This document shows positions 1 to 64,000 of a stretch of DNA of 64,000 nucleotides, piece by piece. The stretch lies in NCBI GenBank assembly GCA_009760855.2, contig WPIO01000157.1, positions 391,001 to 455,000 of the forward strand, in the 5' to 3' direction. Origin of the DNA: Cristatella mucedo. Lineage: Eukaryota; Bryozoa; Phylactolaemata; Cristatellidae. The notes under the pieces are model-generated. The model searched no databases. It was not told where the DNA came from and saw only the letters and a program-made list of their open reading frames with translations. Position 1 is the stretch's first letter; each line of letters begins with the position of its first letter. A program made the translations under genes and the position numbers.

Positions 1-31
1 GGCTTGAGCCCACACTGCTTTTTTATTTTAG

Positions 32-156
32 ACATGAAAGAAATGTGCGAGAGCATTGAAAGAGCATTCGAATGCAAATCTCGGAACCGTATCAACTTCG
101 AGCATGTTATTAATTGGCTGAGCAAACTTGTTCACAGTCCCAACGTTAAGTTTTAA
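32..156 (+). CDS. Probable last coding exon of an unidentified gene
   Basis: A strong acceptor (long T-run then TTTTAG) ends at base 31. After a two-base partial codon it opens a 40-residue frame that starts MKEMCESIERAFECKSRN and stops at TAA (154-156). The peptide looks helical (INWLSKLVHS) and has no hallmark I recognise. It enters in phase 1, so the rest of the gene lies left of the window. A weaker reading is an internal exon using the donor GTTAAG at 145. Its position to the left of the SLC6 exons means any remaining SLC6 exons must lie beyond it or the two genes overlap. Confidence 0.6.
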
Positions 157-469
157 GTCCCACTAGGTTCAATTTCTTTGTATTGGGCAATTCTCATGTA
201 CACCAGGTGTCATTGCACATACAATTTAAACTTCTCGGATTACCCAATTATCTCCACTTGTGAATTACGTACTCGTTGCCTACAAGATGAGGTTGGTCAA
301 CCAATATGTATTGGTACCAAGTCCTACAATTCAATCGGTTGATACATTTATCTCTGCCTATTCTTTTTTCTGTCTCCATCCCTTCCTCCATCTCTACTGT
401 TTCTCCTCTCATAACTGATCAGAGTACCAAACGCTGACAGTAGGTGCAAAACTCTGCAGTTATGGTTTC

Positions 470-722
470 TGCTGTGAACATCTCACCCACCAGGTTACAC
501 CGCTTCTTACCGACCTGCACTGGTTCCCCATAAAGCAACGCATCAAATTCAGACTTTTATCACTCACTTTAAATTCACGCAAAATTTTGCTCCGGCCCAT
601 CAAAATTACTTCATAATTGGGCTCAAATCCTTTGGAGACTGTTCTTTTAGTTTGCACACTCCCAAAGGCTGGAACTCAAGCCCGACTGACGTCACGACAT
701 ACATGACTTGACGGCATTAAAA
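470..722 (+). repeat. LINE-B fragment, reverse transcriptase C-terminal region
   Basis: The plus-strand translation carries the conserved tail of a non-LTR reverse transcriptase ORF, with a block like 'TDLHWFPIKQRIKFRLLSLT', broken by stops. It matches the copy at 2.5-3.1 kb. Homology stops at about 722, where a LINE-A tail in the opposite orientation begins, and resumes at about 1060. Confidence 0.6.
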
Positions 723-732
723 AATGTAAGGT

Positions 733-1045
733 ATCTCCGTGTCTGTAACTCCACAAAGCTACGAAGACAGTGTGGGTGTTATGCAAGAAATTTTTCTATA
801 GCAAACTCAAAGCCTAGGTGGCTTTCGGTACCGCAGGGTAACCAACCTACTTAATCTCACGCAACAAAGAAAAAGTGAGAAGCGTAGCTGAGTCAGCAGA
901 GTAGTCAAGAAAATGAGTAGCATGGAAGTCGTAGCTCAAGGGCGGCTGGAAAGAATGTGCCACTGTCGGCAGCAGAGGTGTAGATGCCGTTGCATAAAAG
1001 AAACTAGAACCCCACCTGCTCTTCGCAGCATACCTACATCTACGT
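733..1045 (-). repeat. LINE-A 3' end, minus strand, inserted in LINE-B
   Basis: Read on the minus strand this matches the 3' end of LINE-A at 21.8-22.1 kb: the 'TTGCGTGAGA' block, the Tyr/Arg tail region and the terminal 'CACAAAGCTACG'-type segment near a short TAC/ACATT end. It interrupts a plus-strand LINE-B copy, so it is the younger insertion. Confidence 0.6.
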
Positions 1046-1059
1046 GACTTGTCCTTAGT

Positions 1060-1186
1060 GTGCTTACGTATCTTGATACTGTGCATGTGATCAACAACCA
1101 ATTGGCATTCTTTCTTTCGAGAAAATGTAAAATGCCTAGACAGACAGTTGGCTCTCCCGGAGCGCTATGACTTATTATTATTATAC
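1060..1186 (+). repeat. LINE-B 3' end with (ATT)n tail
   Basis: Continues the LINE-B copy broken at 722. It ends with the family signature 'aaatgtaaaatgcctagaca', then a short GC-rich stretch and a run of ATT units. Confidence 0.6.
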
Positions 1187-1579
1187 TGTGCTTCACTTAG
1201 ATGCCTTCAATGCCATCGTGTGGGCAGAAATTAATATTCTACTAATGCAACAAGCCACGGGAAAGATATTTTTCTTGTACAACATAAGGGTTGCCAAGTT
1301 TACATGTCTCACAATTCTATGTGCAAATGTGGCAGCTCATGACATTAACCCAATGCTTTACAGTATGCCCATCGGGCAAGAAATGATGAGATCGTATCAG
1401 TTCGGTAATACATACAGTATGTAGATGGTGAAGACAACAATAATGAAAAAGATACTTCAGGTAAATACTTAGAGTTCACAGCGGTTATATTATGACATAA
1501 GATACTGCAGCATGCATCATTACGTGGCTTCATTTCTACAGCACAGTAGCCTAAGAAGAGAAAGAAGATAGTTACTAAC

Positions 1580-1714
1580 TGCCGTTGTTTTCAGAGTGCT
1601 CCAGTCAGGGGTCAAAAATGCAGCCACACCATCCCGATTGCCGTCTAGCGTCAGTCCATGGACAAGTAGTGTGATCAGTAAAAAGCCAAACACACTGATG
1701 GTGAAGTATGCAAT
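1580..1714 (-). CDS. SLC6 transporter exon: TM5 and extracellular loop 3
   Basis: 45 codons between acceptor TTTCTGATTTTAG and donor GTTAGT, phase 0 at both ends. The peptide starts IAYFTISVFGFLLITLLVHG, then 'LTLDG' and 'FLTPDWSTLK'. In SLC6 proteins this is the segment after K-G-x-K-S-x-G-K, normally V-V-Y-F-T then TM5, then 'R-G-x-T-L-P-G-A' and 'G-I-x-F-Y-L-x-P'. It joins the exon at 1852-2002 in frame. It is the last SLC6 exon I can find: the frame reads past the donor for about 20 codons to a stop, and no TM6 sequence is visible in the remaining 1.4 kb. The donor is weaker than the others. Confidence 0.8.
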
Positions 1715-1851
1715 CTAAAATCAGAAAAACATGCTGACCGTGAATTATTTTATTAAAAATCAATACAAAGATAGCATGCAAGTTGATTTGCAGAAAGCCG
1801 ACCTCATGTGATATCATCACCATGGAACAATCAAAAGGCTATTCAGCATAC

Positions 1852-2002
1852 TTTGCCAGATGACTTGATGCCCTTTGCCTGGAATAGAATACATGTGAAC
1901 CATATGAGGAATGAGCAAAGTGCGAGGTCGCCGTATACTGCTGACGTGTTATCTGGGCGCCTGAGATCGTCTCCCAATCCAGTTCTACGAAGCACGCGAT
2001 AC
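1852..2002 (-). CDS. SLC6 transporter exon: end of extracellular loop 2 and TM4
   Basis: 151 bases between acceptor CTGTTTTGCAG and donor GTATGC, phase 2 in and phase 0 out. After the shared Glu codon the peptide runs YRVLRRTGLGDDLRRPD, then the membrane segment LALCSFLIWFTCILFQ and the invariant SLC6 motif AKGIKSSGK. This aligns with the family pattern 'E-Y-F-x-x-x-V-L-...-W-x-L-x-L-C-...-K-G-x-K-S-x-G-K'. The Phe of 'EYF' is missing (E-Y-R). Frame joins on both sides. Confidence 0.9.
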
Positions 2003-2170
2003 CTGCAAAACAGGAAGCTCAAGGTTCCAGGAAGGTTCAAGTTGAAAGAGTTACCACTAGTTTCGGTGGGTCTAGGAGAGTCCAAGATCATAGATAAGAT
2101 TCTATCAGTGCACTATCCACCACTGTACATACCACACATACCACACAGGCTGCATCTGTAATATACTCAC

Positions 2171-2336
2171 TCGAGATATTGCCTGGCAGCCAGCTCACTC
2201 TCTACACCTGCTGCCAGAGCTGCCGTCTTGTTCCAAATACCCATAATCAATCCTGTGTCCCTTGTTACACACAGTCCTTCGTCTGTTTTCACGTATGGGT
2301 CAGTTGCATTGCAACTCATCATCTTGAGGTTGCATC
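2171..2336 (-). CDS. SLC6 transporter exon: large extracellular loop 2
   Basis: 166 bases between acceptor CCTTGTAG and donor GTGAGT, phase 1 in and 2 out. With the base carried from 6830-6973 it begins R-C, completing the family's loop-2 disulfide pair: C-G-N-D-W-N-T-Y-R-C, the same ten-residue spacing as in GABA and other monoamine-type carriers. The loop then has N-glycosylation sequons (NAT, NKT) and further cysteines, and ends AARQYLE, the usual lead-in to 'Y-F-x-x-x-V-L'. The cysteine pair created across an intron of about 4.5 kb is good evidence that these exons are joined. Confidence 0.88.
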
Positions 2337-2524
2337 CTACAAGGAAACGCACGAAGTCTCAATACTCAGAACATACAAACAATCCGGTAATCCCATCGCA
2401 TCCACTGTGTGGTAGCCAACAGCACATAATGTCACCCTGTGCCCATTAGATGTTTATATAAACAAAGAGGCTCTGTTAAATTATAGGCAGGTTGCCAAAG
2501 AAGACAGTCAGTAGGCAACACTGT

Positions 2525-3095
2525 TAATAATAATAATAATACGTCGTTGATATAGCTCCATAGAGTGATATAGCTTCTACAGAGTCAGCATTGCTTTGAC
2601 TAGATAACGACCTACTTAGATAGAGTGTCTCTGTTGTTTTGCTCGATCTTTCGGCAGCTTTTGATATTATCGACCACCGAGTCCCTTTCGAGCACCTCTC
2701 ATACCGCATGGGCACAACTGCACCGAAATAATTCAGATCCTATCTCGGTGGTAGATTCTAGAGTATTGGTGTGACTGGACAGAGATCATACAAGGAGCCT
2801 CAAATCCTTTGGACATCGTGCCTTTAGTTTGTATGCTGCTAAAGCCTGGAACTCACTTCCGAACATGACATCCCCTGACTTGACCACATTTAAAAAGAAG
2901 CTTACACTGTGCACGCTACCACTGACCATAGTTACTAACCCTGTGTATGTCACCTCTAACCATTTTATGCTTATCATGGATCATGCTACCACTAAACTTT
3001 AGATCATACTTCTGTTGCAGCAAATGTAAAGTGCCTAGACAGAAATTGAGTTCTCTGAGGGTGCTATAATAAATGTAATGCTGTTATTATTATCA
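2525..3095 (+). repeat. LINE-B copy, 5'-truncated and decayed
   Basis: Plus-strand translation shows the reverse transcriptase block LLDLSAAFDIIDHR (catalytic-core motif A region), stops, then the C-terminal 'AKAWNSLP' and 'FKKKL' blocks, and finally the 3' end 'gcaaatgtaaagtgcctaga' with a degenerate ATT tail near 3075-3095. Several hundred bases between motif A and the C-terminus are deleted. Confidence 0.7.
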
Positions 3096-3179
3096 TTACA
3101 GCTTTAAAGTTGTGTGTGAGGTTCCACATGCTTAGTCCTTGAGCTCACCACGATGCCATTTTTACACGGCTGACTTAAG

Positions 3180-3351
3180 GCTCACTCGGGAACAATTCCT
3201 TGCTACACCCTGGGAGCATGCCTATAAAACGTACGGCACATATAAGGAAAGTCTGAGGTGGGCTGATCTGCTTAATGTTGAGCGAGCGCTTATAGTCGAG
3301 CAGGCCTTGAGCTGTAACGACAGTTTGGTCTCAGACTTTGTCATCTCACTG
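3180..3351 (+). CDS. Candidate exon, unknown protein, inside an SLC6 intron
   Basis: An open plus-strand stretch between a modest acceptor (TGACTTAAG) and donor GTAAAG. It reads LTREQFLATPWEHAYKTYG, then 'RWADLLNVERALIVEQ' and 'VSDFVISL', which looks like helical protein sequence. No family recognised. It lies on the strand opposite the surrounding SLC6 intron. The open frame continues to 3393 if not spliced. Its phase does not clearly fit the next candidate at 4755, so the linkage is unproven. Confidence 0.28.
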
Positions 3352-3399
3352 GTAAAGTTCTTAGTGCAAAAGCATTTAAGTACAAATCCTTAATGTAGT

Positions 3400-4434
3400 A
3401 GCAGAGAGTTTCCATTATAAAGCATCTGTCTTGGGTGGTACATTCGAAGGATGCAGATTAATGTGACGTATTGTTAGCTTCCAAGCAGAAATGTCAATGG
3501 CAGATAGATAGATCAATCTGCAGCCAGACGGCTAAGACAAAAACAGGTTGAGAGACCAGCATTAAAAGGTCAAAACTTCCAATACAAGAGTAACGACGAA
3601 ATAGTTTAAAGACTGTGTGTCATTCGAGCTTAAAGGGCCACTTTCGTTACCGAATTGAATAGTACAAGTCAAACAGTATGACTGACCCACAAGCATCAAT
3701 TAGGCAGTGTGATGAGAAACCGTCAAATTAGGTCACCTCTTGCCTAAAGCTAATATCTGAGCAAACCGGTGAGCATCATCATCGAGTTGCATCATCGTCA
3801 AGAGTCATAGCAACACACGGAGTATCACGAACAGCATGAAGCCGAGAAGTCATTACATCCATGCATTGCAGAAGGCTGTGCAAATCCCTAGTCGAGCACT
3901 TCGGGCTGCATTGAATTCTTAAACTGTCACCTTAGAATCTTTAGTTGAGAGAGCAACAGAGTCAAGTATCATAACTTAGAAGCATACTGAACATTGCGGC
4001 ATGCACATTTCCATTAAAATGACTGCTTATTATGGTTAAGCCACTCGGGGTTTGCTAGAGGCTACTCCCCTCACGTAAACCATGCAGACAGTACCGGCAT
4101 GCCCATTTAGTCCCTCCATAGAAACCAGGGGGGGGGCTCATTTTGCCACGCTATGGCTGCCTGGACTCCGAGAAGCAGCTAAGGGGCATTTCGGAGGCCG
4201 GCTAGAGAAGCCTGCCTGGCAGAGTGCTTTCGGCACACAGCACTTTCTGGTCTTTCCAGAGTGGGGCCCTACAAAGTTATTTTATAGGTCTGAGCATAAA
4301 TCAAAAGAGCCCAAGAGGATATAACGCCCTCTCGGGGGGGGGGGCGTTATGATGTGTTTATGATTATTTTGGCATCGCAACAGAGCTAAACTAAAGAAGC
4401 TGTTTGTTCAGAAAAATCACTAGCTGATTTAACC
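3400..4434. other. SLC6 intron sequence, no gene seen
   Basis: AT-rich sequence without a convincing exon. At 4080-4345 there is a short GC-richer block bounded by G-runs (4130-4138 and 4335-4344) that differs in composition from its surroundings but shows no recognisable coding or repeat signature. Confidence 0.4.
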
Positions 4435-4510
4435 GCCTCATCTGTATAGCTTCCCGAGAGCTTAAACTGTTATCACCACTGCTTGCAGTTGACAATAAAT
4501 ACTTCAAGAT
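4435..4510 (-). repeat. SINE-2 fragment
   Basis: Minus-strand match to the 3' half of SINE-2: the 'tatcaccactgcttgcagt' block and the 'gctatacagatgagg'-type stretch. The tRNA-like head is missing. Confidence 0.45.
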
Positions 4511-4754
4511 CTCGGAATCCCATCGACTTAGTTAGGAAGAGATGGAAATCGATGCAGATTTGGTAGGAAGCACGGCTACCCACAGTTCTGTTCTGGTGCG
4601 AGGACAAAAAAGGCCTTATGTCATACGCTTCTTGTAACTCCTGGTTATATATCAACTTAGTTTTCAGGTTTAGCTCACGTGAAAAGTATTCCTGAGCCTG
4701 AATTTGGTCTGTGTCTTAGCTTTTTAATTGCATTTCCGAGCTTTATTCTGACAG

Positions 4755-5001
4755 GCTGCTGCACTTTAACCTCGTTATTCTATGTAAGACCTTGAGCGGC
4801 AAGGATCGCGGTGCTGAGTTTCGTTCTTTGGCTTCTGACTTATGCAGACTGCTACTTATTAGTCAGTGCCTGTTGATTAATGCTGGTGTGAAAGAGCCAG
4901 AAACTTTACCTGTCACTTTCCAGTGTCATAATCAAAAAAGTACTCCTTGCATCTCTGTCAGTGCTGCTTGCCTACCATCTCCAACAGGCAGCCGGAATTA
5001 A
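4755..5001 (+). CDS. Candidate exon, unknown protein, inside an SLC6 intron
   Basis: After acceptor TTTATTCTGACAG there is an open frame of about 81 codons starting LLHFNLVILCKTLSGKDRG, then 'SLASDLCRLLLISQCLLINA', and ending at TAA. It looks like a helical repeat protein for its first two thirds and becomes less protein-like after 'KEPETLPV'. It could be a terminal exon, a chance frame, or an exon with a donor I cannot place. No family assigned. Confidence 0.3.
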
Positions 5002-6410
5002 TAACGTTATATAAATTACTGGGGGACTGTGGTGTGCATTAAAACAGTGATTCGCTGCTTTACAAAGCATTGACAACCGGCTAAAAAGCAGAGAAAGATT
5101 ATTGCTAGGTCTAGCAACTGGCTGCACATTTACAATACATATTTACAAATGAAAATTTGGCATGCTAGACGTATATCAGCCACAGCATGACAGTTGAAGT
5201 ATTATCAGATAATAGGGATGCTAGCTTACACCCTTAAAAACAACTGAAATCTTCAACTTTGCTGTGGAAGGCTGCCTGAGTATGCTGACCTAGCTGGCGA
5301 ACCTGTTCCATGGACTGCCAAGCCTCGAGTTCTTAATTATTGCTGAAAAATCTCTATTAGAGGAAAATGAAAATGCATTTCAAAAGGCTATTTGGTAATT
5401 TTATTATAAAACCAACAGAAATATAATTTTATGAAATTTATTCATTAGCACCGGATAGAAAATCAGCATTTAGTTGTCTGTCAACAGTACCTATAAACAT
5501 GCTTCACATCGCAAAATATATTAGGTATATAGTATCGCCTCGTGAAGAATCATGGGGTGGTTCTATTTATGCAAGTCCATCGCTTACCAAAGCAGGCACA
5601 GCACGACTTCCGCTTGGTCACACTCACTCTGGCAGCTATCCAATATGCCAACTCAGCTGGTCTCGCCAGTCGTAATTTCGGCAACAGCAAAGTAGAGCAC
5701 AGAGCACACGCTGCTGGAAGGTCAAGGTAGCACTTTTAAAAACTTTTAAGTTTATAGCCCTCTGAATTTCTAGCCTTTCAATGTTCAATTTCAGCTAGGA
5801 GAGTACATCTTGCAGCCACATAAGCAAATTAGCAAATTATCTCCCCCAATTTGAAACTCATCCTTTCTGTACCCTCGTTATAGTATAGTCGACTTCACTT
5901 ATAGAAATACGCTGGGGCCGGCTAATAGGCGTTCTAGTATGGCATTCCCATTGGCGGATTGAGACTAATCTTGCAAAAAAATCTGAGATGCAAATCTTTT
6001 ATTCTGAGTATTCCTACGTTCTATATTCTTATACATGGATGTAAAGCCGACGGTGCTATAAATATCACACCAAGGACTCGGCGTAAAAGTGATGTCAGTG
6101 ATTGTGTTGATCAACTAAAAAACCTAGCGTATTATAGGGATAGATACTAAGGCATGCAATATTAAGTAATTTGTAATATAGGCTTCGAGCAAGGCTGTTG
6201 AGCTGTGGTCTGAGAATCAAACTGTGAGTTGAACGCTATGGATCGTGCAGAACACCCGTAGCCTTCTATGGCTACCGAATAGACTGCTTTTTGCTATGGT
6301 TTTATACTTTTTATATTAAAATTGGGTGTTTATTGCAGCAATGCTCGGTTGCCTTCGGCATACCTGAAAGTATGGATGCTGTGTATATAAATTGTTAGAG
6401 ATGTTTCAAG
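5002..6410. other. SLC6 intron sequence, no gene seen
   Basis: AT-rich. Short open frames near 5542-5730 and 5959-6150 have no splice or family support. No repeat family from elsewhere in the window is recognisable here. Confidence 0.4.
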
Positions 6411-6602
6411 GCTCGGGCTTCACCGGCGGCACGTAGGCAAAGACTAGCACTGCTACAAGTGCTGCTTCTGTCACCTGAAGACTTGAGCAAGAAGCGACTA
6501 CAACTCGCTTGTAACACAATCCATGCACTACTGACTGCCTGGTCGACTTCTAAGGTCGGCGGTGCTTTCGAGCGCGACTGGTTTATCCTTAAGAATATCT
6601 AG
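6411..6602 (+). CDS. Candidate last exon, unknown protein, inside an SLC6 intron
   Basis: After a weak acceptor (GATGTTTCAAG) an open frame of 63 codons ends at TAG 6600-6602. It is locally GC-richer and contains 'LALLQVLLLSPEDLSKKRLQ' followed by 'LACNTIHALLTAW' and an ending ERDWFILKNI. It reads as a helix-rich C-terminus. Together with 3180-3351 and 4755-5001 it may mark a plus-strand gene nested in the SLC6 intron, but the phases do not prove it. Confidence 0.33.
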   Translation, partial: ARASPAARRQRLALLQVLLLSPEDLSKKRLQLACNTIHALLTAWSTSKVGGAFERDWFILKNI

Positions 6603-6829
6603 TTTGGTTATTAGTATGCTTCTAGAATGTCATGGTGTGCTGAATAATTACATAGCAACAACAGACAATACAAATCGTAAAACTACACTTGAGTCTGATA
6701 TAACTTGATGACGAACACCACGAACAACATTCCACTTATCGGTAAAGCTTGCTGAGTGCAAAGCAAGTGAATTACTTTACCATCTGTGTCCCACATTTTC
6801 ATACACCACCTTCGAAAACAGAAACTTAC

Positions 6830-6973
6830 TGTACGTATTCCAGTCGTTGCCGCAAGTAGCCCATGGCAGATCAGGATAGAAAGAGGCGTAAAAGTAGTAC
6901 AGCCCCCATGCAATTACTATACCGTAGTATATGGCCGTGATGACTGAAGTTGCCATCATTGCAAAGCCAATCC
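6830..6973 (-). CDS. SLC6 transporter exon: TM3 and start of extracellular loop 2
   Basis: 144 bases between acceptor CTACTTTTGCACAG and donor GTAAGT, phase 1 in and 1 out. The peptide is GIGFAMMATSVITAIYYGIV, then IAWGLYYFYASFYPDLPW and ATCGNDWNTY. This is the SLC6 TM3 consensus (I-Y-Y-x-V-I-x-A-W-x-x-Y-Y-x-x-x-S-F), followed by L-P-W and the first loop-2 cysteine. The tandem Tyr of TM3, which contacts substrate in this family, is kept. Confidence 0.93.
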
Positions 6974-9900
6974 CTGTGCAAAAGTAGAGACAAGGGAGAG
7001 TCAACTGTGCTTCAAAAAAATACATGAAATTAGCTGGGTCTTTAGAGAGTAATGCATCATCGCTAGCCACGAAAGAGATTGACGTGCCAAAGAACTAGGT
7101 AAAATTCCACTGATTTAAATGTCTTCTTACAGTACTAGGGCAAGCATACCAAGACTATCATTAAGAACAGTGTCCTCTCCTTTTCCACAATTTCCCATCA
7201 GCAGTACACACTCATAATGCAATAAGCTAGCTGTTGTTTTCCTCCAGGAAAAAAGACTTCTACGATATGCATTCTAATTCTTTACTTAACTGACTGACAA
7301 TATCAGAAACCAGATCTTATAGCAACGTGACTAACTTACTAACACACCAGATTTTGGAAAATAAAAGCCCTTTGACTTATTGTCATCCGACAAGATAATA
7401 AGTGAGTTGCATTAAAGAAAACGTGACTAAATTTCAAGAATGAAAAAGTTAAAAGTGAGCTCCAGCTGCATGCCTGTCCAAGTTTGCTGATTTAAAAAGC
7501 CTTGGCACCCTTCAAACAGCCCTTGAAGGGGTTAGCTATCTCGAAGTTATTTGCTAACTAGCTGCCTCAGCTGTGATAATACTTCAACTTGGCAAAAGAA
7601 ACCATGGTACAGCAGTAGTCCCTACACTCTTTTCAATGAAAAAAAGAGCCAGCCATTTATGTCACGATGAGATGCCCATGATCTGATATGAATCACTGTA
7701 CATTTAACTGACAGAAGACCTTACGTGCTTAGGCTTACTTTCTAGGAGACACTTATTAGACCACGATTATTTTCACACAATCCGCCTCTCTGCCTTGAGT
7801 CAATACGTGCACGGACCAAAAGCATCTGATCAGGAGGCGACTGCATAAGGTGTATATTCGTAGACCATATAGCAAGCACACGAATGAATACGACACAACC
7901 TGTAGCACATTTAGGCGACGAGGGCAATCCGGGCACAAATAAAAACTAACTCCCTGGATTTCAACTTTGGGCATTGTCTCTAGAAAGAGATTATTTGCAA
8001 AGTTGAGCTGCATATTTCATTGAAACTCTGACTGTCTCTGATGCAGTACACTGCCAAATCAATATACTTACTGGCAAAAAAGGAACACCAAGCTCATTTG
8101 AATAGACTATAGTGACTTGAACAAGACACTGTACTTTTTGCTAAAGCTTCATGCTTTGTTTCTTTGGTATTGCTATGATGATTTCAGAATGCAGCCAATT
8201 TTTATTTTTAAGTGTTGCTTATGACAACTGCAACATTGTGGACTTTCCTCCTAATTTTTCAGCTTGCATGGAAGTAAAGTAAAACTAAATTTACAGTCTT
8301 TGCATCCAGTCGTCATCTCGGGATACCTGTGGAATAGGCTACCCGTTTGAGCTGTTGCACTAGTAAAGGTTTTGTAAAGGTAAGTAGGCAGAGATGATTG
8401 GGCCTTATAAACTAATTTTACTAGTGTCTCTTGAACCAAGGTTGGCTACGCTAAGTAGAGAACCCCAGTCATTCATGTATGAAACTCTGCATCAGACTTT
8501 CACGCAGAACCAACGCAATTAAGAAAAACGCATTGGCAGTGAGACATTGTTAGACAAAAAAAATTGCTTCAGAATTGCTGCACTTTGCTAGAATGCTGCT
8601 TATTAGGAACTGTAGGCATATGGCATGACAAAAATTGAGGATTAGTCATTGTGTAGTGACCAGATTGAGTGAAATCTTGTGCCCTTAAGTCATTATATTA
8701 CCAAGAGCTAAACTGCATATACCGTTGGTCACATATACACCTTACTTGATCTTTAGTACCAGCACAGCTTTTGTAATCGTGGCCAATTATTTTTTGCACG
8801 GCTGTTTAACGTATTTTTAGACCTTGACAAGTAGCCACAACTGCTGGATTCGTACTTTAGTGCAGCAAATTATGCATGCCGATAATAAATCTCTTTTTAG
8901 CTACTTAAGGGGTTTCTAAAAGAGAGTATATCACTAATTAACCTCCATAAGAGCTACTTCATGTACCAGCTGAGCAACAGAAGAGCTTCCAGTCATCTTA
9001 AGAGCTTAAATTGCTATTAACTACCAACCCAAATTACAACTTGAAAGTGTTTTAAGGCTTAATTCAAAGTGAAATTAATGATAATGAAAATAATATTAGA
9101 TTATTTTTTATAGTGCTACAAGAGGATTAAATCGCTATCCTAACGCTTTACAACTAACTTCAAGAGAATAAATAATCAAGGATAATTTAAATCTGTTCTA
9201 GGAAGGTGCCGGATCAAGTTCAGAGTGGCTCTACTTCTTTGCCTAAATAGAAAGAATGAAACAAAGGTAAATGCTCAAAGTTTACAGTCTAGGCCACGGG
9301 TTCGATTCATGGAGCAGGTAATTATTTACTGTGAACTGCACGTAAAAAGCATGAAACTAGTAAAGCATCCTCTGCCTTTATATGGAACAAGCTGTTGAAT
9401 AAGCTGTGTTTACCATTTTCTAACTTGGTTGTTCTCTTGCCTAAGCTATTATCTCCCTCTTTGTTCGGAGACCTACTTATCTATTTCATGGTTTCGTGAA
9501 GCCAGTTGTAAAGAGCTTACCTACATATTCACCAATATGTACCGATAAATAGGCCACTAGAGACTCCAAAAGTCTAGCTGCAGTTTCATGCACTGTGTAG
9601 CTATGAGGACTAAAAATTAATCTCACGATTTTACACAGAGCAGTTGAAAGTAGGTAGGATTTGGTGAGGGCTTACTATACTGCCTCACTGGGAGGGAACT
9701 GGACGCTCGGCCAACTCCAGAATCTCAGTGAGGCATGTCAGCCCCATTTCGACCCAACGTCGTTGCTCCTAAGTTCTAATATAGATTTATAGAGAATGTC
9801 CATATTTTTAGCTCCATGGAACAAGTAATCCAGATTCTGCATTAACTGCCAGCACATTCTCTTTCACTTCTTGATTTTAGCTTACTGTCTCAGGGTCCCT

Positions 9901-10119
9901 TGACGATGTCCCAGGCTGTGCCGGCACATAGGTTCTGCTATGTATCACGATATGATCACATTGTGAGCATATTCTATGAATTTGAAGACCAATCTGTCTC
10001 CAATACTAACCCCTTTGTCAATCAGGTAATCACTTTTTCAAACCGGTATTAATGTTACTGACATACCAATAAGACAGTATGAATCTTTTTGAGTTACAGC
10101 AGCACAGAGCTTGTGATAG
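6974..10119. other. SLC6 intron, largely featureless
   Basis: AT-rich intron between the TM2 and TM3 exons. Around 9285-9335 a plus-strand SINE-2 remnant is suggested by 'cacgggttcgattcatggag' (B-box-like) and a following 'tatttactgtgaactg'. No supported exon; frames at 7742-8013 and 8251-8439 look random. Confidence 0.4.
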
Positions 10120-12300
10120 CTAGCCACAAGACAGAATTAAAGAGCTAGTTAAATTTTTTACAAGCCACTGTGGGAGACAGCTTCTAATCTTGGATAGGGA
10201 TCGGATGTGATGGCTAGCTGTAGAGGCAGTCTTCTGAATGAAGCTTTTGAAATTGAGGCAGCTGTCGAACACGACACCTAGATTACGAGCACGTGGTGAA
10301 GGTCGCACAATAGCATCACCTATTAGAACAGGCCTTTTAATCCAGCCACACGCTTAGGGTGTCCTATGAGCAGCAGTTCGGTTTTATCGTCATTTAATTT
10401 CAGGAAGTTTTCCGACATCCAGGATCGAATATCGGCAAGGCAAGCGTTCAGTTTCTCAGTTGCTGCAGCAGATTCCGACGGTTTAAATGACAAATACAAC
10501 TTAGTATCGTCAGCATAGAAGTGATATCCTATTCCATGGGCCTTAATCAATTTTCCCAGAGGTTATGTATAAATAGAGAACAGCAAGGGACCAAGTACAG
10601 ACCCTTGAGGGACTCCACAGGTGACCCTTCTCATGTCTGAGACCTGACCCCCACACGACACGGATTGAACACGATCAGACAAGTATGATTTAAACCACGC
10701 CAGTGCTTCGTCTGCCAGACCAATCGTTGTTCTCAATCGTTCAAGCAGAACTTCGTGATCAATGGTGTCGAAGGCTGCAGACAGATCTAGCAGAGCTAAG
10801 GCGGTGACATTCCCGTCGTCGTTGCCACGTAGAATGTGATTGTCAACACGGAGGAGAGCAGTTTCAGTAGAGTGCTGCCTCTTGAAACCTGATTGAAATG
10901 TTTCTGACACTCCATTATTTTCAATATGTTCAACTAGCTGCTTAGCAACAATTTTTTCAAGAATCTTTGATAAGAACGGAAGAAGGGAAACTGGACGATA
11001 GTTTGCTAGGACCTCTGTGTCTAATCCAGGCTTTTTAAGAATAGGTCTAACGATTGACGATTTGAAGGACTTGGGGACGACCCCTTTTCCCAAGGAAGCA
11101 TTAAAAATCTTGGTTATGGCAGGGCTAAGTTGGTCTGCAAGTGAAGACCACAGAGATGAAGGTATAGGGTCTTCAAGAGACGAGCTCTTTTTGCTAGACC
11201 TTATTAAGGCAGCCATATCACAGGCAGAAACATCAGAGAACCTTTTAAGAAAGGTCACAGGTTGAGGAACGGTGATTGCTTTGGTCGGAGGGGGCTTAAT
11301 GGAATCACGAATGTGCACAATTTTTTCAGTAAAGAAGGCTGAAAACTTTTCGGCTGAGCCCTTAATATCTGGGGAGTCAGACCTCACAGCATTGGCCAGT
11401 AAATGGTTTACTGTCTTATAAATCTGTTTAGTGTCCGACTGGCAGGAATTCAGTCTTCTAATGAAAAAAGAAGCCCTGGCTTTTTTAAGCTTTCGGGTGT
11501 AAACTCGAAGGAAGTCTTTAAAATTGACTAGGTCTGCCTCAGACCCCGATTTCTTGAAACGACGTTCCAGCCTGCACTTAACACGGTGCATCTTAAGGAG
11601 TTTTTTGTAAATTGAAAGCAATCTCGACGACTTTGAACACGGATAGGGCGAACGGGAGCATGCTTGTCAAGAGCACTCCTGAGTGTCATGTTCATCGCAT
11701 CAGTGAGGGTATCGAGGCTGCCGGTCGAGTCTTAATGCAGATCAAGAAGGCCTGCATCACAAACAGATTTAAAAAACTTGTCCATGTCAATGCTTTGTAA
11801 GTTACGTCGTTTGGCAAATTCGACATTGCCCTGCACGTACGAGGGAGCAGGAACAGTAAACGAGACCGAACAATGATCTGAGAGGGTCAGTGGGCACACC
11901 ACAAAGTCAGTGGGGAGGACATCCTTAGTGATCACGAGATCTAGAATGTGGCCACCGACGTGGGTGCTATGATTAACGTGTTGGGCCAAACCAAAATTCT
12001 CCAGACAGTCAAGAAATGAGCGGACCTGGCTGTTGCTAGGGTTGTCAACGTGAATATAGAAGTCTCCTACAATCAGTAGCGGCCTGTCACACACAAATAT
12101 TTTAGCGAGGAACTCTGAAAACTCCTCTATAAACAAGTTTAGACAGCCAGAAAGAGGCCGGTATATCACAACGGTGAGAGGCATTGTCTTTGATGAAGAC
12201 CTGATAGCAAAGTGCCAGGGGCTAATGAGGCCTACTTGGAGTACCGACAAACATCTCCGGTTATATAAAGTGTGTGGACAGCAGCTCACCTGTCTCTGCT
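10120..12300 (-). mobile_element. LINE-A: non-LTR retrotransposon (CR1/L2 group), endonuclease and reverse transcriptase, inactive
   Basis: Read on the minus strand. At 11732-12289 is the C-terminal part of an AP-type endonuclease: 'VVIYRPLSG', 'LLIVGDFYIHVD', 'HILDLVI' and the catalytic 'LSDH'. At 10563-11621 is the N-terminal reverse transcriptase: 'NYRPVSLLPFLSKILEK', 'ALLDLSAAFDTIDH' and 'GVPQGSVLGPLLF'. At 10323-10550 is the active-site block 'YHFYADDTKLY'. Breaks: a stop or frame change between the two domains near 11.65-11.73 kb, an in-frame TAA near 10.56 kb, and a frameshift near 10.32 kb. It lacks the 5' end and, unusually, the 3' end: homology stops at about 10.12 kb in the middle of the 'LVKNLTS' region. 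It sits within the SLC6 intron on the same strand as the gene. Confidence 0.85.
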
Positions 12301-12695
12301 AGATGCACATAATTTCCATATCCACCATTCAACAATGAACACTTGCAAAATTGAACGAACTGAAAGGATAGTGCCACGTCAAATAAATAGAAACTTCCTA
12401 GTAAGAATAGCCCAGCCAGAGCTGAATTAGCTACTATAACTGGGTTTTAGGCAAGCTATGCTCACACTTCACGATCAAGTTTGTGGATTTGAATGATCCA
12501 GTAGGCAATGTTTTGCCAGCTGCAATGTGAGCAGCAGAGTGAGAACTACAATGCTCTTCTGCTGCAATGTAAATGAGACGGCTGAGTCAGCTACTCTTTC
12601 CTTTTCACAGCTACGAAAAGCTCAATTGATGAAGGCGTACTCTAGCAATTAACAGGGTGAGCACATTTAGTTCAAATTTGACTGACAGCTCATAC

Positions 12696-12827
12696 CTGAT
12701 ACCAGGGGACAAAGCTGAAAACTGTTCAGAACGCCACGGCTGCAAAACTGGCCGAGGGAAGCCTCCATGTAAAACAGAGGCACACCGAGTAGTATAAGCA
12801 TCAGAATGTATGGTACCGTAAAAGCCA
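12696..12827 (-). CDS. SLC6 transporter exon: TM2
   Basis: 132 bases between acceptor GTGTGTTTTGCAG and donor GTATGA, phase 1 at both ends. It reads VAFTVPYILMLILLGVPLFY, then MEASLGQFCSRGVL. The family pattern is 'G-G-G-A-F-L-I-P-Y-x-I-x-L-x-x-x-G-x-P-L-F-x-x-E-x-x-L-G-Q'. The conserved Gly-x-Pro-Leu-Phe and Glu-x-x-x-Gly-Gln residues are all present. The Gly-Gly-Gly before it becomes Gly-Gly-Val across the splice. Confidence 0.93.
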
Positions 12828-14619
12828 CTGCAAAACACACCAGAAGAGCATGTTATCAGCAAAAGTCATGGTCGCGTGCCATCAAACATCGGTGGCAATG
12901 ACATTGATTGCATGACAGCGTAGGTTGGCTAGGCAGGGAAAAATCATTGCTGAAAGAGTGGCAGAAAAGCAGTGCAAAAAGAGAGGTCGGTGAGAGATTT
13001 TCAAGGGTGTTTAATATTCTTGCCAATATTTTACTTATTGGTAAATGAGTGTGCTTGTGAACAGATACTCGAACTTTCACAGATCACTCCTGACTATAAC
13101 TCAGCCGATGAGCAGACTAACACATTTGTTTACGTTAAGTTCAATGGCTAGTCACTTCCATGCCGTTGATGCTAATGTTTTTCATTATTATCATTATGTA
13201 TTGACCAATGACGGATTTATTTATTGATACCCTCCATCGTGGTTCGGAAATACACCTAGTTTAGATGTGCATCCAATGATGCTGGTGCGTGTGGGTCACT
13301 ACGAGCAACAATAAAGAACTACGAGTGGCACGCAGGACTGTCAAGTTATGGCAGCGTAATTTATCAATTGAGTGTGCCTAGGATTCCAAAAAACTTATTA
13401 TCATTCAACAGGCTAAACCGCAACCCTCCCCGGGAGAAGCAGCCCACGGGAGTTGAAAGAGTGTGGTGGCCTGCAACCTGGCATTTCCTTTCCGATCTGC
13501 CCAAGGGGGCCATCACCTACTGGATACTCTGTTTTGCTCCAACAGGAAGCACAAGAGCGTAATAGGGGCAGCAATTCGACACTGAATATGTTAGTTACAG
13601 GTGCTATAGTCGAGACGAGCATGTAAGCCATATTTATGGCTTGCTTCTCAAGCCTGATGATCAGCATAATATGAAACAAGCTTAATTTTTACTAGCAAGA
13701 TTTTGTTTGATGGTACATGTTTAGAATATGCTAAAATTTGGACACTGAAGAAAAGTTTGAAAGAAAGTAGCAGGTAAAAACGAGCTGTCTATCCGGAATT
13801 CTCTCAATATATATTCTTTTTTCAGAGCAGAAGTTGCACAGAAATTTGTAACCTTTTATGCCAGCGGCTCTTTGAGTTACAAAATGTATATTAAAGTTGA
13901 AAAGAAGTCAGAGGAACCAGTTTGTTTAAATTTATTCATCTTGAGTGCTTGTGCGTTAGAAAACCATGCATGCTATTACAAAGGGCACGAGGGATATGCT
14001 TTTGCATTGTGCCCTTGTGATCTTGCCTTATTTCCTGCTTTTATTGCTTAACCCGTGCATAATTTATTGAATTTTAATAATAAGTGGTCCTACTAACCTA
14101 CGGCTATGAGTGTCTTCTGACGTTCTTTTGCATGCGTTTCTATGCATTACATTTCGGTGCTTTCGCATGCTTGTCTAAGCACGATACTTTAGGTGTCGTT
14201 ATATTGTGCATCGTTAAATCTTGGCTGTTGCTTCTTTTGCAGTAAGTGGTAAAGTGCCTGAACAGAGATCTGGTTCTCTTAGGTGGCTATGCAAATGACT
14301 TATTATCAAGTTAATACGTAGCTATGGAACTCACTGACAGGAATACAATGGAAAACGGTGAGCTTATCAACCCTTTTTGTGACCAATATTGGGCATGAAG
14401 ACTGTAGCTACGAGCATCACGAAACAGAGAAAACAGCAGCAGTGGTTTATAAAAGTAAAGTGATTGATCGATGTCACATTTCTTAGCAAAGAAATACTGA
14501 CCACCTTACCAGCCGAGCATACGGCGTTCATACGAGCCAACAGGGCTCTTTCCTAGTTGGTCCGATGCCAGAAATTATTCAAAGGAAGAAAGTATTTATC
14601 AGCACTGCCTATAACTTAC
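12828..14619. other. SLC6 intron with a LINE-B tail
   Basis: No exon between the TM1 and TM2 exons. At about 14225-14310 there is a plus-strand LINE-B 3' end ('gtaaagtgcctgaacagaga' then a short ATT-like end). At 13368-13680 a GC-richer stretch is open on both strands, but no splice or family signal supports it. Confidence 0.45.
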
Positions 14620-14773
14620 CTCCACCATTCTTGTAACAAACGTATGGGAAGTGAGTGATGTTAGAAATGCCTACTATGTAAGCAAAGTTTGATAAAGTGG
14701 ATTCATATTTCCCGCTCCAGTTTCCACGAGCAACGTTTTCATCTGCCAAGCTGTAGATCTCTGGCTTGCTTTC
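14620..14773 (-). CDS. SLC6 transporter exon: TM1 with altered signature
   Basis: 154 bases between acceptor TTATGATTTTTAG and donor GTAAGT, phase 0 in and 1 out. It reads ESKPEIYSLADENVARGNWS, then GKYESTLSNFAYIV and GISNITHFPYVCYKNGG. 'R-G-x-W-x-x-K-x-E-x-x-L' is the standard SLC6 lead-in, and 'F-P-Y-x-x-Y-x-N-G-G' the standard end of TM1. Between them the family's G-x-G-N-V-W-R is G-I-S-N-I-T-H. The sodium-site Asn is kept; Trp and the extracellular-gate Arg are replaced by Thr and His. No stop or frameshift, so this looks like a divergent paralogue rather than a decayed gene. Confidence 0.92.
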
Positions 14774-14869
14774 CTAAAAATCATAACAATGCGGAATTTG
14801 AGAGAAATTTTAAATCCGAGTTCATCTGCTTTTTCAAACTAAGTAAGAAGAATTTCTGATTTCCGCTGG

Positions 14870-15400
14870 ATACATTTTGCTGTATACGTCATCAAACGTC
14901 CTGGAGCTTTTTTTTCTGTAATCGTTGAAATATAGAGCAAAATAAATTCAGCCGAAATCAAAAGTTTTTCTTGCTTAGTTTGAAAAAAGCAGAGCTGAAC
15001 CCACATTTTAAATTGCAGTCCAATACGTAAAGTATTAGCCGAACCATGGAATTTACATGGCACCAACTTACCCTGGAAATGGAGCTGTATAAAAGTCGCA
15101 AGAATGCTCTTCAACAAGCTTTAAGCATGTGTCTCGATCTACCAAGGTTCGACAAGTTGGGATACAAGTCGCATATGATGCAGAGACCGGTAATTTTTTA
15201 TTTCTAGATTTCTCACTTTCTTTTTACATCCGTGTAGGTCTGGTTTGCGTAACCATTTTTTCTTTTATGCGAAAGTCGTCAGAACTTCCAATTCCAGTTC
15301 TAATATATTTTTCTTTCGAAAGGTACCCTAAACATATATTGTATTGCCGGAAAACTTTCGTAAGTATTTTTTGACGTTCCCTTTAAGTCAATACGCTTTT
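14870..15400 (+). repeat. Unclassified interspersed repeat, copy 1
   Basis: Shares collinear blocks with 44790-45440: 'atcaaacgtcctgga', 'aacccacattttaa', 'ctaccaaggttcgaca', 'gggatacaagtc', 'atgatgcagagac', 'ggtaccctaa' and 'agtattttttgacg'. It is non-coding, has no tRNA-like promoter or LINE motif, and I do not recognise a family. Confidence 0.55.
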
Positions 15401-15734
15401 TGACTGAGAGCCAGTGCAGGTCGGCTACAAGTGGTTTGATATGACAACTGGGTCGCTTACGACAGACAAGCCTGGCTTAAGAGTTCTGCATCAACTATAA
15501 GTGCCTTCTTGCATTGGTCAATAGACCTGAAATTAGTAGGTACTTTTTTAAAGGTATATGTTTTACAATTGCTGAGTCACACTAGGTTTACTAATAATCA
15601 TTAAATTATTACGTTGATTTTATTGTCATTCAATTTGTGAAAGTTGCTTCGATCCAAGTGCTAATATTAGTAATAAATGCAGCAAGAAAGTTTAGACAGT
15701 TTTCCATGCTGGAAGGTAGGGAGGAATCTAAACA

Positions 15735-15886
<152 letters not shown>

Positions 15887-15910
15887 TCTGTATCTAGCTA
15901 TCTAGCCGTA

Positions 15911-16015
<105 letters not shown>

Positions 16016-16664
16016 TTCTCTTTCCTTCTTTCTCTCTCTTTCTCGATGCTCAAGCAAGAACGCCTTCAGTCTAATTTTGGTCCGACTACTGATTAAAATA
16101 TTACTGCGTGATTTCACTACTGACCTTTCACTTTATCAGGACCGTATATTGGCTCCATCTCCAGAGCACGTCGGTGAGACTTTTCAGAGTCTCCTCCTGC
16201 TGGCTGGTGGTTAGGAGATTGTTGGGCGGCCTCGAAAAGGCAGTTGCCACACCGACCACATCAGCCTCAGCATACACATTCTCAGCGAATTAGACCGTAA
16301 GCAAGCTAAACACACCCCTTCATCAGGAGGTCGTGCCGGAAAGGTAATTTCCACCTCCTGAAGCTCATATAGAGTCATGCAATCGTGCCATCTTCTTGCC
16401 TCGTTCCTGTGTCGACATAAGGAACTCTAAATTCTATGTCAACCAGCATTTGGTATTCTATGCTAGAGATGTAGCTATGTATCATTGATATGCAAGCAGG
16501 CCGTGACTCACAGCTTTCTATTGTAGCACTAGTTGATATGTTCCTTAAGGCAGCTGCTACTATCTTCACATTCCACAGGCTCAGAGGCTGAGCAAGACAC
16601 TAATTACTTCCCATAGCCACAAGAGTGAGCATCCGCATTACCACACAGAGTCTCGAGATGAGCG

Positions 16665-16670
<6 letters not shown>

Positions 16671-16744
<74 letters not shown>
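16671..16744. repeat. (GA)n microsatellite
   Basis: Uninterrupted GA dinucleotides, about 80 bases downstream (in transcript sense) of the exon 16827-17107. Confidence 0.9.
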
Positions 16745-16747
<3 letters not shown>

Positions 16748-16826
16748 CTGACAGAGGCATTACTGACAACCCCAGGTGTAGTCTTAATTCGTTATAACTA
16801 GCATGATTCACACAAGCTGCACTCAC

Positions 16827-17107
16827 ACATGTAATAAACTTCCAGCATCTCTTCCACATACTCGGCTGCTCATCACGCTGCAGTTCTTTCTCTACTGCAG
16901 CTAGCACAACGCTGTAGAGATCTTGTTTGTTACTGGCTTCTTGCTGAGCCCCTAACACATATGATCTTGAGAGACCAGCCTTCTGGAGTGCTGGCAAGGC
17001 TTCCGCAGTTGTATGGCTCATCACACCTTGATCTGGCGATTGGCTGGGCTCCGCTGTAGCACCTTCCCTGTCTTTGACAACGCCAACCGTGTCAGTAATT
17101 TTGCACT
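16827..17107 (-). CDS. SLC6 gene exon: cytosolic N-tail
   Basis: 281 bases, phase 1 in (acceptor CGTCGTTATAG) and phase 0 out (donor GTGAGT). It reads ECKITDTVGVVKDREGATAE, then a Ser/Pro/Gln stretch, 'EALPALQKAGLSRSYVLG', 'SVVLAAVEKELQRDEQPS' and ends 'WKRCWKFITC'. Hydrophilic with one amphipathic helix-like segment and a basic, Trp-rich end. It joins the TM1 exon in frame, so it is the juxtamembrane part of the N-terminus. No domain recognised. SLC6 N-tails are usually short, though glycine transporter 2 has a tail of about 200 residues. Confidence 0.72.
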
Positions 17108-18163
17108 CTATAACGACGAAAGATTAGCCAGCAGCATATTTAGTTGCCTGCAAGAAACCCTGATAACTAAATTAAAAAAATCTTTGCTCGGTAGAGTAAA
17201 ATAAGTCTTATAGTATGATCACTTCCAGACAGGATTATTGTATACCTCAGGATAAAATCTTCAGAGCAGAAACTACAAGAGGTTTTATACTTTGGTTTGC
17301 TTATTCATTTATGCCTATATTTTTATGTTGACATACAAAATAGAGAGAGTATCTACCTGTAAGTATACGTGCAATCTTGTTAATTGCTTTTCGTTCAGCA
17401 AGGCTCTTCTGCTGTTAGATAAATGAGGCTATTCAATCAGGTAACGTTTACTTTACCAAGATATCCTAGGAACAATTAATTAGGAAGGTGTTGTGATTGC
17501 TTGGCCATCTATTCCCCACCCTAGCCAAAGGGGTGCAGCCACCTAACTGCAGTTGCATGCCGTTACTAGGCGGGGCTTCCGACGCTGGCAAATCCATTTG
17601 TGTGCGGCATCCTTGTCGGGTGCAGCAGGAAATTGTGATATCGATGAACGTCTGTGTGCGAGAAAGATACGGTGTTTAGTACTGTTGAGTACGTATTCTC
17701 AGATGGTTTTTGATATATATTGAGTAAGACACGCATTACAGTGGCATTTCAATCTCCAGGATAAAAATCCTTCCACCACGACTTCTGAACTTGGACTTTG
17801 GGGTTCAAGATCCGTGAAACTGGTAGCTAGACCACCATACAAGCCATTGGTGAAGCTAAAGCTGTGATAAAAGAAAGCCGAGCTCCTGCATTATGGTGAC
17901 TACTTCTGCACTCCCCATCATGATTCAGAAACCAAAAACGCAAGAAATAACAGAAGCTGGTGTGGTGCAGGTATTGCTGCAGCTTTTGGAAGTGTGCTAT
18001 GTCGGTCAAAATGAGTGAGATGGAAATACTCATGCGAATGTTACGTAGTCAGAGGTGCCGATGGCGACGTTATGAAATACTCTCGTTTCAGTCTAGTGCT
18101 ACGCTTGTTAAAGGTTTTTAACTTCTTATCTGGCTCACAGTTTAGCTACATATATAAAGATAT

Positions 18164-18314
18164 AATTCGTTTGTATAGAACCTCAAGAGAACTTGATCTC
18201 TAACAAGGTGCTTCGCAGATGCCACAGGCCTCGAGCCACGACCTCGGTCATCAAATGCATTTACCTTGACCCCGGTCATCAAAGGCAAGCACCTCAACCC
18301 CTGGACCGAACCAG
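18164..18314 (-). repeat. SINE-1 copy
   Basis: Minus-strand copy. The tRNA-like head (reverse complement of 'tggaccgaaccagg' and 'ctcgagccacgacctcggtc') is followed by the LINE-B-like tail 'agagatcaagttctcttgag'. The 'ggtcatcaaa' block is duplicated internally. Confidence 0.65.
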
Positions 18315-18319
18315 GGGAT

Positions 18320-19000
18320 ATTTTTATAGAAGCATGTTTGCACATTTGAGGATGAGTACACTGGAATTATTAACTAGGCAAAAATCATCGACTTCTTTCA
18401 CATCGGCTTGGTCAAAGAAAAACAAGATTAAATGCGGCAGCAAAAAGAGCAAGCACTGGACAGAACGAACTGAACAAGCCGGGCTTTCGCCAAGCCAGTA
18501 CTTGTGCAAAAGAAGCATTCGTTTGGCCTCAGTAGCTAAAGCCATGACATCATCAAATATCTTAAAAAATTGCTCTCCTATACCAAGAGACAAATATTCT
18601 TTGAAATTAGCTTTATCCAGCAACATGTATGCAGAACTCTTTTTGCCAAAATAATGAAAATTTATTTACAAGAGCCTTCTGTTTCTTGCTGTACACAACC
18701 TTGGCGGCGGCAGGTAAGCACGGATACGTACAGAAGACACTGCCTTGCCAATCAATAGAGTTGAGACAGTGCTCGTCAAGCATCTATTCTGACACAAGCG
18801 ATCAACAGGCAGAGTTGCTACAAAAAAGCTTCGCAAAATACAAATACCGTTCAGCCATTATTAGCAGAGAGTCCATCAGCAAAACAGAGTCATACTTGCA
18901 GTGGTTAAAGAGAAGTGACAAATTCGTAATAAACGTAACTACCAGCTGATTCAACACCCTTGTTCTGTGGCGGCAGAAGAGATGTAGCAGCACAGACATT
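18320..19000 (-). pseudogene. Possible intronless coding remnant, unknown family
   Basis: Three successive minus-strand open stretches in shifting frames look protein-like: 18802-18999 ('LLMDSLLIMAERYLYFAK'), about 18640-18790 ('DEHCLNSIDWQGSVFCTY') and 18324-18626 ('FKEYLSLGIGEQFFKIFDD', 'ALATEAKRMLLLHKYWLG'). They are separated by stops or frame changes with no splice signals. This suggests a decayed retrocopy or transposon gene inside the SLC6-region intron. No family recognised; chance is possible. Confidence 0.3.
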
Positions 19001-19494
19001 ACTTAAAACTCCCACAGTGCAAGAGCCTTGACATTAGACTAATAACCTGTACAGCATCCATTGCATAGACGCACAGCTTTATAGTGATGAAACCCCTAGA
19101 CCTTACCCCATGATTATCCAGCCCATTGAAAAAATGTGGTCAAAGCGAGGCAAACCACTAGCCATTACCATCATAGACTTTTGGTAAGGTTGTATAAATA
19201 GTAATAATAATTGAATGGTCATACTAAATCCCTTAAGGGGCTACAATTATATCCTTCGGCAGCAAATGTGCAGCTGCAGGAACACCATGCCAGCTATTAC
19301 AAGAATAATATGTTCTGCTTTCTGAAGCCGAGCCTATGTGGTTCGTATACATTTCTCTATATCGCTCAACAGTAGCCTAATGTTGCTGAAATCTCAATCT
19401 CTGATTGCCACGTAGCGTAGCAGGTGGTCTGCACACTGTCATTGTCAGGACGGGGCTTCTCTGAATCTGAGGAGCATCGCTCAACAACTACCCC

Positions 19495-19499
<5 letters not shown>

Positions 19500-19557
<58 letters not shown>
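19500..19557. repeat. (GA)n microsatellite
   Basis: Uninterrupted GA dinucleotides, about 60 bases downstream (in transcript sense) of the exon 19618-19742. The next N-tail exon also has a GA run just downstream. Confidence 0.9.
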
Positions 19558-19559
<2 letters not shown>

Positions 19560-19617
19560 CAAGAACAGAAGCATATAAATGCACTTTCTGCACCAAGTTT
19601 GGAACGTCTGAGCTTAC

Positions 19618-19742
19618 CATCGATGGCTTTCACTTTTACTCTAGTAGCACCTGACTTCGGTGACTGCTGCCCAGGTTGTGGGCCTTTGTCGGCAGCATCA
19701 TAAAAAATCTCACGATCAACCTCCTCGACTGTGTCTACAGAC
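19618..19742 (-). CDS. SLC6 gene exon: cytosolic N-tail
   Basis: 125 bases between acceptor TTATCCCTTTTCAG and donor GTAAGC, phase 2 in and 1 out. It reads SVDTVEEVDREIFYDAADKG, then PQPGQQSPKSGATRVKVKAI. Acidic then basic, no transmembrane segment. It joins 16827-17107 in frame. The incoming phase fits two upstream exons: 20696-20802 (short form) and 38899-39001 (long form), making this the point where two 5' ends could converge. Confidence 0.7.
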
Positions 19743-20380
19743 CTGAAAAGGGATAAAAGAATTATGACGCAAATACAAAAATTTATTACTGCTACCTCCT
19801 TTGAGCCGCACCCTTATCGCTTGATCTTTCTTTTCAGCTAATAGATTATGCTCACCCAGATTTTGCTGGCTTTCTCTAGTTCGAGCCAAAATTCTTTTTT
19901 GGAACTTAGTCCCATGGTAGATGGTCTTCGGTTGCTCCGTACTTTGAAATTAATAGGCTTGTAGCATTTAAGAATGGAGCAGGCACACTGACCAATTCTT
20001 AAAACTCACGTTCGTTTTCAAATGAGTACCTGTGGTCCTAATTTAATACCTCTGGCACATTTTCTCAAAGGCTTCGCATTCCTATAATGGCATTGCTTGA
20101 TGAACCGAATATATCGAAGAGGCTGACAACCCACTGAGTACTGGTCAGCTCTTTACTCAGCCACTACTGAATTTTACTTAGCAAATGAGCAGCTTAAAGC
20201 AGCAAAACTTGATCATAAATTTACCGATGACATTTTACTACAAGCCTCATTCATGCCTGCTCGTGTAAATTAACCATTGCCGATCAAGGCAAGACACATT
20301 CTCTAAGGGCAGAGGCACCATTTGACGGGCCTGTGCAAAACGAGTTTCAGTATGAAACGTAGATGACCTTTCAAATATTT

Positions 20381-20537
20381 AAATAAATTTGAATTATTCC
20401 TTTTCTATAGCGCCATAAGACAACTGAATCTTTATCCGACCACTTCGCACAAATCGTAGGGCTCGAGCCCTCGACCTCGTTTGTGAAAGCGAGCACCTTG
20501 AACTTGGTCATTAAAGACGAGCACCGTAACCTCTGGG
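20381..20537 (-). repeat. SINE-1 copy with target-site duplication
   Basis: Minus-strand SINE-1: tRNA-like head (reverse complement of 'ctcgagccctcgacctcg') plus LINE-B-like tail. It is flanked by the direct repeat TCAAATATTT at 20371-20380 and 20538-20547, the expected product of LINE-driven insertion. Confidence 0.7.
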
Positions 20538-20695
20538 TCAAATATTTGAAAACGGCGCAGAGCTGCTATTTCCACACCATTCACAAAATAATGTGAATGC
20601 TACTCAAATTCATATATGGCATGTACTCTTCCGTAAAGAGCACTTTTTCATGAGTTTTAATTCGTTACTTTTGCTACTTAAATGTAATTAATTAC

Positions 20696-20802
20696 CTTGT
20701 TGCTCCATTGGAAAAGTTGAAATTACACAGTTTTAATTTGAAATCAGCCAGACCAGTCATTGGCCGACTTGATACAGACCGAGTAACAGCAGCCGAGAAC
20801 AC
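20696..20802 (-). CDS. SLC6 gene: N-terminal exon or alternative first exon
   Basis: 107 bases ending at donor GTAATT, phase 2 out, reading VFSAAVTRSVSSRPMTGLAD, then FKLKLCNFNFSNGATR. The 5' boundary has two readings. CTTTCCTCAACATGCAG is a good acceptor ending at 20803. But the ATG at 20808-20806 is in frame (M-Q-V-F), has A at -3, and could be the start codon. A further in-frame ATG lies ten codons upstream. If it is a start, this is the first exon of a normal-sized SLC6 gene. It cannot directly follow the 38899-39001 exon, whose phase would force a stop. Confidence 0.6.
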
Positions 20803-20956
20803 CTGCATGTTGAGGAAAGCGAAAGAAATGAGCAACATCGGTGAACAACCAACAAATGAAGTGTAGCGGAGCTAGAGAGGCCCAATTATGGGCACAAAGA
20901 CTCCGGAAACAAAATATAGTGTGCCTCTAGGAGTGAGTGTAAGCCAGGCAAATAAT

Positions 20957-20958
<2 letters not shown>

Positions 20959-21015
<57 letters not shown>
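20959..21015. repeat. (GT)n microsatellite
   Basis: Uninterrupted GT dinucleotides upstream of the candidate first SLC6 exon. Confidence 0.9.
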
Positions 21016-21017
<2 letters not shown>

Positions 21018-21404
21018 CTTCATCTGTAACTCTACAATGCTAAAAAGCTCTGTATCTATCGATCAACCGGAAGCTATCGCTTCTCCTTGAGCTCAGGGGA
21101 CACGTGGCTGCATTTCTTCGATTTAGGTAGCGGCTACGGCATGACCTTGGCGAAGGTGCATTGCCTAAAGGTTTTTGGGCCAGCACATGTGGGCAGCAGT
21201 TCCAGACAGCTTAGCATGGACATTCGTGAGACGAAAGCTGCATGCACAAGAGGCAATGAGCTGCAGTGCTGTAGCAGCACGTCAGCTGAAGTTAAGGCAG
21301 CTGACTTCAGTAGCAGACACAAGAAAACCTTAAGTCTTCTGGTGAACCTGGTAAGGAATAGGCCAGCCAGGCCTGTTATAATAGAAATCATGCCTGGCGC
21401 ATTC

Positions 21405-22118
21405 AGTGACCTGTCTCCCACAGTGCCTTGTAAAAAATTTAACTAGCTTTTTAGTTCTGTCTCGGCTTGATTATTGTAATTCCCTGTTGGCTGGGCTGCC
21501 AAAGAAAGCTATGAGACCACTGCAGCGGACTATGAACATGGCTGCAAGGCTAGTCTTCAAGTCCCAGCGGTTTGAGCATGTGTCTACTTTGCTGAAAGAG
21601 CTAGGATGGTTGCCGGTTGAGCAAAGGATACAGAGCAAAGTTCTTACACTGACCCACAAGGCCTGCCATGGCTTGGCTCCTTCGTACCTAGCTGAACCGC
21701 TACATCAGTTTCAGCCTGTTCGCGCCCTCAGGTCCTCTGTGGACAATAAATAAGCTGTCCCATTCCTCCGCTTAAAGACCGTTGGCGATAGAAGCTTTAG
21801 CTCTGCAGGTCCTAGACTGTGGAACTTGCTTCCACAATTCTTACGCAACGACAACTACTCTCCTACTTCCGACTATGGCTCATCTTTTTCAGCGGTCCTG
21901 AGCTGCTACTTCTATGCTACTCACTGCCTCAACTGCTCTCCTGACTCTGCTATGCTTCCCACTTTTTCTTTGTTGCGTGAGACGAAGTCTGTTGGCTACC
22001 GAATGCATACCGAAAGCCGCTTAGGCTGTGAGTGCGCTATACAAACCTCTCCTGCGTAACACCCACGTGGTCTTTATGACTTTGTGGAGTTACAGACGGA
22101 AATACATTACATTACATA
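21405..22118 (+). repeat. LINE-A 3' portion, plus strand
   Basis: Plus-strand translation starts at 'CLPQCLVKNLTSFLVLSRLD', then 'YCNSLLAGLPKKAMRPLQ', 'LGWLPVEQRIQSK' and 'GLAPSYLAEPL', the C-terminal part of the reverse transcriptase ORF. It then runs through the 3' region ('ttgcgtgagacgaagtctgt') and ends in repeated ACATT units. It overlaps the truncated 10.1-kb copy by only about 60 bases of the same element. Confidence 0.75.
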
Positions 22119-22124
22119 ACAATA

Positions 22125-22270
22125 CACTTGATAAAGCACCCTCAGAGAACTCCATCTCTTTCTAAGCGCTTTAAATTTGCTGCAAAGGAAACACGATCGA
22201 ATGGTGAATGGCGCTTGATAAATAACACGAATAACATGGTTAGGGGTGAGATGCACAGGGTCAGCATGCA
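22125..22270 (-). repeat. LINE-B 3' end, minus strand
   Basis: Begins 'acacttgataaagcaccctc', then 'tctaagcgctttaaatttgc' and the 'gatcgaatggt' block shared by all minus-strand LINE-B copies. It directly abuts the end of the plus-strand LINE-A. Confidence 0.65.
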
Positions 22271-22279
22271 AGTGCGGTT

Positions 22280-24420
22280 AGTTAGCTAAGGAGTGAAAGG
22301 CAACAGAGCCTAGAAGAGTTCACAAAAAGCACATGTCCTTATTCCAAGCATCTGCTTGAAACAAGTAAAAGCAGAAAGGTAAAATATCTAAAATAAAAAA
22401 CGAGGGGGAAAAATCTTGGTAAAAGAAAAATTGGAGGCTCTGACCGGGTCAGAGGGCTCGGGGACTTGCCAGTGTGCAAGAGAACTACTGACACCGGATG
22501 CAAATTTGATCTGACCCTAGTAATGTTCGGAAAATTGAACAGGAAGTGATCTAGATCTAGAACAGGCAGTCCCATGGGTAGATATATTAAATTAGCTACA
22601 TGGTGAATGGAAAATGCCCTCGATGCATAGTCTCGACAGCCCTTCAAGACAAACTGTGGACAAGGGGACTGGTACTAGAAGCATGATGTCTAGCAAACTT
22701 AGTGCATACACCAAGTACACCAAGTCAGTCAGTTCAGGCCCATATCAATTGTAAATGCATAACAGATATATCAGTTTATCACTGTCAAAGCAGTTGACTA
22801 GGTTTCGTACTGGGAAATGGTCACATTGAGCAAGCGACATGGACAGCTGGAGTCTTTTAGATCATTGAGGTGTTGGGCATGCTAGTTATTTTGAATTGCA
22901 GTGAGCGTGACACATCAATACATGAAGATGGGAGAAGATCAACCTTATGGTGGTATGGTTTGACTTTGCTGACGCCCACAGTTCAGTCTCCACGAGGTGG
23001 TCCAGCCCATCCTAACTCATATCAAGATGCCTGAATAACTTAGGGTCATTGTAGCTGAGTGCTTTTGAGGACTTCAAAGCGATGCTTACAGCCCGAAAGT
23101 TCACTGCTGATAGGCAACTGCTCTGTGATTGTATCTCTGTACCATTTCGTTGCTAATCTTCAGCTAGTTTTGGAAATAGTCTTGCGATATGTTGTTCCTT
23201 TAGACCTCAGGATAGCCACAGCAAAGAATCTGTGTCTACCGTCCATAAGCATGCTAATGGATGACATCGCCTTCGGGCCTCTGTGCACCGACCACTTCAA
23301 CACTTCACTGAATTGCATGGCGGAACTATTTAACTTGGCGTCGGATGACTTTTAAGCCGAGTGCAAGCTGCACATTGACTATGAAAGGATGATAAGTACA
23401 TATCACTAGCGACTGAAGAGCTGGTCAAAAGCCTACTCTTTGCCCCTTATCGACAGGCTGTCATGTGCAAGAGGTTAGTGCAAAAACTTAAGGCGGCAGA
23501 GAGCCTCTGACTGGTACGAGCCATTGATTGGTCTCCCTGGGAAGCAGAAAATGTAGTGCTGCTAATAAGGTTTGCTGCTTCAGAGGTTGTGGAATGTCCA
23601 GATGTATTACAACATTCCATTTACCCTGCTGGGCAAATATAGTAATGCCTCAAATTCCACATTTAAAAGAAGTATTCCGATGAGTTTCAGCAAGAAAGTC
23701 TTGTGTGCATCTTTCTTCAGGGTATGTCTTCCAAGTAAGTCTCTAATGAAAGATTCAAGCGTGGAAAATGTCACGCTGCAAATAATGCTACAGGATGTAT
23801 GAGATAATACCAGCAGCAAGGCCTTGAAGTGTCAAGTCTACTGTATATGACTGCGGCTCTAAGCTTGGCAATAAAGAACTTCGATCGGGAACTTTGACTG
23901 GTAGGGATGTATTAGAACTTCAGCAGTAACGTTTGATAACGAGTAACGAGGATGTCACTAGGAGAAAGATGAGGCAGGTTGAAGAGGGGAAATGACTTGC
24001 CGAGGCAGTCCAAAAACCGAAAAAGGGTCAGATGACGACCTGGGCACCACCACATACTGAAGATAACTAGGACTGTGTAAGGAATGCAAACACTGCATGG
24101 CATGCTTTTTCTGCTTCGTGCGACACGTGAATAGTTGCTACTCCCTGCAATTTAGGCATGTGGCAGCTTCGGAACAATAACAAGAGTATGAGGTACCTAA
24201 TAGCTGGTGGATCGATGAGAACACGTTTCTGTGAGGTTGCAAGAAGTCAGTTGCAAGAAGACATTTATGGGCATTTATGGCACAACCAAGTGTTGGAGGT
24301 TCTGAACCTGATGAGGTTGTGTAATGCAAAATGGAACTTAAAGAGAGTGAGGCAGTCCTGAGTATGAAGCAAAGGAGAGGCTAGTAGGAAGCCGGCTGCT
24401 ACCCCCTTAGTTTTGGCCAG
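22280..24420. other. No recognisable gene
   Basis: Mixed-composition sequence with short open frames on both strands (for example 23059-23355 and 23572-23802 on plus) but no splice context, family motif or match to the repeats named here. It may be an old unclassified repeat. Confidence 0.35.
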
Positions 24421-24430
24421 GATAACAACG

Positions 24431-24487
24431 CTTCAATAGACTGCATCTGACAAGACTGCCAGTCTTGCCATATGCAGTCTATTGAAG
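24431..24487. repeat. Near-perfect loop-less inverted repeat
   Basis: Arms 24431-24458 and 24460-24487 are 28 bases each, with two mismatches and a single-base spacer. The outer 16 bases (CTTCAATAGACTGCAT) match exactly. Flanks carry AGCCGGC / GGCCGGC and then TTAATTAA. No gene overlaps it. Confidence 0.85.
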
Positions 24488-24959
24488 TGGCGGCCGGCTT
24501 AATTAAATTATGTAGGTAGTGTTAGGTTGTAGCTGACCTGCCCGGTCTGATTTTTCAGTTCATGTGATGTTTGTTGATTGATCTGCACCTAAATACTCTC
24601 GTGAAATCCTAAACCCTTTATTCGTAATTCTCATCTCGAGTTAACTTCGCAGGGAGGGAAGAAGGTGCAAGTAGCTTATGAGCAGGAAGCTTATGACGAC
24701 TAGTCCCAGAAAGGAGTAAAGGGTCGAGATGTGAACTTTTTGCTGAGGGGTGGGCGATAGAAGCCTTGTGGGTAGTGAATGAATTTAGTGTCTGAATTTC
24801 CTGGATTAGAGACCGGCATAGCCTCCATATTTAGCACCAATTTCTGAGGCTATGTAGCTATACCTAAATGATAACCCGGAAGCTGAGAGGACCTTTAACT
24901 CTCCATCGTGGCAAATAACTTGCAGTCATAGACATGGGTCAAACACGATGGCTTATCAA

Positions 24960-25890
24960 GAAGACAGTTTTCTGAATAAAACTCTGGAACTTCAAGAGGT
25001 CACTACAAGCATTTGATGGTGGTCATACTGTAGCACTTCCAAATGAGAGCTCAATCTCTCTGCTAGTTCTTCTGGATCTTTCAGAAGCATTGTATGCCAC
25101 CGATCGCCTCTTCCTTCTTGAGAGCTATCTCATTATCTCGCCTCCGCATCACTGGCACTGCACTGCTCTGCAATGGCTTAAGCCTTGTAAGAATTCGCAC
25201 AATCTTTAGTGGTTGCTCTTTCGATTGTACTGCAGAGTGCATGGTGTGCTTAGCGTTCGTCCTAGCACAGCGGATTCCTCTTCACCGTGCAGGCACAGCT
25301 GACATGCACTGTCCAAGTAGAGGTCTAGTCAGCAGCTAGCCAGATTCCAAGCCGCTTGGCATGCTTAAAAAGGAGGTCTGTATGGGGCTTCAGTCATGGA
25401 TCTCCTATTCTAAAATAACTGTAGCAGCTGCTGATAAAAATCAAGTTCTGACTCTGAACCTTTTAATGTGTGGCTTGTCCTATATGAGCTCTTTCCTATT
25501 CAGCTGAGCTGCTAAAAAAGTCTCAGCATCATGTGCAACCAGGTCTATCTGGGGGAAATTGAGTGAAGATAAAACGAACTTGGTAATAATTGGTAAACCT
25601 CGAGTGACTCAAAAATTGGAAAACCTATACCTTAAAATGGGATCTGCCAGCATGTCTCCTGCAGATTCTGCATGAAATCTAGGTGTCCTGTTCCAAAGTG
25701 AACCTTCACTAGACGACCACATCAGCTCCACAGTAAAGTCTGCCTTTATTCAGCTATATAACGTTAGAAAAACTTGGACCTGCTTAGACAATAATACTAC
25801 ATCCAAGTTGGTCCATGCATTTGTGACTTCCCGTCTCGACTTCTGTAACCACTACTTTCAGGTCTTCCTTACTGTGCAATAAGCCAGTTA
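24960..25890 (+). repeat. LINE-B reverse transcriptase copy, decayed
   Basis: Plus-strand frames show 'SISLLVLLDLSEAL' (motif A region) near 25.05 kb, 'DKTNLVIIGKPR', 'NLGVLF', 'SLDDHISSTVKSAF' and 'KLVHAFVTSRLDFCN' near 25.8 kb, separated by stops and frameshifts. It is abutted at its 3' side by a LINE-B copy in the opposite orientation. Confidence 0.7.
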
Positions 25891-25929
25891 ATAATATTAT
25901 AACAACACATTCTTTTGTCCCGCCTTCAA

Positions 25930-26300
25930 AAACCTGATCTCATTCCATGCACTTGACATTAGCTGCAAAGGAAGCACAATCGAATGGTTACTGGTAGCAT
26001 ATTAAATGACAACAAGCATAATATGGTTAGAGGTGACATGCACAAGGTCAGCATCAAAATGGTTCGTGGCAGCATGCCCAGTGTCAGCACCCATAAGCAC
26101 AAAAAGGACGAATCCCATGGACCTATTAACTGCTGTGATAAATAGATGCGTTTTAGCTTCTTCTCAAATGTGGTCAAGTCAGGGGAGGTCGTGCCACCAG
26201 TCGGAAGTGAGTTCCAAGCTTTGGGAACATGCGAACTAAAGGCACGGTCTCTAAGATTTGAGGTTAGTATCAGGTGTTGGCAAACGATTAGATTCCGAAA
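25930..26300 (-). repeat. LINE-B 3' portion, minus strand
   Basis: Contains 'tgcaaaggaagcacaatcga', 'ggttagaggtgacatgcaca' and, further in, the reverse complement of the ORF end ('gtcaggggaggtcgtgccac', coding on minus for the 'AFKAWNS'-type block). The closest full match is 55988-56330. Confidence 0.65.
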
Positions 26301-26302
26301 TA

Positions 26303-26590
26303 ATGTAAATAATGTATCTCCGTCAGTAACTCCACAAAGTCATAAAGACCATGTGGGTGTTACACAGGAGAGTTTTGTATAGCGCACTCACAGCCTAAGC
26401 GGCTTTCGGTACACATTCGGTAGCCAACAGACTTCGTCTCATGCAACAAAGAGAAAGTGGGAAGCATAGCAGAGTTAGGAGAGCAGTTGAGGTAGTGAGT
26501 AGCATAGAAGTAGCAGTTCAGGACCGCTGAAAAAGATGTGCCATAGTCGGCAGTAGGAGAGTAGATGTCGTTGCGTAAGAAAAGCAGGTG
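26303..26590 (-). repeat. LINE-A 3' end, minus strand
   Basis: Reverse complement of the LINE-A terminal region: 'gtatctccgtcagtaactcc', 'gcctaagcggctttcggta' and 'cagacttcgtctcatgcaac'. It lies directly beside a LINE-B copy in the same orientation. Confidence 0.65.
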
Positions 26591-26689
26591 GTACGGTGCT
26601 TAGCCTGATGAGGGTAGGTCTGATAGGTAGGCAGGAGCCTTAGAATGAAGGGACTTAAAAGTGAGTGGCGGAATATTGAAGTAACAGCA

Positions 26690-26800
26690 CTACCCGTATT
26701 GACATGCTCCCCTAACAGCATATGCGAAGTGCCTGAAAGGAGACTTGGTTCTCTGGAGACTCGATACGAATATCGTGTTACTATTATTATTATTATCATC
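26690..26800 (+). repeat. LINE-B 3' tail
   Basis: 'gcgaagtgcctgaaaggaga' followed by a short link and (TAT)n, the LINE-B/SINE-1 style 3' end in plus orientation. Confidence 0.5.
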
Positions 26801-26849
26801 ATCTCAGTGAGATATTTCAAGGCATAGACATCAAGGGTCACCGGTCATC

Positions 26850-27660
26850 CGGGGATCAAACTTTCTTACATTGAATGACAATAAAATCAACTTACTATTT
26901 ATAGGAAAACTTGGTGTTCTTCATAAATTGTAAAGCCTTGTTTTCAAAATGTACGGGCCAGCATTTCTTCTGTAGCTTTTGCATGCAATCTGAATGTTCT
27001 GTCCCAAAATTCCCTTTGACTAAATGACCATATCACCTCCATAGTCAAATCTGCCAACTTTCAGCTCAGTAAGATACGTAACAAAACCGTTCATACGAAT
27101 TCGGGCCTAGTGAGATAATTATACCACAGTCAAGCTGGTCCACGCATATGTAACATTCCATATCGTCTTCTGTAAATCATGACTTGCAGGTCTTCCTGCC
27201 CGTGCAATAAGCTTACTGGTGGAACACTTCCGATAGTTTTGTCCGTCTTGATAGTCATGACTGCCATATTAAACAATTTCCTATCGGCTCCCCATCAAGC
27301 AGCTTATCTCAAAGGTTATATCACTCACTTTTAGGTCCATCTATTCTTCCTCTAGTGAATCTAGCCAAAATACATCCTACTTAGGCTTAGCCTCCTACTA
27401 CCCACTCTTCTTAACCAATTCGTTTAGCTGTGCATCGAACCAACCTCAAATCTTTAGGAGACAGTATCTTTAGTTCGTACGCTTGCAAAACTTGAACCAT
27501 AATCCCTGACTTAACGACATTGAAAAAGAAGCTATCAATGCAGCTGTTCGTCCCAGCATTTGCTCGGTTTGTTTGAACTTTTCTCTCTGTAGCTGATGCT
27601 GTGAATCTTATTATCAATCAATTGACCAAAGTTTTTCAGCTGATTTAAAGGGCCTCGAAA
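26850..27660 (+). repeat. LINE-B 3' portion, decayed
   Basis: Collinear with 25.56-25.9 kb: 'acttactatttataggaaaa', 'tctgaatgttctgtcccaaa', 'agctggtccacgcatatgta', then the ORF C-terminal region ('aacttgaaccataatccctg') and a decayed 3' end near 27650. Many stops. Confidence 0.6.
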
Positions 27661-27689
27661 GATGACAATAATAGTAATGATAATAGTAC

Positions 27690-28470
27690 TAAAATACTTG
27701 TATAGCGCCCTGAGAGAACTACGTATTCTTTAGAGAAGAACGTTTCGGTAGATAGTGGCAAAACTAGCAAGAGGTCATGAAGGACCAAAATGCAGCAGTG
27801 CTTCCACTAGCTTAATTAGACATGAAGGGTAGAGTGCTTTCATTCAATAGCATGTCTTGAGTCTTCGTTTCAATTTTTCAGATAAGATTTTCTTTTCAAT
27901 TTGTTCAATTATTTGTAGCTACTACATTACTGCCGTGTTCTTCGATACTGCTATCATCACTCACGCAAGAATTGAAGTCGTACTCACTCAATAAGATATC
28001 GACTCATTAACTTGACCATGTCTAGATTTAGCAGTTAAGCTGTGCCTAAGCACGAAGGGTTACGAACCTGGCAGGGCAATTGGGCCAGTTAGTACAGCTA
28101 TTTTTTACAGGTAAAGCAAAACACCTACAAAAAATCTGCTACAGACAATAATTGTATGTAACAATACACACGGGGCTCAATGGGAGTGATTCAGATGGTT
28201 CAAAAACATTGATTAAGAAAAATCGACATTCGTAACATGCACGAGAGCATTGGAGGCTGCATCTCGCTGGGGGAGGTAGTGCCTTTGGGATCATGGGATG
28301 GTTTTTTCGGCTAATATATTGTGGATTCAACACCAGACAATATGTGCACTAGCTATTTCTAATAATAATAATAATAATAATAATGCACTTGATAAAGCGC
28401 CCTCAGAGAACTCAATCTCTTTCTAGGCGCTTTACATTTGCTGTAAAGGAAAATGCATTTCAATGGTGAG
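27690..28470 (-). repeat. Two short LINE-B/SINE-1 style tails, minus strand
   Basis: At 27690-27740 ('tatagcgccctgagagaact') and at 28364-28470 ('taataatgcacttgataaag' after (AAT)n, then 'ctaggcgctttacatttgct'). Sequence between them (27750-28360) shows nothing I can name. Confidence 0.55.
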
Positions 28471-28920
28471 TAATATCATGCTATTGATCATTGCTGATAT
28501 GAATTATAGATATATGCTAATATCGACTAAATGACAATCATAGCTTTTCAGAACTTACTTCTTAGTGCTGCCGTCTTTTTCAGTGGTGATTTCAGCATTT
28601 TTTAACACCATTGAAGCTTCCCGAATATTTTAATTAGGTATATATTCTGTATAAGCAACCAGTTTATCTACAATTTAATGCATTCAATTGTTCTCACCAG
28701 TTCACAGGAGCAAAATTACATTGCAAATCCAAATTCAAATCAAACACAAACTGTCTATTAATACCAAAGAGCACAAAAAGTGAAAATCAGTGAATTTATA
28801 TATACTAACAACACTTGAAAAAAATCTATGCTTATCCCATATAATTATTCTATAAAAAAAACCTGAATAACAAATGCATGATTCCTATTATACTACTATC
28901 ACTCATTCTCAGCAGAGTTG

Positions 28921-29026
28921 TCCAAAGATGCTCGCCATTGACGTCCGAGATCGTGAGCTCGAGTCCTGAAACATTTGTGAAATGCCTTGATAGAGATTAA
29001 TTTCTCGAAGGGCACTACAAGAATAA
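28921..29026 (+). repeat. SINE-1 copy
   Basis: Plus-strand, head-truncated: 'agatgctcgccattgacgtc', B-box-like 'gtgagctcgagtcctg', then the LINE-B-like tail 'gaaatgccttgatagagatt'. Confidence 0.5.
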
Positions 29027-29179
29027 TTAGTTTTTTCTTTTCTTTTATCTATTACGCTTCTTCTAGAGTTTGTACTAATATGGCTAAGAGGCTTGTGATT
29101 AAAATCAGGAAATTATGTCATGGTCCCCTTTTTAAACAAGCTGCACTACAGTGGCTACTTTAACTCACTAGATCCATTA

Positions 29180-29580
29180 CGTCTTAGGTCCTTTGTACGT
29201 AGCTGGATTACTACTTCAATGTCAGCCTCCTCCTGCCTCCAGGGCCTTTCAACCCACTTTAATTAGCTCTTCCCTTTTCCAATTAAACACTTTTTACAAT
29301 AGCCTTTTCTCTTCAGGTCCAATACTGTGGAATTCGTCGCCACTATCCTGTGCGACAACAACTCCTCTCCTGCTGCCCACACTGGCAGCTCCTTTCTAGA
29401 TGCTGCCCCCTTTCCTTCCCTGTGCTATTACATTTGTGCTACTTACTTGACTGTCCTTCTGACTCTGCTAGCCACTTCACTTTTTCTTTGTTGTTTTAAA
29501 TGAAGTCTGCTGGCTACCGTATATGCACCAAAAGCCGTGTAGGTTTTAAGTGAGCTGTAGAAAGCTCTCCATTAATTAAT
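29180..29580 (+). repeat. LINE-A 3' portion, decayed
   Basis: Collinear with 21.67-22.06 kb: 'cctttgtacgtagctggatt' (the G-L-A-P-S-Y-L region), 'tcttcaggtccaatactgtg', 'tgaagtctgctggctaccgt' and 'aaaagccgtgtaggt'. Several stops. Confidence 0.6.
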
Positions 29581-29610
29581 CCAAGCATCATACCTACTTA
29601 GTCTTCATCT

Positions 29611-29871
29611 TCAAAGCATATTTGACTTACAAGTGAAGATACAACATATGGCACATACTTGCTGCATCGAGCATTTCTTTTTTGTAATTACCGTCGATCG
29701 CACATGTGACAAGTTTGCAAGTGGTTTGGTGACCCGACAAAATGTGCTCAAGCTAGTCGGTTGCACACTCTGTTTTAAGGCCACGGCGGTTCTCGATGTG
29801 TAGATTTTGGCTATTAGAAAGAACAATGTCATTACTACACAGCTTAATATCACTGCCGACCTCATTTTCAT
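29611..29871 (-). CDS. Possible start exon of a single-pass membrane or secreted protein
   Basis: Minus-strand frame opens MKMRSAVILSCVVMTLFFLI, then 'AKIYTSRTAVALKQSV'. A short basic N-terminus before 14-16 hydrophobic residues is typical of a signal anchor (type II) or signal peptide. A possible donor GTAATT lies near 29690, after 'HVRST'. No family motif and no linked exon found. It may be chance in AT-rich sequence. Confidence 0.22.
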   Translation of the reverse strand: MKMRSAVILSCVVMTLFFLIAKIYTSRTAVALKQSVQPTSLSTFCRVTKPLANLSHVRSTVITKKKCSMQQVCAICCIFTCKSNML

Positions 29872-30268
29872 GAACTGTCATTTTCTGATCGATCAACTGC
29901 AGCCAGATTACAGACCGCCTATGCAATTGCATTTATTAAGCTCCCAGATGCTGTACTGAAGGGTATTGCAACTTCAATTGGCTTTGATTGAATCAGCTTG
30001 TTGCAGTTCATTAACCAGAGCACCCATGCCGGATCATATATGTTATTTGCTAAGAGCAGCAAGGAAGACTATACGCAGATTAAACATTGTATAGTAGGAA
30101 TTGATTAACGATCACTTTTATACATAGAGAAGCAGCAACAGGTTGCAGATATAGGGGCAAATGCAAATTGCAAGAGAAGGAGCGACGTGAGAGCAGATGC
30201 AAGAGAATGGGGCCTGTATGCACAGAAACAGAGAGTATACCTTGTATATACATTTATGTATACACAGC

Positions 30269-31570
<1,302 letters not shown>

Positions 31571-31574
31571 AGAA

Positions 31575-31870
31575 CTAAATCGCTTTCTCTCGGCACTTTA
31601 TTTATGCTGAAAAGGAAGCACGTCAATCGATTGGGGATAAGCACATAAAGGACAATGTATACAGACGAAGCAAATGATATCAGTAACAGGCGGGTTTTAA
31701 GCTACTTCTTAAATGTCATGAAGTTCCTGGATCTCGTCAGTAGGTCAGCAGCGCCTTCAGTTCCAGGCTTTGCGAGCACAGAAACTGAAGGCGCGGTCTC
31801 TTTAGGTTGGAGGTATGTTTGAGGACAGCTAAACGGCTTGCGTTAGAAGAGCAGGCGGTACAATCCATCG
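31575..31870 (-). repeat. LINE-B 3' portion, minus strand
   Basis: 'aactaaatcgctttctctcg', 'gctgaaaaggaagcacgtca', then the ORF end ('ttccaggctttgcgagcaca', 'ggcgcggtctctttaggttg') in reverse complement. Confidence 0.55.
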
Positions 31871-31879
31871 CAGACTGGT

Positions 31880-32480
31880 CTGAAAGTGTATGCACTGTGA
31901 CCGGGCTTGTCGGCGGTCAGCTCTTCTAGTCCATGCGCTTTCCCTGCATGCCGCCGCATGCCTTGGGCGAAGAATTTCATACGACCTTCGCTCGCCGCCT
32001 ATACCGTACGCATAGAGGTACGGCTACTAACTAGTAACACAGACACGACACCACTCGCTACTAAGCACCCGCTCGACCGCTGAAGCTAGCCTATCTCTCT
32101 CTAGAGGTCGGACAACCTGATATGCGCTATATACTTAATTCAGCGAATGCTAAGTAGAAAATCTCGCGCACATGCGGCACCGAGCATACTACGCGCAAGG
32201 AAAGCAATACTCTTCGCATATTCGACAGGAACCCACAGCGCTCCGAGGCAAGGTCGTATGAAAAAAGTGAGAAATCAGCCAGCATCAGCCATTCGCGTGC
32301 ATCCATTGGGCTCTGTGGACTTACGGCCTTCCGTGCGTTAGCTCAATTACAGAGCGATTGCTCGGACAACCCGGTACGCGGTAGATAGCCAAACGAACCA
32401 AACGGCTGGGACGCCAACTGTAGCCCGGATGCGGTCGCTGGTGTCTGCTGCTGTCAGCTGCTCTGCTATTGGAGCTACTC
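31880..32480. other. GC-richer, CpG-containing stretch upstream of a possible small gene
   Basis: Composition rises relative to the flanks, with many CpGs (for example 'tcgctcgccgcctataccgt'). It ends just before the ATG at 32520. This is what a promoter of an unmethylated gene could look like, but I see no clear TATA box or initiator. Confidence 0.25.
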
Positions 32481-32519
32481 CGGTAGGTGCAGCGGTCTTC
32501 AATTCAGCGTAAAGCTAAA

Positions 32520-32708
32520 ATGAAGCAGCACTTGTATTTGCTATATTTTCTTTTAGCTGGCTGTATCTTGTGTTCTGGAACTTCTGCAAGCAGCATTATG
32601 AATCGTACCGACAGAAGGAGCTGCACTCCATACTCTGTGACCTTGCGTAACTGGCGCATTCAAACCAGCCCATTCCAAAGTCGTACATCACCGTTCAGCG
32701 AATCTTAA
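32520..32708 (+). CDS. Possible small secreted peptide, 62 aa
   Basis: ATG with A at -3 opens MKQHLYLLYFLLAGCILCSG, a good signal peptide: one basic residue, a Leu-rich core, and small residues near a likely cleavage site around 'GTSAS'. The rest has one N-glycosylation sequon (NRT), one Cys and a Ser/Arg/Pro-rich end, then TAA. It could be a complete short peptide or a first exon spliced at an internal GT such as the one after 'PYS'. No family recognised. Confidence 0.35.
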   Translation: MKQHLYLLYFLLAGCILCSGTSASSIMNRTDRRSCTPYSVTLRNWRIQTSPFQSRTSPFSES

Positions 32709-33950
32709 CCTGCAACTAATGGCAGTAAAAAAAAATTGATGCTAGCGGGTGTGACTTACGTCGGACAGAGGAGGAGGCTTGCCTTCTTTTTGCTTTTAGT
32801 TACTTTGAGCCTAGCGCCAGGTTTTCCTTTTAAATAATTTGTCAGTTATGATATTCGCATACACGTCGCTAGAACTGCACTTTCTAAGCATTTGAAAGGG
32901 CCAAAATAGATAGCATATCACCATGCTAGCGCCAGTACGCATAATCATGTCGCGTTTAGCTAATAGAGTAGGTTTTAACCTTATTTGCGTCACTGACCTC
33001 TTTGAAAATCTGGTGAAAGCTGTGGACCCCTCCTTCGGAAAATGCATTTAAGCACATTAAAACAACTTTTTATGCTGTAAGTATACTTTATTTAATTAAA
33101 TATTGATTTCCTCCTAAAATTCAAGACATGCACAGAGTATTATTAGAGTAAAAATTCTTACCAAAAATTATTTTTCCCTCTCTTTGTCATGCACAAGTCC
33201 ATGGCCATTCCATATATAAATTAAACGAAGTCATCATGTGCAATTAAAAATCTAAATTCTGCTAAAATTTTAATGAGAAGACAGTGGTTGCTTGGCATAA
33301 ATAAGATCATGAAACCGTTAAGTGATCTTTGACAAGGTAACCCGCATGTCATCTTTGATATCCAATCAGTTTGGACCAATCGTGTTAATAGAAGTGCTGA
33401 AAATCCCAATTCACAGTCAAAGAGGTATCTGACAGAAATAATAGCAACCATAGCTTGCTTTACCCACGAGGGTACGCTTGTTGAAATGCTCACCGGCATT
33501 CTTCAAGACTCGTAGATTTGAATTCATTTAATCCCGTTTATTTTTATCTTCATGCCAGTCTGGTCATCTTTGGAAAGGTCTACACATTGCTAATTCATTC
33601 TATGTCAGCAAGAAAAGCATTATGAATCCTTATTTAAAATTTAGATCACATGAGCAGAATTAAGCTTTAAAAGAGTTCTTCAGAGCATCCAGATGTCTGC
33701 AGAATTCTGCTTGCAAAGAAACTGACAAAGCCACAGCTTAAGGTAAAATAAAGTAGTGTATTGAAAATATTATTTTTTTTATTTGACTTGCGTGGTACCC
33801 TGAAGCCTATCCGTAGACCCGTTGGGGTACACCGACTTCAGATCAACGGTCTCTGGCGTAGAAGATGATTCACAGAGACGGAGGATAAGCTGTGAAAAAT
33901 CGGTGGTTTTTGAGTTTCAACGTCAGCGAGTTATTGTATAACGCAACGTC
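32709..33950. other. No recognisable gene or repeat
   Basis: AT-rich. Frames at 32811-33047 and 33221-33499 (minus) have no splice or family support. Confidence 0.4.
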
Positions 33951-33959
33951 CGTCAGTGA

Positions 33960-34420
33960 GGAGTGTGGCAGTCAAGGAGAGCTGAATCTCTTTCTAGGGT
34001 CAAAATTTAGCTTTCAAGGAGCGACAACTTTCACAATTTCAGGAAGGATTCGCACAAAAAGCAACTCATATAGACAAAACAACAGCTGGGGAGAATGTGT
34101 TACTTTTTTAGAAATCAATGCTTCTTTTAAATTTTTCAAGTCAGGAGACGCGATTTCCACGCTTTAGGAGCATGGGAAGTGAAGGTATGGTGATTCGAAG
34201 ATTTTAAATTGGTTAAAGGCACAGCTACAAGAATTTGGTCAGTAGAGAGATTGGTGGCCGGAGCACGACAACGAAGAGAAGAGAGTGACAATAACCTGTA
34301 ACTTGATAGGCTGCTGGATGGGGAATAAGTGCAGGTCGATGATGATGGTATAATGTAGGATGGTGATATAATGGCAGTTGGGATTTTAACAGCAAACAAG
34401 GCTCCTTTAACTTTAGGCGT
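33960..34420 (-). repeat. LINE-B 3' portion, minus strand, diverged
   Basis: Starts with the tail signature 'gagagctgaatctctttcta' and runs into the reverse complement of the ORF end: minus-strand 'SNHHTFTSHAPKAWKSRLLT', the 'R-A-F-S-x-x-A-x-K-A-W-N-S-L-P' type C-terminal block. Confidence 0.55.
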
Positions 34421-35489
34421 CTTGTTGCACAGGTATGAAGACTAGCAGCTGGTGAATTACATAACTCTGGTCGGGATGGGTTGCAATGGATTACGAGAAT
34501 CCACATTAATCCACTGTATTAAAGCAAAATCAAACCGGAAATCAAAAGCTCGAAGCTCAAATTTCGAGTGAATGTCTTTGTACACCGCCGTTACAATGCA
34601 CCCACAACATTGCATGTCATTGTGCTCACGTGTTCTTGCGACGATGAGCTGCGAAGACGCTGGCCACTACCACAGTCCACTTTAATCTGCCGAAAATCCA
34701 CCGGAAATCGGCTTCGCTAAGCTCCAACACGGATAGTACATTATACTACGCTATTGTTCAATTATTGCCACAAAATATAATAATAAAAGGAAAACCAACA
34801 CCGAGAGTTGCTAAAAAAAAGTAAGAATACACCTGCAATCAAGTCGAGAAGCAACACCGAAAAAACTTAACTGACACGCTTGGTATTGATTGTTTAATTA
34901 TAGAGACACTTAATATGATTAATTTGATGCAGAACGCTTGATGCCTACTTCTGATTCTTTTGTCAATAAGCAAACAAGCCTGGCCGATGTGACTTCTGCA
35001 AGCATGTTGCTGTGACTCCATAAGTCCTATCCGTAGTTTCGATGAGTACTAGTCAAGGCTACGCCGATTCTTGAGAGTTGAGAACACGTTGCCACTTTGG
35101 GTATCGAGATTCAGTTTGTCGTCGCGCTCCTGCGTTGGCAATACTTGAGATTTGTTTCGACCTCTGCAAGAAACAGCGCAACTATTGATGCAAAATGTTA
35201 TCTAAACTGCATTCCTAAAAGATTGAATTGCTAGTTAATCTGATAGTTGCACACATCTTTGGTTTTTAAATAAAGCCTAAAAGATCCGCTAAATCAATAG
35301 TTTCCTGACCACAGCGACTTTCGCACCGCGCTGAGAGTGTCTTCTGCAGAGCTTGGAACCACGACCCGGGGTGTGAAGTGCAAGCGAATTGCCCCTAGGC
35401 TGACCCAGATAGGCAATTTTGGGCAGTAATCCCACGATAGCCCAGGAGCTCTTTACGACCGATGTCACGGAATCAAGTTTTGCAGTGGA

Positions 35490-35575
35490 CGATCCTTTAT
35501 TGCCAACTGCAAGCGGTGGCGCTAGCTGTTAAGGCTCTTCTGCCGCTATAAATGAGGCTGTTAAACCGGCTAATA
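35490..35575 (+). repeat. SINE-2 3' half
   Basis: 'gacgatcctttattgccaac', 'gcaagcggtggcgctagctg', 'gctcttctgccgctataaat' and 'gaggctgttaaaccggcta' match the SINE-2 body. The region before it (35330-35490) resembles a rearranged head ('gaaccacgacccgg'). Confidence 0.6.
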
Positions 35576-35786
35576 TCATACATAATAATAATAACTGTAT
35601 ATTTGAAACAGTCTGTATCATTAACGGCTTGTATTTGCGAGTACACATATGATGAGCTTCAAGCTGATATATAGCTGAAGATAGCCATTGCTTTGTTGCC
35701 ACCTCAACGATACCATTCACAATAAAAATATTACTATCGACCCGCACGATGGATGAGCTTCATATAAATTATACATAAATTATATA

Positions 35787-36180
<394 letters not shown>

Positions 36181-36314
36181 ACTACTCCAGTCTGGCCTGA
36201 CTCCCTCCTAGTTATTTATTTTTGGATCCGGCCTAATTTGATAGTCATGGCTTTTTTCCCTTCATTACTGCTGGTTGCAGCTCAAAGCTGTGGCCCGTGT
36301 TTATTTAGAACTGC

Positions 36315-36347
36315 GTCAGGCGCTTGTATGAAACACAAGCGCCTGAC
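36315..36347. repeat. Perfect 13-bp hairpin
   Basis: Arms GTCAGGCGCTTGT (36315-36327) and ACAAGCGCCTGAC (36335-36347) enclose a 7-base loop. It lies 135 bases after the large palindrome. Confidence 0.85.
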
Positions 36348-36489
36348 CGGGGAGGGATGATAAATGTCTACCCCTATAATTGTCGTGCGCGTCGGTACGT
36401 CTGTTGCGACTGTTTGTTCGTTCGTCTGGCAACGCTCAATCCGTCGACACGGAAAAGTGGGCATTGTTTCTTCTAGTTCAGAGTGCCTT

Positions 36490-36760
36490 CATGACCTCCT
36501 GAAACGTTTGTCCGAAAAGTTTGCAGGCCTGTGCTGTAGAGGTTTGTAGCCCACTCGAAGATCCAGCGTCTTGCAGTGAGTATGCGCCAGCCAAGGGACT
36601 TCGTCTCAAGAAACGAGTAAAAATTAAAAGGTTGTTTTCGGAGGTCAGACGAACAGTCAATGAAATGATTAGCAAAAATGGCCAGAAAATAAGCGCCACA
36701 GTCGGTATTAGGAGAGACAGTATTGTGTTTTACACAAGAATTGTGGAAATGAGCTTCCCA
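36490..36760 (-). repeat. LINE-A 3' portion, minus strand, diverged
   Basis: The minus strand carries blocks of the LINE-A 3' region, for example 'cttgagacgaagtcccttgg' and 'gtgggctacaaacctc', as at 21.97-22.05 kb. The plus-strand open frame here is its antisense shadow. Confidence 0.5.
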
Positions 36761-36799
36761 TTCATGGAAAGAAGGCTGAGAAAAAGCCTTGCTAGCCAA

Positions 36800-38115
36800 C
36801 AGCCTATCAGTAAAACGAAGGAGCAGCGATCGTGGGTGGAACTAGAGGCCACTAGTATCTGAAACTGGTGTACTAGTGCAGCTAGATAGGATGAAGCTAA
36901 GCCGTGTGTGGGCCTGCTCGCTCGTATTAGGTAATCCCCAAATCCGTGTATTCCCTAATGCACTGGGTAATAAGTGACTTCGATAGCAAAGCATATGGCT
37001 GAATTTCGTGGATCTATACTCGGTCGAATGTTCTACAATTTAATAACCCACCTGGCAGAATTTAGCACTAGTTATCTCATTCATTAAATCTATGTAAGTT
37101 AAAAATCACGGAGATCAAGTTACGCTGTAAAACTGGCTACAAATTTTACATTTTGGAAAGCTTTGCAATCCATTTTTCAAACTTCAATAATAAGCAATTT
37201 CCCTAGGTTACTACTGTTTCATGGATTGACCGGTTCATTTGATCTTCGTCAACGCCGACTTGCAGTCTGCGGTCTGCTGCTTGATACGCAAGCCGCCTGA
37301 ATGGATAATCCAGTCTTGCATCAACTTCGGACAGCACTGACTTCCCGTTAAAATGTGGCTCGGTTAGGTTTTTGAATCCCTGGGGTTCTAAGTTTGAATC
37401 CTGATACCACTTGGATTTTTCACCCATCATTTCACCGCACGCTGTTGCTACCGTTAAAATGACAGACCGGACATCTAAGGTGTGACGGTAAGTTGAAGGG
37501 TGTCTCGTGAGACATGCCTTCAGATGCCACAGGGTTAGCTCAATGCCGTTTCCTCGCCCACGAATAAGGCCGTGAAAATCGCTAGTTTTTACTAGGGTCT
37601 TACCAATTTTGTGGAGCCTGCCGGAAACTCGATAACCTCACTAACCTGGATGACAGGAGTGGTTTGCGGCTGGAGAATTGCAACTGGGTGAAGTCACGGA
37701 TTCTCAAGTTTAAATTTCGCCCGAACGAGTACTCCCTGCGGTCAACCATGGTAGCAAAAACTGTGCGACGACCAACAAATTGTCATTTTGGAAGGCTCTG
37801 CCCCCAGCGTAATTATGAATTCGGGTGGCTGTAATCGACCCGAGTCTAAATCGAAGGCCAGGAGATTATGATAGCGATTAGCGAAAATCCAGAACTAGTT
37901 CGGTACTGCCCGCGCGACGCACGGGGCCAGCATATTTTAACCCCGGTAGTCCCTTTGACGGACACTCCTTCCTTTTTTTAAGGCCTCTCTTAAAACGGCA
38001 CGACCTGTCCCATCCATCACAACCAGCACCTTCCACGACGACTTGCACGCTCAACCTACCCCCACTCCTGAATTCCAAGCTATATCGCCGTTCATCTTTT
38101 TTTTCTATCTTACAA
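36800..38115. other. No supported gene; possible further tRNA-like SINE remnants
   Basis: Around 37380-37440 and 37690-37760 there are stretches such as 'ctaagtttgaatcctgatac' and 'ctcaagtttaaatttcgccc' that resemble degenerate Pol III B boxes. No coding exon seen. Confidence 0.3.
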
Positions 38116-38119
38116 TAAC

Positions 38120-38290
38120 GCCCCTGTGTCTCAGCGCACGAGGTAAGGGGCTCGCTTTTCACTATCCAGGTCGCGGGTTCCAGTCATGGAGTGGGAGATT
38201 CTTTATCACCCATTGTAAAGGGTGGTGATAGCCGTAAAGGCTCTTTTGCCGCTACAAAAATGAGGGTGATTGGTCGGCTAAGCTTCCTTT
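38120..38290 (+). repeat. SINE-2 copy
   Basis: Plus strand. tRNA-like head 'gaggtaaggggctcgctttt' and B-box-like 'gcgggttccagtc' (about 38174-38184), then the SINE-2 body 'gggtggtgatagccgtaaag' and 'gctcttttgccgctacaaaa', ending near 'gtgattggtcggctaag'. Confidence 0.7.
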
Positions 38291-38898
38291 TTTACCTCAA
38301 AAGTTAATATAAAAATAACGTCCACACCCATAAAGCCACCCAAAGTGTTCTGCATTGCATGGGTCAGTGGCTAGCATTTGAACTAATCCCGATGCAACGG
38401 TAAGCTAATCAACCAATTAATCCTTATCGAAACAAATAAAAAGCTATGTACAGAACTGTTATGTAACGAGGCATGGGTGGTGCTCTTGACTGAAACGCAT
38501 GACTCTCCTCTCTAGATAGTTTGTTAATAGTGTCATGTAGTGGCGCAGCACGAATGTCAGAAGATCTGTGCTTATGAAGTTAATGTAGTTTAGTGCTTAC
38601 TTTTGTTGCAATACTTTCACATATATATTCCCAATGCTGTTCCTGCATGATTAATTCGGCAGCCATTTTCTGATGACGGTCCAGTGAGGTGTCTCGCTAC
38701 CTCCTGATGGAACATAAGTTCGTAAAAACACGTATAGCAAGTCTATCCACTACTTAAACATTAACTAATGTGGAATCGGATCATTAAATGCTGAACTATG
38801 TGCTCTGCCGCATAGCTCTAACGTCTTTTTCAGAATTCAGACTTTCTTCTTGTAAACTTGGACTCAAAGGCTCTTTTATTTTTTTAAGGGCTACTTAC

Positions 38899-39001
38899 TT
38901 GAACTCTTCTTCTCGCTGCACCTGTTCCTCCAGCTCTTCTAGTATGCGCCTGTTGCCGCTCAGATCAAAAAGGCTTCCGTATCTAGCGATACCCGGGCTA
39001 C
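38899..39001 (-). CDS. Exon of the large minus-strand gene: coiled-coil segment
   Basis: 103 bases between acceptor TTATTCCAG and donor GTAAGT, phase 1 in and 2 out; the other two frames contain stops. It reads GSPGIARYGSLFDLSGNRRI, then LEELEEQVQREEEF, a run of hydrophobic heptad positions among Glu/Gln/Arg that predicts a short coiled coil. It follows 39175-39251 in frame. The next exon must enter in phase 2. The nearest such exon I can support is 19618-19742 in the SLC6 N-tail, giving K-S-V-D at the junction; an unseen exon in the 18-kb repeat-rich gap is also possible. Confidence 0.65.
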
Positions 39002-39174
39002 CTGGAATAACAAATATCGGTGAATGAAAATTCGAGTCGTGGCATCAAAAATGTGACACCACACAATTTCTTCTCGATCTAGTTCAACCGGCATTATACC
39101 GGCTTCTTGCGTTGGAAGTTAATCTAAATATCAGAAGAAACGATAGGTTTGCGGCTCTTAAGAGCTCCGATCAC

Positions 39175-39251
39175 CTCGAATGTATCCTTTCGGGAGTTTC
39201 TGCTCAGACGTCTGGTCATCTGTCGCTGCTCGTCGAGACTTTGGCTTGACA
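39175..39251 (-). CDS. Small exon of the large minus-strand gene
   Basis: 77 bases between acceptor AAACTCTTTTCAG and donor GTGATC, phase 2 in and 1 out. It reads VKPKSRRAATDDQTSEQKLP, then KGYIR: polar and basic. An alternative frame is longer, but only this one fits the phases of both neighbours (39568 and 39001). The donor is weak at positions +4 to +6. Confidence 0.55.
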
Positions 39252-39567
39252 CTGAAAAGAGTTTGTTCAAGCACATTTTACTAGTCAGTATTATATCGAC
39301 AGCGGAAACTCGTCTCCACAAAGCATACCAGCTAAATCAAATACACCGTTGTCATGGCGCAACGTGTAAACTATTGCTTCTCCACCTACAAACGATGTAT
39401 TCGCGGTATTGACCTCAGCCTGGCACATCGGTTTGCCCGAAACAGTCGAAAGCTAGCACCTGCTTTTCCACGAGCAGGCTTGTGTGGCTGTGCACCCTGT
39501 GCCTCGGCGTACGACAGGATCGTTATTGGCAAAATGCAGCTAAGCACGTGTCTCCCGGACGGCTTAC

Positions 39568-40145
39568 CCAATAAAGGAACTAGTCCTGGCCACGGGCTGC
39601 AGAGACGACGGTGACGACGACGACTTGGGGCCTCCGCTGACGGTTTTTCGAGTACGGCTTACCCGAGTGCGAATAAGCTCCTGCTTTGGGCGATCCGCAA
39701 TGCTCTGATCCGGCTGCTGCTCCGATGCTGTTTCGGATAATGCAAGCTCAAGAAATTTTGCTCGCGCCTCGGTAAAGGATGGAAGTTCGGCCGCTGGCGA
39801 GTCGATAGGTGGTGACGTTGCGCTCTTGGACTTCGCCAGTACGCCCCTGGCGGTTACGCTACGGCCACCTGCACGATGTGTCGAGGTAACGACTTTCGCT
39901 TGCATCCGCTCGGAGGCTACATCGTTCGGGTCAGATGAGTCGCTAACGGAGGTTCCATCCAAGCGATGAGTGCCAGCCGCGTTTTTGGCAGGCACTTCGG
40001 AGAGCTTCGATTCGATTGGCTGCTTTGATGAATCGCCGTTCCCTGAAGGCTTTTGTTCAGCTGTCGCAGCTTGCTGAGTGGAGGCACTCTCCATGGACAT
40101 GTCATTTTCAGCAATATGGCAGGACTTTTCGACTGGTATAAGCGT
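39568..40145 (-). CDS. Exon of the large minus-strand gene: Ser/Pro/Ala-rich linker
   Basis: 578 bases between acceptor GTTATTTTTTAG and donor GTAAGC, phase 0 in and 2 out, 192 codons with no stop. It starts TLIPVEKSCHIAENDMSMES, is rich in Ser, Ala, Gln and Lys, has 'SFTEARAKFLELALSE' (a helix-like island) and a basic 'TRVSRTRKTVSGG' with a poly-Ser stretch before 'ARTSSFI'. Intrinsically disordered in character; no domain recognised. GC-rich third positions and the long frame support real coding. Confidence 0.7.
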
Positions 40146-41090
40146 CTAAAAAATAACGCGCTTAAATAAACCTCGCATTGTCCTGGGCCTTCGCCATAGG
40201 GTTCTTGGTTCGTCTACTGTGCGCTAGTGAACTAGGGCTGATGTAGCACACCGTAATTGAAATCAAACGCGATACCTCCAGCTTGGCAGGACACTCAAAT
40301 TGCGACACCTAGATCAAGATTTTGTTTCAGCCGCATTCACATTTCTGTTCTGTTTCGTAATATATAGCCGTAGTAGCTGCAAAAAAGTCCGATGACGTGT
40401 TTGTAAAACTATGTCTTATTGAGCCTAAAAATAGGCTACCCCTCATTAAGTAGAGGAAGCTTCGGGCTGTAATCGCTTTTGAGGAGTGCGAAAGGAAAAG
40501 AGAGCATCTCTACACGCACAAAAGGTATTCGCATAGCTTAGGCGTTCGATTCTAACACATATCTCCTAAAATCAGAAACTTCGGTGCTAGAACTTCAAGA
40601 AACAGGGGCACAAACTTTACAGCTTCATAGCGTCTGTTTGTGGGTATTTCTTAATTATAATTTCACTGTTGAGTCTTCGTCTAGTAGCAATGTGCTTGCA
40701 CTTTCGCGATCCAGGACCTTGTGTCCCGCTGCAGGCTATTCTACATTGCCTGCGGCGAGCTGATTGAAATGCTTGAACGCTCTTTTCCGGCTAAGTAGAG
40801 GACGTTTTGAATTGGCCTATCTTTCCTTTCTTCCAATTATTTGGGTCAGCTAGTAATGGTTTTTTTGTATAATACTACAACTCGATAGTCTGGCTCGGGA
40901 GGTAGCTACGATTCATCGAGGATTTTCATGGGCTGCACTTGACGGTGTTGGTAAACTAGCCACGGTCGCGGAACCTGCGGTGTGCTCCACGTGCAGTGGA
41001 TGCGAGTCACATGAAATGCAGCACGCGGAGCGAAGGGCGGCCTTCTGCTAACAAGGGAATTAATCAACCGCCGCTTTCACCACCTAGCTC
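40146..41090. other. Intron sequence, no gene seen
   Basis: AT-rich, no supported exon. 40.98-41.09 kb is GC-richer and leads into the LINE-A copy. Confidence 0.4.
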
Positions 41091-41359
41091 TTACGCTGAC
41101 CACAAGGCCCTCCACGGCTTGGCTCCTTCATACCTAGCTGAACTGCTGCACCAGTTTAAGCCTCCTCTTGCCCTCAGGTCCTGTATGGACAATGAACTAG
41201 CCGTTCCATTCCTCCGCTTAAAGACCATTGGTGACTGAACCTTTTGCTCTGCAGGTCCTAGACTGCGGAATTCACTTCCGCAATCTTACGCTAACGGCAA
41301 CTACTCTCCTGCTGCCCCCTATGACGCATCTTCTCTGGCCGCCCTAAACTGCTACTTGC

Positions 41360-41392
<33 letters not shown>

Positions 41393-41625
41393 GCATTGTA
41401 TATAGCACCCTCGGAGAACTCAAGCTCTTTCTAGGCACTTTACATTTGTTGCACTCAGCTATGCCCTCTCACTTTCTCTTCGTTGCGTGAGATGAAGTCT
41501 GTTGGCTACCGAATGCGTACCTAAAGCCGCTTAGGCTGTGAGTTCGCTACATAAAACTCTCCTGCGTAACACCCACACAGCCTTTGTGGCTTTGTGGAGA
41601 TACGGACGAAGATACTATATTACAA
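41091..41625 (+). repeat. LINE-A 3' portion interrupted by a LINE-B tail
   Basis: 41091-41355 and 41455-41625 are collinear with 21.65-22.1 kb ('GLAPSYLAELL' region, then 'tgcgtgagatgaagtctgtt' and the terminal block). Between them, 41357-41452 is a minus-strand LINE-B 3' end starting with (AAT)n and containing 'ctcaagctctttctaggcac'. About 30 bases of LINE-A are missing at the insertion point. Confidence 0.7.
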
Positions 41626-41783
41626 TAGTGTAGATTCGGCTCACAGAAAGCCTTACGACAGATGTCATAACACAGAAATAGTTCGATGAAGCAAAGTTCG
41701 CGTGCACCACCTTTTGTAATGCTGCTGTCCTCTTAGGGTAGCTCTTACTGAGAGCCTGACGCCAACAGCACATGAGAACTTAC

Positions 41784-42103
41784 CTGACGCATCTGCTCCG
41801 GCTCGGCAGTAGCCACGTCCGACTCAGGGGAGCAGTGGTCGTCAGTGGCCGTGAGCCCATTGGAGTTGGTTGCCAACTCGATTGCTAAATGCGCTCCTAC
41901 CTCCTGGTTGGCTTGTGAGACCTGATCATACCCACTTGGCTCGCTTGGCCGCGGCATCGTGACTGGCTGCATAGCCAAAGTGGCCTTTTCTGAGAGTGCA
42001 TGATCATCGGTTTGGGTTCGATCCTGCTTCTCTCCACGTCCCGTGCCGATGCGAACTCTTTGTGCAACTGCTCCAGGGGCCTTTGCGGATATCCCAGCAG
42101 AGC
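41784..42103 (-). CDS. Exon of the large minus-strand gene: disordered linker
   Basis: 320 bases, phase 1 in and 0 out, with an excellent donor (CAG|GTAAGT). It reads SAGISAKAPGAVAQRVRIGT after the shared Gly, then a polar, Glu/Gln/Asp-rich sequence ending TAEPEQMRQ. The acceptor (TTGTTGAATAG) is weak; a second possibility is an in-frame phase 0 start at the G after ATATCCGCAAAG. Fits 51562 (phase 1) upstream and 40145 (phase 0) downstream. Confidence 0.6.
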
Positions 42104-42439
42104 CTATTCAACAAAGTGGGCCACACTGTTTAGGCATCAGATGCACTTAAGTCAAATCTATTGCAGTGCTCCAAACTTTTGAAATTTAATACCTACCTAC
42201 GCTTGGATCATTTAGGATAGGCAGAGGTGAAAATATGGCAGAAACGTGACTACAGTCATAACTACATTAATTAGAGCAAGCCCTGCAGTAAATACTGAAT
42301 TTCGCTTTGGGTTAGCACTGTAACAACGTGTAGAGACAGCAGCAACGTGCTTTGATCAGACCACTGCTACGAGAAATCGTTGGCTTAGGGGTTTGCCAGT
42401 GCGAATGCTTAAGCAAAGATTCACTCTAAAATGCACTTG

Positions 42440-43110
42440 CAAGCAATTGCTGGTGCTGGTAGACTGCTTGATGGATTATGACCAGTAGCAAAGCTCACAA
42501 TAAGACTCGCCGAGGCTGCGAGATAGCATACCGACTTCGGCCGACAGATGCAAGTAGATGCAAATCCTTGAAGGCAGAGGACCTCGATGTAGCAGGCACA
42601 GTCGTTCGGCGTTCAACTCGACACCTCGGCTCGTGCAGTCGACGGCGTCAGAAACCCACGGTGGATCGGTGGAAAACCAGTACTCAACGGTCTCGTGCTG
42701 CTTGGTAGTCTCCATCCTACATGCCGCGAGTGCTATGACCCGACCAACTGCGTGGCCGCAGCTCTCTGCAGCCCACGGTGGGAATTTGATGGCACACCTA
42801 TTCGAGCCCTCAGCGCTCAGACTGCGGAAACAAGCAGATAAGTCTGCCTATTGTGTTGGAAATGCCGAGCTTTCCCGCCGGGGCATTCAGCGGTGAATGC
42901 CCTTGCGATAGTAGCAATTCACTGGCGGCCAGACATGAATCAACGGCTGGATGGACTCCACTTGCACGGCTTGCCGGTGGCGGCTGTGAGACAGCGAGCC
43001 GTTCACGCACTACTGACGCTAGTGAATGGGACAAGCACGTTCAACGACAGCCTCATTCTTACCGATTCCTCGAGTAAACAGCTGCTATCAGTTGCAGCTA
43101 GCTAGTGCAA
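42440..43110. other. GC-rich block with overlapping open frames on both strands
   Basis: Unlike its AT-rich surroundings. Plus frames at 42851-43105 ('CWKCRAFPPGH', 'AIVAIHWRPDMNQRLDG') and minus frames at 42476-42715 and 42810-43034 are all open. No splice sites or known motif decide between them. It could hold another exon of the minus-strand gene or an old transposon gene. Confidence 0.3.
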
Positions 43111-43119
43111 ATCAGGTCA

Positions 43120-44750
43120 TTTTCTAGCCTTGAATTTTTGTAGTTATCTAGACGAGAAACGTTGGAGAAATTTCTCAAATAGGTAGAATTACAAACAGGA
43201 TGTATCTATATAAAGCCGGATGTTTTTAGTTTACGTTGATATTCTTTAAGCCCCTGTACCTATTAAAAGCTGTTCCCTTATAAGCCGAATAATTTCATAT
43301 CTTACTCTCTATAATCAGTTTCAGAATCAAGTTTGACAAGGAACAATTTACCAAAATTAATCATATTATATAACTTCTGAATCGACTATATAAGTAACTT
43401 ATTCTACAGGATTCACGTCAAGTGAAAATCATATATGAGCAAGTTATAATACAGGGACCTAATAATAAAAGAAGCAGACCGCATTATTCAGCTCTTATTC
43501 CCGCATCTGCCATTGATGGCCCCGTTTGTGACTCTAGCAACCATTGTGGGCTCAGTGAAATTTCCCAGCCGGACTCATGAAAAGTTGCCAATAATAACTG
43601 GTTTCCGATGTTTGCGCAAGCATGTGAGTACATGCGAGGTAACCGATTGCTGTGCAACAACGTTGAGCAATATCAATTTTTTTCAGGCAATGATGCCGCA
43701 CTCGAGATCTTGAAAGATCCAGACTGAATTTGGAATGACTGGGACATGGAAGAGTAGACCTGTAGCATGCTCACCCGATTCATGTATGCAAGCCCTGTTT
43801 AGGCGGTCTATACTTTGACCCGAGCAGGGCCAGTCAATGATAGCAAGGGTGAAGTAGTGTGTGGGGGAGCCGCGTGGCACATTCCTTCAGCTCGATCCAC
43901 TGCGGATCTAGGGCCAGCTGGCCTTCCTCTTACGTAAGCAAGCGATGGAGTGGCGGCCTCTTGACTCCACATAGAAAGCAAGAAGTAAAGGAATTATTTG
44001 GGACCACATGGTGGTGGCAGTAACATATATGGTGCTGATATGAGGTCAAACATGCACTATAGCTTTGATTACTGGTGCTAACAACCCTTAACTTGCAATG
44101 CAACTCGACCAGCTCAATAGATACTCATTTAAGCTGCATTTTCCACTGCAACATGAATTCTCGCAAAGAAAGTGATCGGTCCCCAACACTACGTACGTAA
44201 ACATGAACAAGAGCTAGGAAGCCTCGTTTGCAAGCATATAGGAAAATCTTGTGGTCCTTCTGGTCCTTTGCTTAGGTAAGCAGACGAGTAGCCGCCTCTC
44301 GCTCTCATTAACGTGAGTGACATCAATTACTTCAACGCTAGGGCTCAATTGAAGAGGCGTATTCTGTCAACCTAAATACGCTTCGTGATTGCTATATCTA
44401 CTTGATATTGTTGATTCTTTTATAAAGATTACAATATCGGATAGTTTTTACCACTCTAGCTTATGTGAGTGATAGAAGCAACATGGTTTTATGGAAACTT
44501 CTGCAGCTTGGAAAAACGCAGCCACACACAGCATACTATTAGTGGTCTAGCAAACTACTGGAGAATGCGAAACACAGCTCACTCAAAGGACACTAGCTCA
44601 AGGAGAAAGTCATGAAGTGCGAGTCAACCGTACGAGGTCGCGGTCGGGTATTCGAAAGACAGGTATCAATAACGGTACCTGTTCGCTGTGACGTCACATA
44701 GGTTTCCACGCAGGCTTGCATGGCAGAAACATTCTCTTATACAACCAAGC
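43120..44750. other. Intron sequence, no gene seen
   Basis: AT-rich; frames at 43513-43713 and 43683-43880 unsupported. Confidence 0.4.
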
Positions 44751-44789
44751 TTTGTTTATTATAAATTTCATTGATTTAATTATTTCTAT

Positions 44790-45440
44790 ACATTTTATCA
44801 AACGTCCTGGAACTGCCTATTCTGCTGACTTGGGCATGTATAGCGAAACCTATCCAACCGAAACCAGAAATTAAATCCTGCAATGGTGAAAAAGCTGAGA
44901 TTTTTATAATTCATTTGTATAGCGCCCCAAGAGAGCTTAATCTCTATTCAGGAGCTTCACTTATGCCTCGGGACTCGAGCCCACTACCTCAGCCAGATCT
45001 TGGTCGGGGCGAGCACCTTAACCTTCAGACCAAACTAGCTCGGCGTGATGAACTTACATTTTAAGTTACGCGTTAGTCCAATTATTAGCTTAGCTTTCTA
45101 CATGGCACAAAGGTGCATGGTTAATGAAGCGATTAAAAGTTTGCATGTACCTTAACAAGCTGCGAATGTGTACCTCGGTATACCAAGGTTTCAAAATCGG
45201 ATACAAGTCTTAAATGATGCAGAGATAGGTCAAAGAAAAATAGACATGCTGCTTTTAGTTTACTTACGGGATGGACACGTCTTGCCTAATCTTTTTCTCA
45301 AAGCTCCTCTTTTTTGAGGAAATCATCCAATTAATATCATATCCATTTTCTAGTGCTTTTTTAGTTTGAAGGCACCCTAATTAATTAATCTACTGTTGGA
45401 CCAGCCTTCTCAGTATTTTTTCAAAATGTACTCTTAACAG
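44790..45440 (+). repeat. Unclassified interspersed repeat, copy 2, containing a SINE-1
   Basis: Collinear with 14870-15400 ('atcaaacgtcctgga', 'cttacattttaagtta', 'taccaaggtttcaaaatcgg', 'atacaagtct', 'atgatgcagaga', 'aggcaccctaa'). The SINE-1 at 44904-45044 is absent from the copy at 15 kb, so it inserted later. Confidence 0.6.
44904..45044 (-). repeat. SINE-1 copy
   Basis: Minus strand. The head is the reverse complement of 'cagaccaaactagctcggc' and 'ctcgagcccactacctcagc'; the LINE-B-like tail is 'gcgccccaagagagcttaat' in genome orientation, ending at 'aattcatttgtat'. Confidence 0.75.
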
Positions 45441-45984
45441 CTATGGGCAGATTACTTTAAAGTTAAAATGAAGAACCGGTGTGTCGGAAATCAGTGAGAA
45501 ATTGAATAGGTTTAAGTTTTTATGAGAAAACTGGACGGATGAATAACAAAATGGAGCCTAAGAAGCTTGCAATCACCGATCACATTACTAAGATAGTGGT
45601 CGTTACGTGGAAGTTTAAGCATGTGAACCGTATGCCTTAAAGCTTTTTTCAAAAATATTTAGGATAACTATGGGTTATATTTATTTATAATTCGTTGGAT
45701 CGGCTTGATTTTGCTAGAAGCGAATCGAATCACAGAACTCAAAAAAGTTCAGCAAATTAGGCTATTCAGCTTTTTAACTCCCAACGTCCTTTCTTAAGGA
45801 CGTGAGTCGAGTTCATACCAGAATCATTTTCAGTAATTTTGAGGCTAGGTTCAGCATTTCAATCGGATTAGATAACTCACATTCACTAAATGTGTGGTAG
45901 TTTACTTTGCTGGTAAGGTAATATGGTATTATTGGTACTACTCTATGCTTCGGAATACCTGCTTCAATTCTTTGGTAAGGACAA

Positions 45985-46055
45985 TAATAATAATACATTT
46001 GTTACAGTGCCTTCAGAGAACTGAATCTCATTCTAGGCACTTTAAATTTGCTATC
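45985..46055 (-). repeat. LINE-B 3' tail
   Basis: (AAT)n, then 'acatttgttacagtgccttc' and 'ctcattctaggcactttaaa'. The region 46060-47490 that follows shows one diverged SINE-1/LINE-B tail near 46400-46450 and no supported gene. Confidence 0.55.
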
Positions 46056-47501
46056 ACATGGCAATGGGCATGAACGATGTGTTCGTTTTTATGAAAATGT
46101 GCAATTAATAGTGTGACAATTTACTAGCTCTGCTAGCCATGGTAGGGCAAAATTCATCTACCTTCATCCAGCTACCCATTTAATTATCCTGGATAGAGAA
46201 TATAAATTATCTTCTGCACTAAGGTCTTTTATGCCACTACCATCAACTTCGTGGAAGTCTCGAGCTATTTCTACGTTAGGCACCTGCCCAGAGCAAACAT
46301 ATTTTCATTTTAGAGACTCCTTGCAGATCAGCAAAAGTATTTGCTGTTCTATAGTCTACCAAAACACTTACATCTAAATATGCTGTAATAATTATAATCA
46401 TAAGTATTTTAAAGCATCCTAAGGGAACTTAATCTATATTGATGTATTTTACAACTCTTGCACAAGAAGCAATTACCAAAAGTTAATAAAAATCAAGGTA
46501 TTTTGGTTAGGCAAGCATACAAAAGCGCACAATTATTGTGTTAAGACAATCGTGCAAGCAAAAGCACACAAAAGACGGACCCTCGCTTAGTTACACTCCC
46601 TCAATCATTCACAAGCAAAAAAGCCCACGGGAAAAAGACAGGTTTATTGGGGCGCTATAAGAAAGTATGCCGCTGTTGCGCTTGGTAGCTTAGTAACGCA
46701 GTGCATATTTCATAACGCACAACCACATGTTAAAGAATAATTCACTTGAACAGAGCAAAAGCTGTGTGGAACAGGTAGTTTTCAGCTTTTATAATGTGGT
46801 TAAATCAGAAGATGGTGCTATCTTTTTCCTTGGTGGTTTTCTTAGCCTTAGGAGTATTTTAATTGAAGGCATGGTCTGCCAGGGATTTAGAAATAGGTAG
46901 GGGCCCAAGTGATCGACCAGATGCAGAAGATCAATTGGTGCAGTCTTGATGTCCTAAGTTTGTAACCTAATTCAGATATGTAGGCCTGAGCAAGACAGGG
47001 GAGGGTCTAAAAATGAATGACAGTATCTCGAAGTTGATACACTGCTTGATAGGCAGCGAGGGTAGATTGGTGAACAGGGATTTAACTTGGCAAATGCCGC
47101 GCTTACGTCAGAAGCCTCTGGCCGCCGAGTTTTTCACAAGCCGTAAGCGAGTTATTTCGCTGGCTGGCAAACTAACCCATAGTGAGTTGCACAAGTCTAC
47201 TCTTGATTTCAAAATGCATGCACCAGCCTGGCTTTATTGTCATTGTCCAAGCAAGCTCAAATTTTGTAAATTTCACTAGGGAAAATTAGACCGACATAGC
47301 TGTAGGGATGTGCTCATCTAAAGCGGAATTAAGGACTAATTATTTTGGAAGAGAATACCCAGCTTCCGGGCCTAGGCTAGATGAGATGTGCTGGTAGAGC
47401 CAATTTGGAGAGTTAGGCTCTCCGGTTTCTGAGTAACACTAGGCTTTTTATTATTAGTAAGTTTTATTATTAGTATTTTCGTCATTCAGCTTCAGAAAGT
47501 G

Positions 47502-47650
47502 TTCGCTAGTTTGGCCCAGTGGTTAAGGTTTTCGCCCCAATCAAAGTCTGACTGAGATCGTCTGCTCAAGACCCATGGTATACGTGAAGTGCCTGAATAG
47601 ATATTAAGTTCCCTTATGGTGCTGTACAAATGAATTGTATTATTTTTACT
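47502..47650 (+). repeat. SINE-1 copy
   Basis: Plus strand and readable end to end: A-box-like 'agtttggcccagtggttaag' (47508-47527), B-box-like 'ctgctcaagacccatgg', then the LINE-B-like tail 'gtgaagtgcctgaatagata' and 'aaatgaattgtatta'. Confidence 0.7.
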
Positions 47651-47885
47651 TGCTGCCGTCTAAGTGCGATTATCAACAATGCATGATACTGGTTACCTGA
47701 AAGAGTTTGAGAACTGGAAAGTAGGAAAGGATCATATCACAAGTACAGCTGATCCAGTCATGAATTATTCAGTATGTGCATATATAATACATTTTGTTCA
47801 GTATAGTCATTAAAATCCTTGAAAAATCGTCGTGGACGCGGTGGTGCCGCTATTTCTCTTGATATTTGTCGTTCGTATATTAAAA

Positions 47886-48032
47886 CTACACGTCCCGACT
47901 GTACTGGAGCAACTGGACTTCCGGTTCCTCCAGGAACAGGTCGGCGTCGTCGAAATGCAGGTCCGCGCCGACCTCGATGCAGTGGTTCTCCTCGTCTGGC
48001 ATGTCCTCATCGTCGACCGTTCCCGACGACAT
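47886..48032 (-). CDS. Small acidic ORF overlapping the ORF at 48007-48192
   Basis: 48 codons from ATG, reading MSSGTVDDEDMPDEENHCIE and then 'DLHFDDADLFLEE', over one third Asp/Glu, and ending at TAG. It overlaps the upstream basic ORF by 26 bases in another frame. Both are GC-rich at third positions. Either the two are one coding sequence broken by a frameshift, or they are coincidental. Confidence 0.35.
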   Translation of the reverse strand: MSSGTVDDEDMPDEENHCIEVGADLHFDDADLFLEEPEVQLLQYSRDV

Positions 48033-48192
48033 CGTGGCCCTTTTTGCCGAGGTTTAAAAGCCACTTGGTGACTGTGTCAGCGAAGGTGTTGCTCAGGCTG
48101 CGATGCTTGCCGTTCAAGGCGGTGGCCGTCCCAATCTCGATGATGAACTTGTCATGAAAACGACTCCAGATCGGGTCCTTCTTTGAGCCCAT
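48007..48192 (-). CDS. Small basic ORF in a GC-rich island, unknown family
   Basis: 61 codons from ATG (good context, ATCATGG), reading MGSKKDPIWSRFHDKFIIEI, then 'GKHRSLSNTFADTVTKWLLN', ending in Arg-Arg-stop. Nearly every third position is G or C, in contrast to the flanks. The composition supports real or recently real coding, possibly a transposon-derived or DNA-binding protein N-terminus. I do not recognise the family. Confidence 0.4.
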   Translation of the reverse strand: MGSKKDPIWSRFHDKFIIEIGTATALNGKHRSLSNTFADTVTKWLLNLGKKGHDVVGNGRR

Positions 48193-48376
48193 GATGAACG
48201 GCAGCAGCGAGTACAATATGGCGAACCACGCAGGTCGCGGACTTCCTGAATAAGCGTGGAGAGCCGACCCCGGCCGTCGGCTCAGTCATTCAGCCCACGT
48301 GCGAGTGGGTCCCCAATACCATAGAGTACGAGTTTTCTTAAATTAATTTTTGCGTTAAACGTGTATGTGTGATTTC

Positions 48377-48406
48377 GGGGCGTATTATACCGTATAATAC
48401 AGCCCC
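48377..48406. repeat. Hairpin with 14-bp arms
   Basis: GGGGCGTATTATAC (48377-48390) pairs with the following CGTATAATACAGCCCC with one bulged base and almost no loop. Confidence 0.75.
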
Positions 48407-48850
48407 CAAAATGTACTATACATGTATAATATAAAGATTTCAGATAACTTATACTCCCAAAGTAGCTAAGTTTATTATATGGGTTAATATATATCAGAAC
48501 CTACATTTATATGAGCTGCATAACTGATAGAACGCTGGTCAAAAGGCGTGGCTAAGATGAGCCCAGGGAGGTACCGGACCTTGACTTTTCCAAACTTTTC
48601 CAAATCGTTAGAAGGCGAAAGGCCGAGGAGGGCGGCCAACCGATTGGTTAGGTTACTTTAGGTCAATCAAAGGGGAGGCCAAAGCTCATTGGCCCTACCT
48701 ACGTCCACTCTGGCGCCAAACGCTGGCCTGAAGTAGCATTGTTACCCGTTTCTCAACCGGAGGTGAAACACCTCAACAGATCGTATGGCTCGGGTTTCAA
48801 ACTTTTGCGTTCAGCTTGCCAGACTGCATTGATTCACGAATCTCCGCTAG

Positions 48851-48887
48851 CCAATGAGATCAGAGTGTACGCAACCTCTATAAATAG
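48851..48887 (+). promoter_or_regulatory. Promoter-like CCAAT + TATA pair without a gene downstream
   Basis: CCAAT at 48851-48855 is followed 23 bases later by CTATAAATAG (48878-48887). Several further CCAAT/ATTGG elements lie upstream at 48640-48700 ('gccaaccgattggttaggtt', 'gctcattggccc'). This density is typical of strong, regulated animal Pol II promoters such as histone genes. The expected start site is near 48915. I see no open frame over 60 codons in the next 500 bases. Confidence 0.45.
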
Positions 48888-49639
48888 CTAAAGTGTGAAA
48901 TGCGGTGATCGTTAGCTATCTACCGCATAATAACGTAGTTTTCTTAGAAAGTTGGTCCGTAAGTCCGGCAAAGTCTCTGGCGTCATATTTACGTTGAGTC
49001 ACTAGGGTGATATTTATAGTATTAATACGACGGCATAGCAATGATGAGTTTCATATAAGGGAACAGGGGGATAGTTTTCTTATTTGCATATACAGCTGGC
49101 AAATTTGATAGCTGCTAGAGTTAGCTTGACCGACCGGAAGTCTAGCTGCGCCTGCTTTTGGTAAGCGACGGTCTGGCATAAATGGAAAGTTCCCGCGGTT
49201 ATTCACGGGGCATACTAAATAGCTAAAATAAATTTAAATACGCCCGTCCGTACGTTTCTTTCACTCAACTCGATACTGATTAACAACCTGACGTTGACGA
49301 ATAAATTGCATAAAATTGTATTTCTATTCCTTTTTAAAAGAACATTATTAAATATAATTTTGAAATACTTTTTCACTTTTGCCTCCTACACAGATATTGC
49401 TTCATTAACTTGTTTGTCTTTTCAAAGAGAAGCTTCCAAAATATGGAAGTTCTGACCCAGTTTTTTTAACTCCTCCCCGCTTTAAACTTGGCAGTCAGTG
49501 AAGCAGGTTCACCAGCTAGGTCAATGGACACTCATGCCAGCATTCCATAGCAAAGTTGGTGTTTTCCATTTCACGGGTGCCAGCTACCTTATTTTAACGT
49601 GTATGAGCCATCTTTTTCAAAAATTTGGGGTCAGATAAT

Positions 49640-50005
49640 GGAGAGGGGGGCTTATACACGGGAGGTTACTTTTTTGCTTTAATATTTCGCTAAACATAGT
49701 ACCTGCTTTGAATGCATTTCCGGTATCTGAATGCATTTTAAAGGCATTTGAACCTTCTAAAATGCAACGGAAGGAACGGAAGATGACGCAGTCTGTAAAG
49801 AGAGTGACGACGACTGTGATGATAACGGAGTTTTCACCAAATTTCAAGCCTGTAATATGAACAAAGAAGAGGAGAGGGTATCATCACCAATACTGATGTA
49901 GAGGATTGTGATAGTGACATTAGGGATTCAGTCCATTCATTTATTGAATAAAAGTATTATTACCAAAAATTGTCTTAAAAATTTGGGGGGCTTATACACG
50001 GTAAA
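49640..50005. repeat. Direct repeat of a 'ggggggcttatacacgg' motif
   Basis: The motif occurs near 49645 and again near 49985, about 340 bases apart in the same orientation, each preceded by 'aaatttgggg'-like sequence. It may mark ends or subterminal repeats of a DNA transposon. Surrounding sequence (48900-50630) has no supported gene. Confidence 0.4.
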
Positions 50006-50637
50006 ATACCGCTGTTTCCGTATACAGACTGCGTTATTCCGCCACCATTGTGGACTGACGAGTTTTCGCAGCCACGAATTGGGAACAAACAGGAGAAAAG
50101 CGAGAAGAATGTAAGTGTACGTATCGGAGACGATAACAAGAAAAACAAGCAACAAAGGAAGCCATTCAGAGCCACTGTCGAAACTCAAGAGAAAAGTTGC
50201 GTACGACGAACTCTTCACTAAAAGAAAAGACTGAAGAAGCCCGTGAGCTTCCATTTTGTCAAAGCTCAGCGAATGTCTAACTTACGAAAAGGTCGAAAAC
50301 AGAAAGAGCCCGGCGGCAAGATTTGTGCACTTGATAACCCTGGTCGTGGTTTGAAGTCTTTGTCCGACTGCAGGCAGGTCTCACCGCCCCGGCCTCCGCA
50401 TGGCCGACCGTCGCGCCAGATAGGCTGGGCTAGCCGCTAGGTCAGTGTACACTCAGGCCCGCATTGTAATTCAACGCTGAAATTCCCCGTGATTTTCTAG
50501 GAGCAAAAGCTAGTACATCGAAATAGGAAAGTTGGAAACGCCGTGCCGTGAAAGAACCAAGTTGACCACAAAATATTATGGATTGTAATCGACTTATGCA
50601 GTGAAGATCGTGTCAGTAAAGTGTAAGCTAATTTAAC

Positions 50638-50781
50638 AGCTTCATTTAGATAGCGGCAGAAGAGCTTTCACGGCTATCACCACCGCTTGCAGTGGTCAAT
50701 AAAGAATCGACCACCGCATGACTCGAACCCACGACCAGGGTCGTGAAGAGCAAGCACCTTACCCCTGGGCTGAGACCCGGG
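50638..50781 (-). repeat. SINE-2 copy
   Basis: Minus strand and well preserved: A-box-like 'tctcagcccaggggtaag', B-box 'gggttcgagtc' (complement of 50721-50731), then 'gatagccgtgaaagctcttc' and 'tgccgctatctaaatga'. Confidence 0.75.
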
Positions 50782-50789
50782 GGCAAAAG

Positions 50790-51520
50790 TTGCGCGACGA
50801 ACTCTAAATAAAGGGTTATAGAAATTTAGGGATACTAAATATCTGAGTTATCCAGAAAGCTGAGAATGCGGTAGAGACATTATATCAGTAAACATCTGCT
50901 GTGCATTGGCTGAAAACGGCTCAGTGAGAACACGTGAAACCAAGAGCTGCTCGTTTATTGCCATCTTTCAAAAATCGTGTTACTTTCTTGAGCAGACGCT
51001 ATCACGCATGTAATGTCTATTGTCAAAATTAAGAAAACACTTTAAATAAAGGCTGTTAAAGAAACACCTCGATTTCTGGCACGAACCTAATACATTATTC
51101 AAAAGTCAAGACATCCTGGTGATGCTACAAATTCAAGTTATTCATCCCTAGAAATCCGCTACTAATCGGGCTTCCGGTTAATTAAATTACCATTCGGGTG
51201 CTGTGGCTTTTGTCTAGCACAACCATAGGAGTGCACGGGATTCAAACTCTAATCGTGAACCACAATTACAGCAATGCTTGTGGTTAACTCCTAGCAATAA
51301 CGACAAATATCCTAAACCCCCATGGCCAGTCATTAAGTAAATACAATACTTCAGGTAGACATGATAAATTCTTTAGAAACTTCATGTATCGCTTATACCA
51401 TAGAAAGAATGGTGTGCAGTAAACCTATCGAAATGAACTACAGCGACTCGGTGCAGTTACATTTGCAAGGCCCAACATATCGTTTTCGAATAAACGACAA
51501 CAAATGAATTTAATGTATAA
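50790..51520. other. Intron sequence, no gene seen
   Basis: AT-rich sequence between a SINE-2 and the exon at 51562; no supported feature. Confidence 0.4.
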
Positions 51521-51561
51521 GTAAATCTAATTTTCTTTTCTAATAGACACTTGTCTTACAC

Positions 51562-51838
51562 CAATGACAGGTCTTTGAAAACGTCCCAGCACGGTGGACT
51601 CGGTATCTCTAGTAATGCCAGCTTTAATCTCAGCAGTGCTTTTCGGTCCTGGAACCACAGAAACTTGCCCAGGGATTTCGCTCCTGCTAGCAGGAATGAC
51701 ACCTGGGCCAGTGCTGGAAAGACCATCTGTTTGCTGAACGAGTAAAGTAACAGACGGTCTGCGAGCAAGCGTATTTCCATCGATAAGGTCAGCCTGCGAA
51801 TTTTCAGGCTGCCACGTATTTATGACTTTCTTTCGCAC
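51562..51838 (-). CDS. Exon of the large minus-strand gene
   Basis: 277 bases after acceptor TTTTTTTTTTTGTTTCAG, phase 0 in. It reads VRKKVINTWQPENSQADLID, continues as a Ser/Thr/Pro-rich linker ('GPGVIPASRSEIPGQV') and has 'GRFQRPVIG' near its end. Two overlapping donors exist: G|GTGTAAG (exon end 51562, phase 1, fits 42103) and GT|GTAAGA two bases on (phase 0). Unspliced, the frame stops at 51527 after 'IRKEN', which would be an alternative C-terminus. Confidence 0.7.
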
Positions 51839-51936
51839 CTGAAACAAAAAAAAAAATCTTCGATGGGTCAAGCTAAAGTGCAATGAGCAAACATCTGCAC
51901 ATGTGCGACTGAAAGGCAAGATGCATTGAGTCGAAC

Positions 51937-54413
51937 CTGCAAAGCTTTTCTTATAGCCTGCCTCTCATCCTCTATTCCATGAAGTTCAGCTGCATTTCCC
52001 GACGACATCGACTGCTCAGAAGTCTTTATCGCACTTTGGAAGTCGGCCGATTGTTGAGATGACGTAAGGGCACCGGAAGAGGTGCCAATGCTTGGAATGA
52101 CCGGAGAGGATGCAGCGGTCATCGGAATGCTGTCCGCATGTGACGTCAGCTCCTCTTCCACATGAAGTGGTGCAGTGCCTTTAGGTTTAGATGTCATAGC
52201 GATATTGCTCGAAGGTTGAATAACAAATGGGCTTGCTCCTGGTATGGTTGGAGCCACTGTTTTATTGGGAAATGCATAAAATTCCTGCCCCGTAGGTGTG
52301 ACAGGTGGCGATACTAGACCCTGACCTGGATTAAAAATCACTTTCCTGAAACTGTTAGAAGATCCTTGAGCAAAGCCTGATGAAAACGGCTGTGCTCCCA
52401 AGCGAATCTCGGTTCTGGTTATAACATGCTCCACATGGTGATGACTGGTAGGGACGGTTCGTTCGTCTTGCCTCTCGTTTTGCATATCATTAGTTTGTGA
52501 CTTCGGAAGAATCCCTGACAGTGTCGATTGCCCAGAAGTTGTCGCAGTTGCATTATACACAAAAGGCGATATTTCGGCAAATGGGGCTGGGCTCTTGAGC
52601 AGTACAGGCAGCAGCGAAATGGGTGCCCTAGCATTTTGTGACAAATTGCCATCGGAGTCGTCATTTCTTGTTGGCTTGATCAGTTCATGGGGTGCAGAAA
52701 TTCCACCAACAATTGATGCTAATTTGTCAGTGTTCTTCTGTAAAGTAACTCCCTGGTCTTGTTTGGGTAGTTGCATGTCTTTCAGTGCCTTTCCAACAAG
52801 GCTATTATTCAACGTTACACTAAGCTGCTGTCGTGCCTGTGACATACTTAGTTCTTCAATTGAGTTATGCAAGTCCAGCAACTGCGTGATTGTGTGCGAC
52901 TGCTCGATCGTCACTGTCTCTATTGTTGCTGGAGCCTCTGCTGCTGGGGGTTTCAGCACAGTGGCCAACTGGTGTGAGCTAGAGGTGGTAATTTCCGATT
53001 GCCCAGAAAAGTTTGCCGTTTCTGCCTCCTGTGACTGTTCTAGTGCACTAGAAGAGCTCCACGCGGCTACCTCCTGTAGATCAGGCTGCTCGAATGACGT
53101 ATGTCGGACTGCTCTTGCAGAATCGCTGACAGATAATATTTCCGGCATATCCACAGTGGGCGTTATCTTCAAAATGGGTGGCTCCGAGATGCCGTAGATG
53201 GCCTCTTCCAGTGATTCAGAGAATTTGCTTTCGGCTGCCTCAGCTGGACCGACTGAGTCAGTGTGGTCTAATTCTAACTGAGCTTCAGACTTCTGCATTT
53301 GCATAACAATGGCATTTTGAACGCCACAAGTGTCCACCTTGGGTGATACTAGAAGTACCGAAATAGCTTCGTGCTTGGGCTGGGCAGCCACTTGGGAGAC
53401 CTCTTCAAGAACTGCAGCCTCAACCGCATTACAGCTTGTTACCTCTGATGGTTTTGCTACATCGGCTTCAATTGAGTTGGCTGGCTCATCGGTGGCCAGT
53501 GGTATAGCTGGTTGCTTTGTTTGAGTCCCACTCGGCTCCCGAAAACTGTGCTCAGCCATCTCCGTAGGCGTGGGCAACTCTTCTACGGCTGGCTGATCGA
53601 GCTCAGCACTAAATAGTGCTGGTGGTGCTTGTGGTGGCTGCATAAGCACCGAGAACGCAGGCAATGAATGGCAATGGCTTGCATCTGACGATGTTAGGAG
53701 TTCGGCTGCAGCTGACTTGTCCAGCTCAACTGTGGCTGGTAGCAGTGGGCGCTCCGTAAAATGAACCAATTTTAACGGCAGCTCACAGAGGCTAGCCGTG
53801 GCTGCCAGAATCTGCTCAGAAGCAACTACCTCCGAGCTGTAAGGCACTGCATAAGCCTCTGGAGCTAGTAGTGATGCATAAACAGACTCTGTATGATTGC
53901 AGGGTGTAACCTCTGGTAGCTGTAGCTCAGGAACTGGTACCACTCCCTCTGATTCCAATGTGTTGGGTATGATAGCAACAAATGAAGGTTGTACTATCGA
54001 TGAGACTGCAGGTTTGCTGACCTTCCAGAAAATGTCGTTCGGTCTCGTCGGTGGTATCGTTTCAGTAACCCCAGCTAACAGCTCATTCGCTGCTGCTGTA
54101 GGATTTGCTGCACATAACCCTGGTAGAAAGAGAGGTTCAGTAAAGCTGCAAGAGACCACCACCGGAGGCCCTGAGAGGTCCGGCATTTGATCCGGTGCGA
54201 CTATGGGCTTCGAGTGAGTGCAAATGGCTGCCTCCCGTGGTGGCTCGGCATGCAGGATTGGAAGAATTGGCACTGCAGCTTGTTCCACTTCCTGCGGCAC
54301 CAGGACACTGTCTGACACTGGGAGATTGCCCAAGGGTGGACACGGCTGCTCTTCTTCTACCGGCGGTACGAAGAGTGGCCCAGACTGATCCAGCAAAAGT
54401 CCTTGCATTAAAA
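51937..54413 (-). CDS. Giant exon of the large minus-strand gene: 825 codons of disordered sequence
   Basis: 2,477 bases with no stop, phase 1 in (acceptor CTTTCCTTTCAG) and phase 0 out (CAG|GTTCGA). It begins LMQGLLLDQSGPLFVPPVEE after the split Val codon. Rich in Ser, Ala, Pro, Glu, Thr and Val, poor in Trp, and without transmembrane segments or repeats I can identify. Repeated short patterns such as 'P-x-x-x-S-E-V' and 'SAELDQPAVEELP' suggest weak internal similarity. Toward the end are 'VSPPVTPTGQEFYAF' and a helix 'IEDERQAIRKALQ'. Real coding is supported by length and flanking splice sites. Function unknown; it resembles scaffold-type disordered regions only in composition. Confidence 0.82.
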
Positions 54414-54867
54414 CTGAAAGGAAAGACCAAGAGTCAGCTAAACGACTAAGAATTCAACTCCACTTGCACAGCGTTCCCAAGAAAAATAGTATGATTCGTT
54501 GTAAAAATTTAAGACAGCATCGCATTGGGATTCATCGTACCATTTTGCCATGGAAACATATTCAGTCCAAAGAATAAGCAAGCCCCACCTTCGTAAACAG
54601 GTAAGAATTTTATCAAGAAAAAACGGATATAATAAAAAAATAATAATGTCAACTGTCTTGTGCTTTAAAAGAACCAAATATCTACCCAAGTTGCTCTTAT
54701 CACGCTCAGATCAGCATGAAAACGCACATAGCAACATGCTCAGATTAGCAGGCTGAAGCACAGAAGGAGACACTCAGGACCAGTGCCTCGTTGGACCTTC
54801 GGTTAGTAACATGCACTGTATCATGCCCTGGTGAGCCCTCAAAGCACACTGGAACAAAATAGGCAAG

Positions 54868-55250
54868 TTATAATAATAATACACTTGATATAGCACCCTC
54901 AAAGAACTCAATCTCTTTCTCGGCACTTTACATTTGCTGCAAAGAAAGTAAGATCGAATGGTTAGTAGTAGCATGCTCAATAAACAACAAGAATTACACG
55001 GTTAAGTTCATTGGGGTACAGGGTAAGCAGACCAGATGCGTTTTTAGGTGAGACTTAAATTATGCCAAGTAAAGACACAAGCTGGAAGCAAATCGGACAG
55101 GTTGGTGCATACAGGCTGAATTCCCGAGATCACCGAAAGACTTCAGTCTAGTGCTCGGAAAGTTGAGAAGACTAAAAGCCGATGAGTGGATGGTGCAAGA
55201 TTATGCTGGAGGAGCAAGAAGGTTAGGTATGCTCTGTCCTAGTAAGTGCA
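54868..55250 (-). repeat. LINE-B 3' portion, minus strand
   Basis: (TAA)n, 'acacttgatatagcaccctc', 'ctttctcggcactttacatt' and 'gatcgaatggttagtagtag', then decaying similarity to the ORF end. It lies in the intron between exons 57379 and 54413. Sequence from 55250 to 55980 is unclassified. Confidence 0.65.
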
Positions 55251-55987
55251 TTGACCTGCAAGCCAGAGGGAGAATATTAATACTCAATATTCAATGCTTG
55301 AAAGGGAGCTAGTGAAGCTCAGACTGAAGAAATGTGATGTGGCCGATATGCCATCGACAAGAGACCAGACAAGCTACTTTAGTTTTAAATAATTTGCAGA
55401 CGATTAGCACGAAGTTTATAGAAAAGAATTAAACACAAGTGAAAAGCCGTGGCAATTGCAAGGAAGTAAAAAACAGAAGACGAGGGGAAGACTGGGTGAA
55501 GGAAAGGCTGCGTACAATAATGCAATTGCATCACTTGTAAAAACTATCAAAATAATGAGAGGTCGAGCAGATAATAGTTAGCCCAAACTGGAACAGTCCA
55601 TAATAGCCATCGCAGGAGAATGGAGTTGGTTACCATCCTAATAGTTTAAGTGACTTCTGCATTAGGTTTTCTTACTATTTTAAATTAATACTAGCCTTGT
55701 CTAGTATAAATCCCGGAAAAACACGGGAAACTCCAACATATCTTTAGAAGGCAAGACTGAATGACTGCTGACCGAGCTGCTGAACCAGCTCTACTAACAG
55801 GCAACCTTGTAGCTCAAAAAGATAGATTTAAGCTTGATCGATAATAATATTAAAATTATATTCAAATGTTATCATTTTTCTTTCTTAAAAGACGGAACAC
55901 TGGAAAACGCGTTACATTTAGAAATAAGTTCCAATGAAATGTCATGTTAACTCTGACTATTCATCTCGACATTCGCATTTACATTAA

Positions 55988-56330
55988 TGACAATAATAAT
56001 GCATTTTTATAGCAACCTCAGAGAACTTATTCTCTATCTAGGCACTTTACATATGCTGCAAAGGAAGCATGATCGAATGGTTAGTGATGACATGCTCAAT
56101 GACAACAAGTATAACGCGATGCGTTCCTTTGTATCCCTCGTGCCAAAGCACTTCTTTCCGGACTCTCAAGCTGCTCTGCTGACTTACATGGTCCGGGGTG
56201 ACATGCACCAGGTCAGCATGCAGAGATGGTTCGTGACAGCATTCACGGTGTCAACAAAAGCACGCAAAGGAAGAATCCATGGACCCACTAAATGCTGTGA
56301 TAAATAGATGCGTTTTTAGCGTGGGCACTC
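55988..56330 (-). repeat. LINE-B 3' portion, minus strand
   Basis: 'taataatgcatttttatagc', 'tctatctaggcactttacat', 'tgcaaaggaagcatgatcga', 'gacatgcaccaggtcagcat' and 'gctgtgataaatagatgcgt', closely collinear with 25930-26300. A tract of about 85 bases near 56115-56200 appears to be an extra insertion relative to the other copy. Confidence 0.65.
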
Positions 56331-57130
56331 TTCTCAACAATTTAATTTTAACTATGAGTGAGCATTTTGTCATTTATATTTCTAAATCGTGCACACTCTA
56401 CTACCATTCAACAGTGAAGGCTAGCAAATCAGCGGCAACTCGTGCACGTTAAGCATATTCAAAATACATAGGTAGATTGTGTACACGTGGAAAAACATAA
56501 CTTGATACAATGGTCCACTTGGCTTTACATCACTAACTAGCCACTCTGTCAAGGAAAGCAGCATGCAGCTGAACAGATGCACGCACATGCCAATTTGTTC
56601 ATGCTGTTGGTTCATGCCACAAGCCGAGTCCAAACAATGTCCATGTGGAAAGTTCGTGCCAAGACCCCCTGACTTACTTCATTGAGGTATGCTAAATTAG
56701 TGTGTAATATTTTAAAATATGTTTGACTGTACTCACGGAAATTGAAGTGAAGATTGGTTGTACTTCAAAGCTATGTGCATGTGCTCGTATGAGCACAGTT
56801 GGTGAGGCCTTTCGACCATGCTTGCCAACTTCTAGACAAACGCATGAGCACATCCACTTTTGAGTAGGTAGCAGTTAGCAGGTAGCAGTTCCGAAGCTAA
56901 GCAATGTAATTAGCATGGGTACCTTCAGGGATATATGTTACATGCACTACCAGACAACCTATTAATGTACACGTGGCAGCACAATCGTATGTCTGATTGT
57001 TCAATGCCAGCCTCATGTGAAGTGCTTATCTACATGCACTCTTTGTTTATGTGTGTGTGGTGCATAATGCTCAGAACCTGTGGTGGGGCTCCGTGTGTGC
57101 ATGCATGTGTGCTCAGGTGCATGCACACCT

Positions 57131-57132
57131 GT

Positions 57133-57166
<34 letters not shown>

Positions 57167-57227
57167 GTGTGAGTGTGTGAGAGTGTGTGTGTGTGTGTGT
57201 GTGTGTGCGTGTGTGTGTGTGTGTGTG
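57131..57227. repeat. Interrupted (GT)n microsatellite
   Basis: GT repeats broken by AAGTGTGAG- and GAGA-type interruptions; about 150 bases downstream (in transcript sense) of exon 57379. Confidence 0.85.
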
Positions 57228-57378
57228 CACTTGCATCGATTTGTGCTGTTTGCATAGTATAGGCACCAGCTACAAAGGCACCTCACCACAAACCAGGGCT
57301 CTCTAGAGCCGTGTCGGTAGCCATGATTTTTAGCTTCCTCATTAATCGCTACAGTGATTTGTATTATGCTGAGCTCAC

Positions 57379-57640
57379 CTGTATTGCGAATACTATAGCC
57401 ATCGCTGTTGATATCAGTCGTGCTAAAACTGCCACCACTGTCGAGGAACTCATTATGATCATAGCTGATTGCTCCTTCACCTGATGGCTGGATCATGCTG
57501 ACACTTCCCAACTGAGACGTTTCGTCGACCACGACGTGGCCACTGACATACTGGCTATCATGTGTGCCTGTCATACGAGGCGGCGGTAGAGTAGCCTCAG
57601 CCGAGTCCATTTGAGCAACCCTCACTGCTAAATTTGTTTT
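57379..57640 (-). CDS. Exon 2 of the large minus-strand gene
   Basis: 262 bases between acceptor GGTTTTTTTGCAG and donor GTGAGC, phase 0 in and 1 out. It reads KTNLAVRVAQMDSAEATLPP, then 'GHVVVDETSQLGSVSMIQ', 'EFLDSGGSFSTTDINSD' and 'GYSIRNT': acidic, Ser/Gly-rich, hydrophilic. An internal Met (MDSAEATL) could act as a start if the preceding small exon is absent. Joins the giant exon in frame. Confidence 0.72.
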
Positions 57641-58929
57641 CTGCAAAAAAACCACCAAAAAATGTAAGCATGGACAGGCAGGTCCCGACAGCCTAGGGGA
57701 AACGCAAAAAACAAGTGGCTTACTTCCTGGCAAAAAATGATCCCTTCAGATTTCATACATAACGGTAGCTCATGAATAGTACAACAAAGTCTGTTATCAC
57801 ATTCAAACCTACAAGGCCTATCTTCAGACAGCAGACAGTGACCAACTCTTACTGAGGACTAATAGCGATTTTTCAGATGGTGATCTCAAAGCTACTGTTG
57901 CTAATTCCCTACATGTCTGTTCTACATAGACTTTGGCATGGTCAGTGTAAAAAAATGACGACTAAGCACGAGTGTCTAATAAATGAAAGCTGGAGCAATA
58001 ATCTTAGATCGTGTGAACGCGGTACCTCAAATGGGGCTCGAAGCCCAACCTGTCTACCTCTCTACGGAGCAGGCCATTGGTCATACGAGCTAGAACCACT
58101 GTCACTTACTAGATGCTGCTGATCAGTGCCTAGCTATTATGTGCCTAGTTGTGCTGCTGTAGAAGTCCTATTCCCAAACCTTCCAGGCTGCTAAGTAGTA
58201 CTGCTTGTTTCTCAGCTTCACTACAGCTGTGACGTTGCTTTCCCTACTGAGTGAGTCATAGATCGTAAAGCTGCCTTCCACAGTTATTAGTGGTTCAGTT
58301 TTTACTCGTAACCACAACCAGGCTAGTCTTACCTATACCCACCAGATACTTCATTTACTATACATTCTTTAGTTCCTAATCCCAGGTCAATAATACCAAG
58401 TTAGTGAGAAATCTAGACAGTCAATAAAAAAGTGCACAGTTGATATTATTGGGTTGACTTACTAGGCAAGGCAGTCGAGTAATGAATAAATACGGTACAT
58501 GGTGTTTACTATGGAAAGTGCAGCAAACATGAACAATGCAGTGTTAGCACCATAACTTCCAATGAATGAACTGCTATACTATGACTTAGCGAGCTATAAG
58601 GATTCTGATTAATGGACTCAGAAACAAGCGCATACCATGAATGCGATAGCAAAAACACCAAGACCTTATTCTGGACCGGGGAACTGGACATTCATTAACA
58701 TGACAAAGAAAATATTTGCAAACAGACTATGCCGGCCATTGATCATTTCGGCCATGAGAACTCGGCAATTGCAGGGCGTTCTCGGGCACAGGCTTAATTT
58801 AAACTGCTAGTCAGAATTGCTAGTTAAAGCCAACTTATTATATCCTTACTAGCCTACACCGGACTATTTCATCTAATTTGTCTCTCCGATCTCCCTCCAT
58901 GCTACTCGTTATCGTCGATATTGACTCAC

Positions 58930-58965
58930 CGCAGCCTGGTACTTCGACGAAGACCCACGAGACAT
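58930..58965 (-). CDS. Likely first coding exon of the large minus-strand gene
   Basis: ATG at 58965-58963 opens 12 codons, MSRGSSSKYQAA, ending in phase 0 at a strong donor (GCG|GTGAGT). This matches the phase 0 entry of exon 57640. The Ser-rich, basic start suits a cytosolic protein. A possible acceptor upstream (ATCTGCAG) would make it the second exon after an untranslated one at 59.8 kb. Confidence 0.5.
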
Positions 58966-59782
58966 CAAAAGGACATCACTCTGCAGATCTTATAATCCAC
59001 AGAAAACTAACAAATCTGGCACATCAGCATCCACAGAAACACAAGGGCTAAGAAAATTAAGCAGAAAATAAGAGACGGGACACCAGCGGAGGAAGTGCAT
59101 GCTTAATCTGACCGCTGGCAATCATACAGGCAGGTGACTAAGGCGAAAGGTAGCTAAGCGTGCAGCTTCCTGGTAAGCTGCAACTGTCAGAATGCGGCTG
59201 CCGAATCTATCATTTAGAACACATAGAATATCTACACTGGTTAGTCCTGCCACAACAAAACCGATCTGCACGCAGTAGTAGGACGACGATGGACGTTCGA
59301 GAAGGCTACAACTGACACTGGAGCAGCCAGCTAGCAAGCACCGGTGAGAGTGAGGTCGTCCTACGATAGTACAAACAAAAGCTCAAGTTACCTTAAGTAC
59401 CTAGTGGGGGTAAGTTTACCGAACTCGCTCGGTTTGCATCAGTGTTTACATGGGAATTAAAAGGATCTCAGTGCTTAAAATGATCAACTCGACCGGTAAC
59501 TGCAGACACATGGTACATACGAATAGTCTTTAAATTGGGTTTTCAGAGGTGAAAAATCATCGGACCAAGCAACCAACGAAAGAGCCCGCCCACACAAATG
59601 TCTGCCGAATCAACCCCTAGCACGAATGTCTTCTCTATGAGCTACAGCGGTTCAAAACTTCGGCTTCAACTGTGAAGTAGAATTTCTAGCATACTAGCAA
59701 CAGTATCCGAGCAGTAGACAACATCGATACAAGCTGAGCTATCCTTCAGATTTAGGAAGTTGCTCTCGAGTTGAGTACTTAC

Positions 59783-59860
59783 GGCCAGAATCTTCTCACG
59801 AACGCGGGTCGGCCACACAAGGACGATATGTTATATTAGGCTGCAAGTCTAGTGCTGTCA
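59783..59860 (-). other. Candidate untranslated first exon
   Basis: A strong donor (GGCC|GTAAGTACT) ends here, and the sequence upstream (59850-60180) is CpG-richer than average. Short frames within it stop quickly, so it would be 5' UTR. The exact transcription start is not visible; the 3' exon boundary is the only supported end. Confidence 0.35.
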
Positions 59861-60188
59861 AGCGCAGCGATTGGCATACCAGCACTCAGTCGGTGCACTA
59901 CTTGCGATCTTGAAATCAAGGGAGAATGAGACTGATTTATTGCCGTGTTATTTGCATATGGGCCGGTGGCCTTTATGGTCATATTATTCCCACCGCAGCC
60001 AGTTTATGGCCAAGCCGTGTTTATGGCTCAGCAGGAGTTTATGGTGCCACTGGTTTAAGGGCCATACCGGTTTATAGAGAAAATTGAGGGCGAGTCACGG
60101 CCGAGAGAGACACGGGAGTTCGAACGCCGGCTGACTGGGGACGACTGCTGCATTCGGGAGCGCTGTGGGCGCCCGCGAGAATAATAAC

Positions 60189-60335
60189 ATGATATACAAT
60201 TCATTTATATAGCGCCCCAAGAGAACTTAATCTCTATCCAGGCGCTTCACATATGCCTCGGGGCTCAAGCCCACGACCTCAGCCAGACCTTGGTCGGGGC
60301 GAGCACCTTATCCGCTGGACCAAACCAGCTCGGCA
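60189..60335 (-). repeat. SINE-1 copy, best preserved
   Basis: On the minus strand: A-box region 'gctggtttggtccagcggat', 'aaggtgctcgccccgaccaa', B-box region 'gtcgtgggcttgagccccg', then the LINE-B-like tail 'gtgaagcgcctggatagaga' and 'ttaagttctcttggggcgct', ending 'ataaatgaattgtat'. Used here as the reference for the family. Confidence 0.8.
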
Positions 60336-60449
60336 GAATAAACGTCTCTGTCAGCCGGCTTCGGTGTTCTGTGTACTGTCGCATACGTGCAGTTGAGAGA
60401 GCATTAAACAGCAGTCTATTTCGGCGTGAAAGAGATTTTTCTGGAGGTA

Positions 60450-61151
60450 CAGTCGTCCGTCGCTACTTCGCGCTTCGCCTTTTGTGAATTCACTTTATCG
60501 CGGTTTGTTTTTTAAATACGTGTATATTCATTAAAAAGTGATCGAAATAGTGAAAATGATACAGCGCGTGCTCGTTTGTCCGAGTCAAGTATACACCCAT
60601 GTATTTTTCCGAGTCAATTATACACCCATGTATTACAAAAAATTAAATTACTGTACGCATGGAACGCGTAAGAAGACGACAACGCACCTGTTGAAGATAT
60701 AGCACCACCTGGAGACTCTCCTACTGAAGTCGGGCCTTTAGAGGAGCAGTAACCTTGCTCTTCTTTGCTGTGCTGTACATCTCTTCATCTTGATTGCTTC
60801 ATCACCAAACGCACTATTTTAATATCTTGGTGTTTGTTCGTAAAAAATTGTGTGTGCAATTAAATGTACAATAACAACAATACAGTGTTTGTAACGTCTA
60901 AAATGTCTTATTTTTCCTTATTTTTTCTAATATATTTGGTAATGTGAGTGTAACGATGACTAAAGGGGTGCTATTTCATGTCCGGAGGGCTCTAATAATA
61001 TTAAAAACCGTATTTAGAGGGTCGTAAACAGGTCCTCTACGCTCTAACTACGAAAACATTCGATTTATAAATAAAGAATCCTACTTCGCGGAAATTCACC
61101 TATCGTGATAGAGTCCGGAACGGATTAGCCGCGATAAACGAGGGTCAACTG
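60450..61151. mobile_element. Non-autonomous pogo/Tigger-like DNA transposon
   Basis: Both ends start CAGT and are flanked by TA (60448-60449 and 61152-61153), the target duplication of Tc1/mariner-pogo elements. The right end, read inward, is CAGTTGACCCTCGTTTATCG, a typical pogo/Tigger terminus; the left end is CAGTCGTCCGTCGCTACTTC. Both ends carry subterminal 'TATCGCGG' and 'GTGAATT' blocks. No transposase ORF in the 702 bases. Inside is a 29-base tandem duplication around 60580-60637 ('gagtcaattatacacccatg'). Confidence 0.65.
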
Positions 61152-61171
61152 TACTGCCAGATCGGGAATAA

Positions 61172-61405
61172 TTGTGTAAGCTGGCAGCTCTACTCGGATC
61201 GGAGGATCAGCGAGAGAGGCATCAACCCAGCTACGCGGCACGTGTATTCGTATTCCTGGCAAGCGGTGCATACACACTCTCTGCGAGTCTTCCTGAGCCG
61301 GTGCAAGAAGACTACGCCCACCTTCGTGCAGCCTTGCGGAGGTGTTCGCAAGTCCTGCAGGTGAGGACAGGCTTCAGCGGTCGGACTTACCGAGTACCAA
61401 GCTAG
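61172..61405 (+). pseudogene. Possible retrotransposon Gag-like fragment
   Basis: GC-rich open frame directly beside the pogo-like element, reading LAALLGSEDQRERHQPSYAA, then 'VFVFLASGAYTLSASLPE' and 'EDYAHLRAALRRCSQVLQ'. The pattern (hydrophobic helix, G-A, L-P, then D-Y-x-x-L-x-x-A-L) resembles the middle of Ty3/gypsy-type Gag proteins. It is too short to be sure, and no protease, reverse transcriptase or LTR is nearby. Confidence 0.3.
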
Positions 61406-61504
61406 TCGGATTGAGGGGGTGGATCTGCCAGGATCGGCAGCAGCCGGAGCAGCTGGAAGCAACGACCTGCCAGGGGACGTTGGCCTTCGATTTGGCGAAA
61501 GGTG

Positions 61505-61675
61505 GTGTAATAGCACACTAGGTAAGGCGGTTGCTTTTCATGACCTCGGCCCCGAGGTCGTGGGTTCGAATCCTTCGGTGGGTGATCCTTTATCGCCACT
61601 GCAAGTGGTGGTGATAGCCGTAAAGGCTTTTCTGTCGCTATACAAAAAGAGGCTGTTAAATCAGTTGGTATTTGT
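61505..61675 (+). repeat. SINE-2 copy, best preserved
   Basis: Plus strand. Head 'aggtaaggcggttgcttttc', perfect Pol III B box GGTTCGAATCC (61563-61573), body 'tttatcgccactgcaagtgg' and 'tggtgatagccgtaaaggct', end 'gaggctgttaaatcagttgg' followed by a T-rich tail. Confidence 0.8.
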
Positions 61676-61731
61676 TTATTTTATTTTTATTTATTTGGCA
61701 TTGGCCTTCGAGATGGCTCAAGCAAGTGAGG

Positions 61732-62013
61732 CTACGTTGGTGTGCGAAGCGGCAGTGGTGTGGGAAGCTGAGGAATAGCTGGGGGTGCACTAGGCGCCCT
61801 CGCCGACGGAAGTTCGCAATTTTCCAGCCCAGGAGGCTCGAAATTGTATCGCCGAGCAGAGGCCGTAGGATCGGCCGGATTCGAGTTGGCAAGAGCGACT
61901 GGGGGAGAAGGCACGTAAGCAGCAGAAGCTGCAGTGACCGAGCTGCAGTGGAAACGGCCTGTGCAAGCAGCCGGCGGCGAAAGCCATTGAGATGACGTTA
62001 GCCTGCGACGCAC
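61732..62013 (-). other. GC-rich stretch with a Pro-rich open frame
   Basis: The minus strand is open to a TAG, with 'VPSPPVALANSNPADPTASA', 'NFEPPGLENCELPSARAP' and 'IPQLPTPLPLRTPT'. It might be a last exon of a Pro-rich protein (possible acceptors TTGCACAG, CACTGCAG), but plus-strand frames are open too and no family is visible. Confidence 0.25.
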
Positions 62014-62065
62014 CTTTGGCTCGAATATGCATCAGTAGCCCAGTAACACAAATTATGCATTATCG

Positions 62066-62360
62066 CCGAGCCGGTTGGTCCAGCGGTTAAGGTGCTCGCC
62101 CGACCAAGGCCGTAACTGGCTTGATCCATTCCAGAGCTTGGCAGGCGATTAGAGGCTTCTGACAATCAGATTTGGGTAGCAATAGGTGTATATAAAGACC
62201 TACGTTGTGGTATGTATATCATATATGCCTCTGTATATGCAAGCATATGGAGATTCTATTGCGTATCACTTTGCAGCAAATGTAAAGGGCCTAGAAAGAG
62301 ATTAAGTTCTCTGAGGGCGCTTTATCAAGTGCAATATTATTATTATTATTATTATGTACA
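62066..62360 (+). repeat. SINE-1 head plus LINE-B-like tail
   Basis: 62066-62140 is a good tRNA-like head ('gccgagccggttggtccagc', 'aaggtgctcgcccgaccaag'). 62265-62356 is a LINE-B 3' end with (ATT)n ('gcaaatgtaaagggcctaga', 'tctgagggcgctttatcaag'). About 130 unrelated bases lie between, so this is either an interrupted SINE-1 or two neighbouring insertions. Confidence 0.6.
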
Positions 62361-62414
62361 TAGGTGCAGACCTGCATATACAGGTAAAAGTAAAGTAGGC
62401 AGCGACTAATTCAC

Positions 62415-62520
62415 CAACCTCGTTTAAGTGGTTGCAAAAGAGCTTAGCACCTATCCCTTTGTTGGCTGCTGAAGGGCTTCAACTCACGACCTAGGTCGAG
62501 ACTGAGGATTACCTTACCGC
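62415..62520 (-). repeat. SINE-2 copy, diverged
   Basis: Genome-orientation blocks 'gttgcaaaagagcttagcac' and 'cttcaactcacgacctaggt' correspond to the reverse complement of the SINE-2 body and B-box region. Confidence 0.45.
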
Positions 62521-62524
62521 TGAA

Positions 62525-62655
62525 GATGAAATCTGATGACTACTGAATGCATACCGAAAGCAGCTTAGGCTTTGAGTTCGCTATACAAAACTCTCCAACG
62601 TAACACTCACAGTCTTTGTGGGTTTGTGAGTTACAGGCGGCGATACATACATGAA
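62525..62655 (+). repeat. LINE-A 3' end
   Basis: 'ccgaaagcagcttaggcttt', 'ctatacaaaactctccaacg' and 'ctttgtgggtttgtgagtta' match the terminal 130 bases of LINE-A, ending at a short 'atacatac'. Confidence 0.6.
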
Positions 62656-62707
62656 TTATGTAAATACATGTATAAATGTATACACTGTATAGATATACAG
62701 GTGTGCA

Positions 62708-62710
<3 letters not shown>

Positions 62711-62780
<70 letters not shown>

Positions 62781-63055
62781 ACGCACCGAGGACGACCGTG
62801 TGCTGACGACGGTAAATTGCTGAGCTGTGTGACAGCATCGTACATTGTTGCTTATGTGTTGGGCTGCTGAAATTTGGCATTTACCATTAACTTACTGGCT
62901 GGTTGCTTCATCGGAGTTTTCCAGACTAGCAGGGTGTGGACGGCTGTGTCCAACAAATATGTATATACATGTATAAATATATATACGTGTATAGATAGAT
63001 ATACAGGTATATGCGTGTGTGTATGTGTGTGTGTGTGTGCGCGCACGTGTGTGTT
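62711..63055. repeat. Two (GT)n microsatellites
   Basis: 62711-62779 and 63015-63055, separated by about 235 bases. Both are preceded by similar 'tacatgtataaatgtatac' / 'tatagatatacaggt' sequence, so the second looks like a partial duplicate of the first. Confidence 0.8.
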
Positions 63056-63059
63056 ATCC

Positions 63060-64000
63060 GTTTTGCAAAGCCTGCAGCTATAAAATGAACATATACATTC
63101 AAAATCTCTCTTAAGAATCACTAGGGGATCAAAGGTGCACACATAGAGTAACACAATCACTGACACCTGCATCGGTCTCGACGATGGCAACCTCACGGGA
63201 TGATGATGCTGACAATGAGAGCAGCCGCCAGGATCAGAGGGCATCTTTCATGGGTCAGGCATCTTCAGTGCACACTCCTCTAGCGCTACTCAACAACAAA
63301 GGACCAGTTAAATGAAAGGGGCTGGCATGCAAGCACCCATTCATTAGAACTGCACGGTGCAGTTTCTGCACGAAACGCCCTCTCATAACCTGCCAGCTAA
63401 TCTGGCGGTACATAACAAAAAGATGCACGTGATAAGCAGTCCCCCCCCCCCCCGCAGACACTGGCAGAAGTCTCGAATGGCAGGAAGGATTTGCTTGCCA
63501 CGAGGCATCCAACTCGGCTATGTAGCCGGCTAACAGCTTAGGCTTGACAGACGGCATACTATGTCGGCTTAGGAGCATGGTCTGCCGGTGCAGGAGGCCC
63601 TGGCAGGCAAAGCTGGCAATGAGGCTCTCCTGAAATCCCAGAGCAGAGTTGCCAGCCTTCCGGGAAGAATCTTTGGAGAATTTTCCCATGAGCATCTTCC
63701 CGGGAGAATCTTCCCATGAGTCTTCCCGGAATCTTCTGCGTAGCCCACTTCCAGGTACCCGTGCCGATTTACCTAGAATCCCACTTTAAGGTGGGCTTTC
63801 AGTGGAGCTATAGTTTACCTAGCTGTCAACGGAGGGTGGACTCATCTAGCCCCCACCAAGGGCAGCCAATGATCAACTAGCCCCCCCCCCCTGCGCTGCT
63901 GCTGCTGCTACCCTGCTGCACTGGACTCGGCCAGATTCGCTGGCATTTTTTTCAGGCAGCAGCACGAGCCAGCGACTGGCCTGACAAGATACTTGCACAA
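63060..64000. other. Right edge: no supported gene
   Basis: Mixed composition with C-runs (63439-63453 and 63880-63891), a CTG run (63896-63908) and a short direct repeat of 'aatcttcccatgag' near 63665-63735. A 146-codon minus-strand open frame at 63255-63695 crosses the C-run as poly-Gly and lacks any family or splice support. Confidence 0.4.

Follow-up and report, generated by a model that had tools for sequence, protein, structure and literature searches.

In LeuT numbering, the extracellular gate of SLC6 transporters consists of R30, Y47, Q250, E290/S and D404, and the cytoplasmic gate of R5, W8, S267, Y268 and D369, as set out in the excerpts of PMC2194793 used here. Changes at such positions have been described in GAT1, in which those of W68 as well as R69K and D451E abolish or impair transport, and in which even an aromatic replacement of the TM1 Trp leads to the loss of surface expression and function (PMC10137170, in part). 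Moreover, R69K, Q291N and D451E were described as leaving GAT1 stuck in the outward-open state (PMC10352132, in part), a raised apparent Na+ affinity was found in outer-gate mutants (passages of PMC10137170/PMC10352132), and transport was regained when the Asp residues of both the inner and the outer gate were mutated together (PMC10137170). Regarding other positions, changes of Pro288 in TM5 of SERT abolish or impair transport, and this Pro is termed completely conserved in the family in the section of PMC11988846 cited here, while D338G and D338C of KAAT1, at the Na1 Asn position, resulted in abolished or impaired transport (PMC8310414, in part).

Natural departures at ion-site residues are found in KAAT1 and CAATCH1 (PMC8310414) and in the jellyfish CcSLC6_NAT1 (PMC6590891), for which no outer-gate loss is described in the portions of these papers considered, in contrast to the protein reported below. 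Furthermore, excerpts of the respective sources describe the Hartnup variant R57C of B0AT1 as being retained in the ER (PMC12368292), and SNF-12 of C. elegans as an SLC6-family protein located on vesicles and involved in epidermal immune signalling (PMC3309975, PMC7043892). No SLC6 protein naturally lacking the outer-gate Arg was found in the open-licence literature, as far as its accessible excerpts go, which does not prove that none exists.

The gene analysed here lies partly within a window of 64 kb (the whole stretch of DNA under analysis, C63:391001-455000), and the genome searched comprised 572 Mb in 688 contigs. Exons were located using paralogue exons of the same genome as probes, followed by reading frames and splice sites. 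A total of 13 coding exons, which follow one another along a single strand of the same contig, were joined, of which six are inside the window and seven to the left of it (C63:389997 down to 372276). The resulting open frame has 585 codons, from upstream of TM1 to a stop codon past TM12, with all phases matching and no internal stop. All the 12 introns were of the GT-AG type, partly by construction, as these dinucleotides served to set their ends. The exons, with those inside the window given in window positions, are the following:

Exon 1, 14620..14773, minus strand: TM1 lead-in and TM1 with GISNITHFPY (Trp-Arg changed to Thr-His), phase 0 in and 1 out.
Exon 2, 12696..12827, minus strand: TM2, with PY and ME-x-SLGQF kept.
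Exon 3, 6830..6973, minus strand: TM3 and the first EL2 Cys; in IYYG the Tyr is kept, and the next residue is Gly versus Asn in GlyT2.
Exon 4, 2171..2336, minus strand: EL2 with the second Cys (C-x8-C) and two N-glycosylation sequons.
Exon 5, 1852..2002, minus strand: TM4 with KGIKSSGK.
Exon 6, 1580..1714, minus strand: TM5, with the GX9P motif broken (Pro changed to Phe).
Exon 7, C63:389997-389894, minus strand: TM6, left of the window.
Exon 8, C63:386288-386164, minus strand: TM7, left of the window.
Exon 9, C63:384725-384613, minus strand: EL4-TM8, left of the window.
Exon 10, C63:381400-381272, minus strand: TM9, left of the window.
Exon 11, C63:375994-375895, minus strand: TM10, left of the window.
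Exon 12, C63:372683-372583, minus strand: TM11, left of the window.
Exon 13, C63:372479-372276, minus strand: TM12 and the stop codon, left of the window.

Exon 1 (14773-14620, minus strand) translates in frame 0 as ESKPEIYSLADENVARGNWSGKYESTLSNFAYIVGISNITHFPYVCYKNGG, so the motif GISNITHFPY, which the earlier note had read at these coordinates, is real and belongs to one minus-strand exon. The same note had assigned six exons of the window, corresponding to TM1, TM2, TM3, EL2, TM4 and TM5, to an SLC6 gene, and these do form an open chain in phase. An in-frame stop precedes the acceptor of the TM1 exon, and thus at least one further upstream coding exon must exist; the first coding exon or exons upstream of the TM1 exon were looked for and not found. 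Exon 4 was chosen by scanning for a matching phase, splice sites and a Cys, so that only the Cys spacing counts as independent evidence, and the C-terminal tail of the model is based on open reading only. In the TM1 exon, the codons ACT CAC stand where Trp and Arg are expected, and the change from TGG to ACT takes three bases, hence a single base error cannot produce the TM1 Thr. No second TM1 exon was found within C63:352001-465000, the nearest look-alike there being NVFRFPM (E 2.1) inside a stop-rich stretch.

Regarding other contents of the window, intron 2 of the model holds a retroelement remnant, probably of the non-LTR class (window 10563-12298, minus strand), with a match to the reverse transcriptase family RVT_1 (E 1.7e-22) and endonuclease matches under the Pfam cut-off. 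At 51868-54453 (minus strand), 861 codons lie open between two stops and match no Pfam family, perhaps belonging to an adjacent gene as one of its exons, with a 250-codon open stretch on the opposite strand at 52445-53197. No Rfam family matched within the window at gathering scores. Elsewhere in the genome, COX1-like stretches on large contigs (C166:4375626-4376390 and C83:2826-3735) are probably nuclear mitochondrial insertions, and COX1 on contig C688 reads open with TGA as Trp; in the latter, AGR, ATA and AAA occur at what we take to be Ser, Met and Lys sites, which suits the invertebrate mitochondrial code and makes a protostome the probable source. The introns and the SLC6 genes likewise point to an animal genome.

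The joined protein matched the Pfam family PF00209 (SNF) with an E-value of 7.5e-127 over profile positions 1-522 of 524, and its best match among solved structures was GlyT2 (SLC6A5; 9wbr, E 1.6e-113). Both proteins can be aligned from the TM1 lead-in to TM12, with 204 identical residues out of 540 aligned, although GlyT2 has all five outer-gate residues, the TM1 Trp, the TM7 Asn and the TM5 Pro. As to the 12 transmembrane helices expected of the family, a simple hydropathy method yielded 18 windows that overlap, with TM1 not among them. EL2 contains Cys 136 and Cys 145 together with the sequons NAT 153, NKT 179 and NTS 217. When the genome was searched with the joined protein, the 13 top matches were its own exons, while the identity of single exons at other loci did not exceed 55% among the best candidates scored. 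No well-supported grouping with GlyT sequences emerged from a tree of 20 sequences, several of which were incomplete; its terminal branch measured 1.15 substitutions per site, compared to 0.46 for the next longest, with bootstrap values of 12 and 11% at the two nodes beside it. The gene reads as single-copy and fast-evolved, with an intact coding frame.

The gate positions were mapped onto the protein through the GlyT2 alignment. With the gates as listed in the excerpts mentioned above, the extracellular gate reads H, Y, L, N and S, four of the five residues being replaced (Arg by His, Gln by Leu, Ser by Asn and Asp by Ser), while the cytoplasmic gate retains all five (Arg, Trp, Ser, Tyr and Asp). 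The TM10 Asp, where the earlier note had suggested looking for a co-substitution, is indeed the Ser of VTVLSQG, and the TM1 Trp is Thr. Among the side chains of the Na1/Cl- site, the TM1 Asn, TM2 Tyr and TM6 Ser are kept, while the TM7 Asn is replaced by Ala, the TM6 Gln by Leu and the TM7 Ser by Asn. Both TM7 assignments depend on an ungapped alignment of the weakest-matching exon (5 out of 42 residues identical to GlyT2), and shifting it by one helical turn would place the TM7 Asn at the Na1 position. The Asp and Ser of the Na2 site in TM8 are kept (GVDSQ), as are the TM2 Glu, TM3 Tyr, TM6 Phe and EL2 Cys pair. In the TM5 GX9P motif, the Gly is kept and the Pro has become Phe, in a stretch without any Pro. 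The retained features named in the earlier note (TM1 Asn, TM3 Tyr, EL2 Cys pair and KGIKSSGK) are present, with the caveat that the scan for exon 4 required its Cys; the loss of Trp-Arg stands too, but its account of the change fell short, as the TM6 Gln, the TM7 Asn and Ser and the TM5 Pro are also changed, with the inner gate intact. Arg57 of B0AT1 is presumably the outer-gate Arg, and ER retention of the present protein would be possible by analogy with R57C, as far as that variant is described in the portion of its source used here.

A genome search with the TM1 exon gave 14 matches, namely its own and 13 others, and Trp-Arg was kept in all 13 others. This comparison was made outside the SLC6 fragment on contig C98, and no TM1 exon was detected for a fragment on C653 and a second SLC6 gene on C676 in about 6 and 4 kb, respectively, upstream of their TM3 exons. 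In those same-genome paralogues in which the respective exon was found, the conserved residue was present in every case: Trp and Arg in 13/13 each, the TM6 Gln in 8/8, the TM7 Ser in 6/6, the TM10 Asp in 5/5 and the TM5 Pro in 6/6. The TM7 Asn was looser (N, E, N, D and N in five paralogues), and the TM2 Tyr, kept in the protein under study, was Phe in 4 out of 10. Among individual loci, the TM7 Na1/Cl- Asn is Glu in L004 (C177) and Asp in L008 (C155), the latter recalling the Asp of KAAT1. A cluster of at least four SLC6 genes at C11:8537561-8691702 has Phe for the TM2 gate Tyr in all three TM2 exons read. Genes on C676 and C550 (L016, L017 and L044) show GFGS in TM8, with Gly for the Na2 Asp, and Phe in TM6 for the inner-gate Tyr, and an SLC6 gene on C34 has Ser at the Na2 Asp position of TM8.

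Prokaryotic relatives were represented by the 80 best out of at least 456 confirmed ones, a sample that leans to close relatives, and were searched for with patterns from TM6 and TM7 that were free of outer-gate positions and included the inner-gate Ser-Tyr. Among these 80 best, and with gaps making up the rest, Arg was found in 74/75 (with one Lys), Trp in 75/75, Gln in 80/80 and Asp in 78/78, so that Arg, Gln and Asp were all kept in 72 of the 73 sequences readable at the three positions. The TM7 Asn was present in 75 of the 80, the other five having Asp, and G-x9-P in 76, while the four remaining sequences were truncated or masked in that stretch. The TM7 Ser/Glu position was freer in the same sample (Ser 55, Glu 21, Ala 2, Gly 1 and Asn 1). 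SLC6 relatives were not found in viral contigs, and none of the compared relatives, which included GlyT2, the 80 best of at least 456 prokaryotic sequences and the paralogues of the same genome, carried this set of changes.

A total of 77 columns were invariant in the compared sequences, of which the protein keeps 55 and differs at 22. In a leave-one-out version of this count, the 14 same-genome paralogues kept at least 81%, over fewer columns. The four outer-gate columns among the 77 (R, Q, S and D) all fell within the lost 22, with a hypergeometric P-value of 0.005 (0.019 without R), which is indicative only since the test was post hoc and its set was chosen after the Arg had been seen. On the other hand, the retention of the four inner-gate columns was unremarkable on its own (P-value of 0.25).

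The possibility of decay was addressed by simulating 585 codons without selection or indels, with 1000 runs per divergence. Only 4.4% of 1000 runs remained free of stops at 5% divergence, and 0/1000 at 10%. Moreover, starting from the GlyT2 residues, at least 10 base changes are required across the six codons affected (TM1 Trp and Arg, TM6 Gln, TM7 Asn and Ser, and TM10 Asp). Ten changes in six codons occurred in 0/1000 runs at up to 20% divergence; at 50%, a level for which about 17 stops would be expected, the proportion was 6.8%. As at least 10 changes in six codons coexist with 585 open codons, the changes were most likely fixed while selection held the frame open. Neutral decay does not account for the changes in this gene, since its frame would not survive long without selection. 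In this regard, the second SLC6 gene on C676 (3534508-3537233; L005, L043), located near the first one there, has the appearance of a paralogue in decay, as its TM2 and TM3 exons contain in-frame stops, compared to no stops in the 13 exons of the gene under study.

A pseudogene in early decay was consequently set aside as the main reading on the grounds of the open exons and the simulation, and we regard it as improbable: the long terminal branch and the missing first coding exon would fit it, whereas the 13 open exons, the scarcity of stop-free runs (with indels left out), the number of changes concentrated in six codons and the 55 of 77 invariant columns kept argue against it. An assembly or gene-model artefact, such as a wrong exon, a chimera or a base error, seems very improbable indeed. 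Such an origin could be suspected from the weak similarity of exon 4 and the TM7 exon to known sequences, and from intron ends that were placed during the analysis, but the altered residues are spread over exons up to about 30 kb apart, the 13 exons are ordered on one strand of one contig, and a search of 113 kb revealed no better exon for TM1, TM5, TM6, TM7 or TM10. A single base error would not account for the three differences of the TM1 Trp codon from TGG, and an alternative canonical TM1 exon was not found nearby. The earlier note had named an assembly error, stops in the missing exons and relatives with the standard Trp-Arg beside a copy decaying alone as evidence against its reading; no sign of an error and no stop in the seven outside exons were found, while the other TM1 exons of the genome do show the standard pair. 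The word functional, which it had applied to this paralogue, would hold only in the sense of a frame kept open by selection for most of the divergence, and between its two options, altered gating or a non-transporting protein, our reading leans to the second.

The explanation that we prefer, with about an even chance of being correct, is that of a pseudo-transporter, that is, a constrained and fast-evolved SLC6 protein lacking the usual Na+/Cl- coupled cycle, most likely with an outward-facing binding, sensing or scaffolding role, as far as the residues allow it to be predicted. The outer gate, parts of the Na1/Cl- site and the TM5 hinge would have been dismantled, with the scaffold, the TM8 Na2 residues, the EL2 Cys pair and the inner gate being kept. 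The outer pathway could then not close in the usual way, the normal Na+/Cl- coupled alternating-access cycle would not be run, and the protein would rest facing outward, binding, sensing or scaffolding at the cell surface or on vesicles rather than acting as a pump. Since transport was lost or strongly impaired, in the cited portions of the literature, by changes at the same positions that are here all altered together, ordinary Na+/Cl- symport is unlikely, and the intact TM8 Na2 residues and inner gate make an outward-facing ligand- or Na+-binding protein the preferred reading. The likeness to the GAT1 outer-gate mutants (R69K, D451E and Q291N; PMC10352132, PMC10137170, in part) lies in the same gate positions being altered, although those were conservative laboratory changes in a normal carrier, whereas the whole set is altered in a natural gene here. 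SNF-12 indicates, as far as the excerpts describe it, that an SLC6-family protein can sit in a signalling pathway; its likeness is limited to the suggested role as a signalling platform and was drawn from descriptions. Against the pseudo-transporter, a pure scaffold would need less than what is kept here, namely the inner gate, the TM8 Na2 residues, the TM1 Asn, the TM2 and TM3 Tyr, and the Phe and Ser of TM6. Furthermore, the literature describes the changes in transporters that are otherwise normal, and a protein evolving all of them may have compensated; in GAT1, the double mutant of the two gate Asp residues did regain transport (PMC10137170, in part).

A serious rival, which we consider less probable than the preferred reading, is a carrier that still works, its outer gate having been rewired and its coupling altered: driven through Na2, independent of chloride, and with a weaker or pH-sensitive gate. 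The parts of that gate would be the TM1 Thr-His and new partners in TM10 or TM7, namely the Ser, the upstream Glu of GYEM and the Asn at the Ser/Glu position, the pH sensitivity through the His being a speculation. The kept TM8 Na2 residues, TM1 Asn, TM6 Phe-Ser and entire inner gate are consistent with such a carrier, as is the joint change of the outer-gate residues, which a co-evolved set would show; an Asn at the TM7 Ser/Glu position was also seen once in the prokaryotic relatives (80 best of at least 456), and a departure at the TM7 Asn is described for KAAT1 and CAATCH1 as well (PMC8310414, in part). However, the TM5 Pro described as completely conserved (excerpts of PMC11988846) is gone with no Pro left in that stretch, the TM1 Trp, whose aromatic replacement in GAT1 cost surface expression and function (PMC10137170, in part), is lost, and the set of changes has no equal in the relatives compared, those from prokaryotes being the 80 best of at least 456. 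As to the preferred pseudo-transporter, a more specific and tentative form of it, to which we would give somewhat less than an even chance, is a natural SLC6 lineage in which the outer gate was removed as a unit and an outward-open pocket, its inner gate and Na2 site being intact, reports ligand or Na+ occupancy to the cell with no movement of the ligand. If true, such a lineage would be nature's equivalent of the GAT1 gate mutants locked in the outward state.

The Arg-Asp pair of the outer gate belongs to the best conserved features of SLC6 carriers, and changes there disabled the carriers tested in the cited parts of the literature. A constrained natural protein without the outer-gate set would represent either an alternative gating mode of the LeuT fold or a transporter turned sensor, and either outcome would separate the residues serving transport from those serving the fold only.
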